From a virus: DNA of 64,000 nt. The notes below the pieces were generated by a model. That model was not told the DNA's origin and did not search any database. It saw only the letters and a list, made by a program, of their open reading frames with translations. Shown piece by piece: positions 1-64,000 of the stretch. The position numbers were made by a program, and so were the translations under genes. Numbering within the stretch: the first letter of the stretch is position 1; the number at the start of each line of letters is the position of its first letter. The stretch covers positions 1 through 64,000 of the IMG/VR virus record IMGVR_UViG_3300021962_000068. One strand, given 5' to 3'.

Positions 1-20
1 TAAACAAAAATTTAACTTGG

Positions 21-30
21 TTGGCGCCAA
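21..30. promoter_or_regulatory. 10-bp perfect palindrome upstream of first promoter
   Basis: TTGGCGCCAA is its own reverse complement. It sits just after an AAATTTAACTTG block like the one in the phage promoters, but no TATAAT follows at 17 bases here. It could be an operator for the promoter at 49-77. It occurs once where I looked, so the role is a guess. Confidence 0.2.
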
Positions 31-48
31 AGTTGAAAAAATTTTGAC

Positions 49-77
49 TTGTCACTAAGTTGGCCGTGTGATATAAT
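49..77 (+). promoter_or_regulatory. Phage promoter (TTGTCA-17-TATAAT)
   Basis: TTGTCA at 49-54 and TATAAT at 72-77 are separated by 17 bases. An AAATTTTGAC block lies just upstream, as in the other promoters of this phage. It drives the gene at 103, whose start lies about 18 bases after the expected transcription start. Confidence 0.75.
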
Positions 78-102
78 TAGTGTACTATCTAGGAGTTTAT
101 TT

Positions 103-330
103 ATGAAAAGTGACCAAGAGTACATCAAGGAATTAGAAAGTATTATTAGTAAAATTATGCCTTATTATATTAAGTATTTTAATTTAACTGGTAAGCAAGT
201 TCCTGAGCTGCTCATACCAAAGCACATTAAACCAAATAAGCCCCTACCTGCTCTTTTATCTGGGGATTTTCGATGTTTACCTCAGACCGACGAAGGTCAA
301 GAAAAAATCAAACATCTTAAGCAAGTATAG
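103..330 (+). CDS. Hypothetical protein (75 aa)
   Basis: I do not recognise this small protein. The frame is open further upstream to 49, but the promoter -10 box lies inside that stretch. The ATG at 103, with AGGAG about 7 bases ahead of it, is therefore the likely start. The N-terminal half is predicted helical (KELESIISKIM) and the rest is proline- and lysine-rich. A terminator follows at 414-444, so it looks like a single-gene early transcript. Confidence 0.7.
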   Translation: MKSDQEYIKELESIISKIMPYYIKYFNLTGKQVPELLIPKHIKPNKPLPALLSGDFRCLPQTDEGQEKIKHLKQV

Positions 331-444
331 AAACGGTGACTACAATCACGGTGGTAAAACTTTGCTGAATGTGTTATAAGTCCTGTTGTAGCAGGCTGCA
401 CTTTTAAAAAAGCTGTCCGGTGAAAGCCCGGACATTTTATTATT
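331..444 (+). terminator. Structured untranslated stretch ending in an intrinsic terminator
   Basis: TGTCCGG (414-420) pairs perfectly with CCGGACA (428-434) around a 7-base loop and is followed by TTTTATTATT. This is a clear rho-independent terminator. The 80 bases before it contain small hairpins (GTGA...TCAC near 336-349 and CCTG...CAGG near 382-395) and no reading frame. The 15-base core CCGGTGAAAGCCCGG recurs at 3393-3407. Confidence 0.7.
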
Positions 445-469
445 GTTAACAATCATATTAATTAACCAA

Positions 470-856
470 ATGACACAAGATTACAAAAACACAGAAAACT
501 ATTACTATTTAGGCAAAGAAACACCAACATTTTCTGTTAACACAGAAGATATTGTAATTAGTTTAAGTAGTAAAGATACAGTTGATATAAACTTTGATAC
601 AATAACTATTACAGAAGATAAAGTTAATCACCCAAGTCATTATACCTCTCACCCTAGTGGTATTGAGTGTATACAAGTAACCCAACACTATAATTTTTGT
701 ATAGGTAATGCTATTAAATATTTATGGCGTGCTGGGTTAAAACAAGAAGCGGGTCAAGATTCGCACGCTAAACAAATAGAAGATTTAAAAAAAGCAATTT
801 GGTACATTAATAAGGAAATATCAAACTTAGAATCCGGAGTATATGAACAAAGTTGA
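470..856 (+). CDS. DUF3310 family protein
   Basis: The second half carries the DUF3310 signature: VNHPSHYTSHPSGIECI near residues 55-72, then the CIGNAIKYLWRAGLK segment and a helical EDLKKAIWYINKEI tail. The family is common in tailed phages, sometimes labelled nucleotide kinase, but its biochemical role is not established. The first 50 residues are a low-complexity, polar extension. A TTG at 443 could also start the frame, but it overlaps the terminator U-tract, so I prefer the ATG at 470. The end overlaps the next gene by 14 bases, which suggests coupled translation. Confidence 0.75.
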   Translation: MTQDYKNTENYYYLGKETPTFSVNTEDIVISLSSKDTVDINFDTITITEDKVNHPSHYTSHPSGIECIQVTQHYNFCIGNAIKYLWRAGLKQEAGQDSHAKQIEDLKKAIWYINKEISNLESGVYEQS

Positions 857-1049
857 ACGTGCATTATTAAGGACACGCAAAACCATAAGGCAAGCTTGCA
901 AAGAGGTTAATGCTGATCCTGAAGATGTAGACATCTTAGATATTGATCAATGTAGTAGTTGCTCAATTTGGGCCAAACACTCAGAACTACGCGAAGATTT
1001 AGATGGAAATTATATCTGTCGTGTGTGCTGGGACGAGTATGGTCCATAA
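843..1049 (+). CDS. Small putative zinc-binding protein (68 aa)
   Basis: The sequence has two CxxC pairs: CSSC near residue 37 and CRVC near residue 59, about 20 residues apart. This is the spacing of a small zinc ribbon or finger. The protein is acidic in its centre. The ATG lies inside the end of the preceding gene, with GGAG about 6 bases upstream. A DNA-binding or adaptor role is plausible but not shown. The transcript ends before the promoter at 1058. Confidence 0.65.
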   Translation: MNKVERALLRTRKTIRQACKEVNADPEDVDILDIDQCSSCSIWAKHSELREDLDGNYICRVCWDEYGP

Positions 1050-1057
1050 ATTTTGAC

Positions 1058-1086
1058 TTGAGTTTGCGGCACAAATAGGGTATAAT
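1058..1086 (+). promoter_or_regulatory. Phage promoter for tRNA-Arg and the uvdE cluster
   Basis: TTGAGT at 1058-1063 and TATAAT at 1081-1086 are spaced by 17 bases, preceded by AAATTTTGAC. Transcription should begin about 10 bases before the tRNA at 1105 and run on into the genes from 1196. Confidence 0.8.
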
Positions 1087-1104
1087 ATTATTTGTGTCGC
1101 AACT

Positions 1105-1180
1105 CTCGCCATAGCTCAGGGGATAGAGCAACAGCCTTCTAAGCTGTGGGCCGCACGTTCGATTCGTGCTGGCGAGGCCA
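1105..1180 (+). tRNA. tRNA-Arg (TCT)
   Basis: The acceptor strands CTCGCCA (1105-1111) and TGGCGAG (1170-1176) pair fully. The anticodon arm is ACAGC-CTTCTAA-GCTGT, with anticodon TCT at 1138-1140. The T arm is GCACG-TTCGATT-CGTGC. The discriminator is G and CCA is encoded at 1178-1180. Total length is 76 nt. It reads AGA, a codon that is frequent in this A+T-rich phage. Confidence 0.95.
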
Positions 1181-1195
1181 ACTCAAGGATATAAA

Positions 1196-1414
1196 ATGGC
1201 AGGCTATACTAAAGAATTCTTACTCGACGCTTACTTGTCTAGGTATATTGATCTAGAACCGTTTCGCGTTGATTTGTTGTACCGTTTAGCAGAAACACTT
1301 TATGATCGCGTAGGTCGCGACAAGTTTCGCGTTTATGCTAGCTTAGACGCCGAAGCCCTTCGTGTATACAAAGCCAAACTAAAACCAGCAAAAAATGTTC
1401 AATCAAAAAATTAA
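1196..1414 (+). CDS. Hypothetical protein (72 aa)
   Basis: I do not recognise this protein. The open frame runs back into the tRNA, so the ATG at 1196, which follows CAAGGATATAAA, is the likely start. The sequence is charged and mostly helical (LDAYLSRYIDLEPF, LAETLYDRVGRDKF) with a basic C-terminus. It overlaps the UV endonuclease gene by 20 bases, which suggests the two are translated together. Confidence 0.65.
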   Translation: MAGYTKEFLLDAYLSRYIDLEPFRVDLLYRLAETLYDRVGRDKFRVYASLDAEALRVYKAKLKPAKNVQSKN

Positions 1415-2384
1415 ACGACTAGGCTTTGCCTGTAAAATTCAAGAATCACACGATAAACCTCTCAAAGACTTAAATACCAAGTCAACGACTATTACCTGGC
1501 TTAATAACCAAACCCAAGATAAAGCGCGTGAAAAACTGTGGGGATTGCTGGACCACAACCTAAACACACTTTATCGTCAGCTAAAGTGGGTAGCCAAACA
1601 GCCTCATGAGCACAGAATGTTTCGTATTAGTAGTGATCTTTTTCCTGCTTATACCTACGAAACTTATATGCCGTTCTATTTTCAACCAGATGTTGTTTCA
1701 AAAATAGAATCGCACCTACAAATGTGTGGTGACTTTGCTCGTGAACATGATATACGACTAAGTTTCCATCCAGGTCAGTTTTGTGTACTTGCTAGTGAAA
1801 ACCCACAAGTAGTAGATAACTCAATTATGGAGTTTGAGTATCATTGCGACATTATTCGCTATATGGGTTATGGTCGTGAATTTCAAGATTTTAAATGCAA
1901 TGTACACATCGGTGGTAAGCTAGGTCCACAGGGCATCAAAGATGTTTTGCCAAAACTTAGTCGCGAAGCTCGCAATACACTAACTATCGAGAATGCCGAG
2001 TTTACATGGGGTCTTGGTGCTAGTCTAGAGCTTGTAGACCACTGTGCACTAGTCTTAGACATTCATCATCACTGGATTAATACCGGAGAGTACATTGAGC
2101 CTAACGATCCTAGAATTCGTACTGTTATTGATAGTTGGCGCGGCATTAGGCCTACTATGCACTATAGTGTAAGTCGTGAAAACGTACTTGTAGACCATGA
2201 CCCGGATACTAAACCAGATTTGCAGGAACTTAAACAACTAGGCTTTACTAGTGCTAAGTTGCGTGCCCATAGTGATTACTACTGGAACAATGCGTGTAAT
2301 ACGTGGGCACTAAGTTTCCAAGACGACTTCGATATTATGTGTGAAGCCAAAGAAAAAAATCTAGCCAGAGATACAGTAAAATGA
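1395..2384 (+). CDS. uvdE: UV damage endonuclease (UvdE/UvsE family)
   Basis: At 329 residues this matches the usual length of the family, a TIM-barrel endonuclease. It nicks 5' of UV photoproducts and some other lesions using divalent metals. Visible hallmarks are RLGFACKIQ near the N-terminus, FRISSDLFP near residue 75, RLSFHPGQFCVLASENPQVV near 122-142 and the metal-ligand stretch CNVHIGGKLG near 174. Further hallmarks are LTIENAEF near 196, LVLDIHHHWIN near 217 and LRAHSDYYWN near 291. All the acidic and histidine ligands expected of the family seem present. A phage copy would repair its own DNA. The start overlaps the preceding gene. Confidence 0.9.
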   Translation: MFNQKIKRLGFACKIQESHDKPLKDLNTKSTTITWLNNQTQDKAREKLWGLLDHNLNTLYRQLKWVAKQPHEHRMFRISSDLFPAYTYETYMPFYFQPDVVSKIESHLQMCGDFAREHDIRLSFHPGQFCVLASENPQVVDNSIMEFEYHCDIIRYMGYGREFQDFKCNVHIGGKLGPQGIKDVLPKLSREARNTLTIENAEFTWGLGASLELVDHCALVLDIHHHWINTGEYIEPNDPRIRTVIDSWRGIRPTMHYSVSRENVLVDHDPDTKPDLQELKQLGFTSAKLRAHSDYYWNNACNTWALSFQDDFDIMCEAKEKNLARDTVK

Positions 2385-2575
2385 AATCAAATATTGAGCG
2401 CATCCCTTTTGATCCTAGCAACCAAAAACACCGTGAAGCTTTTGAAGAGTTTATTCATAACAAACGGTGGATTATGCACTTTAAAATTGAATCCCCATGG
2501 CTTGAACTTCCTGCCATGATTAGTGAGAAACTACTATTATGGTACATGAAAGAGGAACGGGCAACAGCAGACTAG
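2381..2575 (+). CDS. Hypothetical protein (64 aa)
   Basis: I do not recognise this protein. It starts in an ATGA overlap with the UV endonuclease stop, so translation is probably coupled. It contains aromatic and tryptophan-rich stretches (NKRWIMHFKIESPWLELP) and ends in a charged helix. It overlaps the next frame by 37 bases, a rather large overlap; one of the two starts may be wrong. Confidence 0.6.
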   Translation: MKSNIERIPFDPSNQKHREAFEEFIHNKRWIMHFKIESPWLELPAMISEKLLLWYMKEERATAD

Positions 2576-2745
2576 ACAGTTTTTTAGAATGCTGGGAGCT
2601 TTTATATGATATTGGACTACTAGGCAGTAAACCTAGTCTAGATCCTGAACTAAGTTTTAAATTACAGATGTTACACGAAATGTATGTTGAAAAATTTCGT
2701 GACCATTGGGCTTTGATAAATAAAGATGGAACCAGTAACGATTGA
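2539..2745 (+). CDS. Hypothetical protein (68 aa)
   Basis: I do not recognise this protein. It is predicted largely helical (LDSFLECWELLYDIGLL, ELSFKLQMLHEMYVEKF). The ATG at 2539 gives a 37-base overlap with the preceding gene. The likely ribosome site is GAAAC/GAG-like and weak, so the true start is uncertain. The stop overlaps the start of the next short frame at 2726. Confidence 0.55.
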   Translation: MVHERGTGNSRLDSFLECWELLYDIGLLGSKPSLDPELSFKLQMLHEMYVEKFRDHWALINKDGTSND

Positions 2746-2902
2746 ACAAGTTCAGCAAAAAATGATTGAACTATTTGGGGATCGAATAGTTAATCCCGAG
2801 CACTGGCCTCGTCAGTTTGAGTATCAGGTTAAATTAGCTCGTTGGATGCTTCAACCACATATTGAACCACCAACTGAAATTTCGACTTGCGCTGATAGCT
2901 AA
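2726..2902 (+). CDS. Short hypothetical protein (58 aa)
   Basis: An open frame of 59 codons starts at ATG 2726, inside the end of the preceding gene, and stops with TAA at 2900-2902. The protein (MEPVTIEQVQQKMIELFGDR...) looks like a real, mainly helical phage peptide with an HWPRQFEYQVKLARW segment. The promoter at 2887 overlaps its last codons. Tight packing and shared codon use support it. The function is unknown. Confidence 0.55.
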   Translation: MEPVTIEQVQQKMIELFGDRIVNPEHWPRQFEYQVKLARWMLQPHIEPPTEISTCADS

Positions 2903-2915
2903 TATTTGATATAAT
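2887..2915 (+). promoter_or_regulatory. Phage promoter upstream of the tRNA pair
   Basis: TTGCGC at 2887-2892 and TATAAT at 2910-2915 are 17 bases apart, with GAAATTTCGAC upstream. It overlaps the end of the preceding gene and drives the short gene at 2945 and the tRNAs at 3116-3301. Confidence 0.75.
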
Positions 2916-2944
2916 ATTGTTTCTACTTTGATAAAGGAACCAGA

Positions 2945-3109
2945 ATGCGTTTTCAGATTCAACTAGGTAAAAATGCAACTTTTTCCACTAAACAGTTGGA
3001 TCAGCAATTAGTACCGCTGACACAGACCCAAATAGATAGATTTAAGTTTATGCTTGCACTTAGAGCGCAAGAAATGCGTGTAGATAATACTACACTCAGA
3101 ATTAAGTAA
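2945..3109 (+). CDS. Short hypothetical protein (54 aa)
   Basis: A 55-codon frame starts at ATG 2945 after AAGGAACCAGA, a good ribosome site. The peptide begins MRFQIQLGKNATFSTKQLD and ends in a basic strand. It sits directly behind the promoter at 2887 and just before the tRNAs. The function is unknown. Confidence 0.6.
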   Translation: MRFQIQLGKNATFSTKQLDQQLVPLTQTQIDRFKFMLALRAQEMRVDNTTLRIK

Positions 3110-3115
3110 ATTTAT

Positions 3116-3217
3116 GCCAGGGTTGCTAATGTTGGCCTGAGGGCGAGCCTTATAAACTCGTAAAGCACCGTCTAGATAAGGCGTGTAACGTGGGTTCGAT
3201 TCCCACCCCTGGTACCA
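3116..3217 (+). tRNA. Unusual long tRNA (102 nt, class II-like; anticodon probably TAT)
   Basis: GCCAGGG (3116-3122) pairs with CCCTGGT (3207-3213), including a G1-U72 pair. The T arm is perfect (GTGGG-TTCGATT-CCCAC), the discriminator is A and CCA is encoded at 3215-3217. The anticodon arm CGAGC-CTTATAA-ACTCG has one C-A mismatch and would present TAT (Ile, AUA). The D stem is short and weak. About 25 bases lie between the anticodon and T arms, with only a poor stem, longer than a normal class I variable loop. The G1-U72 pair and long variable arm recall tRNA-Leu, but no Leu anticodon is visible. Identity is uncertain. Confidence 0.6.
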
Positions 3218-3223
3218 CATTCT

Positions 3224-3301
<78 letters not shown>

Positions 3302-3426
3302 ATTTCCCAGCTAGGAACAGTAGTCAGCCTGTCAGAGCCAGAGATCGGGAACACTTATTCTCATCGGGATGGGAAAGATGCTTAGGCAGCAGCCGGTGAA
3401 AGCCCGGCCCCATTTAAGGAACTATT
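3302..3426 (+). other. Structured untranslated stretch, possible small RNA or leader
   Basis: No reading frame fits here. TTTCCCA (3303-3309) can pair with TGGGAAA (3370-3376), and GCCGG (3392-3396) with CCGGC (3404-3408) around the loop TGAAAGC. That loop and stem core, CCGGTGAAAGCCCGG, is identical to the terminator hairpin at 417-431. Here, however, it is followed by CCCATTT, not a U-tract. It could be a 5' leader of the gene at 3427 or part of a small RNA released with the tRNAs. I match it to no known riboswitch. Confidence 0.35.
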
Positions 3427-3582
3427 ATGCCTTGTTATAAATGTAATAATGGAAAGTGGAAGTACGGTAAGCGTGGCAACTGTCAGTTTGACACTCTAGA
3501 AGCCTGTCAAGCTGCTGAAGCCGCTATTCATGCTCGTGAAAACGAGAAAAAAGAGTCTAAAAAAGAACCTAAAAAGTCCTGA
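3427..3582 (+). CDS. Short cysteine-containing hypothetical protein (51 aa)
   Basis: A 52-codon frame starts at ATG 3427 after AAGGAACTATT. The product begins MPCYKCNNGKWKYGKRGNC, with a CxxC pair and a third cysteine, followed by an alanine-rich helix and a lysine/glutamate-rich tail. A small zinc-binding peptide is possible. The function is unknown. Confidence 0.6.
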   Translation: MPCYKCNNGKWKYGKRGNCQFDTLEACQAAEAAIHARENEKKESKKEPKKS

Positions 3583-3619
3583 CTAGATCTCTTAGCCCAT
3601 TACGGTGGGCTAACAAATC

Positions 3620-3931
3620 ATGTCAACTAAAAAATACAACATTACTGCTATTATCTATGACCGCAAGGATAACATATTGAGTATTGGAAAAAACTCTTAT
3701 GTTAAAACTCATCCTTTGCAGGCTAAATATGCACATCTGTGTGGTGAACCTCAAAAAATATTTCTACACGCAGAAATTGATGCTATTGTTAAGTGCAGAA
3801 ACTTAGATAAAGCACATAAGATCGTAGTCTTTAGATACTATGAAGATGGAACACCAGCAATGGCTAAACCTTGCAAAGTTTGTCGCCAGGCTATTCGTAA
3901 AACCCCTATACAATATATTGAGCACACATAA
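3620..3931 (+). CDS. Cytidine/deoxycytidylate deaminase-like protein (103 aa)
   Basis: The zinc-deaminase core is visible: HAEIDAIVKC near residues 51-60 supplies the His zinc ligand and catalytic Glu, and PCKVCR near 84-89 supplies the two Cys ligands. Known members deaminate dCMP, cytidine or tRNA/nucleic-acid bases. At 103 residues it is at the short end of the superfamily and lacks obvious allosteric or nucleotide-specificity inserts, so the substrate is unknown. Making dUMP for the phage ThyX (5212) would fit, with the dUTPase as a second source. The start at 3620 follows a GTGGGCTAACAAATC leader. The stop touches the next ATG (ATAATG). Confidence 0.75.
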   Translation: MSTKKYNITAIIYDRKDNILSIGKNSYVKTHPLQAKYAHLCGEPQKIFLHAEIDAIVKCRNLDKAHKIVVFRYYEDGTPAMAKPCKVCRQAIRKTPIQYIEHT

Positions 3932-4068
3932 TGGCTAAACCTACGGGTAGAAAACAAGAACATAAAAGTGTAGTAAAACTTACTAGTCAGGGTGGCAAAC
4001 GACCTAAAACTAGTAAAATGTCTAAAACTGAAAAGCGTAGTTATAAAGCATACCGCGGACAAGGCTAA
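3931..4068 (+). CDS. Short very basic protein (45 aa)
   Basis: A 46-codon frame starts at ATG 3931, overlapping the deaminase stop by one base, and itself overlaps the next start by one base. The product is rich in Lys, Arg and Ser and ends KRSYKAYRGQG, an ending I associate with small basic proteins of several tailed phages. A nucleic-acid-binding role is possible. The function is unknown. Confidence 0.6.
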   Translation: MAKPTGRKQEHKSVVKLTSQGGKRPKTSKMSKTEKRSYKAYRGQG

Positions 4069-4301
4069 TGCTAACTCAGCAACAGCTAATAGAATTAGCA
4101 CTAGAAGTAGAAAGTCAAGATCCTATTGACTGGTCAGGACTATCAGTAACTTCAGAGCAGGTTTACAGTTTACTATCTCTTTCAGTCCTAGAATACTCAA
4201 AAACAATCGACCCTAAACTGTTGCCAGTTACGCTACTTGCTACTGTGCTAAAATTAACCGCAGAAAACTTTGTTTTAAATTTAAAACTCCTAGAAAAATA
4301 A
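4068..4301 (+). CDS. Hypothetical protein (77 aa)
   Basis: I do not recognise this acidic, leucine-rich, mostly helical protein. Its ATG overlaps the stop of the short basic gene (TAATG). No membrane segment is clear, although residues 50-75 are hydrophobic (LLPVTLLATVLKL). It is the last gene before the promoter at 4335. Confidence 0.65.
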   Translation: MLTQQQLIELALEVESQDPIDWSGLSVTSEQVYSLLSLSVLEYSKTIDPKLLPVTLLATVLKLTAENFVLNLKLLEK

Positions 4302-4334
4302 ACCGGAACTACCAATAGTAAAAAATTTTTTATC

Positions 4335-4363
4335 TTGCACAAATTTATTTTATGTAGTATAAT
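4335..4363 (+). promoter_or_regulatory. Phage promoter directly ahead of a terminator
   Basis: TTGCAC at 4335-4340 and TATAAT at 4358-4363 are 17 bases apart, with AAAAATTTTTTATC upstream. The expected start near 4370 is only about 15 bases from the terminator hairpin at 4385. Most transcripts may therefore be very short. Confidence 0.75.
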
Positions 4364-4384
4364 ATAAAATAATGTCGCAAGACC

Positions 4385-4415
4385 AAAGCGACCACCAAGG
4401 TCGCTTTTTTATTTT
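4385..4415 (+). terminator. Intrinsic terminator / attenuator in the leader
   Basis: AAAGCGACC (4385-4393) pairs with GGTCGCTTT (4399-4407) around ACCAA, followed by a run of T (TTTTTTATTTT). It lies between the promoter at 4335 and the gene at 4428, so read-through must be needed or regulated. Confidence 0.8.
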
Positions 4416-4427
4416 AAGGCAGCAAAA

Positions 4428-4544
4428 ATGTACGCAATTAATTTTAATTTTGGGAATGTAGAAATAGAAAAACAAAAACTATTTTTATACTTTGACTTTA
4501 ACAATTACGGATTTTTAAATATTCAAACAGTAACAATGCTATGA
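4428..4544 (+). CDS. Short hypothetical peptide (38 aa)
   Basis: A 39-codon frame begins at ATG 4428 after AAGGCAGCAAAA and ends in an ATGA overlap with the gene at 4541. The peptide is aromatic- and asparagine-rich (MYAINFNFGNVEIEKQKLF...). The ribosome site and the coupled stop-start support it. It could serve mainly to couple translation to the next gene. Confidence 0.45.
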   Translation: MYAINFNFGNVEIEKQKLFLYFDFNNYGFLNIQTVTML

Positions 4545-4927
4545 ATTATAATAACAATATTTGGAACTGGCCCGTAGGACTATGGCCCTTTCCTACTCAA
4601 AAACCTACACAACAAACAACCACAATCACAGAACAAGCAAACCGCGCAGGCATTAGATTTATGCACTTACAAGGTTTGACTGCGGCATGTACAGTTGCTT
4701 ATCGCCCACTGTCAAAGAATAGTAATTCTCACGTTTTAGAATTAGCTGTAACTTATAAACATAAAAATGATCAGTATAACAGGAAAACAGGCGCAGAATT
4801 AGCTGCTCAACGTTTTCTTAATGGTAATACAATTATAATGCCTATTAGAGGCAGAGACAGTAAGGAAACTATGGCTAATATTACCAGAGTTTTCTTATTT
4901 ACTGTTGAGGATATTAGATATGAATAA
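4541..4927 (+). CDS. Hypothetical protein (128 aa)
   Basis: I do not recognise this protein. The N-terminus is rich in Asn, Trp and Pro (NNNIWNWPVGLWPFPTQKP) and Thr/Gln. The rest has a mixed alpha/beta pattern, with an AELAAQRFLNG helix and a VFLFTVEDIRYE strand at the end. It starts in an ATGA overlap with the preceding short frame and ends 8 bases inside the next gene. Confidence 0.65.
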   Translation: MNYNNNIWNWPVGLWPFPTQKPTQQTTTITEQANRAGIRFMHLQGLTAACTVAYRPLSKNSNSHVLELAVTYKHKNDQYNRKTGAELAAQRFLNGNTIIMPIRGRDSKETMANITRVFLFTVEDIRYE

Positions 4928-5210
4928 AACTATTTATTTTGGAAAAGTTGATTCCACAGACAATGTTAAGGATACTTTTAGTTCTGGCGCAAACAACTAC
5001 TATTATGCACTAGAAAGTGATAATGACCAAATCTTAATTCAAGATACTTGTGGTAGAACACTGCCTGTAGATATTGAACACCTTGAAGAGCTAATTAAAG
5101 CACTTGATTATGTCAATAACTACAACAAAACACAAAAACTTGCTCAAAATTGGGTTGAAAACTCTATTAATAGGTTAAATAGACTATACGGGTTTAGTCT
5201 AGTAAAATAA
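4920..5210 (+). CDS. Hypothetical protein (96 aa)
   Basis: I do not recognise this protein. I chose the ATG at 4920, which follows GAGGATATTAGAT; a TTG at 4905 is in frame but less likely. The sequence looks like a small alpha/beta protein with a long helical C-terminal half (HLEELIKALDYVNNYNKTQKL). It lies one base before ThyX, in the same transcript. Confidence 0.65.
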   Translation: MNKTIYFGKVDSTDNVKDTFSSGANNYYYALESDNDQILIQDTCGRTLPVDIEHLEELIKALDYVNNYNKTQKLAQNWVENSINRLNRLYGFSLVK

Positions 5211-5211
5211 A

Positions 5212-5889
5212 ATGCAACACGTAAAACTAGTAGCTGTTACAAAACCCACTATACCCGAAATCACAACTGCAGAAGAATTTGTAGCTTATGTAGCCCGAGT
5301 TAGTAATCCTAGCAATCAATTAAATACAGAGACTAGTTCAAAACTAATCCGATATCTAATTAAAAACAAGCACTGGTCACCTTTTGAGATGGTAAGTGTT
5401 TGTATGGAAATCACTACTACCAGAGATATTGCTCGTCAGATACTTAGACACCGTAGCTTTTCATTTCAAGAGTTTTCACAGCGATACGCCGATCCTACTC
5501 AGTCACTAGAGTTTGTTACTCGAGAACCAAGACTGCAAGATACAAAAAATAGGCAAAACTCACTGCCAGTAGATTTACTTAACGATAAGCACAGAATACT
5601 AAGCTATCAGTGGGAGCAGTTTCAAAACAATTTAACAAAAACAGTTTTAGAAACTTATAAGTGGGCACTAGAAAACAATATTGCCAAAGAGCAAGCAAGA
5701 GCTATATTGCCAGAAGGTTTAATTGAAAGTCGTCTTTATATGAGTGGTTCTCTTAGAAGCTGGTTACACTATATACAAGTAAGAACAGATATAAGCACTC
5801 AAAAAGAACATAGAATTATTGCTGACCTTTGCAAAAGTGAAATAAGCAAAGAGTTTCCATCAATTCAAGAAGCATTGGATTCTTTATGA
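5212..5889 (+). CDS. thyX: Flavin-dependent thymidylate synthase ThyX
   Basis: ThyX makes dTMP from dUMP using FAD, NADPH and methylene-tetrahydrofolate, without needing dihydrofolate reductase. The ThyX motif RHRxxSxxxxSxRY is intact at residues 79-92 (RHRSFSFQEFSQRY). The later EQARAILPEGL segment near 163-173 and the LRSWLHYIQVRTD region near 181-193 also match the family. The length of 225 aa is typical. Together with dUTPase, the deaminase-like protein and ribonucleotide reductase it gives the phage its own thymidine supply. The stop overlaps the next start (ATGA). Confidence 0.95.
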   Translation: MQHVKLVAVTKPTIPEITTAEEFVAYVARVSNPSNQLNTETSSKLIRYLIKNKHWSPFEMVSVCMEITTTRDIARQILRHRSFSFQEFSQRYADPTQSLEFVTREPRLQDTKNRQNSLPVDLLNDKHRILSYQWEQFQNNLTKTVLETYKWALENNIAKEQARAILPEGLIESRLYMSGSLRSWLHYIQVRTDISTQKEHRIIADLCKSEISKEFPSIQEALDSL

Positions 5890-6155
5890 AGTTAACCTAC
5901 ACAGAAGAATTTCCAGAAAATATCTTAGAACCTATCTTAAAACTAGTACCAAAAACACCAAGTTTCTTAACAGTAGAATTTATTGATAGACTACGAGAAA
6001 TGCTGGTTGAGGTGGGTATAGTATGCGAAGATCGTGACGAAATCATTTTATGTTTAAATTTGTTTGAAGATTTAGACTTGATTCAGCTACAAGAAGTTCA
6101 AGAAGATAACTACGTAACTTACAAAATTCATAGGAAGTATTTAGATGAGCAGTAA
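5886..6155 (+). CDS. Hypothetical protein (89 aa)
   Basis: I do not recognise this acidic protein. The N-terminal half ends in PKTPSFLTVEFIDRLREMLVEVGIV, and the second half has a pattern resembling a small winged-helix (EIILCLNLFEDLDLIQLQEVQEDNYVTYKIH). It is coupled to thyX by an ATGA overlap. A DNA-binding fold is only a guess. Confidence 0.65.
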   Translation: MKLTYTEEFPENILEPILKLVPKTPSFLTVEFIDRLREMLVEVGIVCEDRDEIILCLNLFEDLDLIQLQEVQEDNYVTYKIHRKYLDEQ

Positions 6156-6276
6156 AAAACCAAAAACAAAAGAAGAAACTAAAAAAGACAAGAAACCCGT
6201 AAAATCAGATTTTGACTTTTTTAAACTAAAAGCCAGAGCGCACGATGGTAAAGGCAATCTGGTATGGCGGGACTAA
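6145..6276 (+). CDS. Short lysine-rich protein (43 aa)
   Basis: A 44-codon frame starts at ATG 6145, inside the end of the preceding gene, and runs 13 bases into the next one. The first half is almost all Lys, Thr and Glu; the end is DFFKLKARAHDGKGNLVWRD. A natural overlap chain with both neighbours supports it. The function is unknown. Confidence 0.55.
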   Translation: MSSKKPKTKEETKKDKKPVKSDFDFFKLKARAHDGKGNLVWRD

Positions 6277-6530
6277 TTGAATACTACTTATTATTTTGTT
6301 TGACAACAACTATAGTGTTCTTAGGAACAGTTATTGTTCCCATAGTTAACAACCTATCAGAAATATACCCTAAACCAAAAGTTTTAAAACAAGGTAGTAA
6401 AACATTTCTAAAAATAATCTTAAGCGTGCTTATCTTTATCTTAGCACCAGTAATGTTTATTATCTACTTATTTCCAGGGTATTTAGAAAGATTCACTCAC
6501 AGAATCTTTGAAGAACTAAAGAAAGAATAA
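6264..6530 (+). CDS. Small membrane protein with two transmembrane segments (88 aa)
   Basis: There are two clear hydrophobic segments, about residues 7-29 (YYLLFCLTTTIVFLGTVIVPIV) and 49-70 (IILSVLIFILAPVMFIIYLF). A short basic loop (KPKVLKQGSK) separates them, and the tail is charged. Its early position makes a role in takeover or superinfection exclusion possible, but nothing specific shows this. Confidence 0.65.
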   Translation: MAGLIEYYLLFCLTTTIVFLGTVIVPIVNNLSEIYPKPKVLKQGSKTFLKIILSVLIFILAPVMFIIYLFPGYLERFTHRIFEELKKE

Positions 6531-6540
6531 AAATTTAAAC

Positions 6541-6569
6541 TTGAAAACTTATTGAAATTATTATATAAT
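6541..6569 (+). promoter_or_regulatory. Phage promoter (TTGAAA-17-TATAAT)
   Basis: TTGAAA at 6541-6546 and TATAAT at 6564-6569 are 17 bases apart, preceded by AAATTTAAAC. It drives the genes at 6594-7329 and probably the tmRNA behind them. Confidence 0.8.
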
Positions 6570-6593
6570 ATTTCTTTAATCGACGAGAAAACC

Positions 6594-6866
6594 ATGAAAA
6601 TCGTTACATTTGACTATACTGATCTTAAAGGCAATTCAAGCTATCGTGAACTAGCAGTAGAACTAGAACCCACTGACAAGTTTTGTGGGTACGATATCGG
6701 CGAACTTGATGATGAACAAGTTGCACACTTTGTTAACGAGTATGATGAGTTACGAGAAGTATTTAGACAAAATGTTTTTAATTTAGCCAATAAATATGAA
6801 CTAAAATATAAGTATCGTACTTTCTTTGAGAAAAGTATGGCTAATCTTATTATTGAGGATATTTAA
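6594..6866 (+). CDS. Hypothetical protein (90 aa)
   Basis: I do not recognise this acidic alpha/beta protein. The frame is open from 6552, but the promoter -10 box lies inside that part. The ATG at 6594, after GACGAGAAAACC, is the likely start. It contains a DELREVFRQNVFNLANKYELKYKYRTFFE helix-rich C-terminal half. Confidence 0.65.
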   Translation: MKIVTFDYTDLKGNSSYRELAVELEPTDKFCGYDIGELDDEQVAHFVNEYDELREVFRQNVFNLANKYELKYKYRTFFEKSMANLIIEDI

Positions 6867-6919
6867 GCGGTTCTACAGCGCACCTGTAGTAAAACACACA
6901 CAGCACAAAGGAAAAACAA

Positions 6920-7159
6920 ATGACAAAAAGCGCTTATGAGTTGCGGATGGAAATGCTTGAAATGAGCAAGAGCTATCTTGAAACTCAATATCAAACAAAC
7001 GTAGAATTTGCCAAAACTGTATTTGACACCGCTATTAAAGCAGGTCAAGCTAACGTACAAGAATGGCAAAAGTATGCTCCTAAAATGTATGACTTTAGCG
7101 ATGTAGTTAAAAAAGCTGAAGAACTTTATGGTTTTGTTAATCAAAAGGACAAATCATGA
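6920..7159 (+). CDS. Hypothetical helical protein (79 aa)
   Basis: The product is almost entirely amphipathic helix (AYELRMEMLEMSKSYLETQY, NVEFAKTVFDTAIKAGQANV) with a heptad-like pattern suggesting a coiled coil. Similar short helical proteins occur in many large phages near tRNA or early genes. The ribosome site AAAGGA lies 8 bases before the ATG. The stop overlaps the next start. Confidence 0.65.
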   Translation: MTKSAYELRMEMLEMSKSYLETQYQTNVEFAKTVFDTAIKAGQANVQEWQKYAPKMYDFSDVVKKAEELYGFVNQKDKS

Positions 7160-7329
7160 AAAAGTTTTTTAGCGTAATCAAAAGATTCTTTAACTGGTTG
7201 ATTAGGTCAATTGAAATTAGTCATCAGTCTAGAGTAGAACATTATATTAGAATGATGCAACCACGTAATGCTGCTGAAGCAGATTTTTATCTGCAACAGT
7301 TTATGCGTAGATCGGTGTCGCAGCGTTAA
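7156..7329 (+). CDS. Short basic protein with amphipathic N-terminus (57 aa)
   Basis: A 58-codon frame starts in an ATGA overlap with the preceding gene. The N-terminus MKKFFSVIKRFFNWLIRSIE is a strong basic amphipathic helix that could lie on the membrane. The rest is polar and ends RRSVSQR. It is the last protein gene before the tmRNA. The function is unknown. Confidence 0.55.
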   Translation: MKKFFSVIKRFFNWLIRSIEISHQSRVEHYIRMMQPRNAAEADFYLQQFMRRSVSQR

Positions 7330-7331
7330 TC

Positions 7332-7464
7332 TGTGAGTCGGGGAGAGGCCTCTGCTGTGCCTCTCAAAGGTTGCTGGCGAGGCTGGTGGCGGCAGCTATT
7401 ATGATTGTATGAAGCGAACAGAAAAGTATTTTGGACGCGGGTTCGACTCCCGCCTGGTCCACCA
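7332..7464 (+). ncRNA. ssrA: Acceptor piece of a circularly permuted two-piece tmRNA
   Basis: This piece carries the 3' half of the tRNA-like domain and lies upstream of the tag-coding piece. The T arm is GCGGG-TTCGACT-CCCGC (7437-7453). The 3' acceptor strand is CTGGTCC (7454-7460), followed by discriminator A and encoded CCA (7461-7464). TATTTTG (7427-7433) pairs with CAAAGTA (7515-7521) of the coding piece to form helix P2. Further 5' are a perfect hairpin with arms GAGAGGC and GCCTCTC (about 7344-7366) and a GCTGGCG/CGGCAGC stem, which may be the pseudoknot region. The 5' end is not fixed by the sequence. A 31-base spacer (7465-7495), able to fold back on itself, separates it from the coding piece and would be cut out. 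Confidence 0.88.
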
Positions 7465-7495
7465 TAAACAAATATGCAAAATGTTTCTTTATGAT

Positions 7496-7664
7496 GGGCC
7501 AGTCATGGTTTCGACAAAGTAAATAGTAAGCAAGTAGACAATCCGGCGGGCGATGCCGTACTAACGCAAAAAACCATAAATGCCAATGATGAGGTATTTG
7601 CTTTAGCTGCTTAAAGCTAAGCTGAGGATTTTATCCATGTTCCTTATTACCCAAACATGGATAC
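7496..7664 (+). ncRNA. ssrA: Tag-coding piece of the permuted tmRNA (tag ANDEVFALAA)
   Basis: The piece begins GGGCCAG (7496-7502). This pairs with CTGGTCC of the acceptor piece over 7 bp, with a G3-U70 wobble, the alanine identity signal. Then follows TCATGGTTTCGAC, the conserved tmRNA D-loop region, and the P2 strand CAAAGTA. CGGC...GCCG near 7543-7558 may be part of PK1. The tag frame opens at GCC 7582 after CATAAAT and reads A-N-D-E-V-F-A-L-A-A, stop TAA 7612-7614. It has the ALAA degradation ending and the ten-residue length of many proteobacterial tags. The stop lies in a short hairpin, as in known tmRNAs. A perfect 10-bp hairpin (7632-7641 with 7654-7663) closes the piece. The exact 3' end is not known. 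Confidence 0.9.
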
Positions 7665-7680
7665 ATATAAAAATTTACTC

Positions 7681-7709
7681 TTGCTGAGTTAATTTCTTTA
7701 TGAGATAAT
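7681..7709 (+). promoter_or_regulatory. Phage promoter with nearly leaderless downstream gene
   Basis: TTGCTG at 7681-7686 and GATAAT at 7704-7709 are 17 bases apart, with AAAAATTTACTC upstream. The expected transcription start (about 7716) is within a few bases of the ATG at 7719. Confidence 0.7.
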
Positions 7710-7718
7710 ATTATTTCT

Positions 7719-7982
7719 ATGACACGAACAATCAAAAAATTTAAGCATTGGGAGCAAACACTAATTTATAGTACGCTCGAAAAAGCAATGCAAGTCAAGT
7801 TAGGTATACACGATATGTGTTTTACTAACAAATCAAATCCTAAAGATTTACCTCCTAGTATAGTACCAACTGAAGTATTATATGATATTTGTTCATGTTA
7901 TGAGGCTCTATTTGAAAAATTGCTAAAAAACGATCTGCTTGAAGCAGGATACCCTAAATCAAACCCAACTAATAAACACTAA
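7719..7982 (+). CDS. Hypothetical protein (87 aa)
   Basis: I do not recognise this protein. It has a basic N-terminus (TRTIKKFKHWEQTLIYSTLEKAM), then a proline- and cysteine-containing middle (LYDICSCYEALFEKLL). No ribosome site precedes the ATG because the promoter -10 box ends only 10 bases before it, so the message is probably leaderless or nearly so. Confidence 0.65.
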   Translation: MTRTIKKFKHWEQTLIYSTLEKAMQVKLGIHDMCFTNKSNPKDLPPSIVPTEVLYDICSCYEALFEKLLKNDLLEAGYPKSNPTNKH

Positions 7983-7995
7983 GGATTAAATTTAA

Positions 7996-8358
7996 ATGGC
8001 CGCTTGGACTCCTGAACTAAAAGAACAAGTTAAACAAATGTATCTGGATGCTGACCCTACTCCGGAAACTTCAGTCGAAATTATTAAAAATATTGCTGAA
8101 GAACTAGAACAGTCACCCAATGGTGTACGTATGGTTCTAATTCAAGAGGGTGTATACGTTAAGAAAGAAGCTAGTAGCTCTAGCTCAAAAAGCTCTGCTA
8201 GTAAAGGCGAAGGCTCGAAACGAGTCAGCAAAGAAGCAGCTATCAGTGAATTGCGCGAACTAATCGAGCAGCGTGGCGCTCCCGTAGATAGCGAAATTCT
8301 TGATAAACTCACTGGCAAAGCAGCAGTATATCTTACCTCTGTTATCAAAGCAATTTAA
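7996..8358 (+). CDS. Putative DNA-binding protein (120 aa)
   Basis: The N-terminal 55 residues form a helix-turn-helix-like pattern: WTPELKEQVKQMYLDA, then IIKNIAEELEQSPNGVRMVLIQEGVYV. This is similar in layout to the repeats of the protein at 11335. A serine/lysine linker (residues 57-75) leads to a second helical domain (AISELRELIEQRGAPVDSEILDKLTGKAAVYLTSVIKAI). Binding to DNA, perhaps as an abundant organiser or regulator, is inference. A terminator follows directly. Confidence 0.6.
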   Translation: MAAWTPELKEQVKQMYLDADPTPETSVEIIKNIAEELEQSPNGVRMVLIQEGVYVKKEASSSSSKSSASKGEGSKRVSKEAAISELRELIEQRGAPVDSEILDKLTGKAAVYLTSVIKAI

Positions 8359-8364
8359 TCTCGT

Positions 8365-8390
8365 GGCAGCGAAAGCTGCCTTTATTTTTT
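8365..8390 (+). terminator. Intrinsic terminator with GAAA tetraloop
   Basis: GGCAGC (8365-8370) and GCTGCC (8375-8380) enclose GAAA and are followed by TTTATTTTTT. It sits between the genes ending at 8358 and starting at 8402. Confidence 0.85.
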
Positions 8391-8401
8391 GGTAGAATAG
8401 C

Positions 8402-9013
8402 ATGGCAACTAAACGTTCAAAACGAAGCGAAGAAGAAAAACTAACTCCTAGTAATATTGAATATGTTATCAGCCTGCTGGAGGCTGAGAAGCCTATTACT
8501 AAAAAAGATGCTTGTGCAATTTTAAACATTGCATACAATACCACGCGTTTAACCCAAATTATTACAAAATACAAAGAAGGTAAAGAACGTACAGCTAAAA
8601 AGCGTGCTGAAAAACGTGGTAAGCCCCTATCGCAAGACGAAGTAGTCTATATCATTCAAGAATATATTAGTGGTAGCACTATTGATAGTATTAGTAATAC
8701 TATTTATCGTGGAACTACTCTAATCAAACAAACCCTTGATAAATATAGTGTACCAGTTAGAGCGAGAACAACAGACTATTTTAAACCAGAACTTATTCCA
8801 GAAGATGCAGTAAGAGATAAGTTTGATATCGGTGAAATTGTCTATAGTGCCCGATACGATTCAACAGCTAAAATTGAAAGTGAACGTAAACAGGGCGATA
8901 CGTGGGTTTATGGTATTTGGCTGCTAGCCGAAAAATGGCAACAACGAGCATACCAGCCCGCAGAAGAATTAGCAAGCCTAGAACACTTACGGGAATTAGG
9001 TGTTCGAGTATGA
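8402..9013 (+). CDS. Putative helix-turn-helix DNA-binding protein (203 aa)
   Basis: Two helix-turn-helix-like stretches are visible. One is near residues 31-50 (ITKKDACAILNIAYNTTRLT), the other near 82-115 (VVYIIQEYISGSTIDSISNTIYRGTTLIKQTL), where the second resembles a recognition helix. The N-terminus is basic. The C-terminal third has a beta-rich pattern (DIGEIVYSARYDSTAKIESE...TWVYGIWLL). A phage transcription regulator is plausible, but no sigma-factor or repressor family is recognisable. It ends in an ATGA overlap with the DUF1289 gene. Confidence 0.6.
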   Translation: MATKRSKRSEEEKLTPSNIEYVISLLEAEKPITKKDACAILNIAYNTTRLTQIITKYKEGKERTAKKRAEKRGKPLSQDEVVYIIQEYISGSTIDSISNTIYRGTTLIKQTLDKYSVPVRARTTDYFKPELIPEDAVRDKFDIGEIVYSARYDSTAKIESERKQGDTWVYGIWLLAEKWQQRAYQPAEELASLEHLRELGVRV

Positions 9014-9195
9014 CAAAGATTAGTACTCCTTGTATTAATGTTTGCAAGATAGACCCTAAACTGCAACGGTGCAGTGGATGCTGGCGAACTACTAAACATA
9101 TCGAACAATGGTTAAGTTATACTGAAGCCGAAAGATTCGAGATTATGGAAGAAATAAAGATAGCTCAAACAGCATATGGGCGCAACGTCTTATAA
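9010..9195 (+). CDS. DUF1289 family protein (61 aa)
   Basis: The sequence matches the DUF1289 pattern closely: PCINVCKIDP near residues 7-16, CSGCWRTTKHIEQW near 21-34 and the helix SYTEAERFEIMEEI. Four cysteines in CxxxC...CxxC suggest metal binding. The family is widespread in proteobacteria and its function is not established. The ATG lies in the overlap with the preceding stop; a longer upstream frame exists, but this start gives the family's normal length. Confidence 0.8.
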   Translation: MTKISTPCINVCKIDPKLQRCSGCWRTTKHIEQWLSYTEAERFEIMEEIKIAQTAYGRNVL

Positions 9196-9205
9196 AGGAG
9201 ATTTT

Positions 9206-9505
9206 TTGGATTCAGATACCTTATACGAAAAAACTATATTTGAAAATCTTGAAAAAGGTTTTCAGTATCGTTTAACTGTTAACGAATTTAGAGACGTACA
9301 ATATATTCATATTAGAAAGTACTTTCTTAGCTATGAAGGAGAATTTGTTCCAACTAAAGAGGGAGCAGCAATTCCTGCTTCTATTCAAAATACATTTGCT
9401 TTACTAGATGGGCTAGTAGAGATTTGTAGTAAACAAGAGAGTCTGGATTCTATACTTGAGCATTTTGAGCATAAAATTGCTGACTTGCGTTCTAAGACTC
9501 AATAA
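9206..9505 (+). CDS. PC4-like ssDNA-binding / transcriptional coactivator domain protein (99 aa)
   Basis: The middle matches the PC4/p15 fold: FQYRLTVNEFRDVQYIHIRKYF then EGEFVPTKEGAAIPASIQNTFALLDGLVEI. Family members dimerise and bind single-stranded or melted DNA; some phages carry them as putative transcription or replication cofactors. I place the start at TTG 9206 because AAAGGAG (9194-9200) lies five bases before it. The ATG at 9176 is in frame but has no ribosome site and overlaps the DUF1289 gene by 20 bases. The last 20 residues (ILEHFEHKIADLRSKTQ) form a helix. Confidence 0.7.
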   Translation: MDSDTLYEKTIFENLEKGFQYRLTVNEFRDVQYIHIRKYFLSYEGEFVPTKEGAAIPASIQNTFALLDGLVEICSKQESLDSILEHFEHKIADLRSKTQ

Positions 9506-9513
9506 TATATAAT
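9485..9513 (+). promoter_or_regulatory. Phage promoter with nearly leaderless ligase gene
   Basis: TTGCGT at 9485-9490 and TATAAT at 9508-9513 are 17 bases apart, with GACTTG context. It overlaps the 3' end of the preceding gene. The -10 box ends nine bases before the ATG at 9523, so transcription starts almost at the start codon. Confidence 0.7.
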
Positions 9514-9522
9514 ATTTATATT

Positions 9523-10482
9523 ATGGATAATTTAATTGATTTTCTAAACCGAGCCGCAAGGCATTACTATAATGGCACACCTATTATTAGCGATGACCAA
9601 TTTGATGAATTGGCCAGATTAGCTAATTATAGTAATATTGGCGCTCGCCAACACGATGATGTTGATGTTCACTATAAGCGTATGTATAGCCTTCAAAAGT
9701 ACTATGAAGGTGAAAACAATCGCCCACTAGAAGGATACGTCAATCTAAGCATGACCCCAAAGCTGGACGGCGCAGCCGTCTCGGCATTATATGTAGAGGG
9801 AAAACTTACTCGTGTATTAACTCGCGGAGATGGTTTAGAAGGTAGATTAGTTACTGATAAGTTTCTAGCAACTAAACTCCTTCCTCATGTTGTTAAGGCT
9901 TGGCAAGATATTCCTGCTGTACAAGTTACTGGCGAAATTGCTGCTCCTAAGCACGTAGAAAATAGCCGCAACTATGCTGCAGGTGCACTAAACTTGGGCA
10001 GTACGGAAGAGTTTAAGTCTCGTGCGATTACTTTCTTTGCTTATGGTGTATACCCATATCTTAGCAATACATTTAGCGAAGATATGCAGCTGTTAACTAA
10101 ATATGGATTTAACACTGTTCAAGATAGTGGTCTAACAGATATTTATCCTACTGATGGTGTAGTATTCCGTGTTGATAACAACAAAGAGTTTGAAAGCCTA
10201 GGCTTTACAAGCAAACATCCTCGTGGCGCATATGCTCGCAAAGAGCGTGGCGAAGCTGTAGAAACCATACTCCTAGATGTTGAATGGAATGTTGGTAAAA
10301 CTGGTAAAGTAACTCCAACAGCTATTCTTGAGCCAGTTATGATTGGCGATAAACAAGTTAGTCGTGCAACACTAAACAATCCTGGCTTTATCGAAGCACT
10401 TGACCTTAGAATCGGGGATCGCGTTGCAGTTATCATGGGCGGCGAGATTATTCCTGTTATTACTCACAAGGTTGAGGGATAA
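9523..10482 (+). CDS. ligA: NAD+-dependent DNA ligase, N-terminal part (adenylation and OB domains)
   Basis: This is the catalytic half of a bacterial-type LigA. It has an NMN-binding Ia region (RAARHYYNGTPIISDDQFDEL, residues 10-30), then the nucleotidyl-transferase domain with the catalytic lysine K80 in KLDG and the LTRGDGLEG segment near 98-106. The OB fold (VEWNVGKTGKVTPTAILEPV...ATLNNP) fills residues 250-315. The frame ends right after the OB fold, where the zinc finger would follow in LigA. The zinc finger, HhH and BRCT parts are in the separate gene at 10581. LigA seals nicks using NAD+. The arrangement recalls the two-gene ligase of T5. Confidence 0.9.
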   Translation: MDNLIDFLNRAARHYYNGTPIISDDQFDELARLANYSNIGARQHDDVDVHYKRMYSLQKYYEGENNRPLEGYVNLSMTPKLDGAAVSALYVEGKLTRVLTRGDGLEGRLVTDKFLATKLLPHVVKAWQDIPAVQVTGEIAAPKHVENSRNYAAGALNLGSTEEFKSRAITFFAYGVYPYLSNTFSEDMQLLTKYGFNTVQDSGLTDIYPTDGVVFRVDNNKEFESLGFTSKHPRGAYARKERGEAVETILLDVEWNVGKTGKVTPTAILEPVMIGDKQVSRATLNNPGFIEALDLRIGDRVAVIMGGEIIPVITHKVEG

Positions 10483-10527
10483 AATTGTTAGATTAATTTT
10501 GCCCTTAGTAGCATGAAAAATTTAGAC

Positions 10528-10556
10528 TTGCTGGCAAGTAACAAATCCTGTATAAT
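10528..10556 (+). promoter_or_regulatory. Phage promoter between the two ligase genes
   Basis: TTGCTG at 10528-10533 and TATAAT at 10551-10556 are 17 bases apart, with AAAAATTTAGAC upstream. It gives the second ligase gene its own promoter. Confidence 0.8.
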
Positions 10557-10580
10557 TTAATTATTCAGTTGAGAAACATA

Positions 10581-11363
10581 ATGAAGATCGAAATTCCAAA
10601 AACTTGTCCTTGTTGTGACTATACCCTAGTATTCGTAAACGACCAACTTTTCTGTAAGAATGCCTCTTGCAGCGCACAATTAAATAAAAAGTTGGAGCAT
10701 TTTACAAAAACATTAGGAATCAAAGGATTCGGCCCTAAAACTGTTTCAAAGCTGAATCTAGCTGATATTACAGAAATCTTTTACCTAGATAAAGATCAAG
10801 TAGTAGAAGCCCTCGGCAGTGAAAAACTAGCAGACAAACTATTCATAGAAATAGAGAAAGCCAAGGGTGCAGACTTGGCAACAGTTATTGCAAGTTTTTC
10901 TATTCCACTAATCGGGAATACCGCTGCCTCTAAAGTTTCAAAAGTAATTAATCATATTAGTGAACTAACTTTAGACAAATGTAAGGAGGCTGGTTTGGGA
11001 GATAAAGCTGCATCTAATCTCTTAAACTGGTTTGATACGGAATATCCTGAACTGAAAGAATTTCTGCCTTTTTCCTTCAGTTCAGAATCAACATTTACCA
11101 GTGTAGATTCTGATCAAACAATTTGTATCACTGGTAAACTATCTAGTTTTAAAACCAAGTCAGAAGCAGCAGAAGCACTTACTGCCCTAGGCTTTAAAGT
11201 AACGGAGTCAGTAACTAAAACATTAAAATTCTTAGTAGACGAACAAGACAAAGATAGTACTAAACGTAAAAAAGCAGAACAATATAACATAACAATTATC
11301 ACTAACCTTAAAAATTTTTTGGAAGAAATTAAAGATGACAGAAAAGCAAAAGAAATGGTCTGA
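10581..11363 (+). CDS. ligB: NAD+-dependent DNA ligase, C-terminal part (Zn finger, HhH, BRCT)
   Basis: The N-terminus carries the LigA C4 zinc finger (CPCC at residues 9-12, then CKNASC near 25-30). This is followed by helix-hairpin-helix repeats (LGIKGFGPKTVSKL, FSIPLIGNTAASKV, EAGLGDKAASNLLNWF). From about residue 180 a BRCT domain follows (QTICITGKLSSFKTKSEAAEALTALGFKV). No adenylation domain is present. It should assemble with the 9523 product to form a complete enzyme and bind nicked DNA. I start it at ATG 10581, after GAGAAACATA. The end overlaps the next gene by 29 bases. Confidence 0.9.
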   Translation: MKIEIPKTCPCCDYTLVFVNDQLFCKNASCSAQLNKKLEHFTKTLGIKGFGPKTVSKLNLADITEIFYLDKDQVVEALGSEKLADKLFIEIEKAKGADLATVIASFSIPLIGNTAASKVSKVINHISELTLDKCKEAGLGDKAASNLLNWFDTEYPELKEFLPFSFSSESTFTSVDSDQTICITGKLSSFKTKSEAAEALTALGFKVTESVTKTLKFLVDEQDKDSTKRKKAEQYNITIITNLKNFLEEIKDDRKAKEMV

Positions 11364-12081
11364 TGAAGCAGTTGAAACCCTACTAAACGCTGTTGGTTCA
11401 GCTAATCCAGTAACTGTTGAGCGTGTTGAAAAAGCCGCTGTAGTCCTTGGAGTTAGCCCCCGTTCAGTAGCAGCTAAACTACGTCAACTAGACCGTGAAG
11501 TTGCATCTATGGCTAAAGAGAAAACCTCAGCCTTTACACCCGAAGAAGGTGAAAAGCTCGCCAAGTTCGTTAACAATAACGCTAATCAACTCACTTATAA
11601 AGAAATCGCAGAGCGTTTCCAGCAAGGAAAGTTCTCTGCAAAGCAGATTCAAGGCAAACTACTTGCCCTAGAACTAACTGGTCTAGTCAAGCCTGCTGAG
11701 AAAGTAGAAGCTGCTCGTAGTTATAGCGAAGCAGAAGAGCAGAAGTTTATTGCTCTAGTTGGTCAAGGCAAATTCATTGAAGATATTGCCGAAGCTCTTG
11801 GTAAGACAATTGCTTCAGTTCGTGGTAAAGCCCTATCGCTTACCCGTAGTGGCGAAATCGACAAGATTCCTGCTCAACGTGAATCTCATGCTAACAATCA
11901 GGTTGATCCTGTTGCAGCACTTGGTGACGGCATTGCACATATGACTGTTGCTGAGATCGCTAATGCAGTTGATAAAACTGAGCGTGGTATTAAGACACTT
12001 CTTACTCGTCGCGGTATTAAAGTTGCTGATTATGACGGCGCACAGAAGCGCGCTAAAGCAGAAGCTAAACTAGCTGCTTAA
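11335..12081 (+). CDS. Multi-repeat HTH (Myb/SANT-like) DNA-binding protein (248 aa)
   Basis: Four similar helix-rich units repeat. They begin near residues 7 (WSDEAVETLLNAV...ARSVAAKLRQL type), 66 (FTPEEGEKLAKFV...SAKQIQGKLLAL), 128 (YSEAEEQKFIALV...TIASVRGKALSL) and 192 (AALGDGIAHMTVAEI...TERGIKTLLTRRG). Each unit has an aromatic/acidic first helix and a basic third helix, as in Myb/SANT-type domains. Several DNA contacts are therefore likely. An abundant nucleoid-like or regulatory protein is plausible. A strong terminator follows, which isolates this gene from the replication block. Confidence 0.65.
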   Translation: MTEKQKKWSDEAVETLLNAVGSANPVTVERVEKAAVVLGVSPRSVAAKLRQLDREVASMAKEKTSAFTPEEGEKLAKFVNNNANQLTYKEIAERFQQGKFSAKQIQGKLLALELTGLVKPAEKVEAARSYSEAEEQKFIALVGQGKFIEDIAEALGKTIASVRGKALSLTRSGEIDKIPAQRESHANNQVDPVAALGDGIAHMTVAEIANAVDKTERGIKTLLTRRGIKVADYDGAQKRAKAEAKLAA

Positions 12082-12100
12082 TTAAGTATAGTTTTAAACC

Positions 12101-12135
12101 AAGGGATAGAGGTGAAAATCTCTATCCCTTTTTTC
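12101..12135 (+). terminator. Strong intrinsic terminator
   Basis: AAGGGATAGAG pairs with CTCTATCCCTT over 11 bp around an 8-base loop, followed by a T run. It ends the transcript of the DNA-binding protein at 11335. Confidence 0.9.
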
Positions 12136-12146
12136 ACTGAGGAACC

Positions 12147-12446
12147 ATGAAAGTAACTATAAAATACTTTGATAATGAGTCCCTTACCGTAGAAGAAGTC
12201 GTAAGACAAGCCGAGCACAATTATGGCAAAAATGTAAAAGTAGAGGTAATGCCAGAATCTACGATTGCATATGATTTAATTTATTTTGGTTTGCAGCAAT
12301 TATTAACTCATGAGCAGTTAAGCCTATTGTATAGTAAAAACGATTCTTATCAACACGAAGTACAAAAACTACGCTCTGACGTAATCTACAAAATAGAAGA
12401 AATTATAGATCAGGTTATTATTGATAATGAGGCTAGGGTGACTTAA
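12147..12446 (+). CDS. Hypothetical protein (99 aa)
   Basis: I do not recognise this protein. It begins with a beta-strand (KVTIKYFDNESLTVEEVV) and continues in long helices (YDLIYFGLQQLLTHEQLSLLY, KLRSDVIYKIEEIIDQVII). GAGG lies 5-9 bases before the ATG. It sits directly ahead of the helicase gene and could be a helicase-loading or accessory factor, but only position suggests this. Confidence 0.65.
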   Translation: MKVTIKYFDNESLTVEEVVRQAEHNYGKNVKVEVMPESTIAYDLIYFGLQQLLTHEQLSLLYSKNDSYQHEVQKLRSDVIYKIEEIIDQVIIDNEARVT

Positions 12447-12448
12447 GT

Positions 12449-13837
12449 ATGGATTGCGGTGCTATTGTTCTAAATAAGCTATTAACAGAAAGGAGTCTAG
12501 AAATATGGTCTAAACTAAAACTAGTATTTTTAGATCCAGCATTCTCTAGTTTATATAGCGCAATTGCTAAATATTATGATACTTATAGCACTATTCCAAG
12601 TTTTGATGAGCTAGAATTAACTCTGCGTGAGGGACCGGCCCTTAGAACTCTAGCGACAATAAAACTTGCGGAAAATCCTGATATTAGTGCAGAAGTTGCG
12701 CTAGATGCATTAGTAGACTCATATACGCAGAACGAGACAATTAAATTACTGGATAAGTTTATTGATAAACTACCAGTATACGATACAGAAGAAATAAAAG
12801 AAAATTTATCTGCTATGGTACTCACTCTTGATGAAAAAACTCTGACTACAGAGGGAGTGTATAACATGGCGGATATTATGTTATTTAGAAACGCAGAAGA
12901 ACTTGCCAGAGAGCGTGTACATCTTGGTATTAATAATACTTTTGATAGTATGCTTGCTGGTGTTGCCCGTCAAGAATTAATCTTGATAGGTGGTAAACGT
13001 GGCAGCGGTAAATCCATTACTTGTAGTAATATTCAAGTTAACCAGTATGAGGCTGGCAATACTTGTGTTTATTTTACTATTGAGATGGTCGCCCACGAAA
13101 CCCTAGAAAGAAATCTAGCTATACTAGCCGGAGTTAATCATGGCAATATCAAGAAAAATACTTTAACAGATGACGAAGTATTAAGTCTAGTCAAAGCTAG
13201 AGCAGATATGTTCTTAGAAGCCGACGATTTAGTAAAAGAGTTTAAAACAACTAGAAATAAGTTTCAATTTGAATCAAGATTGGTTAGAGAAAAACAACTA
13301 AAGCCAGATAATCAAATGTTAATTATTGATGATCGAGCACTAACTCTAACTAATCTTGATCTACACTTAGGAAAGGTCAAAGCTAAGTTTGGCGATAAAT
13401 TTACCGTAGCAGTTGTAGACTATCTTAACCAAATCGTAGTTGAGGGTGCTAGTCAATTTGATTGGCAGCCACAGATTGTAATTTCCAAGAAACTAAAAGA
13501 ATTAGCCCGAAAGCACGATATTGTAATGGTAAGTCCATATCAGATTGATGCCACAGGCGAAGCCAGGTTTGCAAAAGGTATTCTAGATGCTGCTGACATT
13601 GCTCTTGTAATGGAAGCACATGATAAAGAAAAGGGCGCAATGAGCTTTACAACAACTAAGATTCGTGGTGCTGGCGATATAGCTTGTACTAGTCCCATAA
13701 ACTGGGATACTCTTAGAATTAGTCCTGTTTCAATAGATTTACCACAAGAAGAACCAAAAGAGAAGAAATCTAGAAAAATTAAGAAAACTTCAGAAATTAA
13801 AGACGACAGTAATTCTGATATTCCTTGGGATGTATAA
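12449..13837 (+). CDS. Replicative DNA helicase, DnaB/RecA-fold (462 aa)
   Basis: The first 130 residues form a helical N-terminal domain. Then follows the RecA-fold ATPase with Walker A GGKRGSGKS at 181-189, the sensor-like YFTIEMVAHETLERN near 209-223 and the Walker B region VAVVDYLNQIV near 318-328. Later come VMVSPYQID and an arginine-finger-like KIRGAGDIA segment. This is the DnaB helicase layout; it unwinds DNA at the fork as a hexamer. The C-terminal 40 residues are lysine-rich then acidic and end DIPWDV, like the protein-binding tip of SSB. It precedes the primase, with which it should work. Confidence 0.88.
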   Translation: MDCGAIVLNKLLTERSLEIWSKLKLVFLDPAFSSLYSAIAKYYDTYSTIPSFDELELTLREGPALRTLATIKLAENPDISAEVALDALVDSYTQNETIKLLDKFIDKLPVYDTEEIKENLSAMVLTLDEKTLTTEGVYNMADIMLFRNAEELARERVHLGINNTFDSMLAGVARQELILIGGKRGSGKSITCSNIQVNQYEAGNTCVYFTIEMVAHETLERNLAILAGVNHGNIKKNTLTDDEVLSLVKARADMFLEADDLVKEFKTTRNKFQFESRLVREKQLKPDNQMLIIDDRALTLTNLDLHLGKVKAKFGDKFTVAVVDYLNQIVVEGASQFDWQPQIVISKKLKELARKHDIVMVSPYQIDATGEARFAKGILDAADIALVMEAHDKEKGAMSFTTTKIRGAGDIACTSPINWDTLRISPVSIDLPQEEPKEKKSRKIKKTSEIKDDSNSDIPWDV

Positions 13838-13839
13838 TT

Positions 13840-14709
13840 ATGGATCCAGTATTAGATTTATTAAACAAATATCAGATACCTTTTAAAGTATCTGGTAAAG
13901 ACTATGTAACCAAATGTTTTAACCCTGAGCATGAAGATAGAAATCCTAGTTTTAGAATTGATAAGCTTACTGGCGTGGCTCATTGTTTTAGCTGTGGTTA
14001 TAAAGTTAATATTTTCCGTCATTTCGGTGTTTTAACTAATAGTAATAGTATTAAAGTTGCCAAGCTTAAACAAAAGCTAAAAGACTTAAATGTTAGCTTA
14101 AATGGTGTAGAGTTTCCTCATGATATGATACCCTATAACAAGTCTTTTAGAGGCGTTAGTGCTCAAACAATGAGAAAATTTGGTGCTTTTTATACCAACT
14201 ACTCAGATTTAGTTGATAGAGTCTTTTTTCCAATAACCGATATACGTGGCAGAAACTTAGTATTTGTTGGTCGACATACAATGAGTAGCGGTAATCCTAG
14301 GTATTTAAATGTGCCAAGTGGTGCGACTATGCCAGTATTTCCGGAAAAATTAAGTGTTAAAACTAGATCGATTGTTCTAGTAGAAGGAATATTTGACTTG
14401 TTAAATGTTTACGACAAGGGATTAAAAAATGTTGTTTGTACATTTGGCACATCAAATTTATTAAAAGACACAGCAATTAAATTATTGCCATTTAAAACTC
14501 AAGGCGTTGAAAAAATATATCTTATGTTTGATGGTGATGATGCTGGTAGATCCGCTATGGATAAGATACAGCCGCTTATTGAAGAAGCTAATTTCGAAGT
14601 AGATAGAATTAATTTAGAAGACGGAACCGATCCAGGAGACTTAGATACAGAATCTGTAGTAAGTATAATGGAATGGATTACAACACAATCATTAACTAAT
14701 GAAGCATAA
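13840..14709 (+). CDS. DNA primase, DnaG-like (CHC2 zinc finger and TOPRIM)
   Basis: The N-terminus has the CHC2-type zinc site: C26, H31, C49 and C52 in CFNPEHEDRNPSFR...VAHCFSCGYK. The TOPRIM domain is visible as VLVEGIFDLLNVYDKG near 182-197 and IYLMFDGDDAGRSAMDKI near 225-242, supplying the metal-binding Glu and DxD. At 289 aa it is shorter than DnaG and lacks the DnaB-binding C-terminal domain, as usual in phages. It makes RNA primers for the polymerase at 14731. A TTG at 13825 is in frame, but the ATG at 13840 fits the family. Confidence 0.88.
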   Translation: MDPVLDLLNKYQIPFKVSGKDYVTKCFNPEHEDRNPSFRIDKLTGVAHCFSCGYKVNIFRHFGVLTNSNSIKVAKLKQKLKDLNVSLNGVEFPHDMIPYNKSFRGVSAQTMRKFGAFYTNYSDLVDRVFFPITDIRGRNLVFVGRHTMSSGNPRYLNVPSGATMPVFPEKLSVKTRSIVLVEGIFDLLNVYDKGLKNVVCTFGTSNLLKDTAIKLLPFKTQGVEKIYLMFDGDDAGRSAMDKIQPLIEEANFEVDRINLEDGTDPGDLDTESVVSIMEWITTQSLTNEA

Positions 14710-14730
14710 AAAGCTGTTAGTAAGGTAAAC

Positions 14731-17022
14731 ATGAAAATTGCATTAATTGATAAAGCTCCGAGTAGAACTAACTATAAAGACTTTTTTGACTTTGATTATG
14801 AACACTTTCACATGAGTTCAAAACCAATTCAAAAACTACTCAAAAAAGATGTAGATTTAGACATTGATTTAGATTACTATGATCTAGTAATCTTAGTAGG
14901 TGCAGAAGCTGCCAAAGAATATGCTAAAATTACAAGTGTAACTAACTATGCTGGAACACTTGTAAAAGATAAGTTTGTGCCCATCACTAATCCAGCAATG
15001 CTAGTCTTTAAACCAGAAGGTAGGCCGGACTTTGATAGGTCAGTAGCAAAGATCAAAAGTATTATTAATGGAACAAGCACAAACGCAGCTAATACTGGCG
15101 ATTTTAAAGGAATTATGAATGCTGATGAAGCATATGATTTCTTAAAAGAAGTACTAGATAGTGGTTGTGATTTTGTTGCAATGGACACAGAAACTACTGC
15201 TCTTTATCCTAGAGATGGTTACGTTTTAGGACTAAGTATTAGTTATAAGCCTAAACATGGTCGTTATATTTTAACTGATATTTTAGACAATACCCATGAA
15301 GATCTCTTAAAAGAGATTATTGCTAAATATCCCATAGTATTTCATAATATGAAGTTTGATTACAAAATGATCAAATATCATTTAGGTATTGACTTCGATA
15401 GAAGTAAGGTGCACGACACCATGGTAATGCACTATGTTTTAGATGAAAATGATAGTCATGGTCTAAAACAACTAGCACTAAAATATACAGATTATGGTGA
15501 CTACGACGCAGAGCTAGATCAGTTTAAAAAGCAATACTGTCATCAAAACGGTATTCTAGAAGAAAACTTTACATATGACTTAATTCCTTTTGATATTATT
15601 AGTAAGTATGCTGCAATTGACACTGCAGTAACCTTGGAACTTTATAAAAAGTTTTCTCAGATTATTAATAATAACCCTAAACTGCAGTGGGTTTATCAAA
15701 ATTTACTAGTTCGTGGTACACTTAGTTTAATGGATATGGAAGAAGTAGGCATTCCAATTGACCGCGAACGCATGACCGCAGTAGGAGAGTATTTAGATCG
15801 TGAAATCGAACAAGCAAAACAAAACGTGTTTAGTTTCGAAGAAGTTAAGAAATTTGAGCTGGATACTGGTAAAATCTTTAACCCTAATAGTGTTCAGCAG
15901 TTACGTAGTGTACTATTTGATTATGTTAAGCTCACCCCAACTGGAAAACTTACTAAAACAGGAGCCCTTAGTACAGACGCTGAGGTTCTAGAAGAACTAA
16001 GTGAAGAACATCCTCTTCCAGCAGCTATTCTAAAAGTTAGACAGTTAGGTAAAATTCAAAGTAGTTATGTAAGTAAAATCCTCCCAGAAATTGACAAAGA
16101 TGAACGAATTAGGACAAATTTTAATCTTATCTTTACTAGTTCAGGACGCCTATCTAGTAGCGGTAAATTTAATGCTCAACAAATCCCTCGTGATGACCCT
16201 ATTATTAAGGGATGTATTAGTGCTCCGGCAGGGTACAAGATCGTATCTCAGGACTTGGTAACTGGTGAAATGTACTATGCCGCTGTACTAAGTGGCGATA
16301 AAAATCTACAAAAAGTATTCGTAGATGGCGGAGACTTTCACAGTACAATTGCTAAAATGGTATTTGATTTACCTTGCGAAGTAGAAGAAGTAAAAAAGTT
16401 TTATGGTTCTATGCGACAAAGTGCTAAAGCCATCAGCTTTGGTATTTTGTATGGTTCAGGACCTGCTAAAGTAGCTGAAACTGTTACTAAGTCTACAGGT
16501 GAACATTACCCACTAAGTCGTGCCAAAAGCGATATTGATGCTTACTTTACAAAGTTTAATAAACTAAAAAAGTGGTTAAATACTCGTAAAGAGTTTATTG
16601 AGGCTAATGGTTATACTTATAGCTTCTTTGGACGTAAGCGTAGGTTAACTAATGTATTTTCCGCTGATAAAGGTATTGCTGCACACGAGGTGCGAAGTGG
16701 TATTAATGCTGAAATTCAGAGTCTATGTAGTGACATTAATCTTTTAGGTGCAATGGATGCTCAAGACGAGATCCTAAACCGTGGCATCCAAGCCAATATT
16801 TTCATGCTGGTACATGATTCTATTGTTGCGCTAGTAAAAGATAGTGATGTAGACGAGTACTGTGAGTTACTAAAAGCCTGTACACAAAAAGATCGTGGCT
16901 GTGGTATTCTTGGACACCCAATTGGTGTAGACCAAGAAGTCGGACAAGACTATAGCTTTGGAAAGTTTGAAAAAGTTTACGGTTTACAAAACGGCATTTT
17001 AGTAAAAAATGCGGCTGAGTGA
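14731..17022 (+). CDS. DNA polymerase, family A with 3'-5' exonuclease (763 aa)
   Basis: The 3'-5' exonuclease starts at MDTETTAL (D152, E154) and continues with FHNMKFDYKMIKYHLG and the YAAIDTAVTLELY segment. In the polymerase domain, motif A has D508 and E513 (QDLVTGEMYYA). Motif B is RQSAKAISFGILYG with R562, K566, F570 and Y574. Motif C has H695-D696. F570 matches E. coli Pol I F762. There is no 5' nuclease domain; that function is the separate gene at 23426. The first 130 residues are a phage-specific extension. It replicates the phage genome. Confidence 0.93.
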   Translation: MKIALIDKAPSRTNYKDFFDFDYEHFHMSSKPIQKLLKKDVDLDIDLDYYDLVILVGAEAAKEYAKITSVTNYAGTLVKDKFVPITNPAMLVFKPEGRPDFDRSVAKIKSIINGTSTNAANTGDFKGIMNADEAYDFLKEVLDSGCDFVAMDTETTALYPRDGYVLGLSISYKPKHGRYILTDILDNTHEDLLKEIIAKYPIVFHNMKFDYKMIKYHLGIDFDRSKVHDTMVMHYVLDENDSHGLKQLALKYTDYGDYDAELDQFKKQYCHQNGILEENFTYDLIPFDIISKYAAIDTAVTLELYKKFSQIINNNPKLQWVYQNLLVRGTLSLMDMEEVGIPIDRERMTAVGEYLDREIEQAKQNVFSFEEVKKFELDTGKIFNPNSVQQLRSVLFDYVKLTPTGKLTKTGALSTDAEVLEELSEEHPLPAAILKVRQLGKIQSSYVSKILPEIDKDERIRTNFNLIFTSSGRLSSSGKFNAQQIPRDDPIIKGCISAPAGYKIVSQDLVTGEMYYAAVLSGDKNLQKVFVDGGDFHSTIAKMVFDLPCEVEEVKKFYGSMRQSAKAISFGILYGSGPAKVAETVTKSTGEHYPLSRAKSDIDAYFTKFNKLKKWLNTRKEFIEANGYTYSFFGRKRRLTNVFSADKGIAAHEVRSGINAEIQSLCSDINLLGAMDAQDEILNRGIQANIFMLVHDSIVALVKDSDVDEYCELLKACTQKDRGCGILGHPIGVDQEVGQDYSFGKFEKVYGLQNGILVKNAAE

Positions 17023-17539
17023 TATCAACTTCCCGGTATACTTATTAGGTAAAGAAGAGCCTATGCAGCACGAAGGCATTGCTTTCTATAGTTTTGTAGA
17101 GGACATTGACGATGCTGCGCCAATACTACATTACAAGATATTGGACGATAAAAATTTACCGGGAAGTTCACTTGCTTTGCGAAGGCTAGAAATCCTAAAA
17201 AATAAAGGTCAGCTGTATAAGTTAAAAACTGCCATATTTTTTATTGGTGATTTACTAAAATTTACTCGTGGCGGTACTTGGTTTATTGATAGCAGTGGTA
17301 AGATTTTTGAGTATAAAAAATCTAAGAAAGTGCCACTTATATATAAAAAAATATCTAAACTAATACCAATGCCTGCAGGTGGCGTAATAGTAGAAGTTGA
17401 AGGTCTACCTTATAGATTTAAATCACTACTACGACCAGTTGTAGAACAAAAATGGGCTGGATTACTAAAAGTAAATCATGGCTATCTGCTATATGGTTTG
17501 TATACTAAACCACTAAAAAATACATACAGAATGATATGA
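17009..17539 (+). CDS. Hypothetical protein in the replication block (176 aa)
   Basis: I do not recognise this protein. It overlaps the polymerase end by 14 bases and the helicase start by 4, so it is translated with both. It is beta-rich with a basic C-terminal half (IFEYKKSKKVPLIYKKISKLIPMPAGG...LPYRFKSLL). The position suggests a helper in replication or a DNA-binding protein, but no motif proves it. Confidence 0.7.
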   Translation: MRLSDINFPVYLLGKEEPMQHEGIAFYSFVEDIDDAAPILHYKILDDKNLPGSSLALRRLEILKNKGQLYKLKTAIFFIGDLLKFTRGGTWFIDSSGKIFEYKKSKKVPLIYKKISKLIPMPAGGVIVEVEGLPYRFKSLLRPVVEQKWAGLLKVNHGYLLYGLYTKPLKNTYRMI

Positions 17540-18834
17540 CTAAAGCAATACTAAGCAACAGAATATACTTTAAACCTAAAGATGCCAATCATTACAAAGA
17601 ACTAATTAAAACCTTAACGTATAAAATCGAAGGTAAACCACGACCCGGTAGCAAGATCAAACCAGTAACTATTATCCGAAACTATAAAAGTTTACCTAAT
17701 GGTATAATCTCTGTGCCGCAAGGTAGACTTGATCTTGTTCCTGAAGATTATTTAGTTGAGGATAAGCGTTGTTTTAATGAAGTGCCTTTTCCTGAGCCGC
17801 GCTTTCAGCTACGCGATTCACAGCAACCAGTTTACGACGAAGTTACAGATACGTGCTTTATTAATGCGCTAGTAGGTTGGGGTAAAACATTTACCGCACT
17901 TTGGTTAGCTAAGAAATTTGGTCAAAAGACGCTAGTAGTTACTCATACGGTGGCACTACGAGATCAGTGGTCAAAAGAAGTAGAAAGTCTTTATGGCATT
18001 AAGCCAGGAATAATTGGTGCTGGTGTGTTCGACGTAGCCGATCATTGTATAGTTGTCGGTAATGTACAAACAGTAACAAAGCTAATTCCTAGAATACACA
18101 AAGAATTTGGCACAGTTATCTTAGACGAAGCACACCACGTACCTGCAGATACTTTTTCGCAAATTATTGATGGTATGTATGCACGTTATAGAATTGCGCT
18201 TAGTGGCACAATGAAGCGTACTGATGGCAAACACGTTATATTCAAAGATTATTTTGGAGACCGTGTTTATAAACCACCACAGTCCCATACTATGAATCCA
18301 CTAGTAAAACTAGTGCCAAGCGGCGTATTTTTAACACACGGAGCTATTTGGGCTAAAAAGATTAATGATTTGCTTTATAATCAAGACTATCAGGAATTTA
18401 TTAGTGAAATAGCTAAACGACATATTTTATTAGGTTATAGTGTTTTAATAGTTGCAAGTAGAGTTGAATTTCTAGAAAGTATTAAGGAGAATATAGGTGA
18501 GACGTGTGTGCTTGTTACTGGCAAAGTCGTTGGAGATGACAGAGACAAAAATCTACAGCAAATCGATTCGGGAGAAAAAATGTGCGTTGCTGCAACCACT
18601 CGAATCTTTTCAGAAGGAATCTCAATCAATAGACTTAGCTGCGTTATACTTGCAGAACCAACATCAAACCCAATTACACTTGAGCAAGTAATCGGAAGAA
18701 TTATGCGACTACATCCTGATAAAAAGGATCCAGTAGTAATTGACATTCAGTTTAGCGGTGTGGCGGATAGACGGCAAAACAATGCTCGCTTAGCTTTCTA
18801 TGCCTCAAAAGATTGGCAGGTGGTTAAAGTTTAA
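17536..18834 (+). CDS. Superfamily 2 DNA helicase (UvsW/T5 D10-like)
   Basis: SF2 helicase motifs appear in order. Motif I is LVGWGKTFTALWLAKKF near residue 113, and motif Ia is LVVTHTVALRDQW. Motif II is VILDEAHHVPADTF near 194, and motif III is ALSGTMKRTDG near 216. Motif VI is LEQVIGRIMRLHPDK near 384. The first 90 residues are an N-terminal domain like that of the phage branch-migration helicases. Such enzymes remodel forks and recombination intermediates. Its neighbours (polymerase, SSB, SbcCD-like pair) fit this role. Confidence 0.85.
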   Translation: MTKAILSNRIYFKPKDANHYKELIKTLTYKIEGKPRPGSKIKPVTIIRNYKSLPNGIISVPQGRLDLVPEDYLVEDKRCFNEVPFPEPRFQLRDSQQPVYDEVTDTCFINALVGWGKTFTALWLAKKFGQKTLVVTHTVALRDQWSKEVESLYGIKPGIIGAGVFDVADHCIVVGNVQTVTKLIPRIHKEFGTVILDEAHHVPADTFSQIIDGMYARYRIALSGTMKRTDGKHVIFKDYFGDRVYKPPQSHTMNPLVKLVPSGVFLTHGAIWAKKINDLLYNQDYQEFISEIAKRHILLGYSVLIVASRVEFLESIKENIGETCVLVTGKVVGDDRDKNLQQIDSGEKMCVAATTRIFSEGISINRLSCVILAEPTSNPITLEQVIGRIMRLHPDKKDPVVIDIQFSGVADRRQNNARLAFYASKDWQVVKV

Positions 18835-18844
18835 AAATTTACAC

Positions 18845-18873
18845 TTGCACGTGCATATCCAATATGCTATAAT
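18845..18873 (+). promoter_or_regulatory. Phage promoter upstream of the SSB region
   Basis: TTGCAC at 18845-18850 and TATAAT at 18868-18873 are 17 bases apart, with AAAATTTACAC upstream. It drives the genes at 18892 and 19271, up to the terminator at 19909. Confidence 0.8.
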
Positions 18874-18891
18874 ATTATTTCTGCATTGATT

Positions 18892-19296
18892 ATGACATTA
18901 TTTTTTGACATTCAAAAATTAGAGAAACAAGCAAAAGGTAGTGATCTAAAGTTCTTAGAAATACTTGAGAACCATTATCAAATAAGCAGTTTAAAAAAAG
19001 CAAGTTTTAAAAAATTTAAATCAATTAATGGAACTAGTTATTTACTAAATCCACAAGCTCTATTTACCTTATCTAGATCAATTGATATATCTTATGTAGT
19101 TCAGTATGTGCGCTTAGCAGCCAAAAGATTATATAACGACTACGCTATGTTTAATGATATAGGTCTAAATATCACATTTTATCCAGATATAGATTTAAAT
19201 TTGCTAAAATATAACCCACTATTAAAAATTACAAACAAATATATTTATTTTAAATTCGAGGAAATTTACTATGGCACTAAGCTTCGCAAAGACTAA
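18892..19296 (+). CDS. Hypothetical protein (134 aa)
   Basis: I do not recognise this protein. It contains lysine-rich helices (LKKASFKKFKSIN) and a C-terminal half with alternating Tyr and hydrophobic residues (NITFYPDIDLNLLKYNPLL). I prefer the ATG at 18892; a TTG at 18886 is also in frame. No ribosome site precedes it, and the leader is only about 12 bases. It overlaps the SSB gene by 26 bases. Confidence 0.6.
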   Translation: MTLFFDIQKLEKQAKGSDLKFLEILENHYQISSLKKASFKKFKSINGTSYLLNPQALFTLSRSIDISYVVQYVRLAAKRLYNDYAMFNDIGLNITFYPDIDLNLLKYNPLLKITNKYIYFKFEEIYYGTKLRKD

Positions 19297-19903
19297 AGGT
19301 AAAGCAATTAAATCATCTTATGAAAGCTATGAGTACAAAGATGGAGAAAATACAGTACGTTTAGTTGGTGGCATTCTACCACGATACGTTTACTGGCTAA
19401 AAGGCACTAATAACAAAGATATTCCAGTTGAGTGCCTAGCTTTTAATCGCGATAAAGAAAAATTTGATAATCTAGAAAAAGATCACGTACCTGAGTACTT
19501 TCCAGACAAAAAATGTTCTTGGGCATACTCAATTAACTGTATCGATCCCAAAGACGGTAAAGTAAAGATCCTAAATCTCAAAAAGAAACTATTTGAGCAG
19601 ATTCTAACAGCTGCTGAAGATTTAGGTGATCCAACCGATCCAGACGAGGGATGGGATATTGTGTTTCGTAGGCAAAAAACTGGCCCACTAACATTCAATG
19701 TAGAGTATTCTCTAGCTGTTCTCAAGTGCAAAAAACGTGCACTTAGTGATGACGAGCGTGAAGCAGTTGAAGCTGCTGAAACCATTGATACTAAAGTTCC
19801 ACGGGCATCTGCTGATGAAATTAAAGCTGCGCTAGATAAAATCACTAGTGGCGCTTCAGAAGAATCAGAAGAAGATATTCCAGAAGAAGCCAAAGATCTA
19901 TAA
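19271..19903 (+). CDS. Single-stranded DNA-binding protein, gp32-like (210 aa)
   Basis: The layout fits a phage SSB of the gp32 type. There is a short basic N-terminus (LSFAKTKGKAIKSSYE), a core rich in aromatic and basic residues (NTVRLVGGILPRYVYWLKGT, CLAFNRDKEKF, DKKCSWAYSINCIDPKDGK, GWDIVFRRQKTGP), and a strongly acidic C-terminal tail (EESEEDIPEEAKDL) of the kind that contacts partner proteins. The fold is inferred from pattern, not from a unique motif. GAGGAAA lies 8 bases before the ATG. It has its own promoter and a terminator right behind it, suggesting high and separate expression. Confidence 0.7.
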   Translation: MALSFAKTKGKAIKSSYESYEYKDGENTVRLVGGILPRYVYWLKGTNNKDIPVECLAFNRDKEKFDNLEKDHVPEYFPDKKCSWAYSINCIDPKDGKVKILNLKKKLFEQILTAAEDLGDPTDPDEGWDIVFRRQKTGPLTFNVEYSLAVLKCKKRALSDDEREAVEAAETIDTKVPRASADEIKAALDKITSGASEESEEDIPEEAKDL

Positions 19904-19908
19904 TATTT

Positions 19909-19943
19909 AGCCCCTTGCCTTAATAAGGTCAGGGGCTTTTTCC
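19909..19943 (+). terminator. Intrinsic terminator behind SSB
   Basis: AGCCCC-TTGCCT pairs with AGG-TC-AGGGGCT across a TAATA loop, followed by TTTTTCC. It overlaps the leader of the next gene, whose ATG is at 19947. Confidence 0.85.
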
Positions 19944-19946
19944 ACT

Positions 19947-20900
19947 ATGAAGATTTTATTTACAGCTGACATTCATATTAAGCTCGGGCAAAAAAGTGTA
20001 CCAGTTGCTTGGGCTAAGAATAGATATGCACTGCTATTCAAAAATCTGCAAGACATTCAAGAAAATTGTGATATATTTATTGTTGGTGGAGACACATTTG
20101 ATAGAATCCCAACAATCGAAGAATTAGAATTATTTTTTGAGTTTGTAGCTGGTTGTAAAATTCCTACTTATATTTATAGTGGGAATCACGAGGCTTTAAA
20201 GAAAAATACTACTTTTTTAACTAATTTAAAATCTACAGTAAACTTACTAAATAAAAAAGTATCAATAGTTGACACACTAACTACTATTGAAGGAATAGAT
20301 TTTATACCTTATAATAAATTAAAAGAGTGGGTTCAGGATAGCATATTGCTAGAAGCAAATAGTAAAATATTATGCACTCATGTACGTGGAGAAATTTTAC
20401 CTCATGTTAAACCTGAAATTGACTTAGAGCTGTTAAAAGATTGGGATATAGTATTAGCAGGTGATTTACATAGCTATGAGAACTCTCAGTTAAATATTTT
20501 ATATCCAGGTAGTCCAGTAACTACTAGCTTTCATAGAAATAAAGTTGAAACTGGAGTAATTGTACTAGACAGTGAAACACTAAAACATGAATGGATTAAA
20601 CTAGAACTACCACAGCTTATTCGTAAAACAATTCAAGTCGGCGATACACCGCAAGCAACAGACTATGACCTAACAGTATACGAAGTTGAAGGTGATATTA
20701 GCGAACTAGGGGCTTTAGTAGATTCAGAATTAATTGATAAGAAAATCTTGAAAAAAGAGAGTGATACTGCGCTTATACTTTCTCAAGAAATGTCACTAGC
20801 AGAAGAAGTATCAGAATATGCAAAATACATACTTCAACTAAATGAAGATGTAATTGAACAAATACTAGACGAATTAAACAATAATATAAGTAGGATATAG
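19947..20900 (+). CDS. SbcD/Mre11-like nuclease (gp47/T5 D12-like)
   Basis: Metallophosphoesterase motifs appear in order: TADIHIK (residues 6-12), IVGGDTFDR near 46-54, YSGNHEA near 73-79, CTHVRGE near 147 and LAGDLHSYENSQ near 170. These supply the two-metal site of Mre11/SbcD nucleases. With the ATPase at 21129 it should form the SbcCD/gp46-47 complex that trims DNA ends for recombination-dependent replication. Its gene and the ATPase are separated only by a small glutaredoxin gene, as in related phages. Confidence 0.88.
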   Translation: MKILFTADIHIKLGQKSVPVAWAKNRYALLFKNLQDIQENCDIFIVGGDTFDRIPTIEELELFFEFVAGCKIPTYIYSGNHEALKKNTTFLTNLKSTVNLLNKKVSIVDTLTTIEGIDFIPYNKLKEWVQDSILLEANSKILCTHVRGEILPHVKPEIDLELLKDWDIVLAGDLHSYENSQLNILYPGSPVTTSFHRNKVETGVIVLDSETLKHEWIKLELPQLIRKTIQVGDTPQATDYDLTVYEVEGDISELGALVDSELIDKKILKKESDTALILSQEMSLAEEVSEYAKYILQLNEDVIEQILDELNNNISRI

Positions 20901-20902
20901 TT

Positions 20903-21136
20903 ATGACAGATAAAGAAATTATTGTATGGTCAAAGAATAATTGTCCTGCTTGTACAACAGTAAAAAATTGGTTATCTAGCAAGGGATTTGTATTCGAAGA
21001 GCGAAACATAGACGGTCCCGTTTGGTCTAAACTAGACTTATTTAAAGATATACCAACAGCTAGAAGCGTACCCCAAACTGTAGTAAATGGAACAGTATTT
21101 ATGGGTTTAGACGAATTGAGGAAGCATCTTGATTGA
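20903..21136 (+). CDS. Glutaredoxin-like protein (77 aa)
   Basis: The active site CPAC lies at residues 14-17 (SKNNCPACTTVKNWL). The cis-proline TARSVPQTVVNG near 52-63 and the final helix (MGLDELRKHL) complete a minimal thioredoxin fold. It probably supplies reducing power for the class II ribonucleotide reductase at 24764. It sits between the two nuclease-complex genes. The stop overlaps the TTG start of the next gene. Confidence 0.88.
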   Translation: MTDKEIIVWSKNNCPACTTVKNWLSSKGFVFEERNIDGPVWSKLDLFKDIPTARSVPQTVVNGTVFMGLDELRKHLD

Positions 21137-22922
21137 GCTAAAAACATTGGAATGGGGCAATTTATTCTCTTATGGTGATAATAATAAAATAGAGCTTAAT
21201 AAAAGTCCACTAACTCAAATAGTTGGTGGTAACGGTAACGGAAAAAGTTCTATTGCCCTAATTTTAGAAGAAGTTTTATATAATAAAAACTCAAAAGGAA
21301 TTAAAAAGTCTGATATTCTTAACAGAAACTCTAAAGCTAAATCTTATTGGATTAAACTAGAGTTTGAAAAAGAAGGTAATACTTATTTAATTCATACTAC
21401 TCGTGGTAGTTCCCAAACTGTAAAACTTTTAAAAAATGGTACAGATATTAGTAGCCATACTGCTACTAGCACTTACTCTATAATTCAAGATTTATTAGGA
21501 TGCGATCACAAGACTTTTACACAAATTGTTTATCAGTCCAGTAGTGCTAGTTTAGAATTTCTTACCGCTACTGATAGTAACCGTAAAAAGTTTTTGATTG
21601 AATTATTAAACTTAAGTAGATATGTAGAGGCTGGTGAAACTTTTAAAAGTTTAGTAAAAGAACTAAATGAAAAAGTAACTGCAACTAATAGTAAAATATC
21701 AACGATTAATAGTTGGATTGATAAGTACAGTAAAACAGACTTATCCTATAAAACTATAGAAGAAGTACCAGAACTACCCAAAGATCTAGTAGAAGTTTTG
21801 CAAGATCTTAAAAATAAACTAAAAGACATTGATGAGATAAATAAAAAGCGTTCTCAAAATAAAGTTTATAAAGACGCTCGCGACAGTATAGAACTAACAA
21901 TGGATCTTGAAGAGCCTACAGAGGATCTATCAGAGCTTCAAGCACAAGAAGGCGCACTTAATAAATCTATAGAGGATGCTACAGCATTTATTAAAAAGCT
22001 AAATAAACTAGGATCACACTGTCCAACTTGTGAACAAGAAGTAAATACAGGTACAGTGGCTTCTTTTATTTCAGAAAATAACAATGTAATTGAAGTTAGT
22101 ACAAAAGAACTACAAGTAGTAAAAGCAACGATTAGTAATATTAAAACGCAGCAACGTAAGTGGGACGCTGAACAAAAGAAAGTTAGAGAGTATGAAAAAT
22201 ATCACTCGCTATACGATCCCACTATACCAGAAGAATTATTAGATATTGATGAACTAAATAGCGAAATCAATACAAAAAATAATGAGCTCGCCAGCATAGA
22301 AGATATTATTAAGACAAAAACGGATAAAAATAATAAGGCATTTGCACATAATGCAAAAATCGATCTTATTAAAACACAGTTAGACGATCAAAAGTCTGAA
22401 TTAGCAGCACTGACCCTAGAACTCGAAAGTTATAACAAAAGATTAAATATTTTACAAATTTTAGTAAAAACATTTAGTTCAACAGGACTAATTGCTTATA
22501 AAATTGAATGTTTAATTAAAGACTTAGAGGATACTACAAATAACTACTTAACAGAATTAAGTAGTGGTAGGTTTCAAATCACTTTTAGAGTAGAAAGTGA
22601 CAAACTTAATGTTATTATTACTGATAATGGTAAAGAGATAGAAATATCAGCATTAAGTAGTGGAGAACGCGCAAGGGTTAATGCAGCCGCTCTATTGGGT
22701 ATTAGAAAGCTAATGCAAAGTATTTCTAATAATAGAATTAATTTATTGATTCTTGATGAAACTATCGAAAACTTAGATATAGAAGGCAAAGAAAAATTAG
22801 TAGAAGTACTCCTACAAGAAGATTTCTTAAATACTTTCTTAATAAGTCACAGTTTCTCACACCCGTTACTAGAGCGTGTTTATGTTTCCAAATCAAATAA
22901 CGAGTCAAAAATAGAGAGCTAA
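21129..22922 (+). CDS. SbcC/Rad50-like ATPase (gp46/T5 D13-like)
   Basis: Walker A GGNGNGKSS is at residues 33-41. Two long coiled-coil arms (about 160-290 and 310-450) flank a zinc hook CPTC at 298-301. The signature ALSSGERARV and Walker B LLILDETIENLD follow near 511-545. This is the Rad50/SbcC plan at 597 aa. It partners the SbcD-like nuclease at 19947. The start is TTG 21129, with GAGGAAG eight bases upstream, inside the end of the glutaredoxin gene; no ATG fits the N-terminal beta-strand. Confidence 0.88.
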   Translation: MIELKTLEWGNLFSYGDNNKIELNKSPLTQIVGGNGNGKSSIALILEEVLYNKNSKGIKKSDILNRNSKAKSYWIKLEFEKEGNTYLIHTTRGSSQTVKLLKNGTDISSHTATSTYSIIQDLLGCDHKTFTQIVYQSSSASLEFLTATDSNRKKFLIELLNLSRYVEAGETFKSLVKELNEKVTATNSKISTINSWIDKYSKTDLSYKTIEEVPELPKDLVEVLQDLKNKLKDIDEINKKRSQNKVYKDARDSIELTMDLEEPTEDLSELQAQEGALNKSIEDATAFIKKLNKLGSHCPTCEQEVNTGTVASFISENNNVIEVSTKELQVVKATISNIKTQQRKWDAEQKKVREYEKYHSLYDPTIPEELLDIDELNSEINTKNNELASIEDIIKTKTDKNNKAFAHNAKIDLIKTQLDDQKSELAALTLELESYNKRLNILQILVKTFSSTGLIAYKIECLIKDLEDTTNNYLTELSSGRFQITFRVESDKLNVIITDNGKEIEISALSSGERARVNAAALLGIRKLMQSISNNRINLLILDETIENLDIEGKEKLVEVLLQEDFLNTFLISHSFSHPLLERVYVSKSNNESKIES

Positions 22923-22923
22923 T

Positions 22924-23376
22924 ATGGTCGATAGCCGTGAAAAAGGTAGTAGAGCTGAAACGGCTGTTCGTAAACTTCTTAAACAAAAAACAGGTTTAAA
23001 TTGGGAGCGGACACCGGGAAGTGGTGCTTTAAATGAAAAGCATAAACTAAAAGGTGATATTTATATCCCTGATGCTAAAAATGTTTATTGTGTGGAAGTA
23101 AAACATTACAAAGACGATCATTTTAATAGTTCTTTGTTTACAGGAAAAACTCCACAACTTATTATTTGGTGGGAACAAGCAGTTAGACAAGGACTACAAA
23201 CAGATCGTAAACCTCTATTAATATTTAAATTTGATAGAAGTAAGCTGTTTGTAGCCTTTCAAGATATGCCTACTAGTAGCTATAGATACGCATTTCTCAA
23301 TATTGAGAATCATGAGTTCTATATTGCACTACTAGAGGATTTTTTAGAGTTTGAAAATCCAAAATTTGTAACTTGA
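22924..23376 (+). CDS. Holliday junction resolvase-like PD-(D/E)XK nuclease (150 aa)
   Basis: The pattern fits archaeal Hjc-type or phage resolvases: REKGSRAETAVRKLLKQ near residues 5-21 (catalytic Glu), ERTPGSGA near 28-35, KGDIYIPD near 43-50 and VYCVEVKHYK near 53-62. This gives the E...GD...ExK set of the PD-(D/E)XK fold. It would cut branched intermediates before packaging. It lies among recombination genes, which supports the call. A plain restriction-like nuclease cannot be excluded. Confidence 0.75.
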   Translation: MVDSREKGSRAETAVRKLLKQKTGLNWERTPGSGALNEKHKLKGDIYIPDAKNVYCVEVKHYKDDHFNSSLFTGKTPQLIIWWEQAVRQGLQTDRKPLLIFKFDRSKLFVAFQDMPTSSYRYAFLNIENHEFYIALLEDFLEFENPKFVT

Positions 23377-23401
23377 AATTTTTTGGATTATGTAGTATAA
23401 T
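23373..23401 (+). promoter_or_regulatory. Phage promoter upstream of the flap exonuclease
   Basis: TTGAAA at 23373-23378 and TATAAT at 23396-23401 are 17 bases apart, with AAAATTTGTAAC upstream. It overlaps the stop of the resolvase-like gene and drives the block from 23426 to 26815. Confidence 0.8.
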
Positions 23402-23425
23402 ATATGATTCAAAAAGTAAATAAAA

Positions 23426-24280
23426 ATGACTAAAAAATTCAACGAATTAACAGAAGCTAACAATACTTTGATGATTGTTGACGGGCTCAACCTTGCATTT
23501 AGATGGAAACATAGTGGTGCAACAGAGTTTGTTGATGACTATATCAAGACTGTTGAAAGTCTAAAAAAGAGTTATAAAGCTCGCTGGGTAGTAGTTGCCT
23601 GTGATAAAGGTAGCAGCGAGTATAGAAAGTCACTATATCCAGACTATAAACAAAATAGAAAAGATAAATTCGAGTTACAAACCGAAGAAGATAAAGTTAA
23701 GTTTGAATTATTCTTTGAAGAATTTCAAAATACACTAGATAAGATTGAACAAGACTCTAAATATATTCTATTCAGATTTAATAAAGTAGAGGCGGACGAT
23801 ATTGCTGCTTTTATTGTAAAAAATAAAAAGACTTTTCCAGCTGTAGATGACATTGTACTAATATCTAGTGATAAAGACTGGGATCTTTTAATTAGTGATA
23901 ATGTTATGCGTTTTAGTTATGTTACCAGAAAAGAAGTTTCGGTAGATAACTGGAGCACACACTACGACTGCGAACCTGAAGACTATATTAGTATTAAGTG
24001 TTTACAAGGTGATAGTGGCGATAATATTCCAGGCGTTCCCGGTATTGGTCCTAAAAAAGCATCTGCACTTGTAAAAGAGTATGGATCTACTTATGATATT
24101 ATTGCTAATATACCAATTCAAAGTAAATATAAATATATTCAATCACTAAATGAGTTTGGAGCAGATAATCTGCTTCGTAACTATAGGCTAATGGATCTTT
24201 TAGAGTTTTGCGACGAAGCTCTGGGACCCGATAACTGTAATGCAATACAACAACAGCTCGAGGAAAAATTAAATGTATAA
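23426..24280 (+). CDS. 5'-3' exonuclease / flap endonuclease (T5 D15-like)
   Basis: The acidic motifs of the 5' nuclease family are in order. They are MIVDGLNLAFR near residues 12-22, WVVVACDKGSSEYRKSLYPDYKQNR near 53-77, VEADDIAAFIV near 121-131, ISSDKDWDLL near 150-159 and LQGDSGDNIPGVPGIGPKKA near 193-212, where the last holds the helix-two-turn-helix. It removes RNA primers and flaps. In bacteria this domain is fused to Pol I; here it is a separate gene, as in T5 and T7. It overlaps the dUTPase start by 8 bases. Confidence 0.92.
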   Translation: MTKKFNELTEANNTLMIVDGLNLAFRWKHSGATEFVDDYIKTVESLKKSYKARWVVVACDKGSSEYRKSLYPDYKQNRKDKFELQTEEDKVKFELFFEEFQNTLDKIEQDSKYILFRFNKVEADDIAAFIVKNKKTFPAVDDIVLISSDKDWDLLISDNVMRFSYVTRKEVSVDNWSTHYDCEPEDYISIKCLQGDSGDNIPGVPGIGPKKASALVKEYGSTYDIIANIPIQSKYKYIQSLNEFGADNLLRNYRLMDLLEFCDEALGPDNCNAIQQQLEEKLNV

Positions 24281-24761
24281 TCAAGCAGTAGAAGTGCCAA
24301 CGAACTATAGTCCGGTGCTTTTATATACCAGTGAATCTCCAGAATTGGCTCCAGTTAGAGCACATCCTTCAGACGCAGGGCTAGATCTAAGAGCTAAACT
24401 AGAGTATTTCATCAATCCACATCAGAGAGTTATGGTAGGCACAGGAATTAGTGTAATGATTCCTTTTGGTTATGTTGGCCTACTATTCGCAAGAAGCTCT
24501 CTTAGTAAAAAAGGACTGATACTTGCTAATTCGGTAGGTGTAATTGATAGTGATTATAGAGGCGAAATAATGGCTCCTCTTATTTTCACTCCAGTATCAG
24601 ACGAACAGAATTACGCTCACATTGAAAAGTATGAGCGTATTGTACAACTAGTAATTACACCAATTCAGCTAGCTATACCTGTTGCTCATAGAGGAACAAA
24701 AGAACAGTGGTTTAATACTGCGAGAGGAAGCGAGGGCTTTGGTAGCACAGGAAAAATTTAA
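24273..24761 (+). CDS. dut: dUTPase (deoxyuridine triphosphatase)
   Basis: All five dUTPase motifs are intact. They are SDAGLDLRA (residues 33-41), RSSLSKKG (74-81), GVIDSDYRGEI (89-99), ERIVQLVI near 126-133 and RGSEGFGSTG near 151-160. The enzyme forms a trimer, hydrolyses dUTP to dUMP, keeps uracil out of phage DNA and feeds ThyX. A length of 162 aa is normal, with a small insert between motifs 3 and 4. Confidence 0.95.
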   Translation: MYNQAVEVPTNYSPVLLYTSESPELAPVRAHPSDAGLDLRAKLEYFINPHQRVMVGTGISVMIPFGYVGLLFARSSLSKKGLILANSVGVIDSDYRGEIMAPLIFTPVSDEQNYAHIEKYERIVQLVITPIQLAIPVAHRGTKEQWFNTARGSEGFGSTGKI

Positions 24762-24763
24762 TT

Positions 24764-26665
24764 ATGCAAGATACTATTTACGAAACTTTTATAGCAAAAT
24801 CACGATATGCTCGCTATCTAGAAACTGAGCACAGACGAGAAAATTGGCATGAAACAGTAGCACGCTACTTTGATTTTATGCAGCAGCATTTAAAAAATAA
24901 ACACGACTATACCCCTGATCCAGCACTAGTAGCAAAGCTACAAGCAGCTGTAGAGGCTAAAGAAGTTTTACCCAGCATGCGGTCAATTATGACAGCGGGT
25001 GAAGCACTAGATCGTGATAATACTGCGGGTTATAACTGTAGTTATATTCCAGTAGACGATCCTAAATCGTTTGATGAAGCAATGTATATTCTTATGTGTG
25101 GTACTGGCGTTGGTTTCTCAGTAGAACGTCAATATATTTGTAAACTACCTGAAGTACCTAATAAGATTTATGAGAGTAACACAACTATCCATGTTCACGA
25201 TTCAAAGGAAGGTTGGTCCAAAGCGTTGCGCCAATTGATAGCACTGCTATATGCTGGCGAAGCACCGCAGTGGGATATTTCAAAAGTACGTCCAAGCGGT
25301 GCACGTTTAAAAATCTTTGGCGGACGTGCGTCGGGACCCGAACCACTAGTAGACTTATTTAAGTTTGTGGTAAAAATCTTTAAAACTGCACAAGGTCGCA
25401 GGCTAACTAGCTTAGAGTGTCACGATATTATGTGTAAGATTGGAGAAGTTGTTGTTGTAGGTGGTGTACGTAGATCGGCTATGATTTCACTATCAAATCT
25501 TAGTGATGATCGTATGAGACACGCTAAAGCAGGTGCATGGTGGGAGCAAAATGGGCAGAGAGCTCTTGCCAATAATAGTGCTTGTTATACTGAACGTCCC
25601 GAAGTAGGCGTATTTATGCAAGAATGGCTTGCACTATACGAATCTAAGAGTGGAGAGCGTGGTATTTTTAATCGCGAAGCAGCCCAGAAAGTAGCAGCGA
25701 AAAATGGACGTCGTAATACAGATTGGGATTTTGGTACAAATCCTTGTTCGGAAATTATTTTACGTCCTTATCAATTTTGTAATCTCACTAGCGTGGCGGT
25801 TAGGGCTGGAGACACTGTTGATATGGTCAGAGAAAAATCGAAAATGGCTGCGATTTTGGGAACGTGGCAAGCAACGCTAACCAACTTTCCTTACTTACGC
25901 GATGTATGGCAGCACAATACAGAAGAAGAACGTTTACTTGGCGTATCAATGACAGGAGCACTAGATAATGCACTATTTAATAACCCTGATGATCCTGAGC
26001 TGCCCCAGCGTCTCGAATCAATCAGAGATGCCGCAGTCACCCAAAATAAAATCACCGCCGCTGAAATTGGCATTTCACAAAGTGTTGCCGTTACAGCAAT
26101 CAAGCCTGAAGGTACAGTATCTCAGTTAACAGATACTGCAAGTGGACTACATACTAGACATAGCCCGTACTATATTCGCAGAGTTCGTGGTGATGTAAAA
26201 GATCCACTAACACAGTTTATGATTCGTGCTGGCGTACCCAGCGAGCCTTGCGTAATGAAGCCAGATACTACAGTAGTATTTAGTTTTGCTAAACGTGCTC
26301 CTACTGGTGCGCTGGTGCGTGATGGTTTAACCGCGATTCAACATCTTAAACTATGGCTAATGTTTCAACGTCACTACTGTGAGCACAAACCTAGTGTTAC
26401 TATTAGTGTTAGCGAACGTGAATGGCCTGCAGTAGGTGCTTTTGTTTGGGAGCACTTTGATGAAATGAGCGGTGTTAGTTTTCTGCCTTATGATGGTGGA
26501 AGTTATCGCCAAGCACCTTATGAAGAGTGTACTGAAGAACAATACCAAGAACTATTAGCTAAAATTCCAGACGACTTAGACTGGGATACTATTATTGAAG
26601 ATACAGATAATGTAGAAGGAGTGCAAAACTTAGCGTGTACCGCTGACGGATGCGAAATTATTTAA
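24764..26665 (+). CDS. nrdJ: Class II (adenosylcobalamin-dependent) ribonucleotide reductase
   Basis: The 633-residue sequence matches monomeric class II enzymes of phages. Matching segments are NTAGYNCSYIPVDDPKSFDE near residue 85, the LMCGTGVGFSVER segment near 112, the finger-loop cysteine in NPCSEIILRPYQFCNL near 328 and EGTVSQLTDTASGLHTRHSPYYIRRV near 450. The C-terminal CTADGCEII holds a redox Cys pair. It makes deoxynucleotides from ribonucleoside triphosphates using vitamin B12 and works with or without oxygen. No separate small subunit is encoded nearby, as expected. The glutaredoxin at 20903 may re-reduce it. The host must make or import cobalamin. Confidence 0.92.
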   Translation: MQDTIYETFIAKSRYARYLETEHRRENWHETVARYFDFMQQHLKNKHDYTPDPALVAKLQAAVEAKEVLPSMRSIMTAGEALDRDNTAGYNCSYIPVDDPKSFDEAMYILMCGTGVGFSVERQYICKLPEVPNKIYESNTTIHVHDSKEGWSKALRQLIALLYAGEAPQWDISKVRPSGARLKIFGGRASGPEPLVDLFKFVVKIFKTAQGRRLTSLECHDIMCKIGEVVVVGGVRRSAMISLSNLSDDRMRHAKAGAWWEQNGQRALANNSACYTERPEVGVFMQEWLALYESKSGERGIFNREAAQKVAAKNGRRNTDWDFGTNPCSEIILRPYQFCNLTSVAVRAGDTVDMVREKSKMAAILGTWQATLTNFPYLRDVWQHNTEEERLLGVSMTGALDNALFNNPDDPELPQRLESIRDAAVTQNKITAAEIGISQSVAVTAIKPEGTVSQLTDTASGLHTRHSPYYIRRVRGDVKDPLTQFMIRAGVPSEPCVMKPDTTVVFSFAKRAPTGALVRDGLTAIQHLKLWLMFQRHYCEHKPSVTISVSEREWPAVGAFVWEHFDEMSGVSFLPYDGGSYRQAPYEECTEEQYQELLAKIPDDLDWDTIIEDTDNVEGVQNLACTADGCEII

Positions 26666-26815
26666 ATGAATAAAATAACAGTTGAAATTACAATAGACCA
26701 ATTAAATTTAATTATAGCAGGATTAGAAAGCAATACAAAATCTCTAATTACTAATCTTGTACAACAAGCTCAACCACAAATAGCTCAGCAACAAGCAGAA
26801 GCTACGAGTGAATAA
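26666..26815 (+). CDS. Short hypothetical protein (49 aa)
   Basis: A 50-codon frame starts one base after the reductase stop. The peptide (MNKITVEITIDQLNLIIAG...) has a strand and a helix and ends in a Gln/Ala-rich tail. It is the last gene of the + strand half, directly ahead of the terminator. The function is unknown. Confidence 0.55.
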   Translation: MNKITVEITIDQLNLIIAGLESNTKSLITNLVQQAQPQIAQQQAEATSE

Positions 26816-26850
26816 AAAAAGCCCAGTAGAACATCTACTGGGCTTTTTTT
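26815..26850. terminator. Bidirectional terminator between convergent halves
   Basis: AGCCCAGTAGA and TCTACTGGGCT form a perfect 11-bp stem with loop ACA, flanked by A runs on one side and T runs on the other. It works in both directions and ends both the replication transcript and the structural transcript. Confidence 0.93.
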
Positions 26851-27646
26851 ACGTCCAAAAGTTATAATTTTTATTTTTTGTAGGAATACCGGTACTTTGA
26901 TAATGCACATCGCAAAATAGCATAAATAAACGAGGAGCACTAGTATTATTAGTGTGTAATTTAGTTCTTACTACTATTAAACCATCTGTTTCAATTTGAT
27001 TGGTGTCTAAGTGAGTAGCATCACCGCCGGCTACAGTTAGCTTTGTTTCACTAATATGATGGGTTAATGGTGTGGTATTAGCTACTTCACTGACTTGTAG
27101 TAGTTTTGCTTCACTATTAAATGCTTGTTGCTGGTAACCTTTAGCATATGTACTAGCAAATTCCCAAGTGACTAGACTATTAGGCTGAACACCAAGACTA
27201 GTATGCAACCAATGAACATGAATGTATAAGTCGGTGCCTGGTGCGTAGTCGTGCGGAATATGAAATTGATGATAGCTTTTATCTCCTACTTTAAACTGAT
27301 AAGCGTGAATATCAGTTACAAATTCAGTAAATGTAGGCGATTCATTTGCAGGTCCAGTATAAGGAATAGTAGGACTAAGTAGGTCGTGCCATCCAAACTG
27401 TGGATTGTCAATATTTAACTTAATACCATCAAACTTTTGGTTAGAAACTACTGGTTGATAGTAGTTAAATTCGCTAGGATCTTGTCGTGGCTCTTGATTC
27501 TTGTACTTATCAAGTAGTGTGCCATCAACACGATCTAAAAAATCATCAGCAAATCCAAGTGTTACTGATCCGTAAGGTGGAATAACATATAAGCCAACAG
27601 TCAGTGTAGTATTAGTACGATTGACATATTTATAAACATCTGTCAT
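26849..27646 (-). CDS. Hypothetical structural-type protein (265 aa)
   Basis: The N-terminal 80 residues are beta-rich (MTDVYKYVNRTNTTLTVGLYVIPPYGSV). A second domain holds YQFKVGDKSYHQFHIPHDYAPGTDLYIHVHW near 135-165, a histidine-rich pattern I know from uncharacterised phage virion proteins. The C-terminus is DVHYQSTGIPTKNKN. It is the last gene of the structural transcript and its stop touches the terminator. A virion decoration or receptor-related role is possible. Confidence 0.6.
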   Translation of the reverse strand: MTDVYKYVNRTNTTLTVGLYVIPPYGSVTLGFADDFLDRVDGTLLDKYKNQEPRQDPSEFNYYQPVVSNQKFDGIKLNIDNPQFGWHDLLSPTIPYTGPANESPTFTEFVTDIHAYQFKVGDKSYHQFHIPHDYAPGTDLYIHVHWLHTSLGVQPNSLVTWEFASTYAKGYQQQAFNSEAKLLQVSEVANTTPLTHHISETKLTVAGGDATHLDTNQIETDGLIVVRTKLHTNNTSAPRLFMLFCDVHYQSTGIPTKNKNYNFWT

Positions 27647-27656
27647 TTTTACTTCC

Positions 27657-28343
27657 TTAGTAGTCTTTGTAGGCTATAATTATTTCTTTGCATAACCTAC
27701 TGCGAACAATGTCGTCGTCTAAAAATCTTACCGTTTCAACACCGTTTATTTTTTGTAATCTATAAAGAGCATCGTCTAAACCACTATCTTTAATATCGCA
27801 CTGATAATCATCGCCGCTAAGTATAATTTTACAATTTTTACCTATACGGCTAAGCAACATTTTAAACTCAGTTTTAGTCATGTTTTGTACTTCATCAACT
27901 AAAACAACACAGTTTTCAAAAGTTAAACCACGCATAAATCCAAGTGGTTTAGGTTGTATAGATCCATTTTTTAGTGCATACTCATAAAACCCTTTGCCAA
28001 GCGTTTTAGTAAATACACTATCAAAAGGTTCTAAGTATGGCAAATATTTTTCTTCTAGAGTACCAGGTAAATACCCTAAACTTTTGCCGACTTCAACATT
28101 AGGTCTAGTAAGATAAATTTTCTCTACTTTTCGGTGAAATAACTGGCTTGCTGCATATGCGGCTGCTACATATGTTTTACCTGTTCCAGCACTGCCTATT
28201 CCAAATATAATATCATTATTATATATAGCTTCTAAATATGTTTCTTGTATATAATTAAGTGGTCTAACTTCCCTAAAATCAACATATTGCTCTGTTGTCT
28301 GCATTTTAGTACGTCTTACTTTTTTACCACTATTTGTAGCCAT
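27657..28343 (-). CDS. phoH: PhoH-like ATPase
   Basis: The PhoH family core is clear: Walker A GIGSAGTGKTYVAAA near residues 48-62, YLTRPNVEVGKSLGYLPGTLEEKYLPYLEPF near 78-108, Walker B VVLVDEVQNM near 145-154 and KIILSGDDYQCD near 172. Proteins of this family are common in marine and freshwater lytic phages and in T5; their exact role is unknown (RNA-related ATPase suggested). At 228 aa it is the usual size. Confidence 0.93.
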   Translation of the reverse strand: MATNSGKKVRRTKMQTTEQYVDFREVRPLNYIQETYLEAIYNNDIIFGIGSAGTGKTYVAAAYAASQLFHRKVEKIYLTRPNVEVGKSLGYLPGTLEEKYLPYLEPFDSVFTKTLGKGFYEYALKNGSIQPKPLGFMRGLTFENCVVLVDEVQNMTKTEFKMLLSRIGKNCKIILSGDDYQCDIKDSGLDDALYRLQKINGVETVRFLDDDIVRSRLCKEIIIAYKDY

Positions 28344-28355
28344 ATAGTTCCTTAT

Positions 28356-28835
28356 CTAAGCTAGTAATAATAAGGATTCAGCTTCTCTACGACGAGTAAG
28401 GCCTCGCAAAACTCTACCAGCAGCCTTGTTCCATTTTTTAATCTCGGTAGCAGCTTCATTCCAATTTTTTTCATCTACTCGTTTTTTAAGAGTAGATATT
28501 CTATAATTACCAAGACCGCAATTGTAAGCAAAACTTACAATTGCAGCAATTTTTTGAGGTTTTTCGTCTAACAGCCCAGGACTTAGTTTTAATACACCAC
28601 TTAAAAAATAAGTAACGTGTTCACTTAGCGCGTGTTCTGCTTGTTGTAGTGTCCACACCGTATCTTTGCGTATATCCGGTCCAGTACTGCCCCAACCTAT
28701 AGTCCAAGGCTTGCCACCTGTACCTGGGTCAGGATAAGCAGCACAGCCTCCATTGGGTAGTCTACGATGATAACCTTCAAAAGGTTTTATTAAGACATTT
28801 TTGGTAATTTCTACAGCTTCTTCTAAATTGGTCAT
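28356..28835 (-). CDS. Endolysin, T4-type lysozyme (GH24)
   Basis: The GH24 catalytic triad is visible as E20 (KPFEGYHRRL), D36 (AAYPDPGTGG) and T45 (WTIGWGSTG). A helix-rich domain follows (AAIVSFAYNCGLGNYRISTL, LTRRREAESLLLL). It cleaves the N-acetylmuramic acid to N-acetylglucosamine bond in peptidoglycan at the end of infection. There is no signal peptide, so it needs a holin; the membrane protein at 28841 is the candidate. Confidence 0.9.
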   Translation of the reverse strand: MTNLEEAVEITKNVLIKPFEGYHRRLPNGGCAAYPDPGTGGKPWTIGWGSTGPDIRKDTVWTLQQAEHALSEHVTYFLSGVLKLSPGLLDEKPQKIAAIVSFAYNCGLGNYRISTLKKRVDEKNWNEAATEIKKWNKAAGRVLRGLTRRREAESLLLLA

Positions 28836-28840
28836 AACAA

Positions 28841-29335
28841 CTATTTACCTGTAGTTTTTTCATATTTTTCAATAGAGCGACCAACAAACCAAAAAGTAAG
28901 AATCATATTTAGCATACCAAAATCTTCTACAGTCCAACTATTTTTTACTATTTCTATCCAAGGAACACCCATAATATATGCTGTATACATTACTGTTACT
29001 TTGTATAGAATATACAATCCAAATAGTAGATAAGTAATCATTGGTCTTACAAGTGCGCTTAGTGCTGCTACCCACTTATAGCTGGCTTCACTTGTTTTTC
29101 GCTGTTCTACAAAAGCTTCTTTAATTGCATCTAGTTGGGCAACACTATGATCTACATAACGCTCTTCTACACGAAACTCACCCCGCATTTTTTCTAGGTC
29201 AGTTTGTAGGTTAAACATTTGTAATTCGTGTTGACGTTCGTTCTTTTTATCAAAGAACTTTAATACTTCAGGTGCTAAACGAAAAATACCACCAAAAAGT
29301 GATCCAATTATACCACTTCCTAAAAATTCTAGCAT
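28841..29335 (-). CDS. Holin-like membrane protein (164 aa)
   Basis: I use the ATG ending at 29335, which has AAGGAG five bases upstream; a longer frame overlaps the preceding gene. The N-terminus is a glycine-rich hydrophobic stretch (LGSGIIGSLFGGIF), followed by a charged coiled coil (residues 28-70). Then comes a long hydrophobic segment (ALVRPMITYLLFGLYILYKV...) and a last one (LNMILTFWFVGRSIEKY). This resembles the phage holin family with three membrane segments. Its place directly before the lysozyme supports a lysis role. Confidence 0.7.
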   Translation of the reverse strand: MLEFLGSGIIGSLFGGIFRLAPEVLKFFDKKNERQHELQMFNLQTDLEKMRGEFRVEERYVDHSVAQLDAIKEAFVEQRKTSEASYKWVAALSALVRPMITYLLFGLYILYKVTVMYTAYIMGVPWIEIVKNSWTVEDFGMLNMILTFWFVGRSIEKYEKTTGK

Positions 29336-29345
29336 TTGTACTCCT

Positions 29346-29852
29346 TTATGGTTGAACCGGCCACTGAATAGCAAACGGATCTTGTTGTTGTGTAAGGTCC
29401 CTTAATGCTTGACGATATTGAGCCCAAGCAGTATTTATAGCTACACTAGTATCAGCAGCACGAATAGACATCCAGTCGGTGTCTTTTAACATCTGATCTC
29501 TTTGTTGTCTAATATTTATCCACTGCTCTTCACTACGTCTAGCTAGATAAGCTTCTTCATGCTGAGCTTTTGTGGTTACATTACCCTCTTCGTCTGTCGT
29601 ATCGGAGAACATATCTACAACATCGTACTTCTCTACCCAGTTACCATTGGCGTCTTGTTCAACACCATTACGACGCACTGTTTTGAGAGGATCGGTGTTG
29701 GAAGGTTGAGGTGAAGCCATTACTGGATCTACACCTAAAAAATCAAATACTGAATCGTTCCAGACTTTAGGTAACGATGTATTGGGATTACGACGGCGTA
29801 ACTCACCTTGTGAGACTAGTTCGCCGGATTCTCTAATTCTAAATTCTGCCAT
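29346..29852 (-). CDS. Putative tail fibre assembly / chaperone-like protein (168 aa)
   Basis: The C-terminal half has the pattern seen in phage tail assembly chaperone-like proteins: RQQRDQMLKDTDWMSIRAAD...NTAWAQYRQALRDLTQQQDPFAIQWP. These proteins usually lie just after tail fibre genes and help fibre folding or attachment. Here it follows the fibre genes in transcription order, which fits. GGAG lies 5-8 bases before the ATG. Confidence 0.7.
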   Translation of the reverse strand: MAEFRIRESGELVSQGELRRRNPNTSLPKVWNDSVFDFLGVDPVMASPQPSNTDPLKTVRRNGVEQDANGNWVEKYDVVDMFSDTTDEEGNVTTKAQHEEAYLARRSEEQWINIRQQRDQMLKDTDWMSIRAADTSVAINTAWAQYRQALRDLTQQQDPFAIQWPVQP

Positions 29853-29904
29853 TTTTAACTCCTTGAATAGTCGGTTTAGTAGATTGAAATTCTCTACTGT
29901 TTAT

Positions 29905-30501
29905 TTATGCTATGGCTAAGTAGATGTAAGTTGCACTGGACACATTAACGTTTGTGGCAGCTACCTGATTTACGATAAACCCTGAAGATACCGGGTCAAC
30001 GGAATCGTCTGTGGTGACTTCAGCGGCATTAGTATTTAGACTTAGATGTGGATCGTTAGCCGATACAATACCTCGAGCTGTATCCCAAACGTACCAGTCG
30101 CCAGTCGAATCCGTGCGCTTGATTAGAACGAACCTCGCCCCTGACGTAAACCCGCAGTTAATGGTTTGATTAGTACCATTACCGGTGTATGAGCCGACTT
30201 TTGAAATACCGGGGAGCGTGGCGAATAGGTATGTCACGTAGTTTTCAGCACTGGTATTCATACCAAAACCGATGGTGCTATCAGCAGTAAACGTAGAGGA
30301 ACTAACTGAAAAACTGTCTCCTTGTTTTGCTGTGGTTTCATTAAGTCTTAAAAACCCCGTCATGGTGGATGCTATCCCATTACCCTGAAACACTGTCCAG
30401 CCTCGGGTAGACCTCGACTTATTAATTAAAAGTTCCGGTATAACACCAAGATTGTGGTTGATTACTTGCGTACCGGGACCATTACCCGTATAACAAACCA
30501 C
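29905..30501 (-). CDS. C-terminal continuation of the tail fibre, out of frame with its N-terminal part
   Basis: This 198-residue frame begins at a GTG but stays open upstream to about 30585, reading ...ILYINYFFKRAPGFFDVV before its apparent start. It has the same building block as the upstream gene (YTGNGTNQTINCGFTSGARFVLIKRTDSTGDWYVWDTARG versus the SWTFRKAPKFFDVV...GSWYVYHRS units there). The two frames overlap near 30560 and differ by one base. They are very likely one fibre protein of about 650 residues, split by a frameshift. A ribosome site for separate translation is not evident. Confidence 0.6.
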   Translation of the reverse strand: MVCYTGNGPGTQVINHNLGVIPELLINKSRSTRGWTVFQGNGIASTMTGFLRLNETTAKQGDSFSVSSSTFTADSTIGFGMNTSAENYVTYLFATLPGISKVGSYTGNGTNQTINCGFTSGARFVLIKRTDSTGDWYVWDTARGIVSANDPHLSLNTNAAEVTTDDSVDPVSSGFIVNQVAATNVNVSSATYIYLAIA

Positions 30502-30554
30502 ATCGAAGAAGCCGGGGGCGCGTTTGAAGAAATAGTTGATATATAAAATCGTAT

Positions 30555-31871
30555 CTATATTACAAAAACCAACCCATCCGCCCCTATTACCACCCCGTCC
30601 ATTACATCGAATTGTGTGAGGGACGTTAAGCCGGTACCGCTTGTACTCCCAGAGGATTCTGCGTCTGTGGAAGAATAACCCCCATAGGTATTAGTAAGCA
30701 GAAACTTTTTAGCGCCTCGCAATCTGTCGTGGAAAGCGTTGAGAGGGTAGGATGTGTGGTTTCTACCTCGGGTCATTACCATGTCAGTCGTGACCCCTGT
30801 TCCCGTCAACGCCGTGGTCGCCCCATTCCCTGTGCGAGCAATCTGACCAAACACCTCCGTAGCGCTCTCCGGCGGCTTCATCGGGCGGCGGATGGCGATG
30901 TAGATGTAGGTGTTACTAGGAGACGCTGCAAACTTGAAACCAGTTGCGGTTAAATCAGTTTCTGACTCTGTGCCTTCGGCTCCAGAGGTATTCGCTAATA
31001 ACTTACGATTTGCTGAATCTACGGTTAGACCACGCATTGAATCTAAAATTTCCCAGTTTGTTCCTGACCCTGTATTTTTATACATAATCCACTGCGGCTC
31101 ATACCCTAGATTCACCGTAGCGTTACCACTACCATCCGTCGTAAACGACCCACACGAAATCACATTATCCGTGCCTGACTCACCAAATCCACCGGCGTTG
31201 TGGGCGAAGAGGTAGGCAACGTAAGATGTGCTGCTGGCATTTACGCCAGAATCTACACCCAGAGAAAACACTGTTGAAGTTGGGTCTGTGTTGTTCCAAT
31301 ACGGTGAGGTGTCAACTACGTTTGTCAGATTAAGTCGCAAAGCTCCAGTATTGCCAACGCTGCGATGATACACATACCAACTGCCAGCACCGTCTGTGCT
31401 TTTAACGATAATACAGCCGGGAACGGAGCCAAGATTGTGCGAGATTGTCCTCGCTGTCATGTTCCCCGTCCACGTCACCACATCAAAAAACTTCGGAGCC
31501 TTGCGGAAGGTCCATGAGGCGTAAGTTGTTCCAGAGTTATTGTGGTTAATGGAAGAATCTAATGTAAAACCTGTTGTGTTAAATGCTGTGTAATTTGTTA
31601 AAGGGCCTTGTTGTGAGATAGTATCATTGGTCGTTAACCAATAATCACTACCCCTTTCGGTGTCTGTAATGCGGTGTCCATATGTGCTTGCTGACCTTTC
31701 TTTAGTCCAAACCAACCCACCTTCACCCGCGAGGTCAATCCCGTTGGTGATGGTCTGGGTGCTGCTGTTGCCGGTATAAAGGTAGGTCGAAAAAACGTCC
31801 TCGACGTATAGCGCAGAACCAGCAGCACCCGCGTTCCCCGCAGCGGCTTGAAGTATTTTAGCTAATGTCAT
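30555..31871 (-). CDS. Tail fibre protein, N-terminal part (438 aa)
   Basis: The start is the ATG ending at 31871, in an ATGA overlap with the giant fibre gene; the longer frame upstream is only overlap. The product starts MTLAKILQAAAGNAGAAG, a leader typical of phage fibre proteins. It consists of repeated lectin-like blocks (TQTITNGIDLAGEGGLVWTK, ARTISHNLGSVPGCIIVKST, NATVNLGYEPQWIMYKNTG). It stops at TAG 30555-30557 in the middle of a block that continues in another frame. The G+C content is well above that of the replication genes, suggesting acquisition. Confidence 0.7.
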   Translation of the reverse strand: MTLAKILQAAAGNAGAAGSALYVEDVFSTYLYTGNSSTQTITNGIDLAGEGGLVWTKERSASTYGHRITDTERGSDYWLTTNDTISQQGPLTNYTAFNTTGFTLDSSINHNNSGTTYASWTFRKAPKFFDVVTWTGNMTARTISHNLGSVPGCIIVKSTDGAGSWYVYHRSVGNTGALRLNLTNVVDTSPYWNNTDPTSTVFSLGVDSGVNASSTSYVAYLFAHNAGGFGESGTDNVISCGSFTTDGSGNATVNLGYEPQWIMYKNTGSGTNWEILDSMRGLTVDSANRKLLANTSGAEGTESETDLTATGFKFAASPSNTYIYIAIRRPMKPPESATEVFGQIARTGNGATTALTGTGVTTDMVMTRGRNHTSYPLNAFHDRLRGAKKFLLTNTYGGYSSTDAESSGSTSGTGLTSLTQFDVMDGVVIGADGLVFVI

Positions 31872-34800
31872 GCTGCGCTTCCTACATATGCTCCGAAAAG
31901 AGTGCTGCCAATTTTCCAAAATATTAAAGTATCGTCTGCAGTTAAAGTTGGTGCAGTATTGCCTGCTGAAGTTACCCAAGTAATTGTAGGCCAATTAATT
32001 GTATAAGTTGATCCGCCTGTTAATCGTAAAGTAACGCTTTGACCCGTTGATAAATTATCTGTAAAAGTTATAGTTCCAGCAGCGTATACATATACAATTG
32101 TTCCTAAACTTGATAATAATGATAAGGTACCACTACTAGCAAGACCTGCTACACCTTCGGTAAATCCTCCGGTTGCTGTTACTGCTCCTGTAATTGCAGT
32201 ATTAGAATAGATATTTACTGTACCTGTTGATCCACTCACACTTGAACCGATGTTAATATTAGTAATGGAACCAGATGCTCCACTTCCGCCTATATTAATG
32301 GTTTTTGTAACACCACTAGCATTTGCACCTGTAGCAATATTAAGCGTATGAGCAGATGCAGACCTATCAATGGTCATAGTTCCAGTAGTAGCTGTGCCGC
32401 CTAGTGTAAATACTCCACTCGATAAACCGGTTGCTATATTAAATGCACCACTAGAAGTACTTGTACCTACAGATAATGTACTGCTGCCGCTTTGACCATT
32501 AAATGTTGGTGCATATGCTGCTCCAAAATATGCAGCACCCAATTGACGAATTTCACCGTTAACTTTTAAGTTTCTATTAACAATTAAGCTATTTTTAATA
32601 GAGCATAATTGCGATTCAACGGAAAACTTATTTCCTGTAAATTTAGTTGTTGCGGAATTAATTGTTAGTTCAAAAACTCGGTCGGTATTATAATCTGATA
32701 CCCATGCTTTACCTACCGCTTCATTAACATACAGTCCACTCATGCCACCTATAGTATATAATGTAGTTTCATCTGGTTGCACATAATATAAGTTTACATA
32801 ATCATTAAAACTTGCAGTTGCAACACTCCAAGGTGTTGACATTGTAAATTCTGCGATTCTATTATATGTTGTTCCTGCAACCCAAAATTTAGTGCCATCA
32901 GAACTAAAAGATAAGGCTTGCGGGCCGGTTTCATATGCACTAATTGAATACACCGTTGAATATGTAGCAGTGGAAATATCCCAAGCTGTTGATAAATTAT
33001 ATTCATTTACATCATCACCGGAGGTGCCTATAACATACATTTTTGTGCCGTCTGGTTTAAAATAAACGGCATTGGGATCTGATTCTTGAGATGTAACTGT
33101 AAATGTTCTTGTGTATGATGCAGATGTAATATCCCATGCTGAAGAAAGAGTATATTGATAAATGTTATCCCCAGTTGTACCTGCTACATACATTTCTGTT
33201 CCGTCTGGTTTAAAATCTAAACCATATGGTGAGCCTTCTTGAGATGCTATTGAAAATACTACAGGAGAACCAGCAGTAGATACTGACCATGCTGTGCTTA
33301 ATGTATATTGTGTAATATCATTTCCTGAATTACCAACAATATACATTTTTGTACCATCGGAACTAAATGCTAAATCTCTTGGCTCACTCTCATCTGCTGC
33401 TACTGAGAAATTATCGCTTACATACCAGGATTCAATTCCAGTAGCTGCTTCAATAGAACCTTGAGCACCTATTACAGATAAACTTCCTGCATCAATTTGA
33501 CCTGCTACCCCTAGTTTACCAGCAACATATCCATTTTGCCCTAGATATAGATTTCCAGTTTTTAATACAACATTGTTTGTATTGCCACTATCGCCACGAA
33601 TTTCAAATCCGTCTTTAGCTGACCAATAATTTGTTAGTGTTTCATTTGTGCTGTCATTATAATATAAAATAGCATCATCATTACCAAAACCTATGCTTGT
33701 TGCAAATTTTGGATTTAATGTCCAGTTAGCAATCGTTGTGGTTGTTACTGCTGTTGATGCTGGTTGATAATAGGATCCTTGTTGCCCGTCTAATGTGTCA
33801 GCATCTAAGCCAGAACCAGAACCATCATTATTAGAAGTCCAATAGGTACCGCTGTATCCATCTATATTTGTGGCTGTGGTGGCGTTACCAGATAAACTGC
33901 CGCTAAATGTCGTTGCAGATAGAACACCTGCCCGCGAAAAATCAAATGATCCTGTAGTAACGGAGTCTGTAACTAATATTGAAAACTCTTTAGGATTCGA
34001 GGATGTCGATACTGAAATAAGTCTATTGCCGCTTGCGTTCCCATAAAACGATACATATTGGCTTGCGCTCCTCCCAAACTTCGTGAGAGTCGGGATCGTG
34101 CCATCCGCACTTTCATTCGACGCAATCAGCCCATTAGTAAATGTTGTTACGCCAGATATCGTTTGCGTTGTGTTTGTATAAACACCATTTGTTACTGTAC
34201 TTGCGTTACCAGCAATATTCATTGACTGGCCCGACAGTAATGCCGCCGCTGCCGCTGGTGTGTATCCACGCCCAAAACTATCGGTTCCGTTTGTACCCGT
34301 GAAGGTCCCCATGCCAGAGGCAAGAGCATTTGCAGGTAACGGAAAAGTCCCTGCCGCGGTGAAATAAACAGCATATATGTACCCGTTGGCATCTCGCGCC
34401 ACGACCTTACTTGCTGTCGCCGTGGTAGTCGCATCAACTGCCCATGTTGTTGCCGCAGAGCCGTTGAAGTTGCTGCCTGTCAGGTATGAACCACGAGTGA
34501 GCGTTGCACTTGTTGCACTTGCTGTGGTAGCTGTCGCAGCGTTGCCGGTAATGCTAATGCCCCACGTGCCGGAAGCACCTGTGCCTGTTAGTGTGGGGGC
34601 GTAGGAGTTGTAGTTATCCGAGCGAAGAACCGTGTTCCCTTTGTAACTAAATGTATTTAAGTCAGCGTAAAGTGTGGTCGTCCATGTGATTGGGTCGCCA
34701 GCGGATTTACCTACCCCACTTGCTGAACGAGTGAAAAAAGCACCTCCAGCACCACCATTGTTAGCAGTGAGGCTCGCGGCCGCTGCATCTTCATTCCCGT

Positions 34801-37585
34801 TGGTAAAAGTGGGAGAGTTGCCCCCAAAAGTATTCCAATACCAGTGAATACGACCTGTACCATCCTGTTGCATCCAAGCTGAGTTACCGCTGGCTGTAGT
34901 GCGGTTAATGTAGTTATCGACGGTTGTTGTACCGGTAACAGATAACGTACTAGAGAAAGATCCTGTTGTTGCGTTAACCGTACCGCCAGATTGGTTGGTA
35001 GCGGTAGTGGCTGTCGTGGCGTTGCCGCTCAAGCTCGCAGTAATAGTTCCTGCCGAGAAATTTCCTGATGCGTCACGCGCCACAACCTTGGAGGCTGTGT
35101 TGGCCGAGGTTGCATCTACAGCAATTGTTGGGCTCCAACCTTCACCTGCTGTACCAGTAACTAAAATATAACTACCGGCGGTATTACCAGCAACATAGTT
35201 ACCAGTTGTGTCTGTACCTAATGCAACTGAGTTAGCTGCTACTGTAGCAGTTAATGTTACGTTAGCACTACCGTCAATAGATACGCTACCTGTTAGGTCA
35301 CCGCCTAAAGTGATTGTACGACCAGTGGCCCAAGCATTTGCTGTACTTGCATTACCAATTAAATCACCGCGGAAATTAGTAGCTTGAATGTCTCCCAATG
35401 TTCCACTGAATACTTCAGATGAATTAGTTGCATCAGGTATGAATGTTAAGTAACCTGTACTATCATCAAATCCAAAGAAGCCGACTTTAGCTGCTGTACC
35501 ATTGTGCCAACGGAATTCAACACCGCGATCTTTGTTATCATCAACTGTTGGAGCAGTATCGCCTCCTAATGTTAATATTGGGTCGTCTAATGTAACTATT
35601 GTACTATTAACTGTAGTTGTTGTGCCATTAACTGTTAGGTTACCACCAACTGCTAGTTCACCTGCAATAGTAACCTTACCAGCACTATCAATTCGCACTC
35701 GCTCAGTCGGCGTACTAGCACCATCAGCGGTGGTAGAGAATACCAACCGTCCCGGCATATCGTTTGTGCCGGGGGTGCCGTCTACTTCAGCCTCAATCCT
35801 TGCTGCACGAACAAAAGACGTTCCATCAGAACCTTGAAAATCCAACAATCCCAAGCGGTCATTAATGGCAACAATACCGCCTGTTTGAGTCCCAACAGTA
35901 CCAGACTTGGATTTTGCAAATACGATTCCGCCAGCAACAGATGTTCCGCTTGTTGACCAATTTGAGATAGCAAAAGTTGAATTGTTTGCACCAGAAGTAG
36001 AGGCGTATTGAAGTCTTGTTGATGCAGCCGTTCCTGTTTGTGGACTGATAACATCAAAAGTGGTGGTGTTGCCAAAAATAGTATTTCCTGATGAGTCAAT
36101 CACAACCGGGGTCGAATCAGGGTTCGCTGAATCTTCAACCACCAGCGCATTACCAGCACCAGTCTGGGTGATTCGCAGCGCGTCGGATGAGCTATTGACA
36201 CCGATTGCAACATTGCCAGCAATCGCATTGGCATCTTGATATGCCAGATTTCCAAGATACTGGTTCAGCGGGATTTCGTTTGGTGCGGTGCCGAGGTCGT
36301 ATTGGCTAACTACAAGGTACTGAGTTCCGCCGACTGTTTCGCTGATCGTGCCATCCACCACCAGCTTGGAACTGTTGGTGTTTATGGTGCTTGTGCCGTC
36401 ACGCACGAACACTGTGCCAGAGGAGTCAATGCGAATTCTCTCGGTCGGCGTATTCGCGCCATCAGCGGTTGTACTGAATACAAGCCTTCCCGGCATATCG
36501 TTCGTGCCGGGGGTGCCGTCTACGGCTGCTTGGATTGCCGCCCCGTATGCGTAGGTTGCGCCATCGTCACCAAGAAAACTCAACTGCCCAAGAACATCGT
36601 TGTTTTGAACAATGCCGGTGCCGTTTATGGTCGTTGCTCGTGATTTATAAAATAACGTCGGAGCCGACGACACATCATTGCTAAATCTTGCTTGTACAAA
36701 TCCAGAAGTGCTTCCAGACGTACCTAAAATCTGAAAAGAGTTGGTTACTCCATTAAGAATGGAGTTTGCAGAAGTAAAACCAATAACAACTTTTCCGTTT
36801 CCATCAATCACAACCGGCGTCGAATCAGGATTCGCTGAATCCTCCACCATCAGCGCATTGCCTGTCCCGGTTTGGGTGATCCGCAGGGCGTCGCTGCTGG
36901 AGTTGACGCTGATAACAGAGGGGCCTTCCGTATTTAATGTAGTAAACGAGCCAGTTGATGGAGTTATAGCCCCAATAGGTGTAGAATTAATTGAAGCAGC
37001 ACTAAAAGATCCACTTAAATTTAAAGTATTTGACCAGGTAGCGTCTATACCGTTAGTAGTTAGTACTTCACCTGCGTGATTAGTCCTGTCTGGAACAAAG
37101 TCGTAACCATCAATTGTAGTAGTAACATTTCTCCAATTTAATATTTCGATCAAATCATCTAAATTTGCAGGAGATGTTAGTACCACTGTATCATTAACTA
37201 TGCTAAAATCATTATTAGTTAATTTAATTCCATTTAAATATACGTCAACAGTACTACTAGGGCTAGGCACACTAAAAGTGGTCTGGCTAGCTGTAGCAGT
37301 ATATGCATATTTAGTATATATTGCATATGCATACAATGAATCATTATTTACCCAGCTTGCAGTAGTACCGTCAGTAGACAGTACTTTGCCACTATTATTA
37401 GTTTGGTCTGGTAAAAAAGCCTCAGTCTGACTAATACTTGGAAAATAGTTAAGTGTATTAGTATTAGTTCTAAAATATAGTTTACCATCATTATAATTTA
37501 TAGCTAATTCACCGTATTCTAAATTATTAGGATCTGGCTCTAATCCACTAACACTAGATTTTTTTAGTTTAATAACTGTTGACAT
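31868..37585 (-). CDS. Giant tail fibre protein with internal beta-propeller (1905 aa)
   Basis: The N-terminus MSTVIKLKKSSVSGLEPDPNNLEYGELAINYNDGKLYF is a fibre attachment domain common in phages. The body repeats long units: SSSDALRITQTGTGNAL and DGTPGTNDMPGRLVFSTTAD each appear at least twice. Residues about 1390-1640 hold five propeller-type repeats (FSSDGTKMYIVGNSGNDITQYTLSTAW and variants). The C-terminal 100 residues are a glycine/serine/threonine-rich beta domain ending FGAYVGSAA. It should bind the host surface. Base composition changes sharply inside the gene, at about 33880-35130 and 35690-36920. Confidence 0.8.
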   Translation of the reverse strand: MSTVIKLKKSSVSGLEPDPNNLEYGELAINYNDGKLYFRTNTNTLNYFPSISQTEAFLPDQTNNSGKVLSTDGTTASWVNNDSLYAYAIYTKYAYTATASQTTFSVPSPSSTVDVYLNGIKLTNNDFSIVNDTVVLTSPANLDDLIEILNWRNVTTTIDGYDFVPDRTNHAGEVLTTNGIDATWSNTLNLSGSFSAASINSTPIGAITPSTGSFTTLNTEGPSVISVNSSSDALRITQTGTGNALMVEDSANPDSTPVVIDGNGKVVIGFTSANSILNGVTNSFQILGTSGSTSGFVQARFSNDVSSAPTLFYKSRATTINGTGIVQNNDVLGQLSFLGDDGATYAYGAAIQAAVDGTPGTNDMPGRLVFSTTADGANTPTERIRIDSSGTVFVRDGTSTINTNSSKLVVDGTISETVGGTQYLVVSQYDLGTAPNEIPLNQYLGNLAYQDANAIAGNVAIGVNSSSDALRITQTGAGNALVVEDSANPDSTPVVIDSSGNTIFGNTTTFDVISPQTGTAASTRLQYASTSGANNSTFAISNWSTSGTSVAGGIVFAKSKSGTVGTQTGGIVAINDRLGLLDFQGSDGTSFVRAARIEAEVDGTPGTNDMPGRLVFSTTADGASTPTERVRIDSAGKVTIAGELAVGGNLTVNGTTTTVNSTIVTLDDPILTLGGDTAPTVDDNKDRGVEFRWHNGTAAKVGFFGFDDSTGYLTFIPDATNSSEVFSGTLGDIQATNFRGDLIGNASTANAWATGRTITLGGDLTGSVSIDGSANVTLTATVAANSVALGTDTTGNYVAGNTAGSYILVTGTAGEGWSPTIAVDATSANTASKVVARDASGNFSAGTITASLSGNATTATTATNQSGGTVNATTGSFSSTLSVTGTTTVDNYINRTTASGNSAWMQQDGTGRIHWYWNTFGGNSPTFTNGNEDAAAASLTANNGGAGGAFFTRSASGVGKSAGDPITWTTTLYADLNTFSYKGNTVLRSDNYNSYAPTLTGTGASGTWGISITGNAATATTASATSATLTRGSYLTGSNFNGSAATTWAVDATTTATASKVVARDANGYIYAVYFTAAGTFPLPANALASGMGTFTGTNGTDSFGRGYTPAAAAALLSGQSMNIAGNASTVTNGVYTNTTQTISGVTTFTNGLIASNESADGTIPTLTKFGRSASQYVSFYGNASGNRLISVSTSSNPKEFSILVTDSVTTGSFDFSRAGVLSATTFSGSLSGNATTATNIDGYSGTYWTSNNDGSGSGLDADTLDGQQGSYYQPASTAVTTTTIANWTLNPKFATSIGFGNDDAILYYNDSTNETLTNYWSAKDGFEIRGDSGNTNNVVLKTGNLYLGQNGYVAGKLGVAGQIDAGSLSVIGAQGSIEAATGIESWYVSDNFSVAADESEPRDLAFSSDGTKMYIVGNSGNDITQYTLSTAWSVSTAGSPVVFSIASQEGSPYGLDFKPDGTEMYVAGTTGDNIYQYTLSSAWDITSASYTRTFTVTSQESDPNAVYFKPDGTKMYVIGTSGDDVNEYNLSTAWDISTATYSTVYSISAYETGPQALSFSSDGTKFWVAGTTYNRIAEFTMSTPWSVATASFNDYVNLYYVQPDETTLYTIGGMSGLYVNEAVGKAWVSDYNTDRVFELTINSATTKFTGNKFSVESQLCSIKNSLIVNRNLKVNGEIRQLGAAYFGAAYAPTFNGQSGSSTLSVGTSTSSGAFNIATGLSSGVFTLGGTATTGTMTIDRSASAHTLNIATGANASGVTKTINIGGSGASGSITNINIGSSVSGSTGTVNIYSNTAITGAVTATGGFTEGVAGLASSGTLSLLSSLGTIVYVYAAGTITFTDNLSTGQSVTLRLTGGSTYTINWPTITWVTSAGNTAPTLTADDTLIFWKIGSTLFGAYVGSAA

Positions 37586-37638
37586 ATTTTTTCCTAAAAA
37601 GGTAGTATAAACAGCCTAAAAAGACTGCTAATAAAAAA

Positions 37639-39399
37639 TCAGAATGTGCCGCCATCAACAGTATTTGACCAGTAGGGGTTACCTGTTGAATCTTGATATA
37701 ATATACTACCATTAATGGTAGAACCAGCAGTAATACCAAGAGCACTAGTGCCATTGCCATATAATAAACCGCGGGCAGTAACTGAAGTTAAACCGGTTCC
37801 GCCATATGGTACACCAACTGTATTTGCGTTCCAAGTACCTTGTGTAACAGTACCTAGAGTTACAATAGTAGCCTGACCAGCATAAGTATTAGCAATATCT
37901 ATGGAGTCGGCATTAATTGTAATTCTATTTGCAGTACCACCTACAGCTAGTACTCCATTTGTTAAGGTTAAACCTGCACCACTTACTGTAGACTTTAGTT
38001 GAAGTTGATCAGTAGATATTTCAATACCGCCAGTTGCAGATACTCCTATATCTAATACACCATCAGTTAAGCTTAAACCTGCACCAGCTACTGTAGATTT
38101 AAGCTGAAGTGCATCACTAACTATTTCAATTCCGCCAGTTGCAGCTACTTGTACGTCAAGAGTATTTCCAGTTTTGGTAAGTGCTGCGCCTGCAACAATT
38201 TGACCCGCACCAGAAAATTGAGTAAATATTAAACTATCGGTACCAACGGTTAGAGGTGCATCAGAAGTAATAACATAACCATTATCACCATTTAAAGTAC
38301 CTTGTTCAACAAATAAGAATAGTCCTGGAGATACTTCGTTTGGTTCGTCAGCATCAGAACTACGAGACCACGCACCTGCTGCAACAACGTAAATACCATT
38401 TTGTGAAGTAGTAGTCTGATCTTTAACTAAAACTCGGTCACCAACAATTAATTCTACAGCATCAATAGTTTGTGTACCTGATAGGGTAATATTTGCTGTT
38501 GTTGCTGCACGAACAGATTGTTTAACATCTAGACCTGCACGAGCTGCATCAACATAAGCTTTTGTTGCAGCATCTTGAGCATCTGTAGGATCCGCAAGAC
38601 CAGTAATCCTATTAGAACCCATTGCTAAATTATTAGTTAAAGATATACCTGCAAAAGTTGGTGTAGAACTAGAATCAATATCTATTGTAACAGTATTATT
38701 ACTTACAGTAGAAACAATACTAGCACCTCCAACAAATGTTAATGTATCTGTTAATAAAGCAACAGCATCAGTACCTGTATCACCAGCAATATTTAAATTA
38801 GAAGCAACAGAAGCTGTAGATGCTGCTGTTACTTGTCCCTGCTCATTAATTGTCAGTACAGGAATAGCAGTTGCAGAACCATAAGTAGCAGCATTAACGC
38901 CTGTAGCAGTGATAGAAATTGTAGAAGTATTAGCATTATCATCTATAGCTACTGTAATTCCTGTACCAGCAGTTATAGCTCCACCGACTGTATCGTAAAT
39001 ATATTCGGCAATAGAAGTTGCACTATCGTCAATATAAAGATTACTAATTACAGTTTTACCTACTCCATTCGGTGTAATATTTAAATTACCATTAGTATCT
39101 GTTGTAGAGATAGTATTGCCGTTTAATTGTAAATTATCAATCAATAAGTTATCAATTTTTGAATAACTATCAACTATAATCGCCGCACTAGCTGTTAGTG
39201 TTCCTGGCGTATGATTTAAATAGTCAGTATATAGTTTACCACCAATTGCTGCAATATTATCTGCTTCGCCAGGGGTAGTCTCAGTACCATAACCTATATA
39301 TAATTTATTAGAAGCCCATGAATAGGCTAACTCACCAGATGCTAAAGTATTAGGCGCTACCGTAGTACCTGATTTTTTGATTTTAATAACAGAAGCCAT
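37639..39399 (-). CDS. Tail fibre / virion protein (586 aa)
   Basis: It starts MASVIKIKKSGTTVAPNTLASGELAYSWASNKLYIG, a relative of the N-terminus of the giant fibre. Residues 270-400 carry the widespread phage block LADPTDAQDAATKAYVDAARAGLDVKQSVRAATTANI...VGDRVLVKDQT...NGIYVV. The rest is repetitive (GGIEIVSDALQLKSTVAGAGLSLTDGVL twice). The C-terminus ends YWSNTVDGGTF. It is likely a trimeric fibre or fibre connector, and the shared N-terminus suggests a common attachment site. Confidence 0.75.
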   Translation of the reverse strand: MASVIKIKKSGTTVAPNTLASGELAYSWASNKLYIGYGTETTPGEADNIAAIGGKLYTDYLNHTPGTLTASAAIIVDSYSKIDNLLIDNLQLNGNTISTTDTNGNLNITPNGVGKTVISNLYIDDSATSIAEYIYDTVGGAITAGTGITVAIDDNANTSTISITATGVNAATYGSATAIPVLTINEQGQVTAASTASVASNLNIAGDTGTDAVALLTDTLTFVGGASIVSTVSNNTVTIDIDSSSTPTFAGISLTNNLAMGSNRITGLADPTDAQDAATKAYVDAARAGLDVKQSVRAATTANITLSGTQTIDAVELIVGDRVLVKDQTTTSQNGIYVVAAGAWSRSSDADEPNEVSPGLFLFVEQGTLNGDNGYVITSDAPLTVGTDSLIFTQFSGAGQIVAGAALTKTGNTLDVQVAATGGIEIVSDALQLKSTVAGAGLSLTDGVLDIGVSATGGIEISTDQLQLKSTVSGAGLTLTNGVLAVGGTANRITINADSIDIANTYAGQATIVTLGTVTQGTWNANTVGVPYGGTGLTSVTARGLLYGNGTSALGITAGSTINGSILYQDSTGNPYWSNTVDGGTF

Positions 39400-39412
39400 T
39401 TTTTCCCCTTAG

Positions 39413-39778
39413 TTAGAAAAAGCCTGCGCTAATTATTTGTTCTTGTAAATTATTAGTCGCTGCCCAGGTATCACTTGATGAGTTATAAATAAGTGTAGCG
39501 CCATTAACTAACTGTGATAGATCAGCACTTAGTATTTTTGTGGCTGATGTATTAGTAGCTGTCCATTTACTAGTATTATTACTATATAAAAGAGTTGAAC
39601 CATCACTAATTTGTGATATATCAATATCTAAAGCAGTATTTATAGTATTAATTCCTCTGGGCCCCATTGCACCAGATAGAATTATTTTATCAGTTGTACC
39701 GGTACTAACAATAACTGTATTAGTACTATCGACTATAATATTATTATTTACAGTATTGTCTACTACAATAGCACTCAT
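39413..39778 (-). CDS. Small putative virion protein (121 aa)
   Basis: It is rich in Asn, Thr and Ser with a GAMGPRGINTINTALDI segment and paired repeats (ISQISDGSTLLYSNNTSKWTATN and LSQLVNGATLIYNSSSDTWAATN). These repeats resemble blocks found in fibre proteins. The start overlaps the preceding gene's stop by 4 bases (ATGA). It probably belongs to the fibre or baseplate, but the exact role is unknown. Confidence 0.6.
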   Translation of the reverse strand: MSAIVVDNTVNNNIIVDSTNTVIVSTGTTDKIILSGAMGPRGINTINTALDIDISQISDGSTLLYSNNTSKWTATNTSATKILSADLSQLVNGATLIYNSSSDTWAATNNLQEQIISAGFF

Positions 39779-40368
39779 CTTGTCACCTCTTTTTCAAGTA
39801 CTATGACTCCACCAGCTAAGTTTGTTACATCATTAGTAACAGTATTAATTAACTCTAGGTCATAAACTGCAGAATTAAAATCAAAATCTTCAGTTACGGT
39901 ATCTTGAATAACAATAGTTATTGTAGAATAAGCCTGATCTATCTCAACCCCACCATTAGCAGTAGTAAGGCTATATAAAACAGCGTCAGATTTAAGTTTA
40001 GATCTAATCTGCATTCTACCAGTAAGATTTGCTAAATTAACTGGTTGGTTAAATTCGACTACACCGCCCGAGGTATAAGCGGTGTATCCTAAAGAATTTA
40101 TTTGATTTATAGTTATTGTATCTGCAGTAGCATTGGTAACAATATGATAAGTATCGTTACTATTAATCTCTTTCATACCAGATACATTTGTTACTTTTAC
40201 CCTCCATCCCACAGGAATATTATGAGACGGAGCTGTTATAACTATAGGGGCACTTTTGGCAATATTTGTAATGGGTACATATACTTTTGTACTTGATTCC
40301 CACCTTAAAACTTGCCTATAAGTACTGCCTTGAACTATAGTTAAATTTAATTTAACTGGTGAAGTCAT
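39775..40368 (-). CDS. Putative virion protein (197 aa)
   Basis: It is beta-rich throughout, with MTSPVKLNLTIVQGSTYRQVLRWES at the N-terminus and later TGRMQIRSKLKSDAVLYSLTTANGG...STITIVIQDTVTEDFDFNSAVYDLELI. This start-and-body pattern occurs in phage proteins encoded next to fibres. It may be an immunoglobulin-like or baseplate-type protein. It overlaps the coiled-coil gene upstream by 17 bases. Confidence 0.6.
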   Translation of the reverse strand: MTSPVKLNLTIVQGSTYRQVLRWESSTKVYVPITNIAKSAPIVITAPSHNIPVGWRVKVTNVSGMKEINSNDTYHIVTNATADTITINQINSLGYTAYTSGGVVEFNQPVNLANLTGRMQIRSKLKSDAVLYSLTTANGGVEIDQAYSTITIVIQDTVTEDFDFNSAVYDLELINTVTNDVTNLAGGVIVLEKEVTR

Positions 40369-40714
40369 CTGGATTTTCCTTAAAATCTTTATGCTTATTA
40401 AGTAAGCTCTGCAATCTAGATACCTCTGAACTGAGATTGAATACTTGATGATGCAATTCGTTATTTTCTATGGATAAATTTCTTAATTCTTTATTAAGAG
40501 TAATTATCTCTAATTGCAACTTATTTAATTCTTCAGCCAGTAATCTATTTTGTTGACCTACTCTGTCAAGTTCTGTATGCATTAAACTTACAACAGAGTT
40601 TTCTGCTGAAGTTATCACCCAGTGTTTTATTAGTTTTTGAATACCAAGAACAATACCGCCTAAAGCAATAATTCCTGCGGTAATCTCTGTTGCAAAAGAG
40701 GTTGCATTATCCAT
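40352..40714 (-). CDS. Membrane-anchored coiled-coil protein (120 aa), possibly spanin-like
   Basis: One membrane segment lies near residues 10-30 (EITAGIIALGGIVLGIQKLI), followed by a long coiled coil (residues 45-105: LMHTELDRVGQQNRLLAEELNKL..., LRNLSIENNELHHQVFNLSSEV). This is the layout of an inner-membrane spanin or similar lysis protein. It lies far from the lysozyme, so the call is tentative. It is the first gene after the promoter at 40815-40843. Confidence 0.55.
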   Translation of the reverse strand: MDNATSFATEITAGIIALGGIVLGIQKLIKHWVITSAENSVVSLMHTELDRVGQQNRLLAEELNKLQLEIITLNKELRNLSIENNELHHQVFNLSSEVSRLQSLLNKHKDFKENPDDFTS

Positions 40715-40767
40715 AAAATCCTCGGTCTTACAGCTGTATACCCAGTAGAGTATACTATTAAGTTACA

Positions 40768-40803
40768 AAAGTACGCAAAGATAAAAATCCATGCGTACTT
40801 TTT
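40768..40803. terminator. Hairpin, likely terminator, in both directions
   Basis: AAAAGTACGCA and TGCGTACTTTT form a perfect 11-bp stem with a 14-base loop. On the - strand it lies between the promoter at 40815-40843 and the gene at 40352-40714, and its T run there is only four bases. On the + strand the run is five. Confidence 0.65.
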
Positions 40804-40814
40804 GATGTTAGTCT

Positions 40815-40843
40815 ATTATATCACAAAAGGTATGTTTGTGCAA
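40815..40843 (-). promoter_or_regulatory. Phage promoter (- strand) before the distal fibre genes
   Basis: Read on the - strand, TTGCAC and TATAAT are 17 bases apart, preceded by TTTTTTCAAC, as in the + strand set. Expected start is about 40808, immediately ahead of the hairpin at 40768-40803. Confidence 0.75.
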
Positions 40844-40887
40844 GTTGAAAAAATAGAAACCCTATTTTAGTATATTTTATGTTTTTA

Positions 40888-41232
40888 TTAGTTTTCACTA
40901 CTACCTATATCAATTGGTTTATAATTATCACGATTTTCTGCTGTTTGCATATAAAGTGAATATAGTAATTGATATAAATAAGTTTGACCTACTATAACTC
41001 CAGTTTTTTCACCAGTTTGTGGATCACGTAATTCAATCCCATCTTGCGGATTAAAATATGCTGTTACAGAGCCAGCATCTGTACTAATAATTTTTTCATT
41101 TATACTTACAGCATCTTCTTCTATAAATAGTGCTGTTTTAGGTAGAGAAGAATGTGCTGGATTATCTATAATTACTTTTTTTGCACGTCGCCAACTAGTT
41201 CCTGTACCCGTTATTTCTTTATAGTTTGCCAT
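40888..41232 (-). CDS. Putative virion protein (114 aa)
   Basis: The protein starts MANYKEITGTGTSWRRAKKVIIDNP and contains TAYFNPQDGIELRDPQTGEKTGVIVGQTYLYQLLYSLYM, a pattern known from small proteins encoded beside T4-like and other phage fibre genes. AAGGAAAACA precedes the ATG. The function is unknown. Confidence 0.65.
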   Translation of the reverse strand: MANYKEITGTGTSWRRAKKVIIDNPAHSSLPKTALFIEEDAVSINEKIISTDAGSVTAYFNPQDGIELRDPQTGEKTGVIVGQTYLYQLLYSLYMQTAENRDNYKPIDIGSSEN

Positions 41233-41240
41233 TGTTTTCC

Positions 41241-43076
41241 TTATAGATATTGGTTATAAAAAATTTCAGTATATTGTATTTGATTTCCTTCTAATACAAA
41301 TCTAAGTTGGAAGTCATATGCTTGAGAAGTTGCCACTATAGGAGGACGTACTTGAGTCTCTGGACTAGCACCATTATTTGCACCAACAGTAACTGGACTC
41401 AAAGCTCCACCTGTCCACCCACTCCAAGGCCCCCCTACTTGTCTCAGATTATACTGAGTATCAAAAGTTCTGCTTGTTGGCCAAACCTGAGTACTAGTAA
41501 TTGTAGCATAAATAGTTCTGGTAACTCCAGGTGCGTTAGTTCCAGCTACCCTTGCACTTACCCCTGTTACAGATACGGTTGCACTATTATTTAAACTTTG
41601 ACTGGTTGTGCTCGTCCAACCAGTTCCTTGATAGGTAATTTGAAAATCTATATTTTGAGGATTGTCTCCGGGGTCGCTTCTAAAATAAACGCTATTACCT
41701 GTCCAAAATGCTGGTATACTAATATCATTAGCGGATCCATTATAAATTGTGGTACTCCAAGTTGAAGTGCCACTAGCACGTTGTTGCCAAAATACTTGAA
41801 TTGTGCGATCAAGAGGGTATGCAGCTACACTGGTTACATATGCTGCTAGTGCATCGTTATTAGCTGCATAAATAGGAGCACCATTTTGTATAGTTAGAGT
41901 ATTGGCCCAAAAAGCAGTTCCACTAGTGCTATTAAGACGAAAAGTCCAAGTGGTAGTTTCATCGGCTTCAGTTGAACTGTCTTGTTTTGCACTAAAGTAG
42001 GTAGTAAGATAGTTACTTGTTAGCTCTACTTCACCAGTAGTTGTAATACCAGTTCCGTCTAGGTAAATTATCCAATCAGCAGTAAGAGCAGTGCCAGTAA
42101 TACTATAAAATATTGAGGCAGCTCCGTGCGGAACATATTCACTTAAAATTTCGCGTAGCGTATACTCACTTTCTCTTATAGTAGTAGGCGACCATGCAAC
42201 TGCTACTACAGGCATACGATAGAGTGTAATACTTGGACTAGTACCTAGGAGAGCTCCACCAGCGTTATCTAATCTAAATTTTACAAGTACACTTTTATCT
42301 ATACTAATTGTATTAGTACCGTCCCAGTTTGTTGATCTAACTGTTAATTGAACTTGTCCTCCACTACCTGTAATTGTTCCGGTTAAGCTAGTGGGTGCAT
42401 CAATATCAGCACTGGTTAATGTAGCACCGCTAGTATCTGTGTATACTTCATAGTAAATTGTAGCACCGTCTAAACCACTATATGTCATGGTAACAACACT
42501 GGCTCTGTAAGCAGTATCTAAATTTGCATAACGATATATTGTGTCGCGGCTTAGGGTAGGAGTAGTAGTAGTGTACTTATCTGTTACAGTAACTTGATTT
42601 GTAGTACCTACTGCATTAGTTCTAGCACTATCGCTATAAAATGTTACATCAAAAGTTCCTGGTCCTTCGTAATTACTGTCTAAAACGGGGCTAAATGTGG
42701 CAGTTGGCCAAACGCCTAAATAGCTTTCATAGTCTATTTGTCCTTGATAAATATTAAAATCTGAATTATCAAGATTATTATAGTTAGTAAGTTTCCAATA
42801 AAGTATAGGATAAAGATTTGGATTTGCGTCCGTAATAGTAATAGTTATGGTACTTTGTTCCTGTACAGTAGAGGGAGTTAGTGTTGCAGTAACATTTGTA
42901 ACTAGGGTTTTACCTCGCAAATCATTCATGCTTATTTGACCACTGCTGGGCACGCCGGTTGTGCCGGCAGGCACATAAGCGCCGCCGGCATAGTATTCAT
43001 TTAAGCCAATAGGATTGGAACCACCAAATTCAGCCTGAATATCGGTCATAGCAATAGTTCCGGTTGGAGTAGTCAT
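41241..43076 (-). CDS. Structural protein with phage fibre-type N-terminus (611 aa)
   Basis: The N-terminus MTTPTGTIAMTDIQAEFGGSNPIGLNEYYAGGAYVP...SSGQISMNDLRGKT is a widespread phage virion domain. The rest is a chain of beta-sandwich-like repeats rich in Thr and Ser (ATLTPSTVQEQSTITITITDA, VAWSPTTIRESEYTLREILSEYVP). It is probably part of the tail tip or a fibre. The ATG overlaps the stop of the tail spike gene upstream (ATGA). Confidence 0.7.
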   Translation of the reverse strand: MTTPTGTIAMTDIQAEFGGSNPIGLNEYYAGGAYVPAGTTGVPSSGQISMNDLRGKTLVTNVTATLTPSTVQEQSTITITITDANPNLYPILYWKLTNYNNLDNSDFNIYQGQIDYESYLGVWPTATFSPVLDSNYEGPGTFDVTFYSDSARTNAVGTTNQVTVTDKYTTTTPTLSRDTIYRYANLDTAYRASVVTMTYSGLDGATIYYEVYTDTSGATLTSADIDAPTSLTGTITGSGGQVQLTVRSTNWDGTNTISIDKSVLVKFRLDNAGGALLGTSPSITLYRMPVVAVAWSPTTIRESEYTLREILSEYVPHGAASIFYSITGTALTADWIIYLDGTGITTTGEVELTSNYLTTYFSAKQDSSTEADETTTWTFRLNSTSGTAFWANTLTIQNGAPIYAANNDALAAYVTSVAAYPLDRTIQVFWQQRASGTSTWSTTIYNGSANDISIPAFWTGNSVYFRSDPGDNPQNIDFQITYQGTGWTSTTSQSLNNSATVSVTGVSARVAGTNAPGVTRTIYATITSTQVWPTSRTFDTQYNLRQVGGPWSGWTGGALSPVTVGANNGASPETQVRPPIVATSQAYDFQLRFVLEGNQIQYTEIFYNQYL

Positions 43077-46000
43077 CTAGTTCTCCTATCCAGTTCTTTA
43101 ATAGCCTCTATTAAAAGTGGAATTAATTTCTCATAGTTTACAGCAAGCGTTCCGTCTTTACGAGTAATAACAGCTTCTGGTAGGACTTTTTCAACTTCTT
43201 GAGCTATTACACCTATATCGTGTTTTTTAATTAAATCTGGATGTTCTTTGTGTTGATTATTGTCTAAGTATTCTTGTTTCCAATCGTACTCATACCCACC
43301 AAGCTGTGTTAATTTTTCAAGGGGATTGATTAGTTTAGTAATATTTTCTTTTAAATTAATGTCACTAGTTTGGTATGCTATAACGTTTTGATAAGAAACA
43401 ATATTTTGGTCTGCGGTAATAGTTCCGGTTATAGTCATATTTCCAGCTATACTCATAGCTCCAATAAAATGTGAGTTGCCTTCTGCATATATCGCATATC
43501 CACCATATGTCTGGATATTTATGGCATGAACTGCTTTGCCATTACTTGACTCTGCTTTTAAACCTGTTCCACCAGAACCTGGTATAGTGAGAGGGGTTCC
43601 AGGCCCAGAGGCGATGGCGTGCACTCCTATACCTACGTTATATCCATTAGTATTAAGTGGATTTTGGCTTACTATACCACGTACTCCTTCTACTATAAGG
43701 ACTGAGCTCACAGGATAAGTTTCTAAATTATTACCAAGATATCCTACTACACCTATTCCGCCAGGTGATGTACTATCGCCTCCTTGTCCCGCTACTCCAA
43801 TATTTGCCAGTTTGTTAAAGTTTACATCGCACCCTACCGCAAAGGCTTGATAGTTAATACCGGTTCCGCTACCATTAATTACCACATTTCCACGAGCAAA
43901 AAATCCGTCGGCAAATACGCTACCATTAGCTTTTGATAAATAGTACCCTGCTGTGCCCCAAGTACCAGATTGAGTAATTACAGGCGGAGAACTGCCATTC
44001 CAGTTATCACTACGAATATCTTGAAATACACTAGCAGCAGTTGGTACTGACCACACTGTTGTTAATTGTGGAACTCCGTCTACCGGAACACTATTATTAT
44101 TAACCCTACCATAACTGTACCATACTATAGTTCCAACAGTAGGATTTATAGCAGTAGTTACGGCCGTCCAACCAGAAGGAATTGCAGTATTTGTAGTATT
44201 TGCCGGAGTTGATGGGGCTGCCGCAGTTTGGGACAGTAATATATAAATTATTTTAGTATTAATGCCAAGTAAACCGTTAGTACCATTAGTACCATCAGTA
44301 CCATCAGTACCATTTAGTCCTGGTAGACCTTGTATACCCTGTATACCTTGTTGTCCTTGTAAACCTTGTTTGCTTTTACTAATACTATAACCTATAGAGT
44401 AAACAACGCTATTATAAGTAGCTGTAACTGTAAAGCTCTCTGTATTACTCGTCCAGCTAGTACCACTAAGAGTTATAGCTCCTGCAGCACTAACAGTTAG
44501 TGTTAGCCCATTTTTAGTTGTTGTACCAGCATAGGTAACTCCAGTAGTTAATAACACTCCGCCTTTATATAGCTTAATACTATTACCTGTGGGTAGTGTA
44601 TAACCAGTACCGTCATTAGCAGCAGCTACGACGTCTGCATCATATACTAAATCAATTAAGATTGCATCAGTACCTGCCTTGCTTTTACTAATAGTATATT
44701 GAGCAGTATAAGTAATACTACTATAAGTAGCTGTAACTGTAAAGCTCTCGGTATCACTCGTCCAGCTAGTACCACTAAGAGTTATAGCCCCGGTACCTGA
44801 ATCAACAGTTAGTGTTAGTCCATTTTTAGTTGCTGTACCAGCATAAGTAACTCCAGTAGTTAATAACACTCCGCCTCTATATAGCTTAATACTATTACCT
44901 GTAGGTAGTGCGTAACCAGTACCGTCATTAGCAGCAGCTATAACATCAGTTTCTGATACTAAATCTATTATTACAGCATCTTTACCGTCTCTAGTTTTAG
45001 TAAACAGCATTTTTCTGCTTAGCTGTACATTACCACTAGGAGTAGTAATGGTAGCAGTAAAAGTAAATTCAGCACTATTTGCACTAAAACTGGTACCACT
45101 AATAGTTATAATTCCAGCATTAGTAATACTAGCAGTTAAACCACTTAAACTAGTTGGAGTAACACTAAAACTAACCTCGGGTTCTGGCGAGCTATCAAGG
45201 GGCCAAGCAGTTGTCCCGTATACGTCGGTTCCACGAACAACAGCCATACTTCCGCTTACTGGCAGTTGGCCCCCATAAATAGTACCACTACTATTAGCAG
45301 TTAGGGTTCTTGATTCATTTGTAATACCCGCTTGGTAACTGTCATCACCTTCGGCTATTGAGTAAAGTGTTAGCTGATCAAATGCTGTTACACCACCAGT
45401 TCCGGTCGCAACAACCTTTACAAGTTTAGAAGCAACTGGCGCAAAACTATTTAAAATTAAAGTGTCTATAGTTACGTCTGTTTGCAGTACGTCATCAACA
45501 TACCAAGCAAAAACGGCATTAGGAATATTAATTTCTGTAGCTGTAAGTGTTGTTGTGCTAGGATATGGTGTTCCAGTATTTTTTGGTTGCACAAATACTT
45601 GAGGTTCTGCTGCAAGTCTTACTATAGGTGCACTAGCACCATCAATAGATTTATTAAGTGTAATAGTTTTGCGTACTTCTACAGTACCAACAGTAAAGCT
45701 ATAAGTAACTTCAGCAAAAGCTTCTGTAATACTATTAATAGTAATAACACCAGTAGTAGAATTAATACTACTGGTCATTCCCGTCTCACTGCCAGTGACT
45801 TTATCATAAACCACCGCTGGAGTACTTGTACTGCTTAATTGTTGAATACCTTGAAATACACCAGTAGTTATAGTTATAGGAAACTGTCCAGCTATGGGCG
45901 TACCTGTACTATCACAACTAATAGTTTGATTTTCATTACTTAAACCAACAGCAATAGTATCACTGCCTTCTGCGATATGATACACGCTAAAAACATCAAA

Positions 46001-47581
46001 CGCTTGCGTTCCGCCTGTACCACTTACATCAACTTGAACCTTTTTTGCACCAACATCGTCAAAGAAAGGTATTGCATAAGTGGAACTATTAGTTCCTACG
46101 GCAACACCATCTACTGTCCATGAATATTCGGGATTAGTAATATTACTTACTGTTGCAGTTAGTGTTATGTCACCACTATTGGGTGGAATAGTACCACCAT
46201 TATTTTTTAGTGTAACAAAAGCTAGTCGTGGAGCAGTAATACTCACCGCTGGAGCACTGGCGCCAACGACACCTTCTTTTGACTTTGCAAAACTTTGTAC
46301 TACTCTTTGACTTCCTTCTACTCCACTTGTAGTTCTATAAAGAATAACATATTCAATATATGCACTATCAGCAGTCATAGTCGCATGAGTATCAAAATTT
46401 ATAAAATCAGATCCAATAGTAGGGGTCGGGTCCGGAATAATATTAATAGGATTAATTTCAAATATGTTCCAGCTACCAAAAGTTTCGTAAGGAGAGGTTG
46501 AGTCTACTGGTAAATAGGTATTACCTTGTTTTACTTTAATTGTAGTGCCGCTTCCCGCATAGTTATCCTCGACTGTAGCTCCATTATTAGCAGCAGGAAT
46601 TACATGAGCACTATTACTTAGTTCAACAGTAATCTGCTCAGTACCATCATTAATTCTATAAATAGTAAAACTATCACTAACTGTGCCAATAGTTGCTGTT
46701 ACTACTACTGCACCAACTGTAACGCCAAGAGCACTAAATTGAGCACCTGTAATAGTAATCTGATTACCAGCTTGAGTAAAACTTACACTACCTAAACTAA
46801 CACCTGCTCTAGTATACGCTTCAGCAGTAAATACAGGTGTGCCTGTAATATTTTTTAGTGCAGCTGTAAGTACTGTTTGAGAGGTTTCAGGAGTTGTGGC
46901 AAATTCATCTTTAAATACAAAATCTATATTAGTTGCACTAAGTTGAATTAGTGGAGCACTTGCTCCTGCAACTCCACGATAAACATTCCAAACCTGCTCA
47001 ACCTCAATACCATCATAAACAGCTAAAAATGTTACGCTGCCACTGTTTTGGGTCATGCCGGTGCAACTATAAACACCTGTTGTCTCATCTATAGTTGCAC
47101 CACTTAAGTGATAAACTGAGCCAGTTTTTATACTGTAAACAGGACCATTGCCGGTTACATCCTGACTCAAACTATAAACTTTAAAAGTACCTGTAGCAAG
47201 CGAAAAATCACCACCCGTACCATCTGGTTGGGTAGCTATGCCCGTAGGGTCATTTGTTAAGTAACCATATACTCTAACATTTTCATCATAAACTAGTGCT
47301 GTTAATTCTTGGGAAACAGTAAAATTACTTGGCTCAATAGCGCTAATAAATGCATACTTTACATAGTACCTAGTATTTGGCTCTAAGTTTGATATAGTAA
47401 TAGAAAGTCCCATACCATCAAATACTGGATTTAATTGTGTATGATTGAATCCATTGGTAGTAGAAATCCACACCTTAACACCGACGAGATCATCACGAAT
47501 ATCGTCGGTTCTAATAAGGTCGTATGGAGTATCTAAAATTAGGTGTAGTGCTTTTATACCGGGATATAAGTTTGCTGCCAT
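43073..47581 (-). CDS. Tail spike/fibre with collagen-like stretch and S74 chaperone (1502 aa)
   Basis: The first 100 residues look like a fibronectin-type domain (DTPYDLIRTDDIRDDLVGVKVWISTTNGFN). Residues 200-1080 are repeated modules ending in KSKxGxxGA or similar. Two nearly identical copies read IDLV...AANDGTGY.LPTGNSIKLY.GGVLLTTGVTYAG (near 920-1070). A collagen-like run follows (GLQGQQGIQGIQGLPGLNG), then a receptor-type domain. The last 100 residues are an intramolecular chaperone of the S74 type, with the TSDINLKENI cleavage dyad (Ser, Lys) and IGVIAQEVEKVLPEAV. The chaperone guides trimer folding and then cuts itself off. Confidence 0.85.
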   Translation of the reverse strand: MAANLYPGIKALHLILDTPYDLIRTDDIRDDLVGVKVWISTTNGFNHTQLNPVFDGMGLSITISNLEPNTRYYVKYAFISAIEPSNFTVSQELTALVYDENVRVYGYLTNDPTGIATQPDGTGGDFSLATGTFKVYSLSQDVTGNGPVYSIKTGSVYHLSGATIDETTGVYSCTGMTQNSGSVTFLAVYDGIEVEQVWNVYRGVAGASAPLIQLSATNIDFVFKDEFATTPETSQTVLTAALKNITGTPVFTAEAYTRAGVSLGSVSFTQAGNQITITGAQFSALGVTVGAVVVTATIGTVSDSFTIYRINDGTEQITVELSNSAHVIPAANNGATVEDNYAGSGTTIKVKQGNTYLPVDSTSPYETFGSWNIFEINPINIIPDPTPTIGSDFINFDTHATMTADSAYIEYVILYRTTSGVEGSQRVVQSFAKSKEGVVGASAPAVSITAPRLAFVTLKNNGGTIPPNSGDITLTATVSNITNPEYSWTVDGVAVGTNSSTYAIPFFDDVGAKKVQVDVSGTGGTQAFDVFSVYHIAEGSDTIAVGLSNENQTISCDSTGTPIAGQFPITITTGVFQGIQQLSSTSTPAVVYDKVTGSETGMTSSINSTTGVITINSITEAFAEVTYSFTVGTVEVRKTITLNKSIDGASAPIVRLAAEPQVFVQPKNTGTPYPSTTTLTATEINIPNAVFAWYVDDVLQTDVTIDTLILNSFAPVASKLVKVVATGTGGVTAFDQLTLYSIAEGDDSYQAGITNESRTLTANSSGTIYGGQLPVSGSMAVVRGTDVYGTTAWPLDSSPEPEVSFSVTPTSLSGLTASITNAGIITISGTSFSANSAEFTFTATITTPSGNVQLSRKMLFTKTRDGKDAVIIDLVSETDVIAAANDGTGYALPTGNSIKLYRGGVLLTTGVTYAGTATKNGLTLTVDSGTGAITLSGTSWTSDTESFTVTATYSSITYTAQYTISKSKAGTDAILIDLVYDADVVAAANDGTGYTLPTGNSIKLYKGGVLLTTGVTYAGTTTKNGLTLTVSAAGAITLSGTSWTSNTESFTVTATYNSVVYSIGYSISKSKQGLQGQQGIQGIQGLPGLNGTDGTDGTNGTNGLLGINTKIIYILLSQTAAAPSTPANTTNTAIPSGWTAVTTAINPTVGTIVWYSYGRVNNNSVPVDGVPQLTTVWSVPTAASVFQDIRSDNWNGSSPPVITQSGTWGTAGYYLSKANGSVFADGFFARGNVVINGSGTGINYQAFAVGCDVNFNKLANIGVAGQGGDSTSPGGIGVVGYLGNNLETYPVSSVLIVEGVRGIVSQNPLNTNGYNVGIGVHAIASGPGTPLTIPGSGGTGLKAESSNGKAVHAINIQTYGGYAIYAEGNSHFIGAMSIAGNMTITGTITADQNIVSYQNVIAYQTSDINLKENITKLINPLEKLTQLGGYEYDWKQEYLDNNQHKEHPDLIKKHDIGVIAQEVEKVLPEAVITRKDGTLAVNYEKLIPLLIEAIKELDRRTR

Positions 47582-47590
47582 ATTATTCCT

Positions 47591-50500
47591 TTATTGAATT
47601 GTCTTAATAACAATTGTACCTAGAGCACTTTCTGCGCTATATTCATTATTTCTATTTACCCTTCTGCAAGCTACTCTATAAGTTACACCTTGTGCAGAAA
47701 TTCTTGGATTAGCTTGCTTTAATAGATCAAACCTTGCTTGAGTTTGGGTTCGTTGAACATCTATTTTATTTGTTACATTAGGCGTTATATCCCAAAAATC
47801 TTCTGTTCCAGTATCGCGATACAGTCTATACTCATAACATAAAAAGTCATTGGGTTCGTTACCATAAGTAGACAAATCTGCTACTATATAAGTATTTTCT
47901 AAATCTAGTGTAATAGATTCAACAATTGATGGTTCTATTCCACCTGCTCCAGCTGTAAAAGTATACTCTGAACTCCAGGGACCAAAACTAGTATTATTAG
48001 AATTAGTATATCTTGCTCGTACTTTATAAATCTCGTAGGTTTTAAGACCTGTAAAAGTATATGTACCTAAATTTTTATTTATAATATAAGTATTTGCCGA
48101 AGCAACACTAGTAAATAGTTCACTGCCAAGCGCTATTTCAAATTGTACAAGTTCAGCGTTTTTACTTAATCCAGTAGGGTTAGTAAAACTTAAAGTAGCA
48201 GCTGTTTGATAGATGCCTGTAGAAATTTCTTGACTAGTTCCTCGTTCACTAATTATATTTACTATATTTGGTGCACTATTTATAGTACTATTGATAATTG
48301 TATTACTAATGGTAGTTATATCAGCATCATAAACTAGTTCACCTTCTAAATTAGCAGTATATATTTCCGGACTATAGTCTACCAATGTTAGTTTTGCACT
48401 GTTATTTGTACTAGGTTCTACTTTTAGTACTATTAATTCATGACTTTCACTTCCTAGTTCACCAACTAGTACAAGATTATCTGTTTCAACTTCAATTGGT
48501 AGTGCTGAGGTTAAGGTAATTTCGTCATAGTAACCACTTTGATTCACAGTAGTAATAGTTTTACTTACACTACCATCATTAGTACTAGAAATACTATTTG
48601 TACGAATTAGAATACTATATGTTCGACCAGTTTCTAAATAAACTTCATTATTTAAAGTAATAGCTGTGCCTGTATTATCAATTGATTTAATTCTTCCGCT
48701 TCCAACGCCCCATAAAGGAACATCGTGTGTTACGCGAACTAGATCACCGCGACTACATACCAAATACTCAAAGTCAGTATTAAAAGTATATTGTTCTGGC
48801 CTTAGTTTTATTTGAGCAAGATGCCATCTAGCTAAATGAATTGCTTGTGCTTCGTTTGTAACTCCAGGTAGTTGCAGTTCTTCGTATATTTCAGCATTAC
48901 TACTATTATAACCATAATTATACACATGAATTTCTTTAGTTTGATAAGCATTATTTTCATCAGGAAAAGTAACTCTAAAAGCATGAGGCAGTATGGGTAA
49001 TATTTTTGTAGATTCAAATCCCCAGCTGTTATGTGGAGTAAAATGTTGTACAACGTACTCACGAGGCTTATCAACTACTACGCTCCACTTACCATCTACT
49101 AGTGCAGGGCTGGCTTTACCTGCCGCACATATACTGCGTAGTGTATCCATTATACTTTGAGTAGAAGTTAGTACACTATTATAAGTTAATCTAGGCTTTA
49201 ATACTGTGCTAGTACCGGGAACATAAGTTACGGTATCGCAGTATTCATGCCAATTTTGTAGTGCTATTAAATCTATTTTTGAAGGAACATCTGCTTCAGA
49301 AATATTATATGCATTAGCAGGATGTGTTAAAATATATCTAAATAAACTAGCAGGATTATTAGTAGCTCTAACTGTCCATTCGCTTGAAGCTCTATCCCAA
49401 TCTAAACAAACTGTTTGAACTAGTGCATTAATACCCTCTACTTGTCCATTGACTTTATTAGAGCTTTGTACATTAACTACAGTTCTGGCTAGTTTTCCAC
49501 GTGGTAATTGTCTGAGCGGGGGCTTACTAGTATCATACGCAACCATACTATATAAATTAACTTTATGATACTTACGAAACTGTGGTCTATCTTCTGCATC
49601 TAGAATTTCTTCTCTGTCATTATTAACCCGTCGTACACGAACTGCATACTGTCTGGGCGGTAGGTCTTTTATTGAATACACATAATTAAATGCATCTTTC
49701 CATTTAGGAAAGTATCCACCAGTACCAACTGTAATAATGTTATTTAATCCTGCATATTGATTACTAGTAGTTCCTTTAACTAGAGTTATCTTACAGGCTA
49801 TTCCTTTTTCATATCTAACATTATTACCAACTAGCTGCAATGAATGAGTGCCTGTTTGTAAGTATAAGCTAACTGATACAGTACTACGTCCACCATTTTT
49901 TGGTAAACTAAGGGCTCTTCTGCCGTCAATAAATATACTGCCATAGTCGTCACAAGCACCTTCTATGTTATATAAAGCACTTTCTGTAACTGTAAAATAA
50001 ACTGTTTCGGATTCAAAAATATCTCCACCACCAGATGCCCAGATTCCGCTGGTTTTTAGTAATTCAGACCAATTATCACTTACTGGACCGGTTAAGGTAG
50101 TATTAGGTATACTATTTGTAGCAGTATCAAAAACTGGTACTATTTTTGCTTCAGTTATAGTAGGTTCTTGAGCATTGTATATTTTTCCGCCAGTAATTTC
50201 AATTTTAGTGGACGCAGCATACTTAGTAGTAGGTATACTTTCTGAATCATAAATTGTTGTAGTATTATCAGTATAAGTTAATACTAGTCCAGTTGAGGAC
50301 CAGTTATTTAAATAGCTTTGTTCGCTTGAAAGTACGTATCCACCAGTACTTAAACAAATTCTATAAATAGGTATAAAACCAACTGGAACAATGGGCAATC
50401 TAGCCCAAGTTCTTTCATTGCCTAATAATTCTTGATAGCTTGTACCCGCATAATAATTATTTATAAATTCTTGAGAAGGGTCAGCGGTTAAACTATGTGT

Positions 50501-52087
50501 TACAGCGCCTTGAAATACTTCAATACCTCCGCCTTGCTTAACGCATATATCATAAAATCTATAACTTGTATGTGGTACACTTATGGTAGTATCTCCACTA
50601 GCTTCTTCTGTATACCACGCCGGCGGTGCTGTTAAAACTTTGCTAAAACTTATAATGCTGTTATCACCATTACCAGAAGAAAATACTGCGCTATTATCCC
50701 AAATCCACTCACCTTGTTGATTTTTTTCAGATGTAGTTTGTATTTCTATAACTGCAGTGGTTTCGTTTACTTTACCGGCGTCTCTTCCAGCAACAACTAA
50801 CTCTCTCATGCCCTCTGGAAAATTAAAAACAATATCAATTCTATCAATACTGTTTTGAGTAAATGTTACTTCTCTCCAAGGATTACCGTCTGTACTATTA
50901 TTAACTAGTAATTTAAGTTCTGGAGCCGTTTGCTCTACATCTGAGGGATATCTTTCATTAAATTTTTTAACTTCAACTGAATCTTCTTCTTCACTACCAC
51001 ATAAAGTTATAGGTAGTGGTACACTATCGGGTAAATCTTCAAAATATGCTTTATTTAATTCAACAGTACCTGCACAAATATCATCAATTTCTAGTGGGCC
51101 GAATCCCCAAATAATTAAAAGATTAATTATATTAGAATTTGTTAGTGTTTCGGTATATGGTACAGCACCAAGAATACCCGTATATCTTATTTTTCCTAAA
51201 ACTACAGGAATGGCTCCAAATTTATTCATTTGGTTACCGGCACCATTGAATAAATTTAAACTTTCTGGTGAGCCGGGATCCGGCTGTTGTTGTGGTGGGC
51301 GAATTGGAGCAATAGCATCAACTAGTGCCATACCCACTAGTGTTACTCCTAATTTTGCAACAGTAAATCCTATACCTGTGCCTACTCCGGGTATCATTCC
51401 TGCAAGTTGTGGGGCTGCAGCAACTACTGCAAGCATTAGTATCATTCTAAGAGGATTATCTCCTGTTGGTACTACCTTATATCCTATTTTTTGTCCTGCT
51501 TCTAGTACAGTTGTAGACCACTTATCCTGTGGAATACCAATACCATCAACTACTATTACAAGTTTAGTAGCCAATTTTTTGCTAATTTTATATTTTGTGT
51601 GTACAAAATCAACAAAATTTTGTACTGTAGTGCCCGCAACAGTCCACTCATGAATAATACCAGTTTTTAATGGGTGGGGTGCACCTACTACTTCTACGGT
51701 TTGACTAGTATGTTTAAAAAATCCAACGAATCGTTTTTTCCACTGTGAGCTTTGTAATGAGTCAATTACACTATCTTTACCTTCACGGCTATGTAAAAAT
51801 TTATTATTACCAATATAAATGCCAACGTGTTGCGGTTCACCATAGATATTAAATAAGCATAGATCGCCAACTACAGGACTAGTAGTTTCTAACCAATTAT
51901 TTTTATAACTATTAATTAAACCATGAACTACTGGATCTCTACTACCTGCGTATAGTTCGGCATAGCTTGGTAATTCAATGCCTAGTTCCTGTGCATAGTA
52001 TAGACGAGCCAATCCCCAGCAGTCTATTCCCGTGCTGTCTCTACCGTTTTCTAGATAAGGTAATCCAATATATTTATCGTATGTCAT
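47591..52087 (-). CDS. Tail tip protein: NlpC/P60 peptidase, I-like and J-like parts fused (1498 aa)
   Basis: Residues 1-120 are an NlpC/P60 peptidase with Cys23 (GIDCWGLARLYY), His87 (EPQHVGIYIG) and His99. Residues about 130-260 resemble lambda gpI: a beta-grasp-like part, then the hydrophobic RMILMLAVVAAAPQLAGMIPGVG...VTLVGMALVDAIAP. From about 275 the protein is J-like: FGAIPVVLGKIRYTGILGAVP...DICAGTVELN, the long central tip region with FRVTFPDENNAY, and fibronectin-like repeats at the C-terminus. In lambda these are separate K, I and J proteins. It should seal the tail tip, cut peptidoglycan and contact the receptor. Confidence 0.85.
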   Translation of the reverse strand: MTYDKYIGLPYLENGRDSTGIDCWGLARLYYAQELGIELPSYAELYAGSRDPVVHGLINSYKNNWLETTSPVVGDLCLFNIYGEPQHVGIYIGNNKFLHSREGKDSVIDSLQSSQWKKRFVGFFKHTSQTVEVVGAPHPLKTGIIHEWTVAGTTVQNFVDFVHTKYKISKKLATKLVIVVDGIGIPQDKWSTTVLEAGQKIGYKVVPTGDNPLRMILMLAVVAAAPQLAGMIPGVGTGIGFTVAKLGVTLVGMALVDAIAPIRPPQQQPDPGSPESLNLFNGAGNQMNKFGAIPVVLGKIRYTGILGAVPYTETLTNSNIINLLIIWGFGPLEIDDICAGTVELNKAYFEDLPDSVPLPITLCGSEEEDSVEVKKFNERYPSDVEQTAPELKLLVNNSTDGNPWREVTFTQNSIDRIDIVFNFPEGMRELVVAGRDAGKVNETTAVIEIQTTSEKNQQGEWIWDNSAVFSSGNGDNSIISFSKVLTAPPAWYTEEASGDTTISVPHTSYRFYDICVKQGGGIEVFQGAVTHSLTADPSQEFINNYYAGTSYQELLGNERTWARLPIVPVGFIPIYRICLSTGGYVLSSEQSYLNNWSSTGLVLTYTDNTTTIYDSESIPTTKYAASTKIEITGGKIYNAQEPTITEAKIVPVFDTATNSIPNTTLTGPVSDNWSELLKTSGIWASGGGDIFESETVYFTVTESALYNIEGACDDYGSIFIDGRRALSLPKNGGRSTVSVSLYLQTGTHSLQLVGNNVRYEKGIACKITLVKGTTSNQYAGLNNIITVGTGGYFPKWKDAFNYVYSIKDLPPRQYAVRVRRVNNDREEILDAEDRPQFRKYHKVNLYSMVAYDTSKPPLRQLPRGKLARTVVNVQSSNKVNGQVEGINALVQTVCLDWDRASSEWTVRATNNPASLFRYILTHPANAYNISEADVPSKIDLIALQNWHEYCDTVTYVPGTSTVLKPRLTYNSVLTSTQSIMDTLRSICAAGKASPALVDGKWSVVVDKPREYVVQHFTPHNSWGFESTKILPILPHAFRVTFPDENNAYQTKEIHVYNYGYNSSNAEIYEELQLPGVTNEAQAIHLARWHLAQIKLRPEQYTFNTDFEYLVCSRGDLVRVTHDVPLWGVGSGRIKSIDNTGTAITLNNEVYLETGRTYSILIRTNSISSTNDGSVSKTITTVNQSGYYDEITLTSALPIEVETDNLVLVGELGSESHELIVLKVEPSTNNSAKLTLVDYSPEIYTANLEGELVYDADITTISNTIINSTINSAPNIVNIISERGTSQEISTGIYQTAATLSFTNPTGLSKNAELVQFEIALGSELFTSVASANTYIINKNLGTYTFTGLKTYEIYKVRARYTNSNNTSFGPWSSEYTFTAGAGGIEPSIVESITLDLENTYIVADLSTYGNEPNDFLCYEYRLYRDTGTEDFWDITPNVTNKIDVQRTQTQARFDLLKQANPRISAQGVTYRVACRRVNRNNEYSAESALGTIVIKTIQ

Positions 52088-52611
52088 TAGAATAGTCCTG
52101 GAAAATATTTTGGGGTAAAATTATAACTAGGAAAAGGTTCGCGATTATAGTTAATTAGACTTAATGAAAGAGTAATTGAATTAATATTATATGTAGCACT
52201 TACAATATAAAATCCAGTAAATTCTGCTTCTACATAATCTGGACTACCACTTAGAACTAATTCAATATTTATAGGGGTAGCAGTAGTTAAACTTGAACGA
52301 ATTAATTCAATAGCTTCTCGAGTTACATAATTTAATACAATACTACAGTCTCCGACACCAGAATCATCTTCATTCGGAAGAGTAATTTCTAGAGGTAAGT
52401 ATACATAGTCATTTCCACGACTAGTTACCCCATATATAACTTCTTGATCTGTTGTCGACGCCAAACGGCCCGTAAAACCATTGGCTAGTCTTACGGGCTG
52501 TGCAGGCTGTGTAGGATCTGTAATAGTAAGTAAAGTTATTAGCTGCTCATCAGTTTCCTGAGAAAACATTGCTCTAATAGCATTTGGACTTAGTGTAGTT
52601 AATCGACTCAT
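52087..52611 (-). CDS. Minor tail protein, gpL-like (DUF1833)
   Basis: It carries the DUF1833 pattern: LITLLTITDPTQPAQPVRLANGFTGRL early, YLPLEITLPNEDDSGVGDCSIVLNYV in the middle and FTGFYIVSATYNINSITLSLSLINYNREPFPSYNFTP at the end. This family includes lambda gpL-like tail tip proteins at the hub between tube and tip. It sits between the M-like and tip genes, as in lambda. The start is one base inside the overlap with the M-like gene. Confidence 0.75.
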   Translation of the reverse strand: MSRLTTLSPNAIRAMFSQETDEQLITLLTITDPTQPAQPVRLANGFTGRLASTTDQEVIYGVTSRGNDYVYLPLEITLPNEDDSGVGDCSIVLNYVTREAIELIRSSLTTATPINIELVLSGSPDYVEAEFTGFYIVSATYNINSITLSLSLINYNREPFPSYNFTPKYFPGLF

Positions 52612-52982
52612 GGTAATATTTCAAATTGTGTACTTACTGTCCAATATCCTGGAGCTAAGTAGGTTAAGTCATAGTGCTTATCACCTTGCGGAATTACTCG
52701 TACTTCTATATAAGCGGCATTAGGATCTGTTGGATACCTAGGATTCCTAAAATTAAATCTTAGTACACCTTTTAAAGTGTTTTCTACAAAATCTTCAAAA
52801 ATGGCTACTTCACTAGTAGTCATAATAAATGAAAGATTTAAGTTGCGTGCAGTCTTACTTCTAAAACGTTGTTTGGCGGGGCCACTGTCTGTTTGACTGC
52901 GTATAACATTTACGCCACCAGATTCTGTATAACCTTTTTGGGGTGTTTGAGGAAGTGTAAGGGGCCAAGTAGGAATAGGCAT
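52608..52982 (-). CDS. Minor tail protein, gpM-like (124 aa)
   Basis: The sequence IPTWPLTLPQTPQKGYTESGGVNVIRSQTDSGPAKQRFRS is typical of the lambda gpM-like tail protein, with later LKGVLRFNFRNPRYPTD and a final beta-rich half ending WTVSTQFEILP. The order tape measure, M-like, L-like, tip matches lambda. It joins the tail tube to the tip. Confidence 0.75.
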   Translation of the reverse strand: MPIPTWPLTLPQTPQKGYTESGGVNVIRSQTDSGPAKQRFRSKTARNLNLSFIMTTSEVAIFEDFVENTLKGVLRFNFRNPRYPTDPNAAYIEVRVIPQGDKHYDLTYLAPGYWTVSTQFEILP

Positions 52983-52983
52983 A

Positions 52984-55900
52984 TTATCTCCTTATAGTTG
53001 AAGGTTTGGTGCCATAACTTGATCCCATGGCTCTTTGCATTGGACTATTAGTTCTGGCTACTTCACTTGCAACCATTTCACCAACAATAACTTCAATTTT
53101 ACGATTTCCACTACTGTCAGTAGTTTCTTTAGTTTCTGTTTTAGCTCCACTAAAGTTATTTACAACTACTTCTACGTTTTGAGATTGAGTGTTTTGAGCA
53201 GTTACTCCTAGTCTGCCGCTATTGTCACGAGTTAGTGGCATGATAGCTTCAGGGCCTGCTTCACCCATGAGACCGGTGCCGTTGGCGAACTTGAATAGTG
53301 TAGGTTGTGAAACAACTGAATTTGTAAACAAACCTCCCATTCCAAACTTCTTAACTCCCGCATCATATGCTGCACCTTTAGCCGTTATAGCACCAAGAGA
53401 GATATTAGTATTAGCTTGGTTAGTTAAATTAGCTAAATTAGCACCCTGAGCCATACCATCAAAACCATATGGCGTAATTCCTAAAGCTGTAGCTAAGAAA
53501 TTACCAAACATGCTCGCACCGCCTTCTTTACCACCACTACCTCCAACTAATTTCTGCATTTGTAAACGTATGGTTAGCCTAATAAAATCGCTAATCATTG
53601 AGTCTACTAAGTCTTTGAAATTAAACTTACCAGTTTTAGCAAAATCAGCAATAGCATCGCCCAATTTTTCAAAAGACTGGGATGCAAGATCAGCATACTT
53701 CTTTTGTTGATCGGAAACGGAACCCGTTAATCTAGCATTCTCAATTTTAGCTGCTGTGCTCTCTTTAATAGCCTTTGTAGCATTTTCAGCTGCAACACTT
53801 TCTCTTAACCAAGCTTCTTCAGCAGCTTTTGTAGAATCAAGAGACATATTAGGATCTTTTTCTAACGCTTCTTGATATTTGCGTTGTGCTGTATTAATTT
53901 TATTTTGTAAATCTTCTTGAGCTCTGCTTTGTTCTAATCTAGCTTGCTCAATAGTATAGAGCATAGTTTTATCTTGGATTTCTTGTTCACTGTATCTACT
54001 CAGCCCTGCTAAAGTATCAAATCTTGATTTATCTGCAGTGAGTCGGGCATCTTCTAAGCTACGTTGTGACTGTAATAAGGCTAATCTAGTTTCTTCTTTA
54101 CGATTAATTTCTGCGTAACGTTGATCAATTTCTTTTAGTCGTTCTGCTTCTTTTTGTTTTAGTTCTAGTAATTCTTTTTCGCTCTTTCTTCTAGCATCAT
54201 AACGAACTAAAATTTCTTGCTGTAGTGTATTATTTTGTTTATAAGACTCTAGTAGTTGCCCACTTATACCGAATTCTTTTGCTGCTGCTTCCAGTGCTGC
54301 ACTGTTAACTGATTGTGCTGCTAATTTTCGTCTATCTTTTTCAGTAGTTTTATCAAAGATTTCAGCTTCTACTTTATTAATAGCCTGTAGTTTTTCTAAT
54401 TCACTGGTATAATTATTTATAGAAATTATATCAAGTTTTTGCTTATCTTGATTTAATCTAAAAATTTCTTCTTCAGTTTTTCTAATTTCTATATTGGCTT
54501 TAGCCAGTAATTCCTGATTAGCTAAACGTACTTTTGCTACTTTGTCACTATTTTCAAATTCTTGGCGCTGTGCTCGCGCGGCGGCAGTAGCAACAACACT
54601 TTGAAAGGTAGAACTAGCAAGTGCGGCTTGCTTTACTAGATCAGGTGCTCCCGAAAAAGCATTATTTCCACCAACAAAATCAATACCCGCAGGCGCTTGT
54701 GCTACATTACCAGTACTAACTATTTTTAAACCCTGCTGTAACAAAGCAACTCTTGCATCTAGTACTTGTTGCGAAAAGTTTATATCTTGCTCTAGTGTGC
54801 GGATACGATCAGCAACTTCTGCTTGACGATCCGCCGGTCTACTTTTTAACGATTCTAATAGTTGCTCTTTTTGTACTATACTATTTTGCTCTAGTACAAG
54901 TGAGTTTTGTTCTATTGATTTTATTAAGTTTATGGTTTGATCTAGTTGCTGTTTTTGTAGTTGATTTTCTTTAATTGCTATGTCGTATTCTAGAAATGCT
55001 TTTGGTAGTTCTTCTTGTACTAATCCTACTAAACCTTTTTTGAGAACTAAGTTAGCTTTTTCATACGAAGCACTTAAAGCTATTTCTATTGTTTTGGCAA
55101 ACTGTTGTGCACTAGAAGCTTGTTGTGCCCCTATCTTTTTATAAACTTCTCTTACTTTATCGTCTATAGTTTTAGTATTAAATAGCTCAATACTGGCTAG
55201 TTGAGTCTTATCTTTTTCAATTGTTTCTTTTAGATCTTTCCACGCACTTAGGTCTGCTGCAGTGCTTATCCCAGATGTAAGAGTTGTTTGTTGTGCTTCT
55301 TCTTCTGCTTGTCTGATTCTTTTATTGTATTCTTCTTCATTTTTTAATATTACTTCACGTAATTTACTAGCTGTAGTAAGAGAAGAATTTCTTTGATCGT
55401 ATAACTCATTAATTTCTTTTTGTACGTCTAATAGTGCATTAACAGTATCGGGACCAAACTTTTTAGCAAGATCAGTACTATTTACTAGCTTTCTGAACTC
55501 GTCTAAATTATCAGCACCTTTGGCTAATTCTTTATTTAAATCATTAACATTCTTAAAACCTTGCATAGCCCATTTAGCTATGCCTGTACTAGGCAGTAAA
55601 CTAGTTACTATTCCACTAGCTATTTTAGCAGTTTCTGTTAGCTGATCATTAAAGGCTTTAGTTTCTTCTGTAGCACCTTTAAATTGAGTTGCAATACTTT
55701 TTTGAATATCTGATAATTTTACTAATGTTTCAGGTGAAGCACCCTTTATAGCCTGATTAAATTCCTCAATACTGCTAGTAGCACTAATATTTAATGCTTC
55801 AGATGCTTCTTCCTTAAATTTATATAAAAATTTAGTATTAGATTCTAGTAATTTAAATGCGACTCCAACAGATTCAATAGATTTAACAGCTAGTTCAGCT

Positions 55901-57870
55901 TGGGTTCCGAAGCCAAAAAAGTTTTGTACTGCTTCTGCGGCTTTATACAACCAATTACCGCTACTTAATTCAGCAGTAGCTTTTTTAGTAACCTCGTCAA
56001 AAGATTCTGATAAGGTAAATAGTGCATTTGAAGCAGCGTAAGCTCCTTCTACTGTTCTTTGTGTTCCACGAGAACCATAGTACTCTAATGTTAAGTTTGC
56101 TGCTCTGACCGCTTCAGTTTGTTGTTCAAATGCTTTTTTAGTTGCTTCAATCGCCTCACTATTACCTCTTATTTTTTCATAAACAGTGGCAAGTATAGGA
56201 GCTACCAAGCTAAAAACAGCAATATAAGGACCAAGAGCACTTAATGCTGTACCGATAGCATTACCGATAGTAACAAATGCACCAGCGCCAACTATTCTAA
56301 GTTTATTAAATAAGCCAGATGTTTTAGATGTTTCTTCCTTAGTTTTAGAAAATCCAGCCATTAAGCCGCCTTCTTCTGCAGCTTTTGAAATATCACTTAA
56401 AGATTGTGCCCGTAGAGCACGTTCCTCAGCTCTTTTAGCTATTTGAATTCGTTGCCACTCTTCACTAAACCTTTTAACGGGCTTATCACTAACTGTTTGT
56501 ACTTTTTCTTCTCTAATAGCTAAATCAGCTTTAAGTTTACCCTGCTTATAAACTAAGTCAGCGCGTTGTTTTTCTAAAGCTAAAATTTCTGTTAAAGCTC
56601 TTTTTTCGTCCTCTAGCCTTGCTAAATTTTTGGCTTTGCCACTATCAATTTGTTTTTGTATAGTTTTAATTCTAGAGTCAATAGCCGCTGTTTGCTTAGG
56701 ATCTAAAGGTTCTGTACTAGATATTACTTCTTTTATATTTTTACCGGTGCCTGTAAACGATCTTCCTAGGTCTTTTCTAGTTGAAGCTATCTTTCTATCA
56801 ATACCCGCTAACTCATTAGTATACTCTTCTCCTTGCTTACGCAGTGCAGGTATATCAAATAACTTTTCATGTCTAGCAACAAACGATTCACCAAACTTAG
56901 TGGCTAAATCTCTAGCAGCTTGGGCAGAATCTTTTGCAGTTTCTTGTAAATTCTGTCTCCAGCTAGTTACAGCTGGAATTGCTTGTTTTAATAATAATCC
57001 TGCTATACCAGCAATTACAGTCGTTAATCCAATAGGGCTTTCACTTAGTAATCTAGCTATTGGTGCTATTACAGTATTTATTGCCGATAAACCAACTTGA
57101 GCAATATCTTTAAAACTTGCTAGTAGCTTTTGATAAGGATTAGTTTCAATGTTAATTTCTGAAAACTTTTTATTGCCTTCTTCTAGTACGGCTACTGCGA
57201 ACGCTTGCCTACGCTCAAAGTCGGTAAGTTGACTGCTTGCTTTACCTATTTTTAAAGCATAAGCATCTACTGCTGGTTCAATCTTAGTAAATATTCCAAG
57301 TTCATCTAAGAGTTCAGGCTCTAGTTTAGTGATACCGCGACTAAGCCTACTTACTGCGTCACTTAAGTCTACACCTAGTGCTTGAGATGCTTTTGTAGCT
57401 ACTGAAGCAATTTTTAATGTTTGATCGACACCTAAACCAGCAGATGTAGCTTTAGTTACTGCTTGTGCAGCTTCGCGAAAACTAATAGCACCTTGTGTTA
57501 TTTCGGCGAATCTTTTACTTAAGCCACCTAAGGCTACACCGCTAACGGCACCAAGCTGATCCATACCACGAATCATGTTTGTAGTATCCATGGCATTACT
57601 AAGTGCGGAAAAGGCGGCTTGTGCAGCAAATAAGTTAGCAGCAAAAGTAGCGTAAAGACGGACTAAACCGCCAAGACCTTGGGATTGTTTGGCAAAATCT
57701 CTTCCTGCCGCTCCAGTACCTACTGCACTGCGGGCAACGCCATACTCTTTATTTAGAACTTTTGAACGTTCTAACTCAGAGTTCAATCCTTCAGCATCTT
57801 TTCGACGCTGACGCATTGTATTACCTTGATCTCTCACAGAGAGATTAATATCGATTTGATTACCTGCCAT
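52984..57870 (-). CDS. Tape measure protein (1628 aa)
   Basis: The length and layout are those of a tape measure protein. There is an N-terminal phage tail domain (NLFAAQAAFSALSNAM...MIRGMDQLGAVSGVALGGLSKRFAEI), hydrophobic stretches near residues 265-290 and 535-560, and long coiled coils (820-1420). The C-terminal lambda-H-like end has MGGLFTNSVVSQPTLFKFANGTGLMGEAGPEAIMPLTRD. At 1628 residues the usual rule of about 1.5 angstroms per residue would predict a tail of roughly 240 nm. It has its own promoter upstream (57912-57940). It is chaperoned by G and GT. Confidence 0.92.
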   Translation of the reverse strand: MAGNQIDINLSVRDQGNTMRQRRKDAEGLNSELERSKVLNKEYGVARSAVGTGAAGRDFAKQSQGLGGLVRLYATFAANLFAAQAAFSALSNAMDTTNMIRGMDQLGAVSGVALGGLSKRFAEITQGAISFREAAQAVTKATSAGLGVDQTLKIASVATKASQALGVDLSDAVSRLSRGITKLEPELLDELGIFTKIEPAVDAYALKIGKASSQLTDFERRQAFAVAVLEEGNKKFSEINIETNPYQKLLASFKDIAQVGLSAINTVIAPIARLLSESPIGLTTVIAGIAGLLLKQAIPAVTSWRQNLQETAKDSAQAARDLATKFGESFVARHEKLFDIPALRKQGEEYTNELAGIDRKIASTRKDLGRSFTGTGKNIKEVISSTEPLDPKQTAAIDSRIKTIQKQIDSGKAKNLARLEDEKRALTEILALEKQRADLVYKQGKLKADLAIREEKVQTVSDKPVKRFSEEWQRIQIAKRAEERALRAQSLSDISKAAEEGGLMAGFSKTKEETSKTSGLFNKLRIVGAGAFVTIGNAIGTALSALGPYIAVFSLVAPILATVYEKIRGNSEAIEATKKAFEQQTEAVRAANLTLEYYGSRGTQRTVEGAYAASNALFTLSESFDEVTKKATAELSSGNWLYKAAEAVQNFFGFGTQAELAVKSIESVGVAFKLLESNTKFLYKFKEEASEALNISATSSIEEFNQAIKGASPETLVKLSDIQKSIATQFKGATEETKAFNDQLTETAKIASGIVTSLLPSTGIAKWAMQGFKNVNDLNKELAKGADNLDEFRKLVNSTDLAKKFGPDTVNALLDVQKEINELYDQRNSSLTTASKLREVILKNEEEYNKRIRQAEEEAQQTTLTSGISTAADLSAWKDLKETIEKDKTQLASIELFNTKTIDDKVREVYKKIGAQQASSAQQFAKTIEIALSASYEKANLVLKKGLVGLVQEELPKAFLEYDIAIKENQLQKQQLDQTINLIKSIEQNSLVLEQNSIVQKEQLLESLKSRPADRQAEVADRIRTLEQDINFSQQVLDARVALLQQGLKIVSTGNVAQAPAGIDFVGGNNAFSGAPDLVKQAALASSTFQSVVATAAARAQRQEFENSDKVAKVRLANQELLAKANIEIRKTEEEIFRLNQDKQKLDIISINNYTSELEKLQAINKVEAEIFDKTTEKDRRKLAAQSVNSAALEAAAKEFGISGQLLESYKQNNTLQQEILVRYDARRKSEKELLELKQKEAERLKEIDQRYAEINRKEETRLALLQSQRSLEDARLTADKSRFDTLAGLSRYSEQEIQDKTMLYTIEQARLEQSRAQEDLQNKINTAQRKYQEALEKDPNMSLDSTKAAEEAWLRESVAAENATKAIKESTAAKIENARLTGSVSDQQKKYADLASQSFEKLGDAIADFAKTGKFNFKDLVDSMISDFIRLTIRLQMQKLVGGSGGKEGGASMFGNFLATALGITPYGFDGMAQGANLANLTNQANTNISLGAITAKGAAYDAGVKKFGMGGLFTNSVVSQPTLFKFANGTGLMGEAGPEAIMPLTRDNSGRLGVTAQNTQSQNVEVVVNNFSGAKTETKETTDSSGNRKIEVIVGEMVASEVARTNSPMQRAMGSSYGTKPSTIRR

Positions 57871-57911
57871 AAACCCTCCAGGGGTAATAAATTTTTGCTA
57901 AAGTTTTGATT

Positions 57912-57940
57912 ATTATAACACAAGGGTTTAAATTTGTCAA
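57912..57940 (-). promoter_or_regulatory. Consensus promoter (- strand) for the tape measure and tail tip genes
   Basis: Read on the - strand, TTGACA and TATAAT are separated by exactly 17 bases, a perfect sigma70-type promoter. It lies between a terminator and the tape measure gene, whose start is 35 bases after the predicted transcription start. Confidence 0.8.
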
Positions 57941-57962
57941 CCATATTTTTTAACAACAAAAT

Positions 57963-57991
57963 AGCCCGCTGTACCAAGAGCACAACGGGCT
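57963..57991 (-). terminator. Intrinsic terminator behind the G/GT genes
   Basis: On the - strand, AGCCCGTTGTGC and GTACAGCGGGCT form a long stem with a short loop, followed by ATTTTGTTGTT. It separates the head-tail module from the tape measure module. Confidence 0.8.
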
Positions 57992-57995
57992 TTAA

Positions 57996-58367
57996 CTAAG
58001 GAGTTTTGGTTCTTGATATATTAGATGCTCTAATATTGTCAATCATATTTATTAGAACAAACATGATTTTATATTCGCTTTCAATAACTTCCCAAAACTC
58101 AAATACTTGTTTAATATTGGTTAAATCTTTGCCCATATAAGCACCAGACATAGAATCCCATCTATCTCGAAGATAAGAGTAGATTTCTATAGCTGTCTGG
58201 GCTTGATATGGTAAATCTGAAACTTCTACTGGAATCTCATCTTCAACAGGTTCGGTTCCCATCATTTCGCACATTTCTAAATAGTGCTCTTTTGTTACAC
58301 CACCAACAGATATATTACCTATATAATTTTCTAATTGTTTTTCTAAATCTGTTAGTTGTTGTTCGAA
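57996..58367 (-). CDS. T extension of the tail assembly chaperone (made by -1 frameshift from G)
   Basis: This frame is open upstream to the slippery site A-AAT-TTT (58373 to 58367, - strand) in the end of the G gene. A -1 slip there joins G residues 1-132 to these 123 residues (FEQQLTDLEKQLENYIGN..., ending RASNISRTKTP). The fusion is about 255 aa. Internal ATGs exist (58274), but lambda-type phages make GT only by frameshift. GT brings the tape measure and tube subunits together during tail assembly and is not in the virion. Confidence 0.85.
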   Translation of the reverse strand, partial: FEQQLTDLEKQLENYIGNISVGGVTKEHYLEMCEMMGTEPVEDEIPVEVSDLPYQAQTAIEIYSYLRDRWDSMSGAYMGKDLTNIKQVFEFWEVIESEYKIMFVLINMIDNIRASNISRTKTP

Positions 58368-58762
58368 AAATTTGCTAAGTCAGCAACTTTCTCAGTTACA
58401 AAAGCGTCAAAATCAGAACTGTTCTTCATTAGATACAAAGCATTTTCTTCTGAGTATGCTAGCTCGTCCTCTAGGTCTAAACCTTCTAGATCTACGGGGG
58501 CTAGTTTATCTACATAAGCAAACTTAAGTCCACTCCAACCTTTTACTGCATTTTCTACATACAGTTTTAAGAAAGTATCTTCATCAAATTCTTCGGTTGG
58601 TTGACGATTTTTATATACAGTTTTTGTTGCTTTTTTTCTAATACTTATCAAGGTCTCGCGACTGATAAAGTTTAGGGAAAGTTTAAAATCTGGGTAACCA
58701 GGATACTCTACTTGTACACTTTTTGATGCAACAAGTAGATTCTTTAGTGAAACTGTTGACAT
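58352..58762 (-). CDS. Tail assembly chaperone G (136 aa)
   Basis: It lies between the tail tube and tape measure genes, the standard place for the G chaperone. The sequence is acidic and mostly helical (FISRETLISIRKKATKTVYK, LDLEDELAYSEENALYLMKN). It ends ...ADLANFSNNN; seven bases of its end, A-AAT-TTT, form a canonical slippery heptamer for making the longer GT form. ATG is preceded by AAAGGAATTAA. Confidence 0.85.
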   Translation of the reverse strand: MSTVSLKNLLVASKSVQVEYPGYPDFKLSLNFISRETLISIRKKATKTVYKNRQPTEEFDEDTFLKLYVENAVKGWSGLKFAYVDKLAPVDLEGLDLEDELAYSEENALYLMKNSSDFDAFVTEKVADLANFSNNN

Positions 58763-58779
58763 TTAATTCCTTTTAATTA

Positions 58780-59940
58780 TTAAGCATTTGGTGAATAGTA
58801 AGTAACTACTAGTTCGTTAGTTTGCTCAACGTCAAACTCACTTGCACCACTATTCCAGCCTTGAGCTGTAAAGTTAATAGTAGTTGAAATTACTGATTCA
58901 CTAGAGATTGTTGGGATTTGCACACTGGTATGTGGCATATCAAAGTGGATGCGTAGTGGAGCTGCTGCGCCACCGCCAAGATAAATATTTAAGTCCCAAT
59001 TTGGTTCTGTAGTATTATCAGCATCTACTAGTAGTTGGCTCATTAGAGGGCCAGTATTTCCTGCACCAGTTTTTAAGTAGGCTGTTAGTGAACCACTAAC
59101 TGCACGAGTACCGGTAAAGTATGTAATAGGCTTATTAACAATACCAAGATTAGCTGGTGTTAGATAAGTAACATTATTAGAAATAGTAATGCTACCACCA
59201 GTTAGAGGAATGTTATAAATAGTACCTGCTCCACCCTTTTGTATAGTAACAGCACTTAATTTATTAGCTAAGTAATGTGCTGCAACATCTTTGGCTTTAC
59301 AAGAACCAGTATAAGAACCACTTAAAGAACTAACTCCAGCAACTGGTGTGCCAATAACTAAGTCAGTACCACGACCGGTTAGTTTAGCTGCTCTACCTGT
59401 CCACTGAATAGTTGCAATTGCATCAATACCAAAATCAATTGTAGCTTGGTCTAAAACACAGTTTTCTAATACATATGTATCATTATCAACTGCCATTAGT
59501 AGTACAAATTTTTCTAGTTGGTGCTTATCGCTGTTATTCCAGTTAACAGAAGCATTACTTACGCCATCTACGCCATCTGACCAGCCGCTGCCATCATCAG
59601 ATGAAAGAGCACCCCAAAGAACGCCTTCTTCAGCACCAATATCTTGACCGCCAACAGTAGCTTTAGTAGGTCTCATGTATGTACTAAAACTAAACTCAAC
59701 TGGATCTAGTGCTGTATTAAATGTACGCTGACCACGAATAGGTTCGTTGCCAGACTCATTTAGTGTGATGGTGTCGCTAGTAGTATTTTGTGAAAAACTA
59801 AATCCATCTAGGATTTGAATTTCGTATGCCGTTGTGTCATCAAGGGTTGGGGAACCTAATAGTTCTCCAGTAACTTGATTAACTGCAGCGGCACCTTTTA
59901 CTAAAACCATCTTAGTATTACGAATTAGATTAACTGCCAT
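58780..59940 (-). CDS. Major tail tube protein (386 aa)
   Basis: Its location upstream of the G/GT chaperones and its beta-rich sequence fit a tube protein. Matching segments are TAYEIQILDGFSFSQNTTSDTITLNESG, GQRTFNTALDPVEFSFSTYMRP and LTGGSITISNNVTYLTPANLGIVNKPITYFTGTRAVSGSLTAYL. At 386 residues it is longer than lambda gpV; the last 120 residues may be a surface domain. It is likely the most abundant tail protein. AAGGAATAAC precedes the ATG, with a small AAATAG-GCGA-CTATTT hairpin just upstream. Confidence 0.8.
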   Translation of the reverse strand: MAVNLIRNTKMVLVKGAAAVNQVTGELLGSPTLDDTTAYEIQILDGFSFSQNTTSDTITLNESGNEPIRGQRTFNTALDPVEFSFSTYMRPTKATVGGQDIGAEEGVLWGALSSDDGSGWSDGVDGVSNASVNWNNSDKHQLEKFVLLMAVDNDTYVLENCVLDQATIDFGIDAIATIQWTGRAAKLTGRGTDLVIGTPVAGVSSLSGSYTGSCKAKDVAAHYLANKLSAVTIQKGGAGTIYNIPLTGGSITISNNVTYLTPANLGIVNKPITYFTGTRAVSGSLTAYLKTGAGNTGPLMSQLLVDADNTTEPNWDLNIYLGGGAAAPLRIHFDMPHTSVQIPTISSESVISTTINFTAQGWNSGASEFDVEQTNELVVTYYSPNA

Positions 59941-59995
59941 AGTTATTCCTTTTATGTATTAAATAGTCGCCTATTTAGCTAGATATTTATCTGCG

Positions 59996-60448
59996 TTAAT
60001 AATTGACTGTGTTTATTGGATATCGGACCTGAACACTTATTTCACCGACTCCATATGGTGATAATACTCCTTCATCCGTTACTATACTAGTTATTAGTAT
60101 TTCTGTAGTATCAGAAGAATTATCTGTGTCGTATACGAGGTTTCTATTTTTGTCGATACACTTTTCTATATCTGACAGTAACATCTCTAATTCTTCTTGA
60201 GATTCTTCACCTTTTACATATACTTTAATTCCAATATTTAGAAAGCCCCAAGCAAACTGGCTTGGATGGTACTCTCTAACTTCTGAGCCGGGGCTCATAT
60301 AAATTGATGGAAAATCGTTAATTTCGTCCCAAAATTTTAACTTTGGATAACTATTATTATAGATATTGGTTTGATAACCATTAGTTCCATCAATCTCTTT
60401 TAACTTTTCGGCTAAAGCCTTAATAATACTTGTTCTTTTAGTACTCAT
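59996..60448 (-). CDS. Tail terminator / completion protein (gpU-like, 150 aa)
   Basis: Its place just before the tail tube gene and its sequence fit the tail terminator family. Matching segments are an N-terminal helix TSIIKALAEKLKEIDG, then FPSIYMSPGSEVREYHPSQFAWGFLNIGIKVYVKGEES, the helix QEELEMLLSDIEKCIDKN and a final strand VGEISVQVRYPI. It caps the tail tube where it joins the head. The start overlaps the preceding gene by 4 bases. Confidence 0.75.
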   Translation of the reverse strand: MSTKRTSIIKALAEKLKEIDGTNGYQTNIYNNSYPKLKFWDEINDFPSIYMSPGSEVREYHPSQFAWGFLNIGIKVYVKGEESQEELEMLLSDIEKCIDKNRNLVYDTDNSSDTTEILITSIVTDEGVLSPYGVGEISVQVRYPINTVNY

Positions 60449-62040
60449 ACTAAGACCGCCCGCATTCTATTTGCTACCTGTTGGGAAGCAAGTTCTCTTA
60501 TTGATTTAGATATTAGTAGTCTAGGACTACGTGTACCTGGAGACCCTTGTTTAAATCCTGGTTCAAAAGTTTGATAAGGATTACGCATATAGGTATAAAA
60601 AGCAGTTATCATGCCTTCACGACTTTGCGACATTTTAGTAACTTTAACGCTTTCAGCAAATCTACCGCTTTGTAAGTTTAGAATATCTCGCCTACTGCCG
60701 TCGCCCATGTTCTCTTTAATTTTTTGAGATAAACTCATATTAATTAAATTTTGCAATTTAACTAAACTTGGTAATCCTTGCGCTTTAAAATTTATTGAGG
60801 AGCTGCTAGGTTTTATACCTACGACTTTTTTACCAGGTTTAATTATACCAGATAGCGTAGATACTTTTTCTTTTACTGTATTTCTACTTTTTCTTGAAGT
60901 AGTAGCTTTAAACGAAGTTACGCGCTCTCCGGCAATGGTTTTTAAAATTACATTAGTAATATGTTCTTCTAAACTTGGAGAACTTCTACCTTTTAATACT
61001 AGTCTACCTAACTTAGACCCCGCACTAGTAAAAGCTTGTGCTAGTTTGTTTAGTGTAGCCCTATTGACGCCATAAGGAGAGTTTTTTTCAAGAGTTGAAC
61101 CACGTAGTTGATTTAATACGCTATTTTCAAATTTAACTATATTACCACCAAAAGATACAAAGATTTTTACAAAAGAATCAGAAAAATCTTTTGTGATAGT
61201 AATGTATTCTTCAACCTGTCTTGATGTATTTATAAAATCTTCTGTAGCAAGCATTGCTTTTTTAGCTTTAGCTTCTACCGATCCTTCGCTCTGCATTACA
61301 TCAAAAATTATAGATACTATTTTTGGAGAATTAAAACTTAAAGTTATATTACCTTCTGCATCCGTACTTCCAACCGCAGTATGTCCATAGTCTAGTAGTT
61401 TTCCAACGGAGTCTATATCTGTATTTAGACCTCTTACTGCAATTAGACCTTCTAAAGAATTAGATAGTGCGTTAGACCAACCTTTATTACTAGCTAATAA
61501 ATCAAAGGTTGGAAATATATAGAAACTGGCTTGGCTACTTGATAGATCTGATAAAAATAAAACTTTATCAAAAATATTTTTAAACTGTTTAATAACTAAG
61601 TTAGGGTTTTCCGCACCTACTGTAGCTATAGATTTAACTTTTTCTTGTAATACTTTACTATTTGTAGAGGTACTAATACCTTTTAAGTAACTTTCTGCAC
61701 TTTTAATAGTATCTAGTATAAGATCTATTTCTGCATTAGTTAGTTTTTTTGCTCTGTTTTTATTTGAAGATGCAAATTCTTCCCCAATAAACTCACTAAT
61801 AGAAGATTCTAAATTAGTATATTTCTGGAGCTCTCTTTTTATATTATTATAGTCTATAACAAATAAAGTTGGAAATGTAGCATCAACTACACTTCTAAAA
61901 GATAAGTTTTTTCGCTCGTATAATCTTTCGTCTCTGTAGGACAGACCCTGCTTAACATAAGTACCTATACTTTCTAACAAGTTAGGAGCTAGATTCTGTA
62001 CAAATTCTGGTGCAGCATAAGTTATTTTACCTGCTGCCAT
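60445..62040 (-). CDS. Large neck / head-tail protein of unknown family (531 aa)
   Basis: Position between the connector and tail terminator places it in the neck. The C-terminal 110 residues (RRDILNLQSGRFAESVKVTKMSQSREGMITAFYTYMRNPYQTFEPG) look like the HK97 gp10-type tail-completion proteins. The first 400 residues are a helix-rich extension with no family I recognise (LERKNLSFRSVVDATFPTLFVIDYNNIKRELQ..., KVLFLSDLSSSQASFYIFPTFDLL). This is far larger than the usual 100-150 aa, so it may carry an extra function. Confidence 0.65.
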   Translation of the reverse strand: MAAGKITYAAPEFVQNLAPNLLESIGTYVKQGLSYRDERLYERKNLSFRSVVDATFPTLFVIDYNNIKRELQKYTNLESSISEFIGEEFASSNKNRAKKLTNAEIDLILDTIKSAESYLKGISTSTNSKVLQEKVKSIATVGAENPNLVIKQFKNIFDKVLFLSDLSSSQASFYIFPTFDLLASNKGWSNALSNSLEGLIAVRGLNTDIDSVGKLLDYGHTAVGSTDAEGNITLSFNSPKIVSIIFDVMQSEGSVEAKAKKAMLATEDFINTSRQVEEYITITKDFSDSFVKIFVSFGGNIVKFENSVLNQLRGSTLEKNSPYGVNRATLNKLAQAFTSAGSKLGRLVLKGRSSPSLEEHITNVILKTIAGERVTSFKATTSRKSRNTVKEKVSTLSGIIKPGKKVVGIKPSSSSINFKAQGLPSLVKLQNLINMSLSQKIKENMGDGSRRDILNLQSGRFAESVKVTKMSQSREGMITAFYTYMRNPYQTFEPGFKQGSPGTRSPRLLISKSIRELASQQVANRMRAVLV

Positions 62041-62042
62041 AT

Positions 62043-62612
62043 TTAATCCCAGCTAGCTTTATAGAGGTTAAGTACGCGAGCAATATGACTAGGAAATTGT
62101 GCACTGGTCATATACTCAAGCTGTAAGCTACCACTTGATGTAGTTTTTTGCATATGCGAAATTGCATCGCTTTTCATGTAAAAAACCATTAAGTCTAAAA
62201 CTGCTAATTTTAAATCTTGAGGTATTGTTTCATATCCAGCAAAATAAGATACTTTATAACCATTAATCTTTTTTGTAAACCCTGAACTAGATAAACTCTG
62301 CAAGGTTTGATTTTCTTCATCGAAAGCGTAGTTTACGTATTCTTCCATGTCTGTGTAGTCTTGACCATAATTTTCACTGGTTTCAAAACTAATAATACGC
62401 ACAACTGGATATTCTTTAAAGTAGTATGTAGAGCTACCGCCACTAAAATACTCAGTTTTAGCCTCATCTAGATGGTCATTAAATCTTCTGCCACAAAAGC
62501 TCTTTACTAGCTCACTAACTTTTGGAATTAATGAGTCGATTATGGCGTCCTGATTTTCGCTATTAATTCCAACATATGCTTTATATTCTTGTCTTGTAAT
62601 TAAATCGGCCAT
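62043..62612 (-). CDS. Head-tail connector / adaptor protein (gp6-like, 189 aa)
   Basis: The N-terminus LITRQEYKAYVGINSENQDAIIDSLIPKVSELVKSFCGRRF is the standard start of HK97 gp6-type adaptors. The middle has the beta segment TYYFKEYPVVRIISFET, and a C-terminal helical stretch follows (DLKLAVLDLMVFYMKS). It forms a ring under the portal. It is transcribed after the capsid gene and a terminator-like hairpin pair. Confidence 0.8.
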   Translation of the reverse strand: MADLITRQEYKAYVGINSENQDAIIDSLIPKVSELVKSFCGRRFNDHLDEAKTEYFSGGSSTYYFKEYPVVRIISFETSENYGQDYTDMEEYVNYAFDEENQTLQSLSSSGFTKKINGYKVSYFAGYETIPQDLKLAVLDLMVFYMKSDAISHMQKTTSSGSLQLEYMTSAQFPSHIARVLNLYKASWD

Positions 62613-62627
62613 TTTACGACTCCTTGT

Positions 62628-62688
62628 TATCTTTTTATAGATACTCGTAAAAGTACCTATAAAAAGATAGGGAGATTTACTCCCTATC
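62628..62688 (-). terminator. Two overlapping hairpins behind the capsid gene
   Basis: Read on the - strand, GATAGGGAG-TAAAT-CTCCCTATC is a perfect 9-bp hairpin followed by TTTTTAT, a terminator. The bases from CTATC on also form a second, longer stem (18 bp with one mismatch) with TATCTTTTTATAG...CTATAAAAAGATA. The two cannot form at once. The ribosome site AAGGAG for the connector gene lies directly after. Confidence 0.75.
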
Positions 62689-62704
62689 TTAAACCTAATT
62701 TAGA

Positions 62705-64000
62705 TTAGGCAACCCAACGTAGAACTGAAAGACCAGCACCATGATTGGTGGTGATCTGAGTCATGCCAGTGCGTAAGGAAGCAACTAGTACACGACGCTG
62801 AGTTTCGACTAGCTCTTGAGTGTCGAAACGTAGACCACGCTGATTACCAACTAAGAAGTTACCTGGGGCAACTGCGATAACAGCAGCTTCGCCGTCAGCT
62901 TTAGTGTTGAAAGAAGCTGAAACGATAACTGGAGTGTTACCAACTGAACCAACTTGACCAGTGATTAAAGTGGCTTGTGCACCAACTTTATCCATTGTTT
63001 GGAAAGTGGTATCGTCTAGTAGGTCATAGTAAGCCTCGGTAGAAACGATATAAGCCATTTCAGCAGGATCTAGACCCCAATAGCCCATATCACGACGTAG
63101 GTTACGTAGCATTGATACAGTGATCTTGTCGGCATTAGAAATGTCGGCAGTAACAGTTGAAGCAGCATCATAAGAAGCTAAACCAGCAACTGGATCAGCA
63201 CCTGCGCCAGCACCTAATAGGAATGCCTTGTCAACTGACTTGGCAACGCGACGAACCATTGCGTCACGAACGATTGGTAGAAGAACTAGTAGTGCGTCTT
63301 CTTCCTCTTCGTAGTTTAGGTACTCACGAGTAGCAACTTTATAAGCGTTTAGTGTGATTTCGCTTAGTTGATGAGTTTGAGCAGCACCAGCACTGTTTGC
63401 GGTACCAAACTGAGCGTTAGTTACCCAAGTGGCATCGCCAGCTTCTGGGTTGACTGGAATAGTCATAACGTTAGTTTGCATTGTAATGTTACGCATTAAT
63501 GGTGACACTACTAAACGACGGCGAACCTCGTTTTCCATATTCATGGAAACTTCTAGTTCCCAAGTAGCGCTTGGTACGTGTGGGCCAGCTTTTTCAATAA
63601 TTGAACGACCGTAGTTGGTTGACTCAATTGACTTCTGAGCAATCTTGCTTAGTAGAACAGCGCTTTCACGCTCGGTGTAAGTTGAGCCTTCGCCTTTGTT
63701 GTCAGCAAATTGCATTTTTGATGCTTGAATTTTAGCAAGCTCATCAGCTTTTTCTTTGATAGCAGCTTCTAGACCAGCTAGAACAGACTTGCTCTCAGCT
63801 GACTGCTCTTCTAGGCGCTTGGTGACTTCTTCTAGAAGACGCTCTGCACCGGTATCAACTGTCTTAACAGTAGCTTCGACGGTTGACTTGATTTTGCTTT
63901 CTAGTTCAGCTTGAGCGGCTTGAGCAGCTTTTTCTTGTGCTTCTTTAGCAGCCTGTGCTTCTAGAATTGATTTAGTTGCCTCTGCGGCAGCTTGCTTAGC
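62705..64000 (-). CDS. Major capsid protein, HK97 fold (N-terminus outside the window)
   Basis: The frame continues unbroken beyond 64000, so the ATG at 63715 is internal and the true start is outside. The visible N-terminal 95 residues are a charged coiled coil rich in Ala, Glu and Lys (the scaffold-like delta domain, normally cut off by a protease). The capsid body follows: VVSPLMRNITMQTNVMTIPVNP...DATWVTNAQF, LNAYKVATREYLNYEEEEDALLVLLPIVRDAMVRRVAKSVDKAFLLG, GLRFDTQELVETQRRVLVASLRTGM. It lacks any stop in 432 codons here. Protease and portal should lie beyond 64000. Confidence 0.9.
   Translation of the reverse strand, partial: AKQAAAEATKSILEAQAAKEAQEKAAQAAQAELESKIKSTVEATVKTVDTGAERLLEEVTKRLEEQSAESKSVLAGLEAAIKEKADELAKIQASKMQFADNKGEGSTYTERESAVLLSKIAQKSIESTNYGRSIIEKAGPHVPSATWELEVSMNMENEVRRRLVVSPLMRNITMQTNVMTIPVNPEAGDATWVTNAQFGTANSAGAAQTHQLSEITLNAYKVATREYLNYEEEEDALLVLLPIVRDAMVRRVAKSVDKAFLLGAGAGADPVAGLASYDAASTVTADISNADKITVSMLRNLRRDMGYWGLDPAEMAYIVSTEAYYDLLDDTTFQTMDKVGAQATLITGQVGSVGNTPVIVSASFNTKADGEAAVIAVAPGNFLVGNQRGLRFDTQELVETQRRVLVASLRTGMTQITTNHGAGLSVLRWVA

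Follow-up and report, generated by a model that had tools for sequence, protein, structure and literature searches.

Phage tmRNAs, two-piece ones among them, are already known. Buchholz et al. (2022) reported 53 two-piece tmRNAs in phage genomes, 50 of which are aquatic (PMC9004378), the 2025 tmRNA database holds 79 bacteriophage sequences (PMC11915505), mycobacteriophage Bxz1 and its relatives are listed with tmRNA of the standard one-piece kind (PMC4131195), and huge phages encode both tmRNA and SmpB (PMC7162821). What is added here is a permuted tmRNA of betaproteobacterial type that occurs lineage-wide in T5-like phages. The first-pass annotation of this DNA had called a permuted tmRNA unusual in a lytic phage, a view contradicted by the 53 published phage cases and by scores of further viral contigs.

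The stretch of DNA analysed (the window, 64,000 nucleotides) is the first 64 kb of a linear IMG/VR record of 80,737 bp. The terminase and polymerase of this record are 48% and 50% identical to those of T5-like Vibrio phages, and its capsid protein is 34-35% identical to those of T5-like Salmonella, Klebsiella and Aeromonas phages. The homologies of the terminase, the major capsid protein and the DNA polymerase all stay below 60% identity, and on these grounds the record is assigned to an uncultivated T5-like phage of bacteria. The 80.7-kb record has no integrase match and is probably incomplete, since its relatives are as long as 124-128 kb. It also has no SmpB match, so that, given the size of the relatives, SmpB would have to come from the host or from a stretch of the genome that lies outside the record. 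A phage-encoded SmpB partner, without a match on this record or in 49 of the 50 other phage records, was dropped as a candidate. As a separate observation, a record of 296,594 bp (G468) carries a permuted tmRNA (L282, tag ANDSSFRQAVAA) together with an SmpB gene (L376, E 7e-56). The host was sought through the exact acceptor/D-loop pattern in genome contigs, and this route was abandoned: the three betaproteobacterial matches, two of which were checked by reading, are not tmRNAs (none called by ARAGORN or Rfam), and the remaining matches are mostly from Lachnospiraceae records. Elsewhere in the window, at positions 3116-3214, lies an unusual tRNA-like gene of 99 nt, whose D-loop region is overlong and which shows no clear anticodon; it scores 34 bits in Rfam and is not called by ARAGORN.

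Rfam covariance models and ARAGORN both place a complete circularly permuted tmRNA gene on the plus strand (Table 1), inside a gap at 7330-7718 between predicted genes. The gene had earlier been drawn from 7332 to 7664; that start took in the leader, the supported gene spanning about 7403-7664. The rest of the proposed layout was recovered, namely the 3′ tRNA half (T arm, acceptor strand, A73 and CCA) ahead of the 5′ half, the acceptor stem with its G3-U70 pair, both P2 strands and a tag ending in ALAA-stop. The mature 5′ end of the acceptor piece would lie at 7403, where the RF04321 match begins, and the 3′ end of the coding piece would lie at 7664. In the predicted fold, the acceptor stem is continued by the arms of the intervening segment, which gives a hairpin in the precursor, and by analogy the segment would be lost on processing. 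No sigma-70 promoter candidate above chance was found upstream of the tmRNA.

Table 1. Parts of the permuted tmRNA gene, in window coordinates.
Feature	Position	Strand	Basis
Acceptor piece	7403..7464	+	RF04321 match begins at 7403; ARAGORN structure
P2 3′ strand	7427-7433	+	ARAGORN structure
T arm	7437-7453	+	ARAGORN structure
3′ acceptor strand CTGGTCC	7454-7460	+	ARAGORN structure
A73	7461	+	ARAGORN structure
CCA	7462-7464	+	ARAGORN structure
Intervening segment, 31 nt	7465..7495	+	Fold; arms covary in relatives
Coding piece	7496..7664	+	RF01850 and RF04321 matches; ARAGORN
5′ acceptor strand GGGCCAG	7496-7502	+	ARAGORN structure
D-loop with GGTTTCGA	7503-7514	+	ARAGORN structure
P2 5′ strand	7515-7521	+	ARAGORN structure
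Pseudoknot-like stem	near 7543-7562	+	Model matches; ARAGORN
Tag frame ANDEVFALAA-stop	7582..7614	+	ARAGORN; third-position-biased change among relatives
P5-like terminal hairpin TATCCATGTT/AACATGGATA	7632..7663	+	MFE and centroid fold

The assignment to the permuted class is carried by full-length model matches. RF04321 (tmRNA_permuted) scores 133.4 bits against a cut-off of 47 (E 6.2e-26) over all of its 213 positions (1-213), and RF01850 (beta_tmRNA) is the best of the three permuted subtypes, with 126.1 bits against a cut-off of 84 (E 5.3e-38). The alpha tmRNA model reaches 55.1 bits; the cyanobacterial model, with 42.3 bits, and the standard-order model RF00023, which matches fragments only (29 bits), both remain under their cut-offs. 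ARAGORN independently calls the same permuted gene with the tag ANDEVFALAA. Given these E-values and the independent call, the match is no chance event. The gene also has the features of its class: swapped halves, the alanine identity pair G3-U70, A73, CCA and a tag frame closed by a stop. The phage-encoded permuted tmRNA proposed in the first pass is therefore confirmed as a real, intact two-piece tmRNA gene of betaproteobacterial type, its halves in the order that the permuted models require.

Relatives of the phage carry the same kind of gene. A permuted tmRNA scores above cut-off in 21 of the 50 viral records scanned, 49 of which were recruited by the DNA polymerase of the window and include 20 of the carriers. 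The remaining carrier (L104) was recruited through a tmRNA pattern and shares its record with L009, and four of the 21 are near-identical contigs, so the independent cases are fewer than 21. Many relatives gave no tmRNA match, and many of those are fragments. In the nearest relatives (L012, L015 and L021), the gene has the same neighbours on either side, namely homologues of the ORFs at 6552-6866 and 7719-7982. Among 15 distinct phage tmRNAs, standard pairs fill 98.6% of the pair cells of the tRNA-like domain, and two-sided changes occur in 12 of its 19 pairs; since the structure was taken from the ARAGORN fold, the first figure is favoured, the second much less exposed. None of 500 shuffles matched this pairing and covariation, slid structures gave 40-58%, and G3-U70 is unchanged in all 15. 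The arms of the intervening hairpin covary as well, with 109 of 120 cells paired (73 in shuffles) and 300 double changes (66 in shuffles). These arms lie beyond the CCA. At the sequence level, their covariation is direct evidence for both pieces being parts of one precursor, and it supports processing from a single precursor.

The tag has been kept as a coding sequence. Codon differences among relatives are synonymous in 238 cases and non-synonymous in 112, the third position accounts for 307 of 499 changes, and two relatives (L093 and L108) have an identical tag despite 7 and 3 synonymous codon changes. Taken together, the covarying stems, the invariant G3-U70, the synonymous tag change and the covarying joining hairpin argue for selection on structure, tag and single-precursor processing. 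Comparison of these sequences indicates that the permuted tmRNA is conserved across many related T5-like phages and that an entire lineage of uncultivated phages has long kept it under selection, so that it is no stray capture. A gene captured from a host and retained by chance, which the similar permuted genes of some betaproteobacterial genomes might suggest, is very unlikely: covariation, codon bias and a conserved place across diverged relatives already contradict it, and the record lacks an integrase match.

Tag conservation also weakens the reading of the RNA as a decoy for SmpB and AlaRS, which would mainly compete with host tmRNA and so damp host trans-translation. A tag-less tmRNA-like RNA of mycobacteriophage DS6A, a tRNA-like domain alone, has been proposed as such an inhibitor (PMC4131195; PMC11915505), and the present record, too, is without a phage SmpB. 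A decoy, however, would need no tag, whereas here the mRNA-like domain is complete, with an intact tag frame that shows coding selection among relatives; we consider a decoy unlikely. Alternatively, the gene may serve not rescue but retagging, in which the phage tag replaces that of the host so that tagged proteins, of host or phage, are degraded for their amino acids or meet another fate, as put forward by Buchholz et al. for phage Melnitz (PMC9004378). Tags do vary between relatives, and some phage families have long conserved tag extensions, but ANDEVFALAA closely resembles tags sampled from bacteria, for instance ANDERFALAA. As the window tag is ordinary and keeps its LAA end, there is little sign of an altered fate, and this retagging is judged quite unlikely.

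The reading preferred here, which we hold to be probable, is that of a functional phage-encoded permuted tmRNA that would be processed, charged and used to tag stalled products during infection. In this scheme, (i) a single precursor would fold so that the acceptor stem runs on into the intervening hairpin, a structure shown by the covariation, (ii) host tRNA-processing enzymes would excise the 31-nt segment, as in known permuted tmRNAs, (iii) the acceptor and coding pieces would then stay joined through the acceptor stem and P2, (iv) host AlaRS would charge the tmRNA with alanine through G3-U70, (v) host SmpB would deliver the charged tmRNA to ribosomes that have halted on broken mRNA and (vi) the ANDEVFALAA tag would free the ribosome and direct the unfinished protein to host proteases. 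The phage tmRNA would thus most likely serve the host SmpB during infection, and the suggestion that trans-translation is kept going in infected cells is compatible with the evidence.

The window copy shares up to 75% identity with other phage copies and at most 60% with the 14 Burkholderiales copies sampled. Its acceptor stem is GGGCCAG/CTGGTCC, whereas GGGGGTG/CACCTCC is found in most of the bacterial copies sampled. In a tree of about 154 columns, whose resolution does not reach the deep order, tests rejected neither a single clade for the phage copies nor distinct clades for phages and bacteria (AU p 0.61-0.75). With its nearest copies in phages and one phage clade not rejected, the window gene looks like a long-held phage gene. 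A phage source for the betaproteobacterial two-piece tmRNA was also considered when a first tree mixed phage and bacterial copies, but it was dropped, as that tree had poor support and separate clades are not rejected. A strong permuted match (>120 bits) was found in 16 of 399 Burkholderiales genomes sampled, at least one of which (L207) looks alphaproteobacterial; the permuted form is therefore a minority among Burkholderiales.

The search among other phages proposed in the first pass extends beyond the polymerase relatives, and its side finds are more novel than the window gene, which has neither an extended tag nor an ORF in its intervening segment. A search pattern that combines this acceptor type with a long intervening segment matches 68 viral contigs of up to 297 kb. 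In some of these tmRNAs a conserved insert brings the tag to about 24-32 residues, e.g. ANADTFDFSAMSFTGNTVRGAANESRFALAA. Codon change in this insert is of the coding type, with 82 synonymous and 123 non-synonymous differences in frame; the off-frame counts are 21/185 and 20/187. The extended-tag motif, a search that selects for the conserved letters themselves, matched 85 contigs; in the 80 that were read, every motif continues as a peptide whose last two residues ahead of the stop are AA. ARAGORN calls permuted tmRNAs in 73 extended-tag phage contigs, and an extended tag was found in none of the 399 Burkholderiales genomes, in a search run without a control. The form is about A(N/T)ADTFDFSAMSFTGNTV, then a variable linker and ..ALAA (L236, L240, L241, L246, L248, L259, L266, L271, L279, L104 and L302-L371). 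Other long tags that look unrelated, such as ATANTFEYFQVDFDVTAMNDEQFAIAA and AKTSTKDVVKVSMGRGFRFARGTEALAA, occur at L238, L276, L251, L291, L244 and L284.

In some other phages, a small ORF lies within the intervening segment, starting 11-15 nt past the CCA and in several cases with a Shine-Dalgarno-like AAGGA. Single cases are seldom matched by shuffles, and such ORFs occur in 13 of 46 distinct segments against 4.9 expected, nine of the 13 being one family and the search interval having been fixed after the first cases were seen. One conserved ORF, MKYTALCPxCFxRFxWVxxKGLTKHKCFSD, extends into the coding piece and has AAAAGGATA ahead of its ATG (L234, L238, L240, L241, L254, L265, L276, L279 and L291). 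In frame, its codons show 72 synonymous and 131 non-synonymous differences, compared with 19/211 and 30/202 off frame. At the same place, the 110-151-nt segments of the T5-like relatives L099, L101, L105 and L108 have differing ATG-started ORFs that stay open up to the segment end. For two segment ORFs, the only homologues found were those in the contigs used as queries and in a single 85% relative. It is possible, and put forward tentatively, that the same-acceptor phage tmRNAs form a virus-evolved class of rebuilt genes, in which the conserved tag insert TFDFSAMSFTGNTV adds a further fate for tagged proteins and the segment encodes small proteins. If so, the precursor RNA would act first as mRNA and later as tmRNA, and the window gene would belong to that class with a plain tag and a short segment. 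Such natural variants could reveal the use that phages make of ribosome rescue.

Among the known systems, the tmRNA of the Bxz1 type is phage-encoded, as is the window gene, but is a standard one-piece tmRNA that is not permuted. The permuted order is shared by Stenotrophomonas phages (Menderavirus), Xanthomonas phage X1 and Acinetobacter phage BUCT628, the bacteria of these three genera being gammaproteobacteria, which are known to have one-piece tmRNA. All three phage tmRNAs match tmRNA_permuted, two of them above the betaproteobacterial cut-off. They are 61-65% identical to the window gene and, unlike it, have the tags VAANDDSYTVRIAA, VAANDADYSVARYA and ANDNVFGAKTLAA; two tags at these loci (L119, L120 and L121) are without the usual LAA end. 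The OM43 phage Melnitz and the pelagimyophages resemble the window phage in that they, too, are aquatic phages with no known lysogeny genes and carry a permuted tmRNA. Melnitz, however, is a myophage whose ssrA was placed with Alphaproteobacteria and is tied to a glutamine riboswitch (PMC9004378), whereas the window gene is betaproteobacterial in type and belongs to a T5-like phage, no riboswitch having been found with Rfam. The closest likeness by Rfam subtype is to the betaproteobacterial tmRNA (RF01850/RF04321), which differs in its acceptor stem and is at most about 60% identical in the 14 Burkholderiales copies, but shares with the window gene the gene order, the G3-U70 tRNA-like domain, the conserved D-loop, the tag context and the P5 hairpin.
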